Shown here piece after piece: positions 1-35,989 of a stretch of DNA of 35,989 nucleotides; within the stretch, counting starts at the first letter, position 1; every line of letters starts with the position of its first letter. The DNA comes from a virus. The stretch lies in the IMG/VR virus record IMGVR_UViG_3300047546_000408, positions 1-35,989 of that record. One strand, 5' to 3'. The position numbers and the translations under genes were made by a program. The notes under the pieces are model-generated. The model was not told the DNA's origin and did not search any database. It saw only the letters and a list, made by a program, of their open reading frames with translations.

Positions 1-37
1 GCACTGGCAGAACGCTGATTGATAGCTTTAAGTTCAT
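1..37 (-). CDS. Rz1: Rz1-like o-spanin lipoprotein, signal peptide start (continues at the other window end)
   Basis: ATG at 37 lies inside Rz in the +1 frame and reads MNLKLSISVLPV before the window ends. If the window is circular with one shared base, it continues L-L-T-A-C at 35989 downward, giving a complete lipoprotein signal peptide with lipobox LLTAC. Neither half makes sense alone. Nested Rz1 inside Rz is the lambda arrangement. The start choice is inferred from this fit; upstream AGGAGATGAGCA supplies a possible ribosome site. Confidence 0.7.
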   Translation of the reverse strand, partial: MNLKLSISVLPV

Positions 38-260
38 TGCTCATCTCCTGTCTCAGCTGGTCTGCATTGGCCTGCAGCGCCTGCTCTTTCTCACGCGCAG
101 CGGCCATCGCCTTGGCGTGCTCCTCTGCGAGCTGCGCACGCTCACGATCCCATGCCGCCTGCACCTTGGCCTCGCCAGCGTTATGGCCGCGCCAGTACCC
201 GGCACTGCCAGCAACGGCAGCCACCAGTACGCAGCCAGCGGCCATGTGTAAAGGGCTCAT
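1..260 (-). CDS. Rz: Rz-like inner-membrane spanin, N-terminal part (continues at the other window end)
   Basis: The frame opens with ATG at 260, overlapping the stop of the 53-residue gene upstream (ATGA). It starts MSPLHMAAGCVLVAAVAGSAGYWRG, a single N-terminal membrane anchor, followed by a charged Ala/Glu/Gln-rich coiled coil. That is the normal build of an i-spanin, which pairs with an outer-membrane lipoprotein to fuse the two membranes at lysis. The frame runs off base 1. The rest, with the typical Rz C-terminus, lies at 35781-35989. A one-base discrepancy at the join (see findings) is removed if bases 1 and 35989 are the same base. Position next to the lysis genes supports the call. 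Confidence 0.85.
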   Translation of the reverse strand, partial: MSPLHMAAGCVLVAAVAGSAGYWRGHNAGEAKVQAAWDRERAQLAEEHAKAMAAAREKEQALQANADQLRQEMSNELKAINQRSAS

Positions 261-418
261 TTCGGTGGCACCTTGGTGCCTTCCAGTTTCTTATGCACGG
301 TGATGACCTTGCAGACCTGCTTCTTGGTCTTGGGATCTTCCTTGCAGACTTCTTTCTTTTCGCCGCCAGCAAAGGCAAGGGCAGGCAGCAGGCACAGCAG
401 GGCAATCAGGTTCTTCAT
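257..418 (-). CDS. Small secreted protein in the lysis block, unknown function
   Basis: A 53-residue frame begins with ATG at 418 (TGATG overlap with the upstream gene's stop) and ends in an ATGA overlap with Rz. The first 17 residues, MKNLIALLCLLPALAFA, look like a type I signal peptide with an AFA cleavage motif. The mature part is short and basic, with two Cys in a KEVC...KQVC pattern that could form one disulfide in the periplasm, and it ends LEGTKVPPK. Similar small Lys/Cys-rich exported proteins occur beside lysis genes of other phages. No function is known to me. Tight coupling on both sides makes it a real gene. Confidence 0.75.
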   Translation of the reverse strand: MKNLIALLCLLPALAFAGGEKKEVCKEDPKTKKQVCKVITVHKKLEGTKVPPK

Positions 419-852
419 CAGTGGATCTCCGGTTGAGGGGCAGGGGGAGGGGCTGGCTTACCGCCAAAGCCAGTCACCACTGGCGGGGCAGACAGCGAAT
501 CAATCGTCGGTTCAGTCCGTTGTACTGGAGCAACACTTTTCGGTGCAGCAGGTGGCGTGTCATTCCAGTCGCTGGCCTTCGACACACCTGGCGGCGGGTC
601 GATCAGCTTGGCCACACCGTCCTTGCCTTTGATGGCGAGCAGCGTGCCGAGCGCACCGAGGATGTACTTGCTCATGTCCGACAGCAGCAGGAAAAATTGT
701 TTGTCAGCTGGTGCCATGCCAACCATCGGCTGAGTAACAAAGACCACGCTGTACATCGACAAGCAGGTCATCGTCAGCACGACAAAACAAAACGTCGTGC
801 CGATGATTAGCTTCAGCAGAGAATCCATCTGCTCAGGCGCTAAGTTTTTCAT
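418..852 (-). CDS. Two-TM membrane protein, holin candidate
   Basis: This 144-residue protein has two hydrophobic segments, about residues 14-40 and 57-75, separated by a short loop (MVGMAPADKQ). The C-terminal tail is long, Pro/Ala-rich and polar (residues 85-144). The two-TM layout and the position between the endolysin/lipoprotein and the spanins fit a holin-like or lysis-associated membrane protein. It starts in an ATGA overlap with the lipoprotein gene and ends in a TGATG overlap with the 53-residue gene. The long proline-rich tail is unusual for a class II holin. The holin role is inferred from layout and place, not from a recognised motif. Confidence 0.75.
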   Translation of the reverse strand: MKNLAPEQMDSLLKLIIGTTFCFVVLTMTCLSMYSVVFVTQPMVGMAPADKQFFLLLSDMSKYILGALGTLLAIKGKDGVAKLIDPPPGVSKASDWNDTPPAAPKSVAPVQRTEPTIDSLSAPPVVTGFGGKPAPPPAPQPEIH

Positions 853-1028
853 TGCTGAGTCTCCGGTTTGAATTCGGTTGACGGCACCAATTGGTCAGGG
901 CAGGTACCTGTGATGGCGCACGTCGGACGTTGACACTCAGGCTTGTTCCAGTTCTTGTTGTCCTGGCACATGTACCTAAATCGATCTTCGCAGGCGGCAA
1001 GCGCAAGCAGCAGAATCAGGTATCGCAT
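849..1028 (-). CDS. Small lipoprotein in the lysis block
   Basis: This 59-residue protein begins MRYLILLLALAACEDRFRY, a short lipoprotein signal peptide with lipobox LAAC, so Cys13 would be acylated. The mature part contains four or more further Cys (MCQD, ECQRPTC, GTCPD), suggesting disulfides. The start ATG at 1028 sits in a TGATG overlap with the endolysin stop, and the end has an ATGA overlap with the next gene. A longer in-frame extension exists upstream but lies entirely inside the endolysin gene and would destroy the signal peptide. It is not the Rz1 partner, since an Rz1 is nested in Rz. Function unknown. Confidence 0.8.
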   Translation of the reverse strand: MRYLILLLALAACEDRFRYMCQDNKNWNKPECQRPTCAITGTCPDQLVPSTEFKPETQQ

Positions 1029-1651
1029 CACGCACCTCCCATGATGTGCAGGCAGTGCGCGTAATGTTTCTTGCGATCTTCTAGGCCTATCGTTCCCCCG
1101 TTGATGCGCTTGGTCATCATCAGGATGTCGCCACGATCTGCGAATTCGTTGAGCTTGTTGCTCTCCCAGAACCAGCACGCAGACTGCGCCGCTCCCTCAA
1201 ATGTCTCGAGATATTCGATGGCTTCTTCTGGTGATATGCCAACGCTGTCAGCGAAGTTCGTTACATTAGTTTTGCCAGTGAGCTGGATAAGACCTCTGCC
1301 TCGAAACGCAAAACCATCACCACTAGACTCGTCACCATTACCCATCCTATTAGCGTAAATACGATTAGCAATGGCCTGCTGTTTGTTTGGTTTTGATGCG
1401 TATTGTTCTGCGATCTCATCAGTTGAAAAGTATTTAGGGAACAGCCGACGCAGAGCGGTGGCTTTGTAGTTCAGGTTTTCTTGAATGACTGTGAATTCAG
1501 CTGACTCATGAGCGCACTGGGCAACGAAAGCCGCAATGCGCTTAGGAGTTGTGATGTCGTAATCAGGAAGCAGCTGCTCCAGCGCGTGGTGCCAATAGGA
1601 CACATACTTATTGCGCGGGATCATCTCCTTCAGTTGGCTTTCGGTCAGCAT
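1028..1651 (-). CDS. Endolysin, glycoside hydrolase family 19 (chitinase-like muramidase)
   Basis: A 207-residue single-domain GH19 lysin that would cut the peptidoglycan glycan backbone at lysis. The family signature AAFVAQCAHESAEF (residues 40-53) carries the first catalytic Glu (E49), and QENLNYKA supplies the second (E58). The glycine-rich motif GFAFRGRGLIQLTGK lies near 113-127 and the late TKRINGG motif near 181. There is no signal peptide or binding domain, so release probably needs a holin. Its 5' end overlaps the preceding membrane-protein gene by 44 bases, and its stop is joined to the lipoprotein start. Confidence 0.93.
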   Translation of the reverse strand: MLTESQLKEMIPRNKYVSYWHHALEQLLPDYDITTPKRIAAFVAQCAHESAEFTVIQENLNYKATALRRLFPKYFSTDEIAEQYASKPNKQQAIANRIYANRMGNGDESSGDGFAFRGRGLIQLTGKTNVTNFADSVGISPEEAIEYLETFEGAAQSACWFWESNKLNEFADRGDILMMTKRINGGTIGLEDRKKHYAHCLHIMGGA

Positions 1652-1937
1652 CCAGTCGCTCCTTCAAAATCTTTAGCCGCAACTCCTTCATCTTGCGGAT
1701 CTCATTCAGTGCTGCATTCGTTGCGTTGTTCATGTCCATGTACATGATGCCCATGACGGGCAGCGCGATGACTAGCACAAGACACATGACCACCACGGTG
1801 ACGAGTAGAGTCCACGGTATGTGCTGCTCAGACGAAGCAGGATCAGGAGGCCGCTGAACCACGCCAGGACGAACACCACTGCTCCAATCCATACCGCCTT
1901 TGCCCGAAGATCCGCGAGTGTCCTTTCCCGTTGCCAT
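1608..1937 (-). CDS. Single-TM membrane protein nested between lysis genes
   Basis: This 109-residue protein has a Gly/Ser/Pro-rich N-terminus, one strong membrane segment (about residues 42-66, from PWTLLVT to GIMYM) and a charged helical tail (ALNEIRKMKELRLKILKERL). Its first 166 bases overlap the 3' end of the 240-residue gene in another frame, and its last 44 overlap the endolysin. ATG 1937 is preceded by an AAAGG/AGG stretch; an internal ATG at 1892 would still keep the TM helix. N-out/C-in topology with a coiled tail could mean a holin or lysis accessory, but I do not recognise the family with certainty. Confidence 0.7.
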   Translation of the reverse strand: MATGKDTRGSSGKGGMDWSSGVRPGVVQRPPDPASSEQHIPWTLLVTVVVMCLVLVIALPVMGIMYMDMNNATNAALNEIRKMKELRLKILKERLDADRKPTEGDDPAQ

Positions 1938-2494
1938 CTCGCTACCTGCGCCTTTCTCATTTCCTCAGCCAGTGCCGCGTTCTGCTCCTGTACGATCTGC
2001 TGCCACATCTTTTCGAAACGCGTCCAGAGGTCGCCCAATTCCGATGGCGCGTTATAAATCATTTCCTCGCGTATCTCGGCCAGCATGGCGTCCAGCTGAT
2101 GCCGAACCTTCAGCCGCTCAAGAGCACGCCTAGCAAGCGACATCTCGCCCCGGTAAACCTCTTTTGCGTTTACCTCGCTGGCGATGTACGCCTTGACCAT
2201 GATGTCGTACTGGTCAACGAACTTGCCCAGGTTCTCCCAGACATCGTTGAGCACATCAGCAGGGACGGCCTTGGCCACTTCCTGTACACGCTTGACTTCC
2301 TCGTTGTATTGCTTCTTCTGCTCAGGCGACGGGTTGGTGATCTTGTGGAACTGATCTTTCAGATCTTTCAGAATCCCGCCGACCTCGCCGCCCGTCTGCT
2401 TAATCTGCTTGTAAAGTTCGATCCCTTGGCGCGCCATCGATATGGCACTTGTCGCTGCCTTATACGCAGCGGCAATGGTGATGGGATCGATCAC
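1772..2494 (-). CDS. Coiled-coil protein with C-terminal TM, unknown function
   Basis: A 240-residue protein starting at GTG 2494 (MIDPITIAAAYKAATSAIS), two bases after the upstream stop. It has an N-terminal small-residue helix, long charged alpha-helical stretches with heptad character (residues 60-205, including a Gln/Glu-rich run), and one hydrophobic segment near 207-225 (VWIGAVVFVLAWFSGLLIL). The MIDPIT...A-rich opening resembles small proteins seen near the lysis genes of marine podoviruses, for which no function is known to me. Its last 166 bases also code for the following membrane protein in another frame. The C-terminus ends WWSCVLC. Confidence 0.7.
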   Translation of the reverse strand: MIDPITIAAAYKAATSAISMARQGIELYKQIKQTGGEVGGILKDLKDQFHKITNPSPEQKKQYNEEVKRVQEVAKAVPADVLNDVWENLGKFVDQYDIMVKAYIASEVNAKEVYRGEMSLARRALERLKVRHQLDAMLAEIREEMIYNAPSELGDLWTRFEKMWQQIVQEQNAALAEEMRKAQVARWQRERTLADLRAKAVWIGAVVFVLAWFSGLLILLRLSSTYRGLYSSPWWSCVLC

Positions 2495-2495
2495 A

Positions 2496-2777
2496 TTAGG
2501 TCACATGCAGCTTTTGCTTTAGTTCAAGAATCTCTTGATGCAGCTGATCGTTGCGCTCCTCGCACTTGCGGTTCTGCTCTTCGACTGCAGCCAAGCGCAC
2601 AGACAGCCGCTCGACCTCTTCGCGCAGGGTCTTAATTACCTGGTCAATGGCATCGTCGTGTAGCGTCGCAACCTTGTCGTGACGTAGATCTGCCAGCACC
2701 TTGCGGTACATTCCATAAGCGCCTGCGCCAATGCCTGCAATGGCTGCGCCAAAGGTTGTCCAGAAACCGCTTTCCAT
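2496..2777 (-). CDS. Small membrane-anchored coiled-coil protein
   Basis: A 93-residue protein with a short hydrophobic N-terminus (residues 5-25, FWTTFGAAIAGIGAGAYGMY), followed by a nearly continuous coiled coil (residues 40-90, LREEVERLSVRLAAVEEQNRKC). A clear ribosome site (GGAG, about 8 bases before ATG 2777) supports the start. It is the first gene of the lysis-side block after the tail fibre genes and follows a palindromic gap. It could be a holin-type or spanin-like accessory; the sequence does not decide. Confidence 0.75.
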   Translation of the reverse strand: MESGFWTTFGAAIAGIGAGAYGMYRKVLADLRHDKVATLHDDAIDQVIKTLREEVERLSVRLAAVEEQNRKCEERNDQLHQEILELKQKLHVT

Positions 2778-2795
2778 TTTTCACTCCAATTTATA

Positions 2796-2814
2796 ACCAA
2801 TAGAATCTATTGGT
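2796..2814. repeat. Perfect inverted repeat (8-bp arms, 3-base loop) between genes
   Basis: ACCAATAG-AAT-CTATTGGT is a perfect 8+3+8 palindrome in the 45-base gap between the 141-residue gene and the 93-residue gene. It is AT-rich and has no T-tract on the - strand, so it is a poor intrinsic terminator. On the - strand it is followed at once by TTATAAAT. It could be an operator over a promoter, or an mRNA hairpin. The 11-base stretch CAATAGAATCT recurs before the 153-residue gene near 24012. Confidence 0.5.
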
Positions 2815-2822
2815 ATTTGTAC

Positions 2823-3248
2823 TTATGCTGCGGCCTGCTCCTGCGCGGGCGGGAACAGAGCAGCGATCAGCTCCTCAACGGTAGTGGAGGCAGTAATCGC
2901 AGCCTCCTTGTCGGCGGCTTCTTGCAGCGTCGCTGCCCTGGCTGCAGCAGCTTCAGCTGGGATGTCCACATTGCGTTCGGCCTTACGAATCACCATCCAG
3001 TCAGTTTGTGCCAATGTTACATTGGCAGTCTGCTTGGTCTGAGCGATCCACTGCGCTTTCAACTGGTCAAGGTCTTTGGGGTTGTCTACGCCCCAATAGA
3101 ACCGCTGGTCATACCAAGGATCGTCTGCGACCTCGACCACACCAAGCGCCTCGCGCACCGCCGGGTCGCGCAGGTGCGGGTAAGTCACGCCGTCCTCGGT
3201 CGTGTATTCGTTGTCGATGCTAATGGGTGTTCCGTTAAGTTGAAACAT
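2823..3248 (-). CDS. Small protein after the tail fibres, tail fibre assembly-like
   Basis: This 141-residue protein has an N-terminal beta-rich part (MFQLNGTPISIDNEYTTEDG, then YPHLRDPAVREALGV) and a middle part with LAQTDWMVIRKAERNVDIPAE. The latter resembles the TDW...R...IP pattern of small phage tail fibre assembly/chaperone proteins. The C-terminal half is Ala/Glu-rich helix. It sits directly 3' of the last fibre gene (two bases between stop and start), the usual place for a fibre chaperone. The family match is by eye and partial; a structural minor fibre protein is the alternative. Confidence 0.6.
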   Translation of the reverse strand: MFQLNGTPISIDNEYTTEDGVTYPHLRDPAVREALGVVEVADDPWYDQRFYWGVDNPKDLDQLKAQWIAQTKQTANVTLAQTDWMVIRKAERNVDIPAEAAAARAATLQEAADKEAAITASTTVEELIAALFPPAQEQAAA

Positions 3249-3250
3249 GA

Positions 3251-5668
3251 TTACCTCGCTCTTGCGTAGTTAAATGGGGCTTCTGCGAATGCTGCAAAGA
3301 TGTAGGTTGCGCCGCTGCCGTTATAGTCGTCCCAAGTCGAGCGGAGCTTGAAGCCGTTCGAGAGGATGTCCATTGGAGGGGTAGCAGACGCGGTAACTTC
3401 AGCGTCAGATCCGCTTGGACGGAGAACTAACTGCGATACGTTGTAGGTGTCGCGAGCGGTATCAACAAGGCTCCAAGCATTACCTGCTGCACTAGACTTC
3501 TTCACAAGAATCCAGCGCGGCCTAAACCCGCAGTACACAAATGGCCCATCAGCAGACCCGTTGCCGGTGTAGCTTCCGAACTTGGAGAAGCCTGCGACTT
3601 CGGCGAAGCAGTAGGCTACAGTAGTCGCACCGCTAAAGTTCGCCCCGTATGTACCGCCGTTGACGGTGAACACAGTGGAAGAAGGCGATGTGTTATTCAG
3701 CCAAGCAGACGAACCTGCTGCGCCGGTCAAGTTAAGGCTGATGTACTGGCCGTTTCCAAGCGACTTATGATAAATATCCCAATCAGCAACCCTGCTGCGA
3801 CCTTTGATAATGATCATTGCAGGAGCAACACCAAGGCCGTGGCCAACAGTGCCAAGGGTTCCAGTACCTGTATACGTCACAACCGCAATACCAGCCGTCG
3901 TATTCGCGCTGACCGTGCTGCTGATCGTGCCTGCAGTGTTGGATACGCCTGCGCCGTTGGCTTTCCAATTCCAACCAACATATGTTGCCGTACTTGTGTT
4001 AAGTTTTGCCAATGCGCCTACAGTAAATCCATCTGAACCAAATGCAGTCAAGCCAGTAGTTTCTGTGGTTTCCGCAGACGTTGCGTTAGACACCAAGTCT
4101 TTCTGTACGCCACGAACAGCGTCATACAGGGCATGGTTAGTTGCACCGGAGCGACCTTTAATCCAAGTAAAGTCCGGCTGAAATCCAACACCAGTAACAG
4201 ACAAACTAGAACCTGTACCCGTATACAGCACCGTGTTGAAATACTTCCCGGCCTGCGTACTCGCACTCGCCCCCACTGCTGGCGTGGGCAGGTTCTGCGT
4301 GTTCAGTGCTTTGAAGCCAGAGGGCGCGGTGTAGGCGAACGGGCGCTGGCCGAAGTTGACGGAACTTCCGCCAGCAGAAGATGATGTATCCCCAACCGCC
4401 GGGAAGTATGTAATTCCAGTAGTGAGGCCAGAATAAGCTGTTCCCTGCGATACGCCGTTTTTATAAAACGTGATCGAGCCCGCATCCAAATCCATCGCAA
4501 CGCCGATAACATCGCCAGTTGTAAAAGTTGCTCCGTATGCCGTTGCGGAATTGCTGTTAAGCTTAAATGCGTTGCTTTGATAATGCCAACCGTTAGCTGA
4601 AACTCCCGGCCCAGCAATATTCAAATCCGTGGGAGACAACAATGCCCGCTCGGACATCATCCCAAAACCAGCACCAGCAGAATTAACCGTTCCTTCCCAG
4701 TACCATTTGCCTGAGCTTGCGCCAATTGTTGCAACAGAGGTGGCGTAAGTAGTGGTTGGGCCAGCAAAATCCAAATTGCCGTTTGTAAGAGAGCCATTTG
4801 AACCAGTTGCCAACGGATTCAACGTCGCGTAATTCCCCCGCACCTCGCCGCCTGCGCCCGTGTCCGTGCCGTAGTTGGTCGGGCTGTCAACGAGGCTGTC
4901 GTTGCCTGTGCCTGCGGTCACAGAAAAGTTGTTCGGAGTCCAGTTGTTACCGTTGCCGCTGGAGTCCTTGCCGAGCGTCGTTGCGGTGACACCAGAGTTG
5001 TCATCGAACTTCAGCCAGAAGCCGTTTGTGCCGTAGGTTCCAGAGTAAGCTTTGGGAACCCATACGCCAGTGTTTGCATCGGTTTCGCCGAATGAAGTCG
5101 GATCGAGTGCCTGACCGTCAATGAAGAAAACGTCAGTAATTAGGCCGTCGTAATAGCCAGATGTGTATGAGCCATTACGCCCAAGGCCGAGCGCAGCCGT
5201 TGTACCAATTTGCGTGTTTAGGTTTTGGGTCGGATAGGTGGACGTACTGAACGCAGTTACCTGCACACCATTCACCCAAACCTTTACGCGGTTTGAGGCA
5301 GTTGCTTGCGTGGTATCTACTGCCACCTGAATTTCATAGAAAGCCGATGGGTCACGAAATACCTGTGTCGTTACAAGAGCAAACTGAAGCGCTGAGGATG
5401 AGTATTCATCAACAACAAGCCTGTCACTAGAATCAAAGTAAAACTCTGTTCCCGTAGTGCCGCTTGAGTTTGTGTTGCCAAAGAAGTTTTTGACTGCCCC
5501 AAGCACAGAACGCTTCATCGAAAACTTGACTGTCCATTTCTGCCGATCACCAGCAGAAGGAGTCCGCGAAAGATACGCCGTATCCGCGCTGTTGAACCGC
5601 AGGCTGCGAGCGATCTGGTAGCCAGTAGCCCCAGCCGCTTGTGCAATGCTGTGCTGTAGGATCGTCAT
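3251..5668 (-). CDS. Large receptor-binding tail protein with LamG-like, SPRY and three DUF7483-like repeats
   Basis: An 805-residue Ser/Thr/Gly-rich protein. Residues about 20-220 look like a LamG/concanavalin-type beta-sandwich (YDGLITDVFFIDGQALDPTSFG). Residues about 315-455 look like a SPRY domain (GKWYWEGTV, then GDVIGVAMDLDAGSITFYKNG). The rest contains three related units, near 490-585 (GFQPDFTWIKGRSG), 605-700 (GVAPAMIIIKGRS) and 715-800 (GFRPRWILVKKSS), each ending in a W- or YxFA-type strand, of the sort seen in many aquatic phage tail proteins. It begins with a TAATG overlap with the preceding fibre gene. Probable host-recognition protein; no enzymatic motif seen. Confidence 0.85.
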   Translation of the reverse strand: MTILQHSIAQAAGATGYQIARSLRFNSADTAYLSRTPSAGDRQKWTVKFSMKRSVLGAVKNFFGNTNSSGTTGTEFYFDSSDRLVVDEYSSSALQFALVTTQVFRDPSAFYEIQVAVDTTQATASNRVKVWVNGVQVTAFSTSTYPTQNLNTQIGTTAALGLGRNGSYTSGYYDGLITDVFFIDGQALDPTSFGETDANTGVWVPKAYSGTYGTNGFWLKFDDNSGVTATTLGKDSSGNGNNWTPNNFSVTAGTGNDSLVDSPTNYGTDTGAGGEVRGNYATLNPLATGSNGSLTNGNLDFAGPTTTYATSVATIGASSGKWYWEGTVNSAGAGFGMMSERALLSPTDLNIAGPGVSANGWHYQSNAFKLNSNSATAYGATFTTGDVIGVAMDLDAGSITFYKNGVSQGTAYSGLTTGITYFPAVGDTSSSAGGSSVNFGQRPFAYTAPSGFKALNTQNLPTPAVGASASTQAGKYFNTVLYTGTGSSLSVTGVGFQPDFTWIKGRSGATNHALYDAVRGVQKDLVSNATSAETTETTGLTAFGSDGFTVGALAKLNTSTATYVGWNWKANGAGVSNTAGTISSTVSANTTAGIAVVTYTGTGTLGTVGHGLGVAPAMIIIKGRSRVADWDIYHKSLGNGQYISLNLTGAAGSSAWLNNTSPSSTVFTVNGGTYGANFSGATTVAYCFAEVAGFSKFGSYTGNGSADGPFVYCGFRPRWILVKKSSAAGNAWSLVDTARDTYNVSQLVLRPSGSDAEVTASATPPMDILSNGFKLRSTWDDYNGSGATYIFAAFAEAPFNYARAR

Positions 5669-6594
5669 TAGGCCAATGCTCCGCTTGCAGTCAGATAGAC
5701 GTTGGTGCCGTCCGGTGAGTGATACGACAGCTCATACGTGCCGGTGGCCGACAGCGCCGTCAATACGCCTGTCGCGACTTTCACCGCTGCTGCTTTGGCG
5801 ATCGTGTAGTTCGAGCCGTTAACCAGGGTAATGAAACCGCTTTGGCCTGCAGTGATGTTTGTAAACGTCAGCGTGACTGTGCCAGTCGGCGTGCAAATAA
5901 AGTTGTTGGTCACGTTCATGTCGAACGAACCGGTGTTCGCGGTCGTGACGGTGCCGCGCTTGGATGCCGTCAGCGTCTGAGCTGTTCCAACAGTCGCGAC
6001 ATAAGTAGTATCAACGGCCACAGTGCCGGTTGTCGTGATCGTGCCACCGGTCAAGCCCGTGCCAGCTGTGAGCGATGTCAGGCTGCCAGCGCCAGCTGCG
6101 CCAGTAGCTCCCTGCGCTGCAAGCAACAACCAGTAGGACGTTGCTGTGTTTGGCGTTTGGTTCGTGCTTGCCTGGATCGCTAGGTACGAACTGTTGTTGT
6201 AGCTGACGACATCGTTCGTCGCATACGTCGCCGCAGACGACCATGCGCCTCGAGGCGTGAAGCCCACAGCTGCGGGGGCGGCAGTTCCTTCATACGTTGA
6301 GTACAAGCAGACAATCGTGCTGCCTGCACTGGCGGACGCTTGCAGGTAGTCGCCCGCATTGACATCAATAGGCTTAGGCCAAGTGTATGTGCTGTTAGCT
6401 GCAACCGAAATACCGCTGGCAATTGTGGTTGTTGTGCCTGTCGATTGCACATACATTTTCAGCGTGATAGTTGCTGCGCTTCCAGTTACATTAGCAAACA
6501 CCAACCCATGTACAGATGCCTCCGTAGTGGCAGGACAAGTGTAGATGGTTGTGTCAGTTGTGCCGACCGCAATCGGCTTTCCTTTTAGTGCCAT
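5668..6594 (-). CDS. Tail fibre protein with carbohydrate-binding module
   Basis: A 308-residue protein in the middle of the three fibre genes. Residues 1-105 form a compact beta-rich domain (GTTDTTIYTCPATTEASVHG). Residues about 115-160 match the CBM5/12 chitin-binding-like pattern (GAWSSAATYATNDVVSYNNSSYLA). A short collagen-like GATGAAGAG linker follows. The C-terminal part is Thr-rich beta structure (GTVTLTFTNITAG). The CBM-like unit recurs in the neighbouring 558-residue fibre (GNWAASTSYALRDIV). It likely attaches to or decorates the fibre and contacts surface glycans. No enzymatic residues recognised. Confidence 0.8.
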   Translation of the reverse strand: MALKGKPIAVGTTDTTIYTCPATTEASVHGLVFANVTGSAATITLKMYVQSTGTTTTIASGISVAANSTYTWPKPIDVNAGDYLQASASAGSTIVCLYSTYEGTAAPAAVGFTPRGAWSSAATYATNDVVSYNNSSYLAIQASTNQTPNTATSYWLLLAAQGATGAAGAGSLTSLTAGTGLTGGTITTTGTVAVDTTYVATVGTAQTLTASKRGTVTTANTGSFDMNVTNNFICTPTGTVTLTFTNITAGQSGFITLVNGSNYTIAKAAAVKVATGVLTALSATGTYELSYHSPDGTNVYLTASGALA

Positions 6595-6596
6595 GA

Positions 6597-8273
6597 TTAA
6601 CTCCCGAAAACAAGTGCCATTGCCACCGGATCGGGAATGGCTGAAACAGATGCAGCGGTTGCTGGGGTAAAGCCAAGTGCCGTGGTAACGTCTGTGCTAG
6701 TCAGTGTTACTGAGCCAGTCCTGGTGTTAAAGCTTGTCACTGAACCTGCTACGTTAAACGCTGCCTGATTCCAAGCAGATCCAGTCCAAACATAAAGTTG
6801 GTTGCCGGTTGTGTTCCAGTAAATAGCGCCAGTCAACAGTGCATTGCCATCGTTGTCCAGCGTTGGAGCAGATGACTTAGCACCAAGGTATCTGTCATCA
6901 AAACTGTCATAAGCAGCCTCTGCTGCTGTCTGTGCAGAAGCTGCAGAAGTAGCGCTATTTGCTGCTTCTGTTGCCTTAGTAGTTGCTATGCCTGCTTGCG
7001 TTGTAGCAGTTGTTGCGCTTGTGCTTGCGGATGTGGCAGAGCTGGCAGCATTGGTTGCGCTGGTAGATGCGTTGCTTGCACTGGTGCTGGCAGACGAAGC
7101 AGAGCTCGCCGCGTTGGTTGCTGACGTACTGGCAGACGAAGCGCTTGAACTTGCCGAGCTGGCGCTTGAGGATGCTGACGATGCGCTGCTTGCGGCTGCG
7201 GTGGCGTGGTACTTCGCAGAGTAGTCCGTGCCGTTTACCGTACCACTGGCCTTTGATGCCCAGTCCTTTGCAGAACCAATGCTGCCGTCAACACCAGTGC
7301 CGCCAATGGCATATGCCTTGGCAGAGTAGTCGGTGCTGGAAACCTGACCAGTTGTCTTGGTTGCCCATTCGCTTGCTGTGGTAACTCCAGAGTTGACGCT
7401 TGATGCGGCAGAGGAGGCCGTTGATGCAGACGTTGCGGCGTTAGTTGCGCTTGTTGAAGCATTTGACGCGGAAGTCGCAGCAGCCTGGGCATGGTATTTG
7501 GCGCTGTACTCACCACCGGCTACAGTGCTACTGGTCTTGGTTGCCCAGTCATTTGCCAGTGTGGCAGATGCAGCTGCGCTAGTTGCGGAAGATGCAGCAG
7601 CAGATGCAGATGAACCGGCTGCTGCAGCATCAACAATAATTGACCACTTGGCAGAGTCAGTATTGGACGAGATCGGCGTGGTGCCGGTGGACGTGTGCGC
7701 AACGGTACAGATGTAGACGTTGCTGTTGCTTGCATCTTTTACGATGTCGCGCAGCGCGTATGACGTGCTCGCAGCCCAGTTGCCGCGCCAGTTACCGATG
7801 CTGTCGCCGATGACAGGGTTGCCGTTGGAGTCAAACGCCAGCGTCTTGTTTGCCCGAGCCGATGCTCGAGGCAGCGTCATGTTGATGCTGGTCGGGTCGG
7901 TCTGCGGCGCCTGCAGTGCGCGTGCCAGGCCTTCAGCATTCTGCTGATTGAAGATCGTCTGCTGGTCGAGCTCGTCGTTCAGCGTGTTGGCAAAGAAGTC
8001 GCCGCCAGTTACAAAGTCTGTCGTGCGCTGGATCGTCCTGTTGCCAACGACAGCGATCTGCGTCGCACCCGTCGGGCTCGCAGTCAGGGTCACGCTGCCG
8101 GTGCCGTTGCTGTTGATCGTCACCGTGTAATCGGTGGTCAGCGTCAGCAGGGTATCGTCCCGATAAACGGCAATGTCGGTCGCCGCCAGGATCTCAAAGG
8201 TGAACGCATACGGGCCTGTGCCGGAAGCGGCAAAGACCACCCTGCGGGTCACGTTGTTAATTGGCACGCCCAT
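6597..8273 (-). CDS. Tail fibre with T7 gp17-like N-terminal adaptor and Ala/Ser repeat shaft
   Basis: A 558-residue protein. Residues about 8-125 match the T7 gp17-type N-terminal domain (VVFAASGTGPYAFTFEI, DYTVTINSNGTGSVTL, DFFANTLNDELDQQ) that docks the fibre to the tail. A CBM5/12-like unit follows at about 163-205. Then comes a long shaft of Ser/Ala repeats (residues ~215-450), broken three or four times by a WATK/WASK...VSxTDYSAKYHA unit. The C-terminus carries YLGAKSSAPTLDNDGNAL...WNTTGNQLYVWTGSAW, a common fibre end. It is probably the fibre that anchors the other two receptor-binding proteins. Confidence 0.9.
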   Translation of the reverse strand: MGVPINNVTRRVVFAASGTGPYAFTFEILAATDIAVYRDDTLLTLTTDYTVTINSNGTGSVTLTASPTGATQIAVVGNRTIQRTTDFVTGGDFFANTLNDELDQQTIFNQQNAEGLARALQAPQTDPTSINMTLPRASARANKTLAFDSNGNPVIGDSIGNWRGNWAASTSYALRDIVKDASNSNVYICTVAHTSTGTTPISSNTDSAKWSIIVDAAAAGSSASAAASSATSAAASATLANDWATKTSSTVAGGEYSAKYHAQAAATSASNASTSATNAATSASTASSAASSVNSGVTTASEWATKTTGQVSSTDYSAKAYAIGGTGVDGSIGSAKDWASKASGTVNGTDYSAKYHATAAASSASSASSSASSASSSASSASTSATNAASSASSASTSASNASTSATNAASSATSASTSATTATTQAGIATTKATEAANSATSAASAQTAAEAAYDSFDDRYLGAKSSAPTLDNDGNALLTGAIYWNTTGNQLYVWTGSAWNQAAFNVAGSVTSFNTRTGSVTLTSTDVTTALGFTPATAASVSAIPDPVAMALVFGS

Positions 8274-8308
8274 AATTCAACCCCTTCTGATGAAAATTGT
8301 ACAACCAC

Positions 8309-11300
8309 TTATTTGCCGTAAGTATCAGCAATGATTCGATTTTTTCGCATTTTTGCGCCAAGCTCAGGGAACTCCACTTTCACGTCTGACAACCCTACGT
8401 CAGCCTCATTCCCGTCGTTGTCGCCAACCATGCGTAGCTTTGCCATCTGCCGATACTGCTCGGTTAAGTGTTTGATAATGTTCTGCTGTTTGCCAATGGA
8501 TGTTTCCTCGCCCAGCGCCGCAGAATCCTCGCGCTCGCGCCGGATCTCATAGACGATGCGCTGCTCGAGATTCATGCCGTCATCCAGTATTTCTTGACCA
8601 TACAGTTTCTTGAACCGGTTGATCTGGTCTGCTGACAAGCGCACGCCGTCCCATGTCTCGCTGGGGTTGGTGATGCCAAAGTTTAGGCTGACAAGGATCT
8701 CGTCGGCTTCGGAAAACTTGCCCTCGCTGGCCTGCACCACGGGCGACCAGTTTGCCCAGTAGTCCAGACCACGGTTGCGCACCTTGCTTTCGCGGCCAAG
8801 GTTGTCCAGCAGCGGCGGTACGTTGGCAGATACGCCTGGGATGCGTGACATGACCCGTTGCCAGGCTTCTTGAAAAGCCCGCAGGACAGGCGGTGCGTCC
8901 ATCTCTGGTGACTTGGTGTTGGATCTGGTCGGGTCGAACAGACGCTCAATGTGTGCCATCGCGGTGCTGTTGGTCATGCCAACGCCAGGCGTGCCGGTGT
9001 AGACAAAGTTGGCGTATTGCTTGGCCAGCGCGTCAAAGACCTGAACCGTCTTTTCGCCTGCGTCGTTGGAGCGCGAGCGGGCGATCTGCAGCAGCTCGCC
9101 AATGCCCTGCATCAGCGGCAGGTTGCCCATGTACTCAGCCGTGGCAGTCATGCCAGCCATCGCCATGACCTGCCAATCCTCGCGGTCTGGGTGACGGTCA
9201 AACTTGGCGGCATCGCCCATGTTTGCACCAAGCGCCAGCACCATGCTCACAGGGTCGAAGCGGGCATAGCTGACATAAACCTTGTCAGGGCCGACTCCAA
9301 CCTTTGTGATGCCACGCAGCCGCTCAAGGTTTTCTTCGCTGATCTCACCCTTGTCGAACACGAGCGAATGCGGTTGCCAGCCAAGCGCCTCAAGCGCCTT
9401 GCGATCCTCAGTCTGCGTCGGGCCTGAACCGGTGATGCGGTTATCGAGCGCCATCAATGCAGATCCACTCACAGCGGTGCCGCCCATTGCCAAGCGGGCA
9501 ATGGCAACATCGCGGTGCCTGCCGCCTTTTTCCCACAGGTCATAAAAGCGTGGAGACAGCATGTTCAGCATAGGGATGTAGCTTGACCCCTCGTTGAACA
9601 GATTGGTGATGGTCTTGGAGAACGGGACAATCACCTTGACCGGAGCAAGGTTCAGGACATTGTTGGCTTGGTAGTAAGTCTCGCCAAGTACACCCTCGCG
9701 CTCAATACGATCCTGCAGCGTCACCATGCGACGGAAGCCGTCCATGTTTTCCTGAATGGATTGCGGGCGTTCCGTCAGCATTTGCCCGACCTTGGCAGAC
9801 ACCTCTGCTCGAGCTGCGTCCTCGGTCATGCCGTTGGCGATCAGCCGGTCATACTCTTTGTTTGCAAAACGCCATGCTTCCTCATGCAGCTGATAGCGGG
9901 CTGCAATACCGCCGACAAATTCATCGGCTGCGGCAATCGGCTTGAAGCTCAAGATGTCTTGCGCAAAGCCAAGGCCATCCAGCGCCTTGCCAATCCATGT
10001 GTCGCGCAGATCCGGTGTCCGGTAAACCTCTTTACCGAAAAGACGGAGCGGGGTATCTGACAGGTACTCTGCGCTGACCGGGTTTCCGGCCTTGCCAGCG
10101 TCGCTGAATTTGGACTCGCCGCCACGCTTGAATGCTTCCTTTGCGAGCTCCCAGCCATCAAGGATGCCGTTTTTTACACCAGACAGACCAGCCAGAATAT
10201 CGTCTGCCATGTAGCGATCAGGGTCGCTGCCAGGGATCATCTGGCGAGCCTTGCCGATAGGTATAGCTAGCGACCGCTCAATGGGCGCAAGCGATCCAAA
10301 CACTGAGCTGCCAGCCAAGTTGTATGCGTGCGTCTGCGGGTCGTTCAGCAGGTTGGCTTGATAGGTATGGAACCAGACATCCCGCAGCTTCGCGCCAAGG
10401 CCGACTTCAACCAGAGCATTCTTTCCTGCGCGGGTAGGTGCAGCCAAGTAATCCTCTGCCAGCTGATACAGCACCGAGTCGGACTGATTCGCGCCAAGCT
10501 CGTCCAGCGCAGCGCGGATGTCCTTGGTGGCCAGTCCCGGCCCCTTGTCCTTGACGCGCTTAAACACGTTCATGGAGCGGGCAACGTCGGTCTGGATACC
10601 CTTGAGCTGGTCAACGATGATCTTGTGCTGCGCCAGTTTCAGGCGCAGGTCGAGCTTGCCAGCATCGTCCAGCTGACCAGCAGCCATCTTGCCAAACAAG
10701 TCATCCAGCATCTTGGCGCTTTCGTCATGCACGGTCACAGCACCAGCAAGCTGCTGCGCAAGCTGACTGCCGCCAACAGTCGTTTCCATGCTTTCGCCTG
10801 CCAGCGTGCGCTTCAGGAACTGCTCAGGCACGCCAGCATTGATGGCACGCATGTACATGGAGCGAATCGACATGCTGGGGTCTTGCTTTGCGGCAGACTC
10901 ACCGGCAGCACGGATCGTGGCAGCCAGACCATCGTTGTCCGTCCATGCGCTTGAGATCGGTGTTTCTGGCGGCTTGGCCTGTGCCTCGCCAGCGGCGATC
11001 ATGCGATCACGCTCTGCGGCAACCTTGTTTACATCGGTCACATCTGCAGCGCGAACCTGCGGCTTTGGTTTTGGTGTAACAGCTGGAGCAGGCGCAACTG
11101 GCGGCGGGTTCGGATTAACCACGCCAAGCGGGGCAGGGGGCTGCGGCATCTTTGCTGCATCGTCCAGCAGCTTAGGTTCTTTGGCTGCGCGAGCTCCCTT
11201 GCGTACCAGCGGCTCAAGAATATCGCGGGTCAGTTTGCCAACACCGGCAACTTGAATGGAGTCCGGTGCTTCTGGTTCCTCAGTCGGCGGCAAGGCAGGC

Positions 11301-11368
11301 GGCAGCGCAGTTGGATCTGGTACTGCTGCCATCTGGTCGATGCGCTGGTTGAGCGGGTCAATTGCCAT
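8309..11368 (-). CDS. Large internal virion (ejection) protein
   Basis: This 1019-residue protein is the largest in the genome and sits between the gp14/gp15-like genes and the fibres, the place of T7 gene 16. The N-terminus is Pro-rich and disordered (PTALPPALPPTEEPEAP; PQPPAPLGVVNPNPPP). The middle has NLLNDPQTHAYNLAGSSVFG, found in large podovirus ejection proteins, and VKVIVPFSKTITNLFNEG with nearby hydrophobic helices (ARLAMGGTAVSGSALMAL) that could enter the inner membrane. The C-terminus is charged helix. No lytic transglycosylase motif is obvious. The role in forming the DNA ejection channel is inferred from order and size. Confidence 0.75.
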   Translation of the reverse strand: MAIDPLNQRIDQMAAVPDPTALPPALPPTEEPEAPDSIQVAGVGKLTRDILEPLVRKGARAAKEPKLLDDAAKMPQPPAPLGVVNPNPPPVAPAPAVTPKPKPQVRAADVTDVNKVAAERDRMIAAGEAQAKPPETPISSAWTDNDGLAATIRAAGESAAKQDPSMSIRSMYMRAINAGVPEQFLKRTLAGESMETTVGGSQLAQQLAGAVTVHDESAKMLDDLFGKMAAGQLDDAGKLDLRLKLAQHKIIVDQLKGIQTDVARSMNVFKRVKDKGPGLATKDIRAALDELGANQSDSVLYQLAEDYLAAPTRAGKNALVEVGLGAKLRDVWFHTYQANLLNDPQTHAYNLAGSSVFGSLAPIERSLAIPIGKARQMIPGSDPDRYMADDILAGLSGVKNGILDGWELAKEAFKRGGESKFSDAGKAGNPVSAEYLSDTPLRLFGKEVYRTPDLRDTWIGKALDGLGFAQDILSFKPIAAADEFVGGIAARYQLHEEAWRFANKEYDRLIANGMTEDAARAEVSAKVGQMLTERPQSIQENMDGFRRMVTLQDRIEREGVLGETYYQANNVLNLAPVKVIVPFSKTITNLFNEGSSYIPMLNMLSPRFYDLWEKGGRHRDVAIARLAMGGTAVSGSALMALDNRITGSGPTQTEDRKALEALGWQPHSLVFDKGEISEENLERLRGITKVGVGPDKVYVSYARFDPVSMVLALGANMGDAAKFDRHPDREDWQVMAMAGMTATAEYMGNLPLMQGIGELLQIARSRSNDAGEKTVQVFDALAKQYANFVYTGTPGVGMTNSTAMAHIERLFDPTRSNTKSPEMDAPPVLRAFQEAWQRVMSRIPGVSANVPPLLDNLGRESKVRNRGLDYWANWSPVVQASEGKFSEADEILVSLNFGITNPSETWDGVRLSADQINRFKKLYGQEILDDGMNLEQRIVYEIRREREDSAALGEETSIGKQQNIIKHLTEQYRQMAKLRMVGDNDGNEADVGLSDVKVEFPELGAKMRKNRIIADTYGK

Positions 11369-11865
11369 TACTTATTCTCCTCGCCGTCAACAGATGCCGG
11401 AGATGCAGCAGCCGCTCCAGCTGCAGCCCTCTTTGCTTTTCTTACAGATTTCACGCCTTTGACATAACCGCCGGGGGCAAGAAATTCACCTATCGTTTCG
11501 TATGGGTTCTTGCCGTCACCAACCTTGCCGACGTTCTTATCTAGCCAGTCTTTGACTTCCTCGGTCGTTGGCAGTGTCGTTTGGTCATTGACATCACCGC
11601 CCATCATATTGATGACCATGCGGCCAATGCCTTCCAGATCACCAGGCAGGCCGACAAAACCCTGAGTCATGCCTTTGGCGGTAGCAGCACCCATGTCCAT
11701 CATGCCCATGCCAGCATCGGTCATGGTCTTGTCTGTCTTGTACTTGCCCGCGCCGCTGCCGCCCATTGCGAGCTGCACGCCATCCATCGACTGCTCTGGC
11801 GCAGGCGTTGGGTAATCGCGCTCAAGCGTAAAGTCGATGTACGCGCTGTCAAAGTCTTTAATCAT
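11368..11865 (-). CDS. Small virion-associated protein in the ejection-protein cluster
   Basis: A 165-residue protein with a Met/Gly-rich central helix (MGMMDMGAATAKGMTQGFVGLPGDLEGIGRMVINMMGG) and an Ala/Lys-rich basic tail (RKAKRAAAGAAAAS). The stop overlaps the start of the 1019-residue gene, and the start overlaps the end of the 582-residue gene (ATGA), so translation is coupled. The LPGDLEGIG stretch resembles pieces found inside larger phage internal proteins, so this may be a split-off domain of one. No catalytic motif. Confidence 0.65.
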   Translation of the reverse strand: MIKDFDSAYIDFTLERDYPTPAPEQSMDGVQLAMGGSGAGKYKTDKTMTDAGMGMMDMGAATAKGMTQGFVGLPGDLEGIGRMVINMMGGDVNDQTTLPTTEEVKDWLDKNVGKVGDGKNPYETIGEFLAPGGYVKGVKSVRKAKRAAAGAAAASPASVDGEENK

Positions 11866-13610
11866 AGCGAGTCCAGTCGCTTGCGCTGTTCGTTAATGGC
11901 GTTCAGCTTCTGCCGGATAGCCTCAAGATCCTCCGACTTCAAGCCAAGTTTGCTGGACTGGCTGGAAATGTCGGCAAAGCTGGTTTCCTCTGTAAATGTG
12001 ATGCCGGTCTTACGGATCGATCCGCTCACGCCGTAGTAAGTATTCAGGTCGGAAAGCGTGCTGTTGATGCGCTGCGCAGGGATAGACTCACGGCGCTCTT
12101 TCAGAATGCGGTCACGGATCTCAATGCGGGTCGGCGGCACTTTGCCTTCTGCACGCGCCTTCTCGACTTCCTGCTTGTATGTCTTTTGGAATTTTGACTG
12201 CAAGCCAATCAGCGCATCGGTTTGTTTCTGCGTCAAGTTGGTCTGACCGGCAACAGTCTTTGCCTCAAGCCGGAATGAGTTTTCAATGTCTCGTTCTTCC
12301 TCGTTGCCGCGAGAAATGTAGAAACCAAGCACATGATCGTTGAGTCGCTTTTCGCTGACACCGAGTTCGCGTGCGCGACGTTGCAAAGCCTGCGCGTTAG
12401 GGATCAATCCTTCCATGATCTCGGTCTTTAGCTTGAACTCACCGCCAGCATTGATCTGCTCGCCTTCTTTCAGCTTCTTCGGCAGGTCAAACACCTTCTC
12501 TGGCGAGATTGCCTTGGGGTCAAGGATAGATAGCGCTTTGAGATCTTTGAGCGCTTTGGAGTCCCTGCCGCCGCTGTCCAGATAGCGCAGCGTCAAAGTC
12601 GCGGCCTCGACCACACGCTGCTCATGCAGCTCTTTCTCGGCTTTTTCAGTCTGGCCTTGGCGCAGCGAAACGATGTCGCGCAGAGCAGAGCGGATTTTGG
12701 TCTTTTCCTCAAACGACATTGAGCCCCAGACTGAGCTCATCTTCCCAGCGTCGTTGCCATCCAGCCTGGTAATTGCCTTGAGCGGATCTGCCGAGAACTC
12801 AGGCGACGTTACATACTCGGAAACAGCGTCAACGCGGATCTGCGCTTGACGTGCATCGATGTCCTTTCTGAACTTTTCAAGCGTAACAGGGCCATGCAAT
12901 GCTGCCTGATCCAGCATGGTTTTACGATCCATGTCGGCAATTACCGGCGACGAATTTGGATTGGTGGCAAGCGCGGCTTTATACAGCTGCATCCGGTTGT
13001 CCAAATCCATCTCCAACTTGACCAGCCCTTGCTCCTTGGTTTTCTTGCTCTCCAACGCCAGCGCATGACTGAGAACAGAATTGCCGTGCGTTGCCATACT
13101 GGCGCGGAACTTCAGCGCGGCCTCGCCGTCTATCTTGGCCAGCGACGCGGTGTAACCGTCAGTAATCGATGTGATCTTGCTGCTCACCTGCTCTGCAGTG
13201 ATCGGCTGACCAGCTTCAATCTGCGCCAGCATCTGCGAAAGCTGCTGCCTGCCTTCCATCTCAAAGGCATTGGACAGCTCAAAGCTGCGGGCTTTGCGCA
13301 CAGCCTGGTCGAAGTAGCTGAAGTTACCCTGCGGGATTAACTCTGACGTGTCGCCGTTTTTTGCGGCTTCAATCTGCTGAGGCGTGATCGGGTTCTGGGC
13401 TGCGTACTGCATGGCCTGCTCGACGCGGATGTCCTTGATCTGTGCATTGGCAAATTGCCCCATGCGGTCGATCACATTGGCCAGCGTCTGGTTGGCCTGC
13501 GCCTCAGCACGCGAGCCGACGTAATCCACGCCACGCGGGACAACCTGCTGCATTGGCGCATAGTTGACCTGGCGCAGCTGGATGTTTCCTGAGTCGAGTC
13601 TGGTCGCCAT
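11862..13610 (-). CDS. Internal virion protein, T7 gp15-like by position
   Basis: A 582-residue, almost wholly helical charged protein with no membrane segment or signal peptide. It opens MATRLDSGNIQLRQVNYAPMQQV, a start typical of podovirus internal core proteins. It then has repeated Q/A/E/K-rich helices (ANQTLANVIDRMGQFANAQIKD; EKAEKELHEQRVVEAATLTLRYL). Position between a gp14-like and a gp16-like gene matches T7 gene 15, whose product forms part of the ejection tube in the periplasm. Similarity to gp15 is in order and composition; I cannot confirm it at sequence level. Confidence 0.7.
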   Translation of the reverse strand: MATRLDSGNIQLRQVNYAPMQQVVPRGVDYVGSRAEAQANQTLANVIDRMGQFANAQIKDIRVEQAMQYAAQNPITPQQIEAAKNGDTSELIPQGNFSYFDQAVRKARSFELSNAFEMEGRQQLSQMLAQIEAGQPITAEQVSSKITSITDGYTASLAKIDGEAALKFRASMATHGNSVLSHALALESKKTKEQGLVKLEMDLDNRMQLYKAALATNPNSSPVIADMDRKTMLDQAALHGPVTLEKFRKDIDARQAQIRVDAVSEYVTSPEFSADPLKAITRLDGNDAGKMSSVWGSMSFEEKTKIRSALRDIVSLRQGQTEKAEKELHEQRVVEAATLTLRYLDSGGRDSKALKDLKALSILDPKAISPEKVFDLPKKLKEGEQINAGGEFKLKTEIMEGLIPNAQALQRRARELGVSEKRLNDHVLGFYISRGNEEERDIENSFRLEAKTVAGQTNLTQKQTDALIGLQSKFQKTYKQEVEKARAEGKVPPTRIEIRDRILKERRESIPAQRINSTLSDLNTYYGVSGSIRKTGITFTEETSFADISSQSSKLGLKSEDLEAIRQKLNAINEQRKRLDSL

Positions 13611-14204
13611 TTATTTACCCTTGTAAGCCTTGTAAGCGTCGATGCCACCCTGCACCAGCGATGCGGTTTCCATGAGCCCGCCAGTGCGACGAGCCGCAGA
13701 CGCTGCCTGCGTGTACTGACCTGCCTGGCGTTTTGCAGCCCACTTGTCGAGCGTGTTCTGCAGCTGGGTGGACTGGATCATTGCAGTCGCATCCTCAAAG
13801 CCCATGACCCGCGCAGTCAGTGCATTCAGGTCAGCAATGCCAACGTCCATCATCGTGTTGCGCACATTCTCTGTTTGCACAGCCTGAAACGAGCCTTCTC
13901 CAACCACTACGCCAGACGCAGCTGCTCGAGCACGGATCGCAGCATTGGTCTGCCGCATGTTCTTGAGCAGCGTATTGCCAGCGATCTCATAGTTGCGTGC
14001 CTCGATCTCCGCACGCTTAAGCATCCGGCCAGCCTGGATGTTGGCGTACTGTTCAGAGAACTGAGCGCGAACGTCAGACAGCGCTACAGAGTCAGCGGCC
14101 TGCAGCAAAAAGCCGGTTTCCTGATTGATGGCAGCAGCCTTCTGCGCCTGACCGCTGGCATAGGCGTTCAGGAAACTGGCTGCGGCTAAATAATTGTCTG
14201 CCAT
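13611..14204 (-). CDS. Internal virion protein, T7 gp14-like by position
   Basis: A 197-residue Ala/Gln-rich helical protein. The motif AAIRARAAASGVVVGEGSFQAV (residues ~91-112) is a variant of the RA.A..SGV..GEGSF motif common in podovirus internal or core proteins following the tail tube genes. It starts 3 bases after the gp12-like gene's stop and ends adjacent to the gp15-like start. T7 gp14 of the same size and place forms the outer-membrane part of the ejection channel, so the same role is inferred. Confidence 0.75.
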   Translation of the reverse strand: MADNYLAAASFLNAYASGQAQKAAAINQETGFLLQAADSVALSDVRAQFSEQYANIQAGRMLKRAEIEARNYEIAGNTLLKNMRQTNAAIRARAAASGVVVGEGSFQAVQTENVRNTMMDVGIADLNALTARVMGFEDATAMIQSTQLQNTLDKWAAKRQAGQYTQAASAARRTGGLMETASLVQGGIDAYKAYKGK

Positions 14205-14207
14205 GTT

Positions 14208-16199
14208 TTACGTTCCCGAATAAACAGCCACGCGGTAATCCAATCCCAGCAGGTTCATCTTCAGCGGCAGGTTTTGGCTAACCTCAATGGCCTGCTCGTT
14301 GCGGTAGCCAAGTACGCCGTTGACCCGCTTGATGCCGGTGAACGTCGGCACGGCACGGTCAAGCAGTGGGTTGTCCAGCGCCCGCGTGATGACAGGCTGA
14401 TTGTTCATCAGCATGTGCTGCGTTTCTTTCACCACTGCGCTGATCTGCACGATGCGCTTTTTAAAAGACACGCGGCTGCCGGTCTGCAGCTTGATCTCTA
14501 CCGGCATCGTCTTGACGTACACAGTGATCGGCAAGCCGACCTCATAGCTGGTGACAGCCTCTCGGTCGAACGTGATAGCGCCGCCTGAACTCACAGTCTC
14601 GTTGGACTGCGGCACGCCATCCGTGATGACGTTCAGCGACTTGCCGATGTGCGGCAATCCGGAGCCCACACCACCAGCCGATGCGCCCACAAATGCGCAA
14701 TCTGTATACAGATCGTCTTTGAACTGCTCAATAAAGTACCGAGTTGTGCTGTTGAACACGCGCTTGGTGACGACATAGATCTGGGTGATGTCCACGCCGA
14801 CATCAACAAACTCGCCGTCTGTGGTGAACTCAGACGGAGCTGTAATCTGCTGGCTGCGCATGATTGAAAAAGCCGCCATGCTGCCGTCGCTGCCGTTGGT
14901 CATGAGCAGCAAATCAGACTCATCTGTGCTCGAGGCCTTGCGCAAAGCAATGCGCTGGGGAGCTTTCAGAAGATGGCCAGACAGCAACGAGATGCGCTGC
15001 GTGATGTATGTCAGCTGCGTGTCAGAGAAGATAAATTCGTTCAGTGATTTGCCCTGGCGCTGAATGTAAATGCTGCCGGATTCGACCGACTGCACCCGCG
15101 TGCCAGGCTTGATTCCGTTGCGGCTGACGTTCTTAAACGTGAATGTCAGCGGGGTGATCGGGTCGGTTCCCTGCTGCGGCACATAGAACTCGCCACCAGT
15201 GGTAAACACCTGGAAGTCACGCGAGCTCACGATGTCCGTGATGACGTTAAGCTCGTTGGTGTCAAGCGTTGCCTCAACCGCATCATCGTCCAGCGATTCG
15301 GACGGCACAAAGTCAAAGAACAGGCCGATCTTGCTGCCCCAGATGGTCGATGGGCGCGACTTGCTGCCACCGAAATACAGCCTGCCTTCATGGAAGGTCA
15401 CGCTGCGCGGCCATCCCTTGCTGGAGCTCCACACATCCTCATAGCCAGACTCGATCTCCCAGTTGCCCTGGGCGATGTTGCTGGTGTCAAAGAACGGATA
15501 CTCGGTGACAGCCTTGACGGTTGTGCCGTTGACGTACTCGACAATGCGAGCCCGGCCTTGCGGTGATGCGTTGATGTACTGGTTGACGCTGGCAGAAGTG
15601 AAAACGCTGTTCTGCGATGTGAGCGTCACGTTCCCAGACACAGCGCTGGGCGTTAGATGGCCGACAGACGGCGTGGTCGTGGTCAGCGTGAATGCGTATT
15701 TCGGGATCGAATCAAACGTGATCGTCGTTACCGTCCAGCTTGAGTCTGAACCGCCGCGCACGATCTTGACCGGCTGCATGTCAGGATGCACAACGATCAG
15801 CGTGTCTGCGCTCTGCGTCCAGCACATGTCATCGACAATGCTGCTGCCGATGCTGGTTGTCAGGTAGTTATTGCCGCTGCTGTTGATGTTGGCAATCACA
15901 GCACCGTTTTTGATGACGTACATGCGGTTATGCGTGAAGCACAGCATGTACGAGTCATCGACGGAGAACTGGAAAGGCACCAGGCGCACGCCATTACCAG
16001 CAGATGCGGTGCTGCTGTTCGGCAGCTCGAGGATGTGTTTCAGGCCTGGGCGACGGCGCAGACCGCCCTGCGGCTGGATCAGCACATTAGTCGCTTTGGC
16101 CAGCGCATTGCCATACGCCTGCAGATCCACGCGAGCTCGCAGCAACGGGTCAAGCTCCCCGGTGCTGAAGTTCGTAGTGAAGTCAACAAAGCGCGGCAT
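14208..16199 (-). CDS. Tail tubular protein B (T7 gp12-like nozzle protein)
   Basis: A 663-residue protein beginning MPRFVDFTTNFSTGELDPLL and continuing NALAKATNVLIQPQGGLRRRPG. This is the hallmark N-terminus of podovirus tail tubular protein B / stabilisation proteins. The body is beta-rich with WGS (SRPSTIWGSKIGLFFDF), matching the 'fwGS..g.yfdF' family motif. It forms the nozzle of the short tail and the docking site for fibres. It starts at the stop of the gp11-like gene with one-base overlap. Confidence 0.92.
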   Translation of the reverse strand: MPRFVDFTTNFSTGELDPLLRARVDLQAYGNALAKATNVLIQPQGGLRRRPGLKHILELPNSSTASAGNGVRLVPFQFSVDDSYMLCFTHNRMYVIKNGAVIANINSSGNNYLTTSIGSSIVDDMCWTQSADTLIVVHPDMQPVKIVRGGSDSSWTVTTITFDSIPKYAFTLTTTTPSVGHLTPSAVSGNVTLTSQNSVFTSASVNQYINASPQGRARIVEYVNGTTVKAVTEYPFFDTSNIAQGNWEIESGYEDVWSSSKGWPRSVTFHEGRLYFGGSKSRPSTIWGSKIGLFFDFVPSESLDDDAVEATLDTNELNVITDIVSSRDFQVFTTGGEFYVPQQGTDPITPLTFTFKNVSRNGIKPGTRVQSVESGSIYIQRQGKSLNEFIFSDTQLTYITQRISLLSGHLLKAPQRIALRKASSTDESDLLLMTNGSDGSMAAFSIMRSQQITAPSEFTTDGEFVDVGVDITQIYVVTKRVFNSTTRYFIEQFKDDLYTDCAFVGASAGGVGSGLPHIGKSLNVITDGVPQSNETVSSGGAITFDREAVTSYEVGLPITVYVKTMPVEIKLQTGSRVSFKKRIVQISAVVKETQHMLMNNQPVITRALDNPLLDRAVPTFTGIKRVNGVLGYRNEQAIEVSQNLPLKMNLLGLDYRVAVYSGT

Positions 16200-16813
16200 C
16201 AGTTCCTCACAGCCAGAAGCGTGAAGTCCTCGATGGCGCGGGTCGGCTGACCTTGCGCGTCGATCTGGGTTGCGGTGCGGAAGTAGCCGCCGCGACCGTT
16301 CTCAGACGGGTCGCCCACAGCCTTGCGCTCCCAGCGCAGCGACTTGTCCTGTTGCTCAGTGATCGGCTCTGCCAGATGCCAGGCCATCATGTACTTCATC
16401 AGCTGAACGAAATACTGCGGCCAGGCGAATTCGCCGACGCTGTACTGATAGTCGATGTACACAGCCGTCAGATTGGTCAGCAGCTGGTCGCCTTGGATCT
16501 CCCAGTCTTTTTGCACTGGAGCTCCAGGGGAAGGGCTGTTATAGACCGCACGCGGGCCTGCAAGCCGGTCGCCTGGCAACTGGTAGGCATACGCCCAGAC
16601 CGATGTTGGCGCGGTCAGCAGGCGGGCAAGCTGAACCTTCTTGGTGTTGAATGACCACGGGTACATGACAAGCGTTGAGTCCCGCGTGTCAGGGTATAGA
16701 CGGTCGCAGGCATTGGACTCGTCAGTGCCATCATTGAAAGACGAAATGGGCGCAGCGCCCAGCAGAATAAGGGCATCTGCACAGATCGAAACACCGGTAT
16801 CGCCTGCAGCCAT
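16199..16813 (-). CDS. Tail tubular protein A (T7 gp11-like adaptor)
   Basis: A 204-residue protein with the tail tubular protein A pattern: SICADALILLGAAPISSFNDGTDESNAC near the N-terminus, YPDTRDSTLVMYPWSFNTKKVQLARL, and the late AWHLAEPITEQQDKSLRWERKA. It forms the adaptor ring between portal and nozzle. Length and order (just before gp12-like) match T7 gp11. Translation is coupled to the gp12-like gene. A hairpin that may end transcription lies 20-50 bases upstream. Confidence 0.9.
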   Translation of the reverse strand: MAAGDTGVSICADALILLGAAPISSFNDGTDESNACDRLYPDTRDSTLVMYPWSFNTKKVQLARLLTAPTSVWAYAYQLPGDRLAGPRAVYNSPSPGAPVQKDWEIQGDQLLTNLTAVYIDYQYSVGEFAWPQYFVQLMKYMMAWHLAEPITEQQDKSLRWERKAVGDPSENGRGGYFRTATQIDAQGQPTRAIEDFTLLAVRN

Positions 16814-16827
16814 TGCAACCTCTTAAT

Positions 16828-16866
16828 GTGAGAAAGGCCAGCCCCCGGTTTCCCAGCGGCTGGCCT
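16828..16866 (-). terminator. Probable intrinsic terminator between capsid block and tail tube genes
   Basis: A perfect 9-bp inverted repeat, AGGCCAGCC (16835-16843) and GGCTGGCCT (16858-16866), with a 14-base loop, followed on the - strand by TTTCTC. The stem is strong but the T-run is short, so read-through is likely. It sits after the capsid gene and its 96-residue companion and before the tail genes, the same place as T7's T-phi. This would lower transcription of tail genes relative to capsid. Confidence 0.55.
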
Positions 16867-16878
16867 CAGTGCCGAATT

Positions 16879-16892
16879 ACCGATTAATCGGT
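16879..16892. repeat. 14-bp perfect palindrome at the end of the 96-residue gene
   Basis: ACCGATTAATCGGT is self-complementary and contains the gene's TAA stop codon. It lies 13 bases upstream (- strand sense) of the terminator-like hairpin. It may be part of an mRNA 3'-end structure or chance. Confidence 0.4.
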
Positions 16893-17174
16893 GTTCGTGC
16901 CAGTGTTGACTGCCTGTGCATCAGCAACGTCAACCACGCCAGCAGCGGAGATCGACAGCACGACATGGAAGCCAGCCGTGGACACGGAGCCCGAGCTGGT
17001 GGTCACGCGGTAGATCAGATCGCCAACTTTCAGGATCGAAGCGATGCTGTTGAAATAACCGCTGGTATCAACCGTAGCGGCGGCATCAGTGGTGGTGTAA
17101 GTCCACATTTGCGGGGCATTGCCCGCTTTGGACTGACCACCTGCGGCGTTCAAGCCAGCTGCATCAAAAGCCAT
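16884..17174 (-). CDS. Capsid-adjacent small structural protein
   Basis: A 96-residue beta-rich protein (PQMWTYTTTDAAATVDTSGYFNS, then LKVGDLIYRVTT). It resembles small proteins often encoded just after the major capsid gene in aquatic podoviruses (pattern: W.Y.t.D..a.v.t.GYF......L.vGD.i). A strong ribosome site (GGGAGGG, 6 bases before ATG) and its place between capsid and terminator suggest high expression, consistent with a head decoration or other abundant virion protein. The function is inferred. Confidence 0.75.
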   Translation of the reverse strand: MAFDAAGLNAAGGQSKAGNAPQMWTYTTTDAAATVDTSGYFNSIASILKVGDLIYRVTTSSGSVSTAGFHVVLSISAAGVVDVADAQAVNTGTNTD

Positions 17175-17190
17175 GATTCAGCCCTCCCTA

Positions 17191-18045
17191 TTAAGCTGCA
17201 GCCGCAGTGTCGCGGGCAGTGATCTTGACGATACCCTCGGCATCGATAGCAACCGAACCAGCCGAGAACAGAGCATTGACCAGCCAGCTCGTTTTCTCAG
17301 GGATGTAGTTGATCTCAGTCTTGGGTGCGATGCCTTCTGCGTAGCCGATAGCGTCGCGGTGGAAGGCGTACAGGGTGCGGTCAGACGAGCCGTCGATGGG
17401 CAGGCCACCTTCTGAGCGATCGCCCAAGATGTGGAACTGGAAGCCCATGAAAGTCGAGATTTCGCCCTGAACCAGCGCCTTGACGGTGTTGAAGTCAGAG
17501 CTGGTCACAGAAGTCTGCTCAAGCATCGCAGCCAACGAGTTGGCGTGGATGATGATGTGGCGACCCTCGGAAGGCACGTTCTTGGCGTTCAGGATCTTCG
17601 CAGCCTCGCGCAGCTTCGAGATGTTCATATTGGTGTTTGCGCCACCAATAGAGTTGGCCACGGTGCCGGTGCCAGAAGCGGCAGCCAGCGCGTCGAGAAT
17701 CAGCTGATCCTGACGGCGACCGATAGCAGCGCCGACCACTTGGGCGAGCTCAGAGCGCTCGTCAAAGTTGACCTTTGCCTGCGAGAAGATGTCCGAATAC
17801 TCGGCGGCGTTCCAGTCCGACATCGTGCAGGTCACGGTCGAGAAGCCGACGTTCATCGGGGTTACATCGGTCTGGGTAACGCGAGCAGTTGCCACGCCGC
17901 GACCGACTTTCGGGAATTTTACTTGGGAGCCTTCGACACCACGACGCTGACGCACAGCGCCCACCAGCATTGCTTTGCCCTGGTAAGCCTGTTTGACTTC
18001 AGCATCGAACAGCGTCACAAAGGCGTTCGAGAGAGAAACGCTCAT
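17191..18045 (-). CDS. Major capsid protein
   Basis: A 284-residue protein from ATG 18045, which has GAGG 8 bases upstream. An open frame extends 35 codons further up but lacks a good start and covers leader sequence. The sequence MSVSLSNAFVTLFDAEVKQAYQGK and later KVNFDERSELAQVVGAAIGRRQDQLILDAL, IIIHANSLAAML and LVNALFSAGSVAIDAEGIVKI fit HK97-fold podovirus capsid proteins. It follows the scaffold gene, but a terminator and a fresh promoter lie between the two, which would let capsid be made in excess. No maturation protease is seen. Confidence 0.9.
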   Translation of the reverse strand: MSVSLSNAFVTLFDAEVKQAYQGKAMLVGAVRQRRGVEGSQVKFPKVGRGVATARVTQTDVTPMNVGFSTVTCTMSDWNAAEYSDIFSQAKVNFDERSELAQVVGAAIGRRQDQLILDALAAASGTGTVANSIGGANTNMNISKLREAAKILNAKNVPSEGRHIIIHANSLAAMLEQTSVTSSDFNTVKALVQGEISTFMGFQFHILGDRSEGGLPIDGSSDRTLYAFHRDAIGYAEGIAPKTEINYIPEKTSWLVNALFSAGSVAIDAEGIVKITARDTAAAA

Positions 18046-18186
18046 TTGTATACCTCGTTCGGTTAAGTAGTCAGGGGTTTGCGCGTCGGTGAGCCGGGTA
18101 TCCGGGCCTTGCTTGCTGCTTACGGCAGCCAATCGGTGGTGTCTCGCCACAGGTCAGGGCCGGTCGCCCGGTATGCCTTGCGGCTG

Positions 18187-18214
18187 ATTGTATTGTCGCG
18201 TGAACTATTTGCAA
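18187..18214 (-). promoter_or_regulatory. Sigma70-type promoter for the capsid gene
   Basis: On the - strand, TTGCAA (-35, 18209-18214), a 16-base spacer and TACAAT (-10, 18187-18192). Transcription would start near 18180, leaving a leader of about 135 bases before the capsid ATG. It lies just downstream of a strong terminator, so the capsid gene would need it. The leader contains short GC-rich stems (for example CCGG-GCGA-CCGG) that could stabilise the mRNA. No phage RNA polymerase or phage-specific promoter repeats were found. Confidence 0.6.
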
Positions 18215-18236
18215 CACGTCCGATTGGCAAATGGAC

Positions 18237-18268
18237 AAAAAAAGCCCCGCCGGGGGAGAGGGCGGGGC
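18237..18268 (-). terminator. Strong intrinsic terminator after the scaffold gene
   Basis: On the - strand GCCCCGCC (18268-18261), a 9-base loop and GGCGGGGC (18251-18244), followed by seven T (18243-18237). This is a textbook rho-independent terminator. It ends the transcript that carries terminase, connector and scaffold, 35 bases after the scaffold stop. Confidence 0.9.
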
Positions 18269-18302
18269 AAAGAGGCGACAATGGCAAGTCGCCTGCGAGA
18301 GA

Positions 18303-19094
18303 TCAGTCCTTGACCACCTGGGCAAACATCTTTTCCACCTTCTGGCGGTATGCCGGGTCGGTCTTGTATTTCGGATCAGCCACCATCGCATAGAGCTCGT
18401 CCTTGGTCGGTACGCCATCCAGCGGGGCAGTTTCAATTGGCATCCGGCCTTCGTACATCTCGCGCAGCTTGGCCAGCATCGTGATGCCTCGAGCCGTACC
18501 CGCCATGATCTTGAACTCGTCCCAGTCCTCCTGACCCCAGGTTCCCTTGGCGATCAAGCCTCGAGCCCAGTCAGCCATGCCGTTGACCATTGCGCCACCA
18601 TTGGGGCCGAGCTTCTTCATCTCGGCAGCAGCGTCCACAGTCTCGCCGCCGACCAGTTCCTTGGCCTTTTCTTGCAGCTGGCGGGACAGGTCATCGAACT
18701 GAGCTTGCGAAAGCCCGTTTTCCTTTGCCCAGCCGACCAGCGTCTGAGCCATCGGGTTCTCGGTAGCGTTCTCGCCAAACGAGCTCACGTCATAGTTGCC
18801 GTCCTCTGGTGCCTTGTGCTTGCCCTGGCTGATCTGCTTGCGCAGGTCTGCCCAGCTTTTGGACATCGCCTCAAGGTTGGCTTCGCCTTTCTCGGCGTTC
18901 CAGAAGTTGTCAGGCAAGTAATCCGGCTTGGTCTTTGGTGCGCCGGTATCGGATGCAGAACCAGCCGGGTTCTCCGGTGTCTTGTGGTCGATGGCGACCG
19001 CATCCTTGGTTTCCGTATTGGTATCGTCTTGCAGGTTCACGTTGTCGAGTAGGCCAGTGCCAGCACTGGGCTCGACGGCGGTGTCTGTAGTCAT
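18303..19094 (-). CDS. Capsid scaffolding protein
   Basis: A 263-residue acidic, helical protein with a disordered Thr/Asp-rich N-terminus, PDYLPDNFWNAEKGEANLEAMSKSWADLRKQI (residues ~57-88), a central coil (LSQAQFDDLSRQLQEKAKELV) and a C-terminal helical part (LYAMVADPKYKTDPAYRQKVEKMFAQV). PE.F.....G..n.e.la.s...L is the standard scaffold signature of T7-type phages, and it lies between connector and capsid as expected. A good ribosome site AAAGGA precedes ATG 19094, inside the end of the HNH gene. Confidence 0.9.
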   Translation of the reverse strand: MTTDTAVEPSAGTGLLDNVNLQDDTNTETKDAVAIDHKTPENPAGSASDTGAPKTKPDYLPDNFWNAEKGEANLEAMSKSWADLRKQISQGKHKAPEDGNYDVSSFGENATENPMAQTLVGWAKENGLSQAQFDDLSRQLQEKAKELVGGETVDAAAEMKKLGPNGGAMVNGMADWARGLIAKGTWGQEDWDEFKIMAGTARGITMLAKLREMYEGRMPIETAPLDGVPTKDELYAMVADPKYKTDPAYRQKVEKMFAQVVKD

Positions 19095-19103
19095 AGGTTC
19101 CTT

Positions 19104-19691
19104 TCAAATTAGAAAAGTGTTCTTGCTGCTTTTAGCAAGATTGTCCTTCGCCCAGATGGGTCGAAGATTTGTGTAGTGAAAGAGCTTTATCAATTCACTC
19201 TCATCACCAGCAGACGAGCACGGAACAATGTGGTCAACATGCCAACTTCCGCTGTTATCCCATGTCATTCCAGGTAAAAATTGCTTCTCAATATGCGCTT
19301 TGAACTCAAGGATGTCGCAGCCAAGCATTTTCATTGTTCGGCTGTTTTTTTTCACGCCTTTTGCTTGGAGTGCTTCGCGCACCCTTACGCCAAGCCGATT
19401 ACGCATCGCATATAGCGGGTCTGATTGCCGACGCATTTTTGAGTACGCAGCAGATTGAAAAATAATCTTTTCCCTATTTTTCTCCCTGTACTCTCTGGCT
19501 TTCTGCAATCGTTTTTCTTTGTGCTTCCTGTATTGCTCTTTGTTTTTTTCTAGAGCTCGCTGCTTGTCGCATTGCAAGCACTGTCGATTTCCTACGCGGC
19601 GCAAAGACAAATGACCGTTAACGCATTCAATACCGTTGAAGTAATGAGTTAACCCATTAGCACGCGCATCGGCGTAAGAAATCACATTCAC
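19104..19691 (-). CDS. HNH endonuclease (probable homing nuclease) inserted before scaffold
   Basis: A 195-residue protein with an N-terminal Cys/His cluster (C23, H27, C38-x2-C41), a very basic helical middle, and a C-terminal HNH core, WHVDHIVPCSSAG then FHYTNLRPIWAKDNLAKS (residues ~150-190), with DH and N as metal/catalytic residues. It starts with GTG at 19691 overlapping the previous stop and ends 9 bases before scaffold. It interrupts an otherwise standard connector-to-scaffold order, and its AT-richer sequence (AAAAA/TTTTT runs) differs from neighbours, both typical of a recently acquired free-standing homing gene. Confidence 0.88.
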   Translation of the reverse strand: MNVISYADARANGLTHYFNGIECVNGHLSLRRVGNRQCLQCDKQRALEKNKEQYRKHKEKRLQKAREYREKNREKIIFQSAAYSKMRRQSDPLYAMRNRLGVRVREALQAKGVKKNSRTMKMLGCDILEFKAHIEKQFLPGMTWDNSGSWHVDHIVPCSSAGDESELIKLFHYTNLRPIWAKDNLAKSSKNTFLI

Positions 19692-19951
19692 AAATTACGA
19701 GCCTGCTGTATCCGCGCCATTAAATCCCGCACGACGTTTCTTTGCCCTTCGGCAAAGTACGCGTGCGAGGGGTCAGTGCCCGGCACGGCGACAGGCACGT
19801 CCACATACATTTCCTGCAGCCACTTCAGCAGCGCCAGTCCATCCTCGGTGCCGAGTACGCGCAGGCAGAGCCTTGCCAGGTCATCGCGCTGCTGGGTAGC
19901 AGCACGGATGTCTGGCGACTCATCTAATGCTTCCAAGTCCTCCCAGCTCAT
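19688..19951 (-). CDS. Bbp19-like small phage protein
   Basis: An 87-residue protein. LARLCLRVLGTEDGLALLKWLQEMY, then DPSHAYFAEGQRNVVRDLMARIQQA, matches the pattern of Bbp19-type proteins (F..vfgt.dG..vL..L ... D...t.f.eG.r.vv..i...) found between portal and scaffold/capsid in many podoviruses. Function unknown. The start overlaps the end of the 108-residue gene (ATGA). Confidence 0.75.
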   Translation of the reverse strand: MSWEDLEALDESPDIRAATQQRDDLARLCLRVLGTEDGLALLKWLQEMYVDVPVAVPGTDPSHAYFAEGQRNVVRDLMARIQQARNL

Positions 19952-20274
19952 CGCGGCAACTCGGCAAGCGGTTCATTCGGGTCGGCAAACGGTGACTTGC
20001 CATCCTTCATCCGCATGACCGCGTGCTCGACGGCTTTGTCGATAATTGTTGACGGCATCTTGCTCATGAAGGTTTTGGACTTCGGATCGTTGCGCAGAAG
20101 GTAGTCCATCTCTGGCTTGGTCAGCGTCGGAACGATCAGCGGCACTTGGGTTTCCTTGCCGTTCAGACCAACGCCAATGCTGATCTCGGTCATGACATTG
20201 CCGTCTGGGCGCTTAATCACGCCAAAGTAACCGCTGCCTTTCTTTGTGCCGTCTGCACGATTTCCAAAATCCAT
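19948..20274 (-). CDS. Conserved phage head-region protein, unknown function
   Basis: A 108-residue protein from ATG 20274 (TGATG overlap with the connector stop; AAGGAG 8 bases upstream). A GTG three bases further up is in frame but less well placed. The sequence GSGYFGVIKRPDGNVMTEISIGVGLNGKETQVPLIVPTLT resembles a domain often found in phage and phage-satellite proteins (G..G.i...dG..mTE.Sv.v...g.e..iP.lvPtLt). It is followed by a helical part. Probably a minor virion or assembly protein. Confidence 0.7.
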   Translation of the reverse strand: MDFGNRADGTKKGSGYFGVIKRPDGNVMTEISIGVGLNGKETQVPLIVPTLTKPEMDYLLRNDPKSKTFMSKMPSTIIDKAVEHAVMRMKDGKSPFADPNEPLAELPR

Positions 20275-21872
20275 CACATCGCTCCTTCAGGTTGCGGCGG
20301 CTGACCAGCCTGCATCATCTGAGCCTGCGCCATCGCAGCCATTGCCTGCTGCTGCTGGGCTTCTTCCTTGATGACAGCGCGTTCCTCAGCGGTGTTGCGC
20401 ACCATTGCCGGGACACCCAGCTTGTCGCCGACGTAATCGACAGCAACCTCGTTCTTGAGCGCCACCTGACCATCTGAGCCAAACGCGCCAGACTGCATCA
20501 GCTGTTGGTATTGGATAATCGCGTTGACTTCTTCCATGTTCTGCGCCATCGCCAACGGTGCGACCGGCACCACCTTGACCTCGAGGCCGTTGACGCGCAG
20601 AGGCAGCTGGATCAGACCGCGCTCGTCCATGACCTCAAGGATCTTGGCCACTAGCGGGATCATCGTTTCGTTAATCAGGCGACCGAATGCAGAGCCAAGG
20701 TTTTGCGAGAGCTCCTTCATGCGCTCGACAATCTCGGTGGCCGACCGTGCCGACATGTTCTCTGGCGGCAGGGACTCGTCCAGCAGGATGCGCTTGATGT
20801 TGCTGCGCAGGTCGTTGATGACCAGCTGGCTGACGTTGAAGTCGCCGGAGCGGGGCAGGGCTTGCAGTGCTGGGCCTTGCGGGCCACCGTTGCGAGCCAC
20901 AGGGATGATCGCGCCAGGAATGATCTTGACGGTGTTCGGGTTCAGCACGCCATCGTCGGCAGCCGTGTACACACCAGCGACCGCAATGCTGGCGTTCTTC
21001 AGCAGGAGCTCAATGGTTTTGTTCAGCGTCTTGATGTCGGGCAGGGCGGTCATCAGCGGGCCGCGACCATAGATCTCGCCTGCGACCTTCATGTACCGCG
21101 AGATCACCCAGGGCGATGACTTGCGGCGGCGGTAGACCAGTTCCTCTTTGCCTTCCTTCCAGATGACGTGATAGCAGTAGTCGCCGCGGCCAGCGTCGTA
21201 GATGGTCGCTTCCAGCAGCTCAATTTCCTCTGCGGGTTTCTGCTCAATGCGGCGCTTAAGGTTAGGCGACAGCTTAACATCAGGCCACTGACGCTCGATG
21301 CTCTCTCCCTTCAGACGCATCCGGCGATAGACGTTATCGACTTGACCGTTTGCGCCTTCCTCGTAGCTGACCAGGAACAGCGGCACCGGCACAAAGTTGA
21401 TCGGCGACACATCGTCACCCGGCTGCACCATCATGCAGGCAGTACCGACCGCCAGATCCAGCAGGAATTCACCGATGGCGATGTCGAAGTTGGACTGCTT
21501 CAGCACGTCAAACATCTTGTCACCATAGGTGTCCAAGATCTGCTGCAGCATCGTTTTTTTCTCAAACGGGATGGTCGGGCCAGCCTCGAGCCGCGACCAC
21601 TTGCGCTGCGGAGGGAACACCACTGATTGCAGACGGTTAGCAAACCGCTGGGTCGAGTTGATGGCAGTCGAGTCAAAGACGCGCTGCATCTTCTTGCTGC
21701 CGGTCGCGCCACCTTCCCAGACTCCATACAGCTGACGCTGGGGCAGGGCGAACTCATACGCGTCCTGATACAGCTGCTGAAACTCGTCCTTCTTTGTCTG
21801 CGCTGCAGCTTGGCGCTTGATGATCTCCTCAACCTTCAGACGCTTGCCGCCAAGCGGTGTCTTGTATTCCAT
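20274..21872 (-). CDS. Head-to-tail connecting (portal) protein
   Basis: 532 residues from ATG 21872, which has AGGA 8 bases upstream. An ATG at 21881 adds three residues but has no spacing to the ribosome site. Family features include KDEFQQLYQDAYEFALPQRQ, STAINSTQRFANRLQSVVFPPQRKW, GRGPLMTALPDIKTLNKT and the late NMSARSATEIVERMKELSQNLGSAFGRL. It matches the bacteriophage head-to-tail connecting protein family (T7 gp8 group, ~530 residues). It forms the dodecameric portal through which DNA is packaged and ejected. The C-terminus is Gln/Ala/Met-rich. Confidence 0.95.
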   Translation of the reverse strand: MEYKTPLGGKRLKVEEIIKRQAAAQTKKDEFQQLYQDAYEFALPQRQLYGVWEGGATGSKKMQRVFDSTAINSTQRFANRLQSVVFPPQRKWSRLEAGPTIPFEKKTMLQQILDTYGDKMFDVLKQSNFDIAIGEFLLDLAVGTACMMVQPGDDVSPINFVPVPLFLVSYEEGANGQVDNVYRRMRLKGESIERQWPDVKLSPNLKRRIEQKPAEEIELLEATIYDAGRGDYCYHVIWKEGKEELVYRRRKSSPWVISRYMKVAGEIYGRGPLMTALPDIKTLNKTIELLLKNASIAVAGVYTAADDGVLNPNTVKIIPGAIIPVARNGGPQGPALQALPRSGDFNVSQLVINDLRSNIKRILLDESLPPENMSARSATEIVERMKELSQNLGSAFGRLINETMIPLVAKILEVMDERGLIQLPLRVNGLEVKVVPVAPLAMAQNMEEVNAIIQYQQLMQSGAFGSDGQVALKNEVAVDYVGDKLGVPAMVRNTAEERAVIKEEAQQQQAMAAMAQAQMMQAGQPPQPEGAM

Positions 21873-21873
21873 C

Positions 21874-22296
21874 TCAGTCATCCTTTTCTAGCCTGGCGTT
21901 CTTGTTCGCGTCAGTGATGGGGCCGCCTGGTTCCCATGTGTTGCACGTTCTGCTTGCCGTGCATGGGATTTCCCATTCATCGCAATAACCGCCAGATTCG
22001 CCTGTATCGACCCAGCTTGGATCAACCTCGGGAGGCGTTACCTGTTCGTACTTTTTCATGCAGTCATCGATGAATTTCGTTTTCCAGTAATGACCGCAAT
22101 TGCTGCAAAGCATCTCTCTGGCAGCAGACTCGCTGACATTCCACACCATCGACTTCTTGAGCCAGAAGATCACCTCTGGAGCACGCGGATTCGGCGGGCC
22201 AAGCTCTGCTTTGACGATGCAGATTCTGTGGTTCTTGATACTCAGCGCTTTGTTCTTAAGCGACGGAGGAACCACCTTTTCGCCTTCGTATTCCAT
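21874..22296 (-). CDS. Cys-rich small protein upstream of the portal
   Basis: A 140-residue protein from ATG 22296 (TGATG overlap with the previous stop; AAAGG 7 bases upstream). The C-terminal half carries CSNCGHYWKTKFIDDC and later GGYCDEWEIPCTASRTCNTW, at least seven Cys that could bind one or two zinc ions or an iron-sulfur cluster. Similar Cys-rich proteins occur next to portal genes in aquatic podoviruses. Role unknown; possibly DNA- or protein-binding in head assembly. The tail overlaps the portal start. Confidence 0.72.
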   Translation of the reverse strand: MEYEGEKVVPPSLKNKALSIKNHRICIVKAELGPPNPRAPEVIFWLKKSMVWNVSESAAREMLCSNCGHYWKTKFIDDCMKKYEQVTPPEVDPSWVDTGESGGYCDEWEIPCTASRTCNTWEPGGPITDANKNARLEKDD

Positions 22297-22460
22297 CACG
22301 CCGCCTTTGATTCGCTCATCAGTCCACGCTTGCGCTTGGCACGATCCTGCTCCGACAGCGCGATGGCAATTGCCTGATCCTTGCTCGTTACCTTCTGGCC
22401 TGAGCTCGACTTCAGCTTGCCTTCCTTGTACTCACCCATCACTTTCTTTACTTTGTCCAT
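22296..22460 (-). CDS. DUF6496-like small basic protein
   Basis: A 54-residue basic protein (MDKVKKVMGEYKEGKLKSSSG, then KVTSKDQAIAIALSEQDRAKRKR). The pattern VM.E.k.G.LkSgSG.kVt.r.QAiAIALSE is widespread in phages and in some bacterial proteins, of unknown function. The length, close coupling on both sides (stop of the 216-residue gene overlaps its start; its stop overlaps the Cys-rich gene start) and pattern support it. ATG 22460 fits the AAGGA site better than ATG 22463. Confidence 0.8.
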   Translation of the reverse strand: MDKVKKVMGEYKEGKLKSSSGQKVTSKDQAIAIALSEQDRAKRKRGLMSESKAA

Positions 22461-23110
22461 CATGCGTCCTTCATTAACGGTCTTGATGTTCTGCGCGATA
22501 CAGCGGCCAGTCGCGCACCTTTGCGCTCGCCAACTTCGCGCTGATAGCCTGTTTGCAGCTGCTGCTTCTGTTGCTCAAATTTTCCTGTGTCGAATTCAGG
22601 AAGCTGCGGAGCCGTTGGAGCAGATGGCGCTTCAGGAGCTTTTTCGTTGAACTTTGGAACAGATTTTGTTGTTACCTTATAAAAGGTATTTCCGTCCTGC
22701 TCATATCCTTGAGATCGCAAATCATCTATTGCGCTTGATGGCATTTGTCCAACTTTGCCGGTGCTCAAATTTTTTATCTGCCATGCTGCTGGAGATCCAC
22801 CAACTATTTGCAAGACAGCTTTTCTTTCTTCTGGGTTTGCTTCGTAGTCGGATAATGACTTATTGAAATTATCAAGACGCTGCCTATATGCAGCTGCTGC
22901 AGATTCGTACTGAGGCATTTGCACTTCTTTGTATTGCTTAACGGCAGCCTCATAGGGAGCCATTAGCTCATCGCGCTGCTTCTGATACGCAGCGTATTCA
23001 GACTCGTACTGACCAGTCATCGCCTCAATGTTTTGCTTGTACTGTTCTGCAATGCGAGTCAGGTCAGACTGCTTACGCAGCATCATGCGTTTCTGATATG
23101 CGGTCGCCAT
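22460..23110 (-). CDS. Coiled-coil structural protein, unknown function
   Basis: A 216-residue protein. Residues 1-95 form a Tyr/Gln/Glu-rich helix (QYESEYAAYQKQRDELMAPYEAAVKQY). A short globular middle follows (AWQIKNLSTGKVGQMPSSAIDDLRSQGYEQDGNTFYKV), then a Pro/Ala-rich linker and a Q-rich basic tail ending with KGARLAAVSRRTSRPLMKDA. Composition resembles internal virion or tail-associated proteins. It starts in a TAATG overlap with the 149-residue gene, suggesting the two work together. Confidence 0.65.
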   Translation of the reverse strand: MATAYQKRMMLRKQSDLTRIAEQYKQNIEAMTGQYESEYAAYQKQRDELMAPYEAAVKQYKEVQMPQYESAAAAYRQRLDNFNKSLSDYEANPEERKAVLQIVGGSPAAWQIKNLSTGKVGQMPSSAIDDLRSQGYEQDGNTFYKVTTKSVPKFNEKAPEAPSAPTAPQLPEFDTGKFEQQKQQLQTGYQREVGERKGARLAAVSRRTSRPLMKDA

Positions 23111-23559
23111 TACTGCATCCTCATGCCAGTGCCAAGGGTTGTGGCCTCAACGCCGAGCTCAGGGGTCATGCGCTCCTGAGACAGCAGCGATCTGCGACCA
23201 CCTCGAGTGCGAGCCCTGAGTGCAGATGCTTCCTGCTGTGCAGCCTTGCGACGCTCCTCATCAGCAGCGGCTTGAACCTCAGCTGCTTTCTGCTCCATTG
23301 CCAGCTTGTTCTCTTTGTACTGCAGCTGCTGCGCGTCAAACTGCTGACGAGCCAGATCGGACTGCTGCTGCAGCGACGTGCTCTGCTTTTGGTACTCTGC
23401 CGTTTGACGGGCGACCTCAGCACGCATTGCCTCTGCGTCAGCCTTCTGCTGTTGCAGGGCGCGGCTTTGCTGGCGCTCTGCGTCCTGTCTTGCTTTGCGC
23501 CCCTCATAAGCGCTGTATGCGGTTGTGGCAACTATTGCCGCTGCTACCCATCCAGCCAT
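23110..23559 (-). CDS. Virion-associated helical protein with hydrophobic N-terminus
   Basis: A 149-residue protein. Residues 2-17 are hydrophobic (AGWVAAAIVATTAYSA), then a long Gln/Ala/Lys coiled coil, then ASALRARTRGGRRSLLSQ near 114-131, which resembles the basic GR.S.L motif of podovirus internal/ejection proteins. GGAG 8 bases before ATG 23559. It overlaps the 153-residue gene by 16 bases. Probably a minor internal protein; function inferred only from motif and layout. Confidence 0.65.
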   Translation of the reverse strand: MAGWVAAAIVATTAYSAYEGRKARQDAERQQSRALQQQKADAEAMRAEVARQTAEYQKQSTSLQQQSDLARQQFDAQQLQYKENKLAMEQKAAEVQAAADEERRKAAQQEASALRARTRGGRRSLLSQERMTPELGVEATTLGTGMRMQ

Positions 23560-24005
23560 TTCACTTCTCCTTTCTGGCTATCACCTAATCCGCACTCAGG
23601 CACCTCGTACAGACGCGCCTCGAGCTCATCAATGTTTCGGCAGTTGTCTGGGTTTTCGTATATGTCAGTCCAGACAACCTTTTCCTCGTACACCCTGCCA
23701 GCACGCTGAAAGCCAGCAGGCGCATCAAACTCGCACGGTGCGATCAGCACCTTGATGCCATCATCCGTGTTGACTGCGATCACCCCAGCCTCAAGCCGCA
23801 CCCGGTACGCGGTTTTGTGCGCAGCTCCGGTCAGCACCGTGAACGGCGGGACGATGATCGTTCGCTCATAGATCCCAGGCAGGAACTTGTGCAGCGTCAC
23901 GATCTCGGCCTGCGGCATTTCCAGTAAAGCGTTCTGCAGCTTGACCACCTCCTGGCGCATGAGCTCAGAAGGCACCTTGCCCTCAAAGATGGTCAAGTCA
24001 TCCAT
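23544..24005 (-). CDS. Conserved phage protein, compact beta-rich domain
   Basis: A 153-residue protein. The N-terminal helix (PSELMRQEVVKLQNALLEMPQAEI) is followed by VTLHKFLPGIYERTIIVPPFTVLTGAAHKTAYRVRLEAGVIAVN and IAPCEFDAPAGFQRAGRVYEEKVVWTDIY. The PG.Y.R....PpftvltG..Hkt...v.l.G.i.v pattern looks like a cupin-type barrel seen in phage proteins near terminase genes. No ribosome site lies before ATG 24005, but a promoter ends about 8 bases upstream (see promoter entry), so it may be translated from a leaderless mRNA. Confidence 0.7.
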   Translation of the reverse strand: MDDLTIFEGKVPSELMRQEVVKLQNALLEMPQAEIVTLHKFLPGIYERTIIVPPFTVLTGAAHKTAYRVRLEAGVIAVNTDDGIKVLIAPCEFDAPAGFQRAGRVYEEKVVWTDIYENPDNCRNIDELEARLYEVPECGLGDSQKGEVKWLDG

Positions 24006-24012
24006 GCAAAAG

Positions 24013-24040
24013 ATTCTATTGAAGTCTGGACATGCATCAA
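24013..24040 (-). promoter_or_regulatory. Possible promoter after terminase, giving a near-leaderless mRNA
   Basis: On the - strand TTGATG (-35, 24035-24040), 16 bases, TAGAAT (-10, 24013-24018). The expected start point is within a few bases of ATG 24005. The gap has no ribosome site, which fits leaderless expression, but the match to consensus is moderate. Confidence 0.4.
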
Positions 24041-24064
24041 TCAGTGTGATTGCTCTGCGATATA

Positions 24065-25618
24065 TCAGGCGAAGATGTCGAAGTCAGTCCCGGCCTGTAC
24101 CTGTGCCGGTGGTCTGCCGCCGAGCTGGTGTTGCCTTGTCATGCGGTTGTACTCACCGCCACCCAGCATCAGGTATCCAAACGAGTCGCCGATGTGCGAA
24201 TGCTCGTTCTTGTTTGGCGCGTCCCTGAACCGTTCCTGCCCAGCGCCGATGGCCACCCGCTTGAAGTGGTATCCACCGCCCAGGGCTTTTCTCAGCAGCT
24301 TGCACTTGCGGTTGACGATCAGGCCTGGCTTACCTTGGATTAAGCGCTGCATGGGCGCTGCAGCGGCTTCTCGGCGCACCTTGAAATCGTTGCTGGCAGT
24401 GGGCTGTGCCCGCAGGCCCAGCGTCTTTAAGAAGTCAAACGCCGTGACCTCATAGATCGCATCTCGAGCCATACCTGCCGGGTCGCCCCAGACCAGTACC
24501 TGGTGATTCGGGTAGGCAGCATTCAACTCTGCCAGCAGCTGGTGGCCAAAGCGCTCCAAGCCCATGTCGAAGGTGACGATCTCGTCGTGGATAACCCAGC
24601 GACCGTTCGGCAAACGCTGGCCAATGGTGGCTGCAGGCGTTAAACCAAAGTCCAGCCCGACCTGGATCGGCACGGTCGGATCGACCTCGGTGTCACCTGA
24701 CATGGTGCCGTCCTCATACTCTGGCCAGACGGGGCGACCTTCCTGCACATAGGTGTACTGCCCGCCTGCGTAGCACTTGATCCAGTCAAGGTTCTTGCCC
24801 AGCAGCATTTGCTGGTAGTAGCCACCTGGAAGATTGTTGATGTTCTCTGCACGCGGGTTGACCTTCCACCACTTGCCTGCAGCGAACACATGGTCATTTG
24901 CCTCTGGGTTGTCTGGCAGCTCCTCCGGCACGACATCGATGACCCCGCCTGGTTGCTTCCAGAACTTCCAAGCATATGCGCCGGTCATCTTTTCCTTCTC
25001 GGCCATGTTGTGCCACCAGTGGTCATCATCCATCGGGTTGGTGTCCATCCATATGCCGTGCCAGGTCGCGCCGCCATCCCGCTTGGTCGGGTATCGACCG
25101 ACCCGGTGCGTCAGGCCATCGATGACGGCCTTGGGGAGCTCGCGGGCTTCGTTGACCCATGCGCCGGTGAGCTCAAGCGAGAGCAGCTTTCTAACGTCCT
25201 TGGGCTGGTCGAGCGCCAGAAAGATGACCTCGCAGTCGATACCAGCAGCATCACCCCTTGCTGGCAGTCGGATGTGGTGGGTGATCGGTGGAGTCCACAG
25301 CATCGGGCCGAACGTGGACTCTGGGAACAGATCCAGCCAGGTTTTGATCGTGGTGGTTTTCAGCATGGGGTAGCTGTTCCTGACCACTGCCCAGCGGGTG
25401 TACCGGATGTTGTCGATAGGGGAGGGCTTCTGCTTGATGGCTTTGAGGAAGATTTCTGCAGCACAGGCATATGATTTCCCAGACCCTACGGGGCCCATTA
25501 GGCCACGCGTAAATGCCTTACTGCTAAGAAAATCGAAGATGACGGGACTCTGAGAAAAGTCCAACCGCAAGCCGCCAGCCCCAATCTCCTTGTCGCTTTG
25601 CTCCTTTGTTCGTGCCAT
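24065..25618 (-). CDS. terL: Terminase large subunit
   Basis: A 517-residue packaging ATPase/nuclease. Walker A is GPVGSGKS at residues 42-49. Walker B with catalytic Glu is ELTGAWVNEA near 147-156. Motif III-type DTNP lies in GIWMDTNPMDDDHWW. The nuclease half has GLDFG (~330), WGDPAG (~390) and HSHIGDS (~475), supplying the metal-binding Asp residues of the RNase H-like fold. It docks on the portal and drives DNA into the prohead. Its ATG overlaps the stop of the HNH gene (TAATG), and the ribosome site GAGG lies in that gene's last codons. Confidence 0.97.
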   Translation of the reverse strand: MARTKEQSDKEIGAGGLRLDFSQSPVIFDFLSSKAFTRGLMGPVGSGKSYACAAEIFLKAIKQKPSPIDNIRYTRWAVVRNSYPMLKTTTIKTWLDLFPESTFGPMLWTPPITHHIRLPARGDAAGIDCEVIFLALDQPKDVRKLLSLELTGAWVNEARELPKAVIDGLTHRVGRYPTKRDGGATWHGIWMDTNPMDDDHWWHNMAEKEKMTGAYAWKFWKQPGGVIDVVPEELPDNPEANDHVFAAGKWWKVNPRAENINNLPGGYYQQMLLGKNLDWIKCYAGGQYTYVQEGRPVWPEYEDGTMSGDTEVDPTVPIQVGLDFGLTPAATIGQRLPNGRWVIHDEIVTFDMGLERFGHQLLAELNAAYPNHQVLVWGDPAGMARDAIYEVTAFDFLKTLGLRAQPTASNDFKVRREAAAAPMQRLIQGKPGLIVNRKCKLLRKALGGGYHFKRVAIGAGQERFRDAPNKNEHSHIGDSFGYLMLGGGEYNRMTRQHQLGGRPPAQVQAGTDFDIFA

Positions 25619-26124
25619 TAAACCCTCGCAAACTCTTTGTGATTCTCAAGCATGAACTGCCGCGCCGCAGCCACAGCGTCATCCAGCTCAGAGAACCGAC
25701 CAACGTGATGCCTGACACCGTTGACACGCACCCTAACGCGCCACTTGCCAGATTCGGAATCCCATTGCACGTTTTTGTGACCTGACGTGCTGTGACGCTT
25801 TGCCTTGGCGTTATGCATGTTCTGCGCCCTGGTGGCAGCACGCAAATTCTCAAGTCTGTTGTCAGACCTGTCGCCGTTGATATGGTCAATCTCAGGCGGT
25901 GGCTCCCCGAGATACAGTGCCCAAGCAAGGCGATGAGCCAGCACAGGCTTGTTCTTCAAAGTCAGCTTGATGTAACCGGAGTAATGCACAGATCCGGCTT
26001 CGCGGCCTACGTCACACAGCTTGCGGTTGTTCACCCTTTGGGGGATTTTTTCCCAAAAGAATTTGCCGCTTTCTGGTTCGTATCGAAGGTGCTCCGTGGC
26101 GTATTGGATGATTTCTTTGTCCAT
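25618..26124 (-). CDS. HNH endonuclease with AP2-type DNA-binding domain, between terminase genes
   Basis: A 168-residue protein. The HNH_3-type core is LAHRLAWALYLGEPPPEIDHINGDRSDNRLENLRAAT (residues ~62-98), with DH and N residues intact. It is followed by an AP2-like domain, HSTSGHKNVQWDSESGKWRVRVRVNGVRHHVGRFSELDDAVAAARQFM. This is the build of phage homing endonucleases. It separates terS from terL, a common target site, and is preceded by a 73-base gap with no good ribosome site directly before ATG 26124. Likely a mobile selfish gene rather than part of packaging. Confidence 0.92.
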   Translation of the reverse strand: MDKEIIQYATEHLRYEPESGKFFWEKIPQRVNNRKLCDVGREAGSVHYSGYIKLTLKNKPVLAHRLAWALYLGEPPPEIDHINGDRSDNRLENLRAATRAQNMHNAKAKRHSTSGHKNVQWDSESGKWRVRVRVNGVRHHVGRFSELDDAVAAARQFMLENHKEFARV

Positions 26125-26197
26125 TTACCAATCGTAGGGGCAACCACTGACGACGACAACTGTTCGGTTGACACCTTGCCACGTTTCCTCCAGAGAC

Positions 26198-26620
26198 TCA
26201 TTGCTCGTTTCTTGGCGGTGCTACTACGTTCACATCGATCACAGACGGCTTGTCCGACCCATCGTCCGGGTTGTCCAGCAACCCAGAAGCCTTGGCCAGC
26301 AGACGCAGCACGCCCACCTTGTCGTACAGCTCGATTTCCAAGGTGTTGTTCCCATCCTTGTCCGTCTTGACCGAGATCTTCTTAATCGCCTGCAACGCAT
26401 GTTCTGGGATCTGGTGCGAAGCCTTGACCTTCACATTGCCCATCTCATCCCAGGTCATGATGTCGGTCAGCTTGGTGTTGGCCATGCACAGCAGCGCATA
26501 AGCCACCGCCTCCCGGTTCTCGAGGATGGTTGCAGAGCGCTCCAGCCTTCTCTGCACAGACCTGACCCCGCCCCAGTTGGTCAGGGGAGGGATCACATTG
26601 GTTTGCTTAGGGCGTGCCAT
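26198..26620 (-). CDS. terS: Terminase small subunit
   Basis: A 140-residue protein. N-terminal RPKQTNVIPPLTNWGGVRSVQRRLERS may be a helical DNA-binding part. The C-terminal ELYDKVGVLRLLAKASGLLD matches the helix found in phage small terminase subunits (k...L..lak..Gl...). It would recognise the packaging site and hand DNA to TerL. Its stop overlaps an ATG (ATGA), as in most junctions of this operon, and it starts at the stop of the 88-residue gene. Confidence 0.8.
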   Translation of the reverse strand: MARPKQTNVIPPLTNWGGVRSVQRRLERSATILENREAVAYALLCMANTKLTDIMTWDEMGNVKVKASHQIPEHALQAIKKISVKTDKDGNNTLEIELYDKVGVLRLLAKASGLLDNPDDGSDKPSVIDVNVVAPPRNEQ

Positions 26621-26886
26621 CAGAACGGAATGTCAGAATCATTCTGCGACTGGTACCCATTGGCCTTAGCCTGGTTATGCGCAGACTGTTGGATCGAACA
26701 CGGATCACCAATCTGGCAGCTGTAGAACGTCTGGCCAGTCGCATCCTGTTTTGTCCACGCCTTGAACCAATGCAGCGTGCCATCCGGCAACATAATCCGA
26801 CCATCCAAGTCAGGATCTTTTTTGCCCTCACGCTTTTTCTTGTTCGCAAACAAACTGCCCTGCCCAGGCCGATGCTCAAATGCCAT
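26620..26886 (-). CDS. Small phage protein with SSB-like C-terminal tip
   Basis: 88 residues from ATG 26886 (AAAGG 8 bases upstream; the ATG at 26892 lacks spacing). MAFEHRPGQGSLFANKKKREGKKDPDLDGRIMLPDGTLHWFKAWTKQ is basic then beta-rich, and the C-terminus is NDSDIPF. DDIPF/SDIPF is the conserved tail of bacterial SSB, which docks many repair and replication proteins. A small basic protein with this tail may bind DNA and recruit host SSB-binding proteins, or compete with SSB. I do not see a full OB fold. It precedes terS in a coupled pair. Confidence 0.7.
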   Translation of the reverse strand: MAFEHRPGQGSLFANKKKREGKKDPDLDGRIMLPDGTLHWFKAWTKQDATGQTFYSCQIGDPCSIQQSAHNQAKANGYQSQNDSDIPF

Positions 26887-27329
26887 CTTCATTTCCTTTC
26901 AAGTAATTGGCGGGGTACTCGCTCCACTGGTTCTTTCTCATCGCCGGTGGTGCAGTCCGACTTCCCCAGCATCCGCTTTCCCCCATGAACCGCAAAAACC
27001 CTTTCGGGCAAAATAGTCAGAAAAATTTTGGTGTAGTCCCCGCAACGACAGCGTGAGGGGGAGGGGGGAAAGGTGCCCTTTCGGCAACTGTCTCACCCGC
27101 CGCAGCCAGCCTGACCGTTTGTCCAACCAGCTCGAGCCAGGCCTGCTTCCGACCAGACACGTCAGCTGCCCCCCCGCCTGTCCAGATACCCGACGGACGT
27201 ATGGGTTTTGGACAGACGCATTTAAACGCTCTGTGAGCCGTTTTCACTGTCCACCCATGTCTGCCTATCACCCGACCCCTGATCGCAGCTTGTAGGTACC
27301 TTCTGGCGCGTTTAAACGGCATCAGCATT
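26887..27329 (-). other. 443-base gap without a convincing gene, possible control region
   Basis: This is the only stretch over 300 bases without a gene. It separates the replication block from the packaging/virion block. It holds a perfect 10-bp palindrome CGTTTAAACG at 27309-27318 and a second TTTAAACG copy at 27221-27228, several GTCCA/TGGAC pentamers, and a purine-rich run near 27050-27075. On the - strand CCCGAAAGGG followed by five T (near 27000) is a very short hairpin. A 103-codon open frame at 27017-27328 looks like chance. A late-operon promoter is expected here, but I cannot name a convincing -35/-10 pair. Confidence 0.5.
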
Positions 27330-28271
27330 TCACAGCTGGTCTGCAGATAGCGTCAGCAAGGCCAGTAGCAGCTCCTCGCCGGTCGGTACACCCAATCCTT
27401 CCGCTTGCTGTTTGGACAACAGCGTTTGACAGGTTGCGCATAACTCATTGTCAGTTATACCACTGTCAATTAATTTCATTGTCAGTTCATTGTTTAAAGT
27501 TACTTTTAATTCTCTTTCAATTATCTTGTTAAATAACCTTCTATTACCTTCTACTTCGATCTTCTGGGCAACCTCCTGACGTTGCCTATGATGTTGCCTA
27601 TGAGAGCCCTTTTGGTTGCCTATGGAAGCCTCCTCATTGGCTACCTCTTGGTGTTGCCTATGGACTGTCTTTTTGTTGCCCATGATTTCCCCTATTGGTC
27701 TTGGTTGAGAGTGTTTGATGTTCCCGTTCATGTTCAGTCCTGACAACATTTCAGCCAGTCTGATCTTGTTGGCGCGGATCTGTTCTGGGCTCAGGTCTGG
27801 CAGTCCATCTGCTGCCAGCTTGGCATCGTTCTGTTTCATGGTTGGCGACCTTGTATCCTCAATGCTGCTGGTGATGGCCACGGCATCCTCGGCTGTGACG
27901 CTGGGATCGAAAATGACCTGCAAGGTGTTTGACCGTTCGCCCCTGAATCCCTTGCTGGCAATGGTGACGTACCCCAAGTCTCTGAGCTTGGTCAGCTGCC
28001 TGGTGATCGACTGCCGACTGACCTTGAAGTCCTGAGCGAGCCGCTTCTGGCTGACCCAGGTGATGCCAGCCCGGTTGGTGTAACTGCACAGGGCCAGCAA
28101 AACCTTCAGCATCCCGTGCGTGATGGCAGGGTCGTGGATTGCTCGAGCCGGAATCACCGCGTACTTCTTCTGGAACGGCTGCTCCTCCTTTTCCCTGACC
28201 TTGGGCTTTTTGGGTAGCTTGAAGTCCACGACGTTTGAGGGCAGGGCGCTTATTGCTTTGGCCTGCCTCAT
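27330..28271 (-). CDS. Replication initiator (lambda O-like), winged-helix N-terminus
   Basis: A 313-residue protein. Residues ~35-120 form the winged-helix/HTH: FQKKYAVIPARAIHDPAITHGMLKVLLALCSY, then WVSQKRLAQDFKVSRQSITRQLTKLRDLGYV. This is the typical N-terminal domain of phage O-type replication proteins. Residues ~205-245 are low-complexity His/Gln/Arg/Glu-rich and coincide with DNA repeats (see iteron entry). The C-terminus is helical. It starts in an ATGA overlap with the 66-residue gene. As in lambda O, the initiator would bind iterons inside its own gene. No helicase or loader gene is recognisable, so host helicase would be recruited. A pure transcription regulator is the alternative. 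Confidence 0.75.
   Translation of the reverse strand: MRQAKAISALPSNVVDFKLPKKPKVREKEEQPFQKKYAVIPARAIHDPAITHGMLKVLLALCSYTNRAGITWVSQKRLAQDFKVSRQSITRQLTKLRDLGYVTIASKGFRGERSNTLQVIFDPSVTAEDAVAITSSIEDTRSPTMKQNDAKLAADGLPDLSPEQIRANKIRLAEMLSGLNMNGNIKHSQPRPIGEIMGNKKTVHRQHQEVANEEASIGNQKGSHRQHHRQRQEVAQKIEVEGNRRLFNKIIERELKVTLNNELTMKLIDSGITDNELCATCQTLLSKQQAEGLGVPTGEELLLALLTLSADQL
27440..27560. other. AT-rich tract next to iterons, putative DNA unwinding element
   Basis: About 120 bases, clearly richer in A/T than the rest of the genome (ACTTTTAATTCTCTTTCAAT and similar). It contains two copies of TCATTGTCAGTT (27445-27456 and 27476-27487, 31 bases apart) and a related CACTGTCAATT between them. It flanks the iteron cluster inside the initiator gene, the arrangement of the lambda origin. 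Confidence 0.6.
27581..27684. repeat. Iteron cluster (putative replication origin) inside the initiator gene
   Basis: Direct repeats of GTTGCCTATG (+ strand) at 27581-27590, 27593-27602, 27615-27624 and 27653-27662, plus GTTGCCCATG at 27675-27684. A degenerate copy (ATTGGCTACC) lies at 27636-27645, and an inverted GGGCAACC near 27566. Starts are 12, 22, ~21, ~17 and 22 bases apart, close to whole or half helical steps. The encoded protein there is a run of H-R-Q-H/Q-E-V units, so the DNA repeat rather than protein function seems conserved. Confidence 0.75.
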
Positions 28272-28468
28272 AGGTCTGGGTCAATCCAAAACCCAGCATG
28301 AAAGATCAGCGGGATAGGATCATATTCATCGCCTTCAGCCTCCATTAACTGCTTTTGTAGACCTATGCACTTCTCATGCAGCTCCAGCACCTTGGCGTAA
28401 AGCTCTTTGCCTTCCTCTTGGTACTTGTTATGCAACCTTTTCAGATCGTTAATCTCTTTCGGTGTCAT
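28268..28468 (-). CDS. Small charged helical protein, unknown
   Basis: A 66-residue protein (MTPKEINDLKRLHNKYQEEGKEL), largely one charged helix followed by a short segment GDEYDPIPLIFHAGFWIDPDL. It has ATGA overlaps with the genes on both sides, so it is translated with the initiator gene. Not recognised. Confidence 0.65.
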   Translation of the reverse strand: MTPKEINDLKRLHNKYQEEGKELYAKVLELHEKCIGLQKQLMEAEGDEYDPIPLIFHAGFWIDPDL

Positions 28469-28812
28469 GTATTTTTCTCCTTCAACGCCCGTTCTACTGC
28501 CGCGCCATAAAACACCCAGTCAGCTGACGCGCAACCAGCCTCAACGGCAATATTGGCGTGCTCCTGCTCTGTCAGCCCTTGCCATTCGCGCTGTGGTGGG
28601 GCGGTGTAAAAAGCCTCCTCTGTCCATGTTTCTGTTCCGTCTGCATGAACTTTAACCAGCGTTCTAATAAATCCTGTTGGCACTGGTTCAGCTGCGCTTA
28701 GTTTGTAGCGGAGTGCGACCGCAAGTTCTGTACGAGACTCAGGCCAAGATGGGCCGGGATATTCCAGAACCTTCAGCACCTGCTGCGCTTCCTCTCTGGT
28801 CAAAGTAATCAT
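28465..28812 (-). CDS. Conserved early phage protein, unknown function
   Basis: A 115-residue protein. The N-terminal MITLTREEAQQVLKVLEYPGPSWPES is followed by WQGLTEQEHANIAVEAGCASADWVFYGAAVERALKEKN. The pattern W..LT..E...i....g......ar.iE..LkekN is common in small phage early proteins of unknown role. It has ATGA overlaps at both ends. Residues 35-45 (YKLSAAEPVP) form a linker. Confidence 0.65.
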   Translation of the reverse strand: MITLTREEAQQVLKVLEYPGPSWPESRTELAVALRYKLSAAEPVPTGFIRTLVKVHADGTETWTEEAFYTAPPQREWQGLTEQEHANIAVEAGCASADWVFYGAAVERALKEKNT

Positions 28813-28952
28813 GCTGTCCCCCGCGATCTGTAAATGCTCACCGTCTTGCGCTCAACGCAGCACTGACAGACCCACCTGGCCGTGCTCCTGAGCCGCCTAA
28901 ACTCACCGCCTGCAAGCTCTCTAACGGCCTGACAGCTGGTGCAAAACCTCAC
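28809..28952 (-). CDS. Zinc-ribbon-like mini protein
   Basis: A 47-residue frame from GTG 28952 (overlapping the TGA of the TM peptide). VRFCTSCQAVRELAGGEFRR, then RWVCQCCVERK, has a CxxC...CxxC arrangement that could bind one zinc. A longer version from ATG 29075 exists but would read through the out-of-frame TM peptide. The CTSC...W.C..CVERK pattern matches the 71-residue protein at 29595-29810, so the two may be paralogues. Start uncertain. Confidence 0.55.
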   Translation of the reverse strand: MRFCTSCQAVRELAGGEFRRLRSTARWVCQCCVERKTVSIYRSRGTA

Positions 28953-29059
28953 TCCCAGATGTCTATGACCATTGCCAGGAAGGCCGCAAAGCCCGCCATC
29001 ATCACCAGAATCCCGCACAGCATCGCCACCACGCCTGCGATCATCATGTAATTGCCCAT
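28949..29059 (-). CDS. 36-residue membrane peptide
   Basis: ATG 29059 is preceded by AAAGGAG with 6 bases spacing, one of the best ribosome sites here. The product MGNYMMIAGVVAMLCGILVM and onward is almost entirely one TM segment ending IDIWE. The stop overlaps the next GTG. Too small for family assignment. Confidence 0.6.
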   Translation of the reverse strand: MGNYMMIAGVVAMLCGILVMMAGFAAFLAMVIDIWE

Positions 29060-29071
29060 CGGTGACTCCTT

Positions 29072-29329
29072 TCATTTTTTGTATCTCCTCACCATCTCGT
29101 TGCGCAGCTTGGTTCTCGCTTCCGTGCCGCGCTCTTTTTCAATCCCGTTCAGGTAGTCCAGCTTGCTGATACGGGGCTTTCTGGCTTTGTCAGGAAGGCT
29201 CAGAGCCCACCTGACTTCGCACTCATGCCGCCATGCCTCGCTGTGCGTACAAACCTGCACGCCGTCGAGCTCCACCGTCTGCGGCGACCAATGGCTGCGG
29301 TTGCAGATTGGACAATACTCACAGACCAA
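29072..29329 (-). CDS. DUF7696-like Cys/His small protein
   Basis: An 85-residue protein from TTG 29329, starting with a CxxC...H Cys/His cluster (CEYCPICNRSHW) and continuing RHECEVRWALSLPDKARKPRISKLDYLNGIEKERGTEARTKLRNEM. The R.ECE.R..L.Lp....R...L..i...RG......L...m pattern is typical of small phage/prophage proteins (DUF7696). The N-terminal Cys/His cluster may bind zinc. The TTG start is weak, but no better one exists. Confidence 0.65.
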   Translation of the reverse strand: MVCEYCPICNRSHWSPQTVELDGVQVCTHSEAWRHECEVRWALSLPDKARKPRISKLDYLNGIEKERGTEARTKLRNEMVRRYKK

Positions 29330-29435
29330 GGAAGCGCCTGTGATAACGACGCGCAGCTTTCATTGCTGCGATGACACCGAGGCCGCTGCACTTCCACAGC
29401 CAGAAGCAGCGCCAGAACTTGCGTACCTTGGTCAT
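29319..29435 (-). CDS. 38-residue basic peptide
   Basis: ATG 29435 overlaps the stop of the 63-residue gene (ATGA). The product MTKVRKFWRCFWLWKCSGLG and onward is rich in Trp, Arg and Lys, and ends inside the next gene's start. It fills an otherwise empty 103-base gap in an operon where every junction overlaps, which supports it. Function unknown. Confidence 0.5.
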   Translation of the reverse strand: MTKVRKFWRCFWLWKCSGLGVIAAMKAARRYHRRFLGL

Positions 29436-29623
29436 TTGACGCGCCTCATTTTCTTGGCCTGCTCGTCCTCGATCATCTGCTTGCGGATGCGCTTGAACTT
29501 TTCAGCCAGATCCATTGCGGTGCCGCCAGGCTTGTACTTCCATTCGGGATTCCACACGCTGGGCGTGGTGTCTTTCTTCGGTTTCTTCACTTGCTCAGGT
29601 GCCAACTTCAGTTTTGGTTGCAT
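29432..29623 (-). CDS. Small basic protein, unknown
   Basis: 63 residues from ATG 29623 (AAAGGAG with 5 bases spacing; an upstream in-frame ATG at 29674 has no such site). MQPKLKLAPEQVKKPKKDTTPSVWNPEWKYK, then MDLAEKFKRIRKQMIEDEQAKKM. Lys-rich, partly helical. Not recognised. Confidence 0.65.
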   Translation of the reverse strand: MQPKLKLAPEQVKKPKKDTTPSVWNPEWKYKPGGTAMDLAEKFKRIRKQMIEDEQAKKMRRVK

Positions 29624-29810
29624 TGTTTCTCCTTTCCACGCACCAGCTGCAAAACCACCGCTGGCGCAGCCCATCTTCTGATTTAACGTACTGACCGTCC
29701 TTCCTGTACCGGCTCTGGCGGCAGCTGTTGCACCACTTGGCCGACAGGGCAGAAGTCAGAATCGTGCTGTGTACCCATGATCTCAGCGCTTGTTGTCCAC
29801 GATTCGCCAT
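29595..29810 (-). CDS. Zinc-ribbon-like small protein
   Basis: 71 residues from ATG 29810 (AGGGG about 8 bases upstream). WCNSCRQSRYRKDG, then RQRWFCSWCVERRNN, gives CxxC...CxxC, a probable single zinc ribbon. It resembles the 47-residue protein at 28809-28952. It may be a small DNA/RNA-binding or antitermination-type protein; no direct evidence. It overlaps both neighbours by 28-29 bases. Confidence 0.6.
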   Translation of the reverse strand: MANRGQQALRSWVHSTILTSALSAKWCNSCRQSRYRKDGQYVKSEDGLRQRWFCSWCVERRNNATKTEVGT

Positions 29811-30133
29811 AGGTTGATCCCCTTTCCCGATCTATCTTCCCGCTCCTGCCGCTGCATCTGCAGCAGGCTGCGTCTTGTCATCTTCTTGAGCACGCCGTAC
29901 AGCGCCTCGTAACCCACCGCATGGCCTTGCAGGATCAGCTCCTCATGCAGCTGCACCGTGGTCATGGGGCCGAAGTCCACCAGGATCTCCACGATGGCCT
30001 CGCGCACCTCTGACTTCTCCTGCTGCCCCTTGTTGTAATGACCAAGCCCAACCCGAATGACCTGACGGCCTTCGGCTGGTGCCAGCGTGACCTTCTCGCC
30101 TGCCAGCTGCCTGACGACGAGATCCCAGTTCAT
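29783..30133 (-). CDS. Winged-helix DNA-binding protein
   Basis: 116 residues from ATG 30133 (ATGA overlap with the nuclease stop; the longer frame from 30265 lies inside the nuclease gene). MNWDLVVRQLAGEKVTLAP is followed by a wHTH-like domain, SEVREAIVEILVDFGPMTTVQLHEELILQGHAVGYEALYGVLKKMTRRSLL, then WRIVDNKR. Likely a regulator or replication accessory of the early leftward operon. Confidence 0.65.
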   Translation of the reverse strand: MNWDLVVRQLAGEKVTLAPAEGRQVIRVGLGHYNKGQQEKSEVREAIVEILVDFGPMTTVQLHEELILQGHAVGYEALYGVLKKMTRRSLLQMQRQEREDRSGKGINLWRIVDNKR

Positions 30134-30450
30134 TTGAGCTGGTCGCGCATCATTGGAATGAAATGCTCGAGGCGCAGGCACACTCGCCAAGGCTGCCCAT
30201 TGCGCCTGTACATCAGCACCGGCACTTCGCCGGGTGACGCGCAGGCCTCGACTTGTTCGCTCCATTGGTCAATCCTCAATGTCTCCTGACGCTTCACCTC
30301 AATGCGGAACTGGGCGACCGTCAGATCATCTGCCCCGTCACGTGCCTGACCCAGATTGCGCTTGACCACAAAACCCAAGTGCTCAGAGAGCAGGGCGGCA
30401 AGCTCACGTTCGCCAGCGGCTCCCTTGTTACGTTTGCCTCGTCCGTTCAT
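30130..30450 (-). CDS. PD-(D/E)XK nuclease, Holliday junction resolvase-like
   Basis: A 106-residue protein. GERE (E14), DGADDL (D41/D42) and IEVK (E51-x-K53) form the PD-(D/E)XK active site, with an N-terminal KRNKGAAGERELAALL helix. This is the build of small phage endonucleases related to archaeal/phage junction resolvases. It could resolve recombination intermediates made by the RecT/YqaJ pair, or trim branched replication DNA before packaging. Its ATG overlaps the stop of the frame at 30447-31322 (ATGA), not the methyltransferase stop. Confidence 0.8.
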   Translation of the reverse strand: MNGRGKRNKGAAGERELAALLSEHLGFVVKRNLGQARDGADDLTVAQFRIEVKRQETLRIDQWSEQVEACASPGEVPVLMYRRNGQPWRVCLRLEHFIPMMRDQLK

Positions 30451-31322
30451 GCGGCCTCACGATCCGGCGAGTATTCGCCATGCTGTTGCTGCCACCGCTG
30501 GTACTTGCCCGTTGCCAATGGCTTTAAGTCTGTCCACCCGATTGGCCACCCCATCAGCCACTCGACCCAATCGGGGTTCAGCGTCCCACCACCTGCTGGC
30601 GTTTCCTCCACTGCAAAAATCCGACGAGCCAGCTGATCCGTCCTGTTGCGGTCTGGCAAATGCTTGGTCATGCCAGGCGTGTCCTTCCAATCCCGCGCCG
30701 ATGGTGTTGGCCACATGTGCTGGTTGCTCACCTGATCGCGCAGGTTGGCCGGTTTGCTCCTGCCCGGACGCGCTACCGTAGCCTCCCGATGCAACGCTTC
30801 GGCCGACTTCGGCGGCAGGCTGTCCATCGTGGTTGGTGTAGCCCAGAATCCAGATGCGCTTTCTTCGATGGGGGGCACCGACATCGTCTGCTCCCAGCAC
30901 GCACCATTGCGCATCAAACCCCATTGCGGCCAAGTCTCCGAGAACTCGTCCAAGTCCTCGAGCAACGAGCATTGGGCTGTTTTCCACGAACACGAATCGC
31001 GGTCGTACTTCGCAAACCACCCGCGCCATTTCTGTCCAGAGTCCTGATCGCTCTCCGTCAAGGCCGTCGCCTTTGCCTGCGATGCTGATGTCTTGGCACG
31101 GAAACCCTCCTGAAACCACGTCAACAATTCCGCGCCACGGTCTGCCATCAAAGGTTCGGATGTCATCCCAAACCGGGAAAGGCGCGAGTGTTCCGTCGTT
31201 TTGTCTGGCCAGTAATATGCTTCTGGCATAGGCGTTGAACTCGACGGCGCAGACAGTGCGCCAACCAAGCAGGTGGCCTCCAAGAAGGCCGCCACCAGCG
31301 CCTGCGAACAGTGCCAGCTCAT
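30447..31322 (-). CDS. Overprinted protein in the methyltransferase locus, WPTP-type phage family
   Basis: A 291-residue frame, open along the full methyltransferase gene in the other frame. It contains FQEGFRAKTSASQ, DSCSWKTAQCSLLEDLDEFSETWPQWGLMRNGACWE, FWATPTTMDSLPP, MWPTPSARDWKDTPG and LNPDWVEWLMGWPIGWTDLKPL. Together these form a recurrent pattern of stand-alone phage proteins of unknown function (as far as I recall it). ATG 31322 lies 4 bases after the TTG of the methyltransferase, sharing its ribosome site, and the stop makes an ATGA overlap with the next gene. Either both frames are used, or this one is a strikingly preserved shadow. Confidence 0.55.
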   Translation of the reverse strand: MSWHCSQALVAAFLEATCLVGALSAPSSSTPMPEAYYWPDKTTEHSRLSRFGMTSEPLMADRGAELLTWFQEGFRAKTSASQAKATALTESDQDSGQKWRGWFAKYDRDSCSWKTAQCSLLEDLDEFSETWPQWGLMRNGACWEQTMSVPPIEESASGFWATPTTMDSLPPKSAEALHREATVARPGRSKPANLRDQVSNQHMWPTPSARDWKDTPGMTKHLPDRNRTDQLARRIFAVEETPAGGGTLNPDWVEWLMGWPIGWTDLKPLATGKYQRWQQQHGEYSPDREAA

Positions 31323-31326
31323 TCAA
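30457..31326 (-). CDS. DNA (cytosine-5) methyltransferase
   Basis: A 289-residue C5-MTase. Motif I is LFAGAGGGLLGG (6-17); motif IV is GGFPCQDIS with catalytic Cys77; motif VI is VENSP (114-118); motif VIII is RKRIWI (155-160); motif X is GNGQVP (~271-276). The target-recognition region is short and Gly/Ser-rich. It starts at TTG 31326 within the stop of the repressor gene (GAGG 5 bases upstream); no in-frame ATG would keep motif I. No cognate restriction enzyme is nearby, so it probably shields phage DNA from host restriction. Nearly the whole gene is overlapped by a second open frame on the same strand. Confidence 0.93.
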   Translation of the reverse strand: MNELALFAGAGGGLLGGHLLGWRTVCAVEFNAYARSILLARQNDGTLAPFPVWDDIRTFDGRPWRGIVDVVSGGFPCQDISIAGKGDGLDGERSGLWTEMARVVCEVRPRFVFVENSPMLVARGLGRVLGDLAAMGFDAQWCVLGADDVGAPHRRKRIWILGYTNHDGQPAAEVGRSVASGGYGSASGQEQTGQPARSGEQPAHVANTIGAGLEGHAWHDQAFARPQQDGSAGSSDFCSGGNASRWWDAEPRLGRVADGVANRVDRLKAIGNGQVPAVAATAWRILAGS

Positions 31327-31508
31327 GCAGACCTCAGCATCTTGTCCAAGCGTGTCTCAGTGGTGCTGTAACGCTCCCTGAGTGCCTGGTGGACGAGCTC
31401 GTCAACGATGGATGCCCGCGAGCGGCGCTGATCCCGCGCAGCCTGGTCGAGCAGGGCGCGTGTCTCAGGGCGCAGTCGCATCATGAAGTGCTTGAATTCC
31501 GAACGCAT
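31323..31508 (-). CDS. Arc/MetJ-type ribbon-helix-helix repressor
   Basis: 61 residues from ATG 31508 (GGAG 7 bases upstream). FKHFMMRLRPETRALLDQAARDQRRSRASIVDELVHQAL is a classic RHH domain: beta strand FMMRLRP, helix A, then helix B after the RSRAS turn. Such dimers bind short repeated sites. It is the first gene leftward from the divergent control region, next to a perfect inverted repeat that may be its operator, so it probably represses its own promoter and/or the rightward one, as Arc does in P22. Confidence 0.85.
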   Translation of the reverse strand: MRSEFKHFMMRLRPETRALLDQAARDQRRSRASIVDELVHQALRERYSTTETRLDKMLRSA

Positions 31509-31530
31509 GTCCAATCTCCAAAAGGTAGTA

Positions 31531-31594
31531 TTGCGCGACGGTATACCAAAATTCAAACGATGCCAATGGTTGCAGCATTGTTAACGTCGCGCAA
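31531..31594. promoter_or_regulatory. Divergent control region with inverted operator-like sites
   Basis: TTGCGCGACG at 31531-31540 and its exact reverse complement CGTCGCGCAA at 31585-31594, 54 bases apart centre to centre; similarity extends to TTGCGCGACG-n-TA. The left copy abuts a possible - strand promoter (TTGGCA at 31566-31561, 15 bases, TATACC at 31545-31540, with an extended TG). The right copy lies 18 bases upstream of the + strand -35. The 10-bp identity is far beyond chance in such a short gap. Likely half-sites for the RHH repressor. Confidence 0.65.
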
Positions 31595-31611
31595 AAGATA
31601 CGTTTGAGTGC

Positions 31612-31640
31612 TTGACAGATGTATCGGCGAGATATATTTT
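31612..31640 (+). promoter_or_regulatory. Sigma70 promoter of the rightward operon
   Basis: TTGACA (31612-31617), consensus -35, with TATTTT (31635-31640) after a 17-base spacer; TATATT at 31633-31638 gives 15. Transcription would start near 31647, 45 bases before the recombinase ATG. Best promoter in the genome. Confidence 0.8.
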
Positions 31641-31691
31641 TCGTCTTACGGTTATTCCCGACCGCGACCACCGAGATCCAGGAGTCGAAAC

Positions 31692-32372
31692 ATGGCACCG
31701 CACACAGGCAAATTTGTCGCCTACTACCGCGTATCAACAGACAAGCAGGGCCGCTCCGGCCTTGGCCTTGAAGCACAGCAAGAACTTGTTAGGAATTTCC
31801 TCAATGGAGGCCGCTGGTCTGTAATTGGTGAATTCACCGAGATCGAGTCCGGTACTCGCAAGCGACTCAAGAACCGCCCAATGCTCAAGGCAGCACTTGA
31901 GCTTGCCCGCAAACAGAAAGCCACTTTGGTAGTCGCCAAGCTTGACCGCCTAGCGCGTGATGTTCAGTTCATCAGTACTCTGTTGAACGGCAACGTAAAG
32001 TTTGTTTGCGCCGACATGCCTGAAGCTGACCGCACGTTCCTCCAGATGGTCAGCGTTTTTTCCGAATACGAAGCCAAACGGATCTCAGAGCGCACCACCG
32101 AAGCGCTGGCAGCATTAAAGCGCCAGGGCAAAAAGCTGGGCAGCCCGTCGCCTGAAATCGGCAGTGCTGAGGGCGTAAAAGTTCTTAAAGCAAACGCTGA
32201 CGCTTATGCAGAGCGCGTTGGCCCTGTCGTGCGAGACATCATCCGCAAGACTGGCTCATCAACATTGCGCGAGATCGCCGAGGCACTGACTGCTCGAGGC
32301 GTTGAAACGCCACGCGGCAATATCGACTGGCGTGCCAGCCAGGTATCTAACCTGTTGAAAAGGATCAAATGA
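31692..32372 (+). CDS. Serine recombinase (resolvase/invertase type)
   Basis: 226 residues from ATG 31692 (AGGAG 7 bases upstream). The catalytic domain is YYRVSTDKQG with Ser15 as nucleophile and Arg13, and AKLDRLARD with Arg86/Arg89. The E-helix region includes EYEAKRISERT. The C-terminal DNA-binding part includes TLREIAEALTARGVETPRG, a recombinase-type HTH. At this size it resembles small resolvase/invertase proteins rather than large serine integrases. It may act in integration, genome dimer resolution or circularisation. No att-like or inverted target sites were recognised. Its stop overlaps the next gene's start. Confidence 0.9.
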   Translation: MAPHTGKFVAYYRVSTDKQGRSGLGLEAQQELVRNFLNGGRWSVIGEFTEIESGTRKRLKNRPMLKAALELARKQKATLVVAKLDRLARDVQFISTLLNGNVKFVCADMPEADRTFLQMVSVFSEYEAKRISERTTEALAALKRQGKKLGSPSPEIGSAEGVKVLKANADAYAERVGPVVRDIIRKTGSSTLREIAEALTARGVETPRGNIDWRASQVSNLLKRIK

Positions 32373-32611
32373 TGAAGGGGTTCATTTTTGTGGCCGGGTT
32401 TTATGCAGCCTTCGCTGGGTTGGCCGTTGCCTTGGAAAAGACAGGGATTGTTTCAGACGGGCTGATGGTGGCTTTCTTTATGTTTGCAATTGGACTTCCG
32501 GTTGTCGCAGTAATTATCGGCAAGGCGAAAAAACGACGTAACGAAGCAAAGATCCGAGCTGCTAAAAATCAGCTGGTTGAGCAGTGGGCAGACCGCGATA
32601 TTGCTGAGTGA
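32369..32611 (+). CDS. Two-TM membrane protein after the recombinase
   Basis: An 80-residue protein with two hydrophobic segments (about 4-24 and 32-51, GLMVAFFMFAIGLPVVAVIIG), then a basic cytoplasmic tail KKRRNEAKIRAAKNQLVEQW. Start at ATG 32369 or 32372; AAAGGA is 5-8 bases upstream. It is cotranscribed with the recombinase (ATGA overlap). It could be a superinfection-exclusion type protein; nothing recognisable. Confidence 0.7.
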   Translation: MMKGFIFVAGFYAAFAGLAVALEKTGIVSDGLMVAFFMFAIGLPVVAVIIGKAKKRRNEAKIRAAKNQLVEQWADRDIAE

Positions 32612-32613
32612 TA

Positions 32614-32633
32614 TACTGTGTAAAAATACAGTA
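32614..32633 (+). promoter_or_regulatory. LexA (SOS) box before the 110-residue gene
   Basis: TACTGT-N8-ACAGTA, 20 bases, matches the gamma/betaproteobacterial LexA consensus in all six bases of each arm, with an AT-rich centre. It lies just after the membrane protein stop. TATTAT (32638-32643) or TATAAG (32641-32646) may be the -10 and AAGGA at 32644-32648 the ribosome site. Host LexA would repress the downstream genes until DNA damage. Confidence 0.8.
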
Positions 32634-32657
32634 TGTTTATTATAAGGATATTAATCA

Positions 32658-32990
32658 ATGACTTACCAACCTGTTAAGCCACTTGATGGGCAGCGCGATC
32701 TCGAGAGAAAAACTGTTGCCAAATATTTCAATCGTGTTGGACGCGGCCTAAACTGCAGAATTGATGTTCCTATTTTGGTCATTGATGACGTGAAATGGGC
32801 AGCCAAGATCTTTGGCGAGCTATCCAAAGACCTGACCCAAATTGCCTGGGAGGATGACCGCACCGACATCTGGCGGGTGCTTGAGGCCAGGTACGCAATG
32901 GAGGCTGCCAAGCGCCAGCTGCACCAGCGCAACGAGAAAAAAGTTGGAAAAGCAGAATACAAAAAGCTCACCAACAATCCCTACAGGTAG
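32658..32990 (+). CDS. LexA-box-preceded protein of unknown function
   Basis: A 110-residue mostly helical charged protein (MTYQPVKPLDGQRDLERKTVAKYFNRVGRGLNC, then LEARYAMEAAKRQLHQRNEKKVGKAEYKKL). AAGGAT precedes ATG by about 9 bases. Right behind a LexA box, so probably induced by DNA damage; it could act in the lysis/lysogeny switch or in replication shut-off. Not recognised. Confidence 0.7.
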   Translation: MTYQPVKPLDGQRDLERKTVAKYFNRVGRGLNCRIDVPILVIDDVKWAAKIFGELSKDLTQIAWEDDRTDIWRVLEARYAMEAAKRQLHQRNEKKVGKAEYKKLTNNPYR

Positions 32991-33058
32991 TAGATCAAGC
33001 GGAAATACCCGTTTGAATTTTTATAACGCTGTTTAACCACATGGAAAAGGAGAAAAGC

Positions 33059-33280
33059 TTGGATAAACATAAGCAAACATGCGGTGTTTCCCGCGCATAT
33101 GTGTATTGCGGTTATTCAAATCGCAACAACTACATACGGGGTTTGTCGCATAATTTGTATTCCGGTTATTTGACCGGCATACACAAGATTCTTGCACCGC
33201 AGCAAGACCCTGATACCCCTGTTTTGATCGTCAGCGCCGTCGGCATTTTGGCCGTCATTGCCCTGGCGATCCTTACCTGA
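33059..33280 (+). CDS. Small protein with C-terminal TM, early rightward operon
   Basis: 73 residues from TTG 33059, which has AAGGAG 6 bases upstream; the in-frame ATG at 33041 lacks a ribosome site and carries that AAGGAG within its first codons. The N-terminal part is Tyr/Asn/Arg/Lys-rich (YVYCGYSNRNNYIRGL) and the end is hydrophobic (PVLIVSAVGILAVIALAIL). Probably membrane anchored. Not recognised. Confidence 0.55.
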   Translation: MDKHKQTCGVSRAYVYCGYSNRNNYIRGLSHNLYSGYLTGIHKILAPQQDPDTPVLIVSAVGILAVIALAILT

Positions 33281-33292
33281 CGGGGGTTCAAC

Positions 33293-33589
33293 ATGCTCCC
33301 CGTTACCGGTCGCGATCTACGCGATGCGCAACTTGCGCTTTTTGAGCACAGAGACACAGAGTTTCTGTGCCACTGTCGAGCACTAGCCGTTGAGATAGCT
33401 CGAACACAAGGCACTGTGTGCATCAATGACATAAGAGCACAGCTGCGCTTGCCCTCAGAAATGCACCCCAGTGTCCTTGGGGCTGTTTTCAAATCAAAAA
33501 AATTTACCCCGGTTGGTTACACCGAGGCCACCCACAAGGCGGCTCACGCCCGCGTTGTGCGCGTCTACAAACTCACGGAGGAAAACTAA
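33293..33589 (+). CDS. Small early protein, winged-helix-like
   Basis: A 98-residue protein. RDLRDAQLALFEHRDTEFLCHCRALAVEIARTQGTVCINDIRAQLRLPSEMHPSVLGAVFKSKKFTPVGY looks like a phage family with a small winged-helix fold (a.rlA...g.v..ddvr......p....p...gavf....f...g). It lies immediately before the exonuclease gene, with one-base overlap. It may regulate or bind DNA in recombination. Confidence 0.7.
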   Translation: MLPVTGRDLRDAQLALFEHRDTEFLCHCRALAVEIARTQGTVCINDIRAQLRLPSEMHPSVLGAVFKSKKFTPVGYTEATHKAAHARVVRVYKLTEEN

Positions 33590-34542
33590 TGGCTGGTAAG
33601 AAAACCCCCGATGACATCATGTCTGCGTCCCGACTGCCTGCCCTGCTGGGCCTGTCTCGGTACGCCACCCCAAACGACGAGCTCATCTACAGCATCAACG
33701 CCATCAAAGGCAATGAGCGCGAGGATAAGTCCAACGAATCTATGCGCTGGGGCGACCGCCTTGAGGCGCTGATCCTGAAGGAAGCAGCAGAGCGCCTGCA
33801 GCTGTCCGAGCTGGCCACCGAGTTCAATGCGGCTTTCTACCACCAGACACTGCCGCTGTGCTGCAGCCTAGATGGGTACGCAGACGGTCGCGGGCAGATC
33901 ATCCGCACTGACGAAGATGCAGGCATCTACGTCATTGGTGCCGAGCAGATTGAGCTCGCAGGTCACGGCGTGCTGGAAGCCAAGCTCACAGCTGTGTCGC
34001 CAGAGGAAGTGCCTGCGCTTTATCGCGGCCCGGTGCAGCTCCAGGCACAGATGGACATTCTGCAGGCCAAATGGGGCGCTGTCTGCGTGCTGTATCAGGG
34101 CACGGCGCTGCGCATCTTCCTGTTTGAGCCGCACGTTCAGACGCTGGCAACCATCAAGGCTGCGGTGCTGGAATTCCAGGACAAGCTGGAGCGGTTCCGC
34201 GCTGACGGCACGATTGATTACTACCCACCAGCAACCAGCGAAGATGCCGATCGGTTGTGGCCAGCAGCTGAAGATAAGGTCGTGCAGCTCGACACTGAGG
34301 CTGAATTACTGGCCGAAAAAATTGCAACAGCAAAAGCCACAATTACCAAAGCCGCAAAGGATTGCGCGGATGCAGAAAAGGATCTGAAAGCATTGCTTGG
34401 CACCGCCAGCAAAGGCATTGCAGGCCGGTTTGAGATCCGCTGGCCGATGCGTAATTACCAAGCGCAGCCCGCAAAGACAGTGCCTGCAAAGGCCGCGTAC
34501 ACCATCCGGCAGTCCACCCTTAGCGTGAAGGAACTGGCATGA
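33589..34542 (+). CDS. YqaJ-type viral recombination exonuclease
   Basis: A 317-residue protein with the lambda-exonuclease/YqaJ fold: SASRLPALLGLSRYATP (~12-28), WGDRLE (E59), SLDGYAD (D95), GVLEAKLT (E130, K132) and VQLQAQMDIL (Q150/Q152), the conserved catalytic set. The C-terminal third is a coiled coil. It chews 5' ends of duplex DNA to give 3' single strands for RecT. It pairs with recT 160 bases downstream, a complete two-protein recombination system. Confidence 0.92.
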   Translation: MAGKKTPDDIMSASRLPALLGLSRYATPNDELIYSINAIKGNEREDKSNESMRWGDRLEALILKEAAERLQLSELATEFNAAFYHQTLPLCCSLDGYADGRGQIIRTDEDAGIYVIGAEQIELAGHGVLEAKLTAVSPEEVPALYRGPVQLQAQMDILQAKWGAVCVLYQGTALRIFLFEPHVQTLATIKAAVLEFQDKLERFRADGTIDYYPPATSEDADRLWPAAEDKVVQLDTEAELLAEKIATAKATITKAAKDCADAEKDLKALLGTASKGIAGRFEIRWPMRNYQAQPAKTVPAKAAYTIRQSTLSVKELA

Positions 34543-34724
34543 AAAGCCTCGACCTGCGACCGCTGGAGCTCGCCCATGCCCGCGCCGTCAATGCACTGAT
34601 GGGCAACATCCCAAAGCTGTCCAACGATGATGCCTGCGAAATCATTGAGGCACTGATGGCCGTCGTTTTTGAAACACTCAAACAATACGCACAGGAGGAA
34701 GATGATGCAGCTGACTACAACTAA
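34539..34724 (+). CDS. Small acidic protein between exonuclease and recT
   Basis: A 61-residue helical acidic protein (MKSLDLRPLELAHARAVNALMGNIPKLSNDDACEIIEALM, then FETLKQYAQEEDDAADYN). ATGA overlap with the exonuclease stop and 20-base overlap with recT. Its place suggests a helper of the recombination pair. Not recognised. Confidence 0.7.
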   Translation: MKSLDLRPLELAHARAVNALMGNIPKLSNDDACEIIEALMAVVFETLKQYAQEEDDAADYN

Positions 34725-35745
34725 TCGCCAAGGCTTTGCCCCGACCACGCTGGGTGAAGCGATGGATTTCAGCCACATGCTGGCCAAGTCCCAGATGGTG
34801 CCGAAGCAGTACCAGGGCAAGCCGGAGGACATCATGGTCGCAGTTCAATGGGGATATGAAATTGGTTTGCAGCCCATGCAGGCGCTGCAAAACATCAGCG
34901 TCATCAACGGCAAGCCGAGCGTATACGGTGACGCAGCGATGGCGCTGGTGCAGGCCAGCCCCGTCTGCGAAGGCGTGGACGAAAGCATCGAGGGCGAAGG
35001 CACACCGAACCCGGTCGCCGTCTGCATCGCCAGACGCAAGGGCAGGAACCCGGTGATCGTTCGCTTCAGCGTTGAGGATGCCAAGCGGGCAGGGCTGTGG
35101 GGCAAGCAGGGGCCGTGGCAGGCGTATCCCAAACGGATGCTGCAGATGCGAGCTCGAGGCTTTGCCCTGCGTGATGCCTTCCCTGACGTGCTCAAAGGGC
35201 TGATTACCGCTGAGGAGGCGCAAGATTACCCAGACGAGGCCAAGCCTAGGCCGATCAAGGATGTCACGCCCATGCCAGCCAACCCGCTGGATGTGATCGC
35301 GCCGCCCAGCCTGCCGGAGCCGGAGCCGGAGCCTGAGCCAGTCGAGGCAGTGACCGTGGACGAGTATGTGCCAGACCTGGACGAATCCGATTTGCAGAAC
35401 GATTCTGCAGAATCTGCAGAACCTGCTGCAGAACTCGATGTGATAGACGGCGTGCCAATCATGGTTCCCGGCAAGGCCGAGCCGCACGCAGTGTTTGCCA
35501 GCCTGGATGACTGGGCAGCTGCGCTGGAGGATCTGTTCGACAAGACCGCCAGGGCAGGTAAGCGCCCGGTGCGCGAGCGCATGACCATTTTGAAAGAGTT
35601 GCGGCAGCTGAACGAGGAGAACTTGCAGCGCGTTGAGCTCACCAAAAAGACGGCACTGATCTCAATGTACGGCAGGCGCATCAGGGCGCTGGGTGCGCAG
35701 CTGACTGAGGAGGAAAAGGAAGCGGAGAAAAAAACCCCGGCCTAA
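34705..35745 (+). CDS. recT: RecT-family single-strand annealing protein
   Basis: 346 residues from ATG 34705 (GGAGG 6 bases upstream). The RecT core includes FAPTTLGEAMDFSHMLAKSQMVPKQYQGKPEDIMVAVQWGYEIGLQPMQALQNISVINGKPSVYGDAAMALV and WQAYPKRMLQMRARGFALRDAFPDVLKGL. A Glu/Pro-rich linker (EPEPEPEP) and an acidic region follow. The C-terminus is a charged helical domain ending EEEKEAEKKTPA. It anneals complementary single strands made by the YqaJ exonuclease. Last gene of the rightward operon; its TAA lies in the loop of the terminator hairpin. Confidence 0.93.
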   Translation: MQLTTTNRQGFAPTTLGEAMDFSHMLAKSQMVPKQYQGKPEDIMVAVQWGYEIGLQPMQALQNISVINGKPSVYGDAAMALVQASPVCEGVDESIEGEGTPNPVAVCIARRKGRNPVIVRFSVEDAKRAGLWGKQGPWQAYPKRMLQMRARGFALRDAFPDVLKGLITAEEAQDYPDEAKPRPIKDVTPMPANPLDVIAPPSLPEPEPEPEPVEAVTVDEYVPDLDESDLQNDSAESAEPAAELDVIDGVPIMVPGKAEPHAVFASLDDWAAALEDLFDKTARAGKRPVRERMTILKELRQLNEENLQRVELTKKTALISMYGRRIRALGAQLTEEEKEAEKKTPA

Positions 35746-35752
35746 GCCGGGG
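35728..35752 (-). terminator. Intrinsic terminator of the leftward (lysis) operon, at the recT end
   Basis: CCCCGGC (35735-35741) and GCCGGGG (35746-35752) form a 7-bp GC stem with a 4-base loop; on the - strand seven T (35734-35728) follow. It ends - strand transcripts arriving across the window ends from the lysis block, 30 bases after the Rz stop. On the + strand it may also slow read-through from recT, but there is no T-run there. Confidence 0.88.
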
Positions 35753-35780
35753 CAAAGTCGCGCCGATCACGGCTGAAGGA

Positions 35781-35989
35781 TCACTTTGATCTTAAGGTTT
35801 CGTATTGGGCGTAGCATTGTTTGAGGGCGGCTGTGAGTTCGTCGGCTTCTCTGGCGAGCCTGACAGCCACTTCAGCGTCCTGTCGGTAAAGCTCTCTTGG
35901 GGTACATCCACCTTGTCCAGGGCCGGTGGCACCGGGCAAGGCACTGCCCTCGGGGGGGCGGTCGGCGCGCTTGCGCAGGCTGTCAATAG
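35781..35989 (-). CDS. Rz: Rz-like inner-membrane spanin, C-terminal part
   Basis: Reading from base 35987 down, the frame gives IDSLRKRADRPPEGSALPGATGPGQGG, CTPRELYRQDAEVAVRLAREADELTAALKQCYAQYETLRSK and a stop. This is the characteristic Rz C-terminus with two Cys for covalent dimerisation or pairing. Its missing N-terminus is the frame ending at base 1 (1-260). With one base shared between the ends, Rz reads through S-A-I-D-S-L. Confidence 0.88.
   Translation of the reverse strand, partial: IDSLRKRADRPPEGSALPGATGPGQGGCTPRELYRQDAEVAVRLAREADELTAALKQCYAQYETLRSK
35792..35989 (-). CDS. Rz1: Rz1-like o-spanin lipoprotein, main part (nested in Rz)
   Basis: In the +1 frame of Rz, (L)LTACASAPTAPPRAVPCPVPPALDKVDVPQESF, then TDRTLKWLSGSPEKPTNSQPPSN to a stop. 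The lipobox LTAC, with the following Pro-rich short chain, is the standard o-spanin build; lipid anchoring on Cys to the outer membrane is expected. The signal peptide start lies at 37-1 of the window. Fully embedded in Rz, as in lambda. Confidence 0.82.
   Translation of the reverse strand, partial: LLTACASAPTAPPRAVPCPVPPALDKVDVPQESFTDRTLKWLSGSPEKPTNSQPPSNNATPNTKP

Follow-up and report, generated by a model that had tools for sequence, protein, structure and literature searches.

In an ordinary methyltransferase, motif IX and the target-recognition region form a small DNA-binding domain. M.EcoHK31I (YGGCCR) is a two-polypeptide C5-methyltransferase, and its small polypeptide is reportedly read from a second frame within the gene of the large one. 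According to a summary of the work of Lee, Kam and Shaw (1995), motifs I-VIII and X of M.EcoHK31I are on the large subunit, as is the predicted target-recognition domain, and only motif IX is on the small polypeptide (PMC3404938). M.AquI (CYCGRG) is split before motif IX, with motifs I-VIII on one chain and IX on another (PMC3404938). A phage methylase with an out-of-frame insertion, in this case an HNH endonuclease, has been described for ShiLan (PMC11855218). Here we describe a viral methyltransferase gene that is overlapped over almost its whole length by a second reading frame.

Layout of the overlapping frames

The window (the whole stretch of 35,989 nucleotides of viral DNA that was analysed) contains two long open frames on its minus strand. 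The methyltransferase (MTase) frame starts with TTG at 31326-31324, its stop ends at 30457 and it encodes 289 amino acids. The second frame, termed ALT, runs from an ATG at 31322-31320 to a TGA stop at 30449-30447 and encodes 291 amino acids. Coordinates and sequences of both frames agree with those given in the first-pass annotation of this DNA. The overlap amounts to 866 bp, ALT is +1 relative to the MTase, and codon position 3 of the MTase is codon position 2 of ALT. The features of the locus are as follows:

31323-31556, minus strand: preceding gene, Arc-like ribbon-helix-helix protein (phrog_3431, 2.8e-5); its stop overlaps the MTase start
31331-31335, minus strand: GAGGT, Shine-Dalgarno-like, with a spacing of 4 bases to the TTG and 8 to the ALT start (from the sequence)
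31320-31326, minus strand: TTGAATG, overlapping starts, with the MTase TTG, the ALT ATG 4 bases on and the upstream stop TGA at 31325-31323
30457-31326, minus strand: alpha, C5-cytosine methyltransferase frame, TTG start, motifs I-VIII and X, no IX (PF00145; phrog_363, 4e-71)
30447-31322, minus strand: beta (ALT), ATG start, proposed motif IX/target-recognition subunit (MTase-selected loci, synonymous constraint, codon-shuffle z 12.1)
31093-31110, minus strand: MTase motif IV, GGFPCQ, with the catalytic Cys (from the sequence)
30844-30876, minus strand: MTase motif VIII, APHRRKRIWIL (from the sequence); the MTase frame of split variants ends just past here
30681-30713, minus strand: WPTPSARDWKD, ALT residues 204-214, one unit of a variable WPTPxxxD region that is the proposed target-recognition region (repeat number varies among relatives)
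30525-30581, minus strand: ALT residues 248-266, LNPDWVEWLMGWPIGWTDL, proposed motif IX (4-fold difference 0.07-0.16; p3 < p1)
30499-30531, minus strand: motif X, RLKAIGNGQVP, MTase residues 266-276, in the MTase frame (from the sequence; conserved in the family)
30130-30450, minus strand: next gene, PDDEXK_15/RusA-like nuclease (PF24608, 2.6e-10; phrog_244, 6.6e-21)

MTase motifs I, IV (PCQ), VI (EN) and VIII of the window are all in frame. PF00145 matches the window MTase with an E value of 1.6e-31, but the match is confined to profile positions 4-165 of 324; past position 165 there was no Pfam match to motif IX and a target-recognition domain on the MTase chain. We read the missing motif IX as the mark of an enzyme divided over two chains, and not as that of a non-member of PF00145.

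The ATG of the next gene (30450) overlaps the ALT stop as ATGA. The first-pass annotation had taken this overlap to set ALT apart from the MTase; it is present in the window but is not a trait of the family, in which a stop of the (A/G/T)TGA type stands at the MTase end in 79 of 133 loci and at the ALT end in 34 of 133. Elsewhere in the window, matches to a serine recombinase, to RecE-like and RecT-like proteins and to an internal virion protein were found at 31608-32372 (+), 33589-35745 (+) and 8309-11368 (-); the window looks like a temperate short-tailed phage.

Selection on the second reading frame

Related loci were fetched in three sets: 80 viral loci with ALT, 80 with the MTase and 80 bacterial loci with the ALT profile, 240 in total. 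Both proteins were matched in the same +1 arrangement in all 240, including the 80 fetched by the MTase alone, and the overlap with its ALT arrangement spans loci of 36-67% GC. Acinetobacter phage vB_AbaM_ABMM1 and Pseudomonas phage phPA-G are among the cultured phages that have it. Six plasmid records were matched, five of them annotated as methyltransferases and one as hypothetical. Four E. coli genomes contain prophage relatives, none of which was recognised as EcoHK31I. In samples of 391 and 296 genomes from two bacterial orders, the MTase gave too few matches for use.

A frame is broken or shifted part-way in loci L064, L081, L118, L120, L121, L122, L187, L191, L192, L196, L209, L225, L232, L244 and L245. 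A broken ALT frame with an intact MTase is rare (L245). Eight loci have one or two stops in the MTase frame and an intact ALT (L064, L081, L187, L191, L192, L209, L225, L232); this is unexpected if both products are always needed, and these loci may be dead copies. In L120 and L121 (2005-2847), from a 36% GC relative, an indel shifts both frames together part-way through the gene. A prophage copy in E. coli strain PCP07014 (L403:3003-3764), which is flagged as a pseudogene, has one stop per frame at nearly the same spot.

Stops were analysed in 56 non-redundant loci selected by MTase; L118, L120, L121 and L122, whose frames shift part-way, were set aside. Synonymous resampling of these 56 loci predicts about 4.7 ALT stops per locus. 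Counted by column without ORF restriction, ALT residues 2-240 contain no stop compared to about 194 in a codon-shuffled null, and residues 241-285 contain 8 compared to about 48. High GC3 was considered as a source of the openness of ALT and was rejected, since GC3 averages about 0.5 in these genes.

Variation at synonymous third positions is about half as high in the overlap as in neighbouring genes. The difference at 4-fold sites in the overlap and in neighbouring genes, respectively, was 0.29 and 0.45 at a protein identity of 0.8-0.95, 0.30 and 0.56 at 0.7-0.8, 0.38 and 0.63 at 0.6-0.7, and 0.51 and 0.67 at 0.5-0.6. Similarity in ALT is partly forced, because conservation of the MTase fixes the shared codon positions 1 and 2. 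A null was therefore generated by permuting synonymous codons within each gene, leaving the MTase protein and codon usage fixed (200 shuffles). The real ALT profile score was reached by none of the 200 shuffles in each of 14 family sequences (z 6.1 to 12.8), and the window scored 421 bits compared to a shuffle mean of 217 (z 12.1). About half of the ALT score is thus forced by the MTase protein, so that raw tblastn and PHROG E values overstate the case; that the similarity is wholly forced is rejected by the same null.

The excess over the null is found in every part of the gene; it is strongest at ALT residues 241-268 (z 48) and reaches z 27 at residues 2-60, which lie over motifs I-IV, where these regional values count related sequences as independent and serve to rank regions rather than as probabilities. 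The C-terminal block shows the usual codon pattern inverted, with a smaller difference at p3 (0.43) than at p1 (0.58), and the ALT residues are better conserved than the MTase residues (differences of 0.56 and 0.67, respectively). MTase residue 258, for example, is D, N or H (73, 27 and 27 loci), and the ALT residue there is Met in 127 of 129.

The start of ALT is conserved as well. Asn2 of the MTase is encoded by AAT in 118 of 118 cases, which gives ATG in the ALT frame, and the ALT start codon is ATG in 119 of 133 loci, GTG in six and another codon in eight. Across the family, the spacing between Shine-Dalgarno-like sites and the ALT start is mostly 5-9 bases. In some loci the MTase frame has no start codon here and the MTase gene must begin further upstream; the nine Shine-Dalgarno sites detected in such loci are all 5-6 bases from the ALT ATG. 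In five loci (L058, L076, L107, L111, L134) it is ALT that begins further upstream, with a related N-terminus of the (M/V)xW type.

Taken together, both frames are under protein-level selection, the second with a conserved start, and on these sequence comparisons the second frame is protein-coding. The first-pass annotation had proposed overprinting of the MTase by a second, independently initiated product; the lack of stops, the constraint at 4-fold sites, the codon shuffles and the start all support this. It had also named loss of the second frame beside an intact MTase, and relaxed substitution in it, as observations that would speak against the proposal; the former is rare and the frame is constrained.

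Proposed motif IX and a probable two-subunit enzyme

The best-conserved block of ALT reads LNPxWVEWLMGWPxGWTDL. In single-chain MTases of actinophages, a PTPxxxD region and an EW(M/L)MxxPxGW block are found in the MTase's own frame shortly before motif X, and the position just before motif X is where C5-methyltransferases carry motif IX. The matches of the ALT profile to these single-chain enzymes fall within the MTase frame itself (E values of 5e-13 to 2e-6), and the WPTPxxxD units, which differ in number between relatives, are the same in both. The single-chain enzyme L383, with PTP repeats, EWMMGWPxGWV and motif X in frame, matches PF00145 over positions 1-317 of 324. Its AlphaFold2 model (pTM 0.75, pLDDT of the block about 88-95) can be aligned with M.HhaI over its full length (Z 22.6, rmsd 4.3, 254 residues). 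From the position and the fold in these relatives we infer that the ALT block is motif IX.

The window MTase passes from motif VIII to motif X without such a block, and its motif X (30531-30499) is not on the same chain as the proposed motif IX. Since the block stands in frame before motif X in the relatives and is absent from the window MTase, the missing part of the MTase is very probably the second product. In split variants the first ORF keeps the catalytic part, and the MTase frame reaches motif VIII and closes there or shortly afterwards; the ALT-frame ORF carries the PTP region, motif IX and then motif X (L196, L244, L145, L131, L118, L122). Mycobacterium phage Anthony gp80/gp79 is such a split variant, and here too motif X follows the IX block in the ALT-frame ORF. 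In the single-chain genes L383, L397 and L399, which have motif IX in frame, second-frame similarity is still above the codon-shuffle null (z 4.4-6.3). In L357, L398 and L400 the IX block is read in +2 with respect to the catalytic part, which points to indels or a further frame switch.

When PDB sequences and Pfam were searched with just the proposed motif IX region, no methyltransferase was found, and the ALT profile gave nothing significant against solved structures. AlphaFold2 predicted ALT alone poorly (pTM 0.31, the first ~100 residues mostly under pLDDT 50), and Foldseek with this model returned no matches. A subunit that folds only in the complex would explain the poor model, which is not proof of it.

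We consider it probable that the locus encodes a two-subunit C5-cytosine methyltransferase working like M.EcoHK31I, with both subunits made from the same DNA. Alpha, the MTase frame, would supply the SAM-binding and catalytic motifs I-VIII plus motif X, and beta, the ALT frame, would supply motif IX and the variable target-recognition-like region. Beta would begin at its own ATG 4 bases after alpha, probably off the same ribosome site, so that one transcript would yield alpha and beta, which presumably bind each other and assemble into the active enzyme. Alpha alone should be inactive, and alpha with beta should methylate a short site. Methylation would shield the phage DNA from host restriction; such protection is the most likely role because this is a phage gene beside a RusA-like nuclease. 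The model gives the N-terminal ~60 residues of ALT no role.

A ribosomal frameshift from the MTase into ALT would instead produce a single transframe chain, with motifs I-VIII from frame 0 and the target-recognition-like region and motif IX from the +1 frame. The split variants lend this some appeal, since their ALT frame carries the target-recognition-like region, IX and X and a single +1 shift would complete the chain, and the single-chain relatives resemble the fixed outcome of one. A late shift, however, needs neither the conserved ALT start, nor a Shine-Dalgarno spacing that fits it, nor the constrained ALT N-terminus over motifs I-IV, and with motif X of the window in the MTase frame two shifts would be required. 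We therefore regard a frameshift as unlikely.

It is very unlikely that ALT acts on its own as a regulator or anti-restriction protein and overprints the MTase by chance, even though its conserved N-terminal third is without counterpart in single-chain MTases and some loci have an ALT start upstream of the usual one. Among the 160 loci fetched by ALT (80 viral, 80 bacterial) no stand-alone homologue was found, and the MTase overlaps ALT in each; its best-conserved block lies in frame within the MTases of relatives; and ALT had no match in Pfam or NCBIfam, while the PHROG families it matches carry the label DNA methyltransferase or unknown. The separate phage protein family and the anti-restriction function suggested in the first-pass annotation thus find no support in these searches, the block probably being the MTase's own motif IX region. 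The absence of stand-alone homologues, which that annotation had listed among the observations against its proposal, is explained if ALT is a subunit, and its other suggestion, a methyltransferase-modulating protein, comes close if it is read as an obligate second subunit. That ALT is untranslated, and owes its openness and similarity to the conserved MTase, to base composition or to RNA-level constraint, is extremely improbable, since the half of the score that is not forced lies beyond every codon shuffle, the arrangement persists from 36 to 67% GC, ALT is the better conserved frame in the IX block, and its start codon and lack of stops are conserved.

Breadth among phages and comparison with known systems

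The Paenibacillus phage Diva type and the Mycobacterium phage SG4 type show the same +1 arrangement, with the second frame starting from about profile position 65, and exceed the codon shuffles (z 7.9 and 8.0). In the epsilon15/K1ind2 type the +1 frame contains LNPAHSRWLMGxPxxWD and also beats the codon shuffles (z 7.7-9.1); this motif-IX-like block is found in +1 in an E. coli PT62 prophage (L402:1047-2033), phage K1ind2 (L404:1152-2081) and phage epsilon15 (L405:1272-2441). These distant types, together with the 240 loci, bear out the first-pass remark that the overlap is possibly general in phages. Both products are annotated in some genomes (the 'g49 internal gene' of Diva; ORF28, 'Mte8-like', of K1ind2), more often one.

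On balance, it seems plausible that fully or largely overlapping two-subunit MTases are common among phage C5-methyltransferases, that several families only deeply related to one another (window, Diva, SG4, epsilon15/K1ind2) read motif IX and the target-recognition part from the +1 frame, that repeated switches interconvert overlapping, split and single-chain forms, and that annotation usually records one product. We found no description of such an overlap in phage methyltransferases in the literature, and as far as the literature examined shows, the near-complete overlap and its breadth across phages are new. If this is true, cloning only the annotated ORF of a phage 'orphan' MTase would in many cases yield an inactive enzyme whose specificity is lost, because the recognition part lies in the unannotated frame. 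Research on overlapping genes would gain a widespread overlap in which ~290 codons are clearly under selection in both frames and each stage (overlapping, nested, split, fused) is represented in nature.

It would also explain families labelled 'DNA methyltransferase' or 'unknown' that resemble no methyltransferase. ALT residues 61-267 match PHROG 1008 (E value 3e-26), as do 103 of 106 ALT proteins; this family is labelled 'DNA methyltransferase', yet ALT is without a Pfam methyltransferase match, and the label appears to have been carried over to ALT-type proteins from the overlapping gene. ALT proteins of relatives also match PHROG families 31772, 16143 and 10223.

ShiLan resembles the window in that a phage methylase gene there also holds a further product in a different frame. 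There, however, the product is an inserted homing endonuclease, whereas ALT lies over the conserved catalytic core and not in an insertion; no HNH or other Pfam family was matched in ALT. The single-chain MTases of Mycobacterium phages Ramsey (gp69) and Tweety (gp72) and of Gordonia phage Stultus (gp4) share with ALT the PTP-repeat region and the EW(M/L)MxxPxGW block before motif X, but in these enzymes everything is in one reading frame.

A close likeness is that to M.EcoHK31I, whose beta is reportedly shorter than the alpha-spanning beta of the window. In both, alpha carries motifs I-VIII and X; beta of the window is encoded inside alpha in another frame, as the small chain of M.EcoHK31I reportedly is. 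The likeness would be one of motif division, and no membership is claimed. Beta of the window, by contrast, spans nearly the whole alpha gene (291 and 289 codons, starts 4 bases apart), and the window gene belongs to a phage, where none of the neighbours examined was recognised as a restriction enzyme. The target-recognition-like region is on beta in the window, and the predicted target-recognition domain of M.EcoHK31I is on the large subunit (PMC3404938). The division of M.AquI is matched by the split variants L196, L244, L145 and L131, in which motif X is on the same chain as IX. Compared to M.AquI, the window keeps motif X on alpha, and its two genes overlap almost fully.
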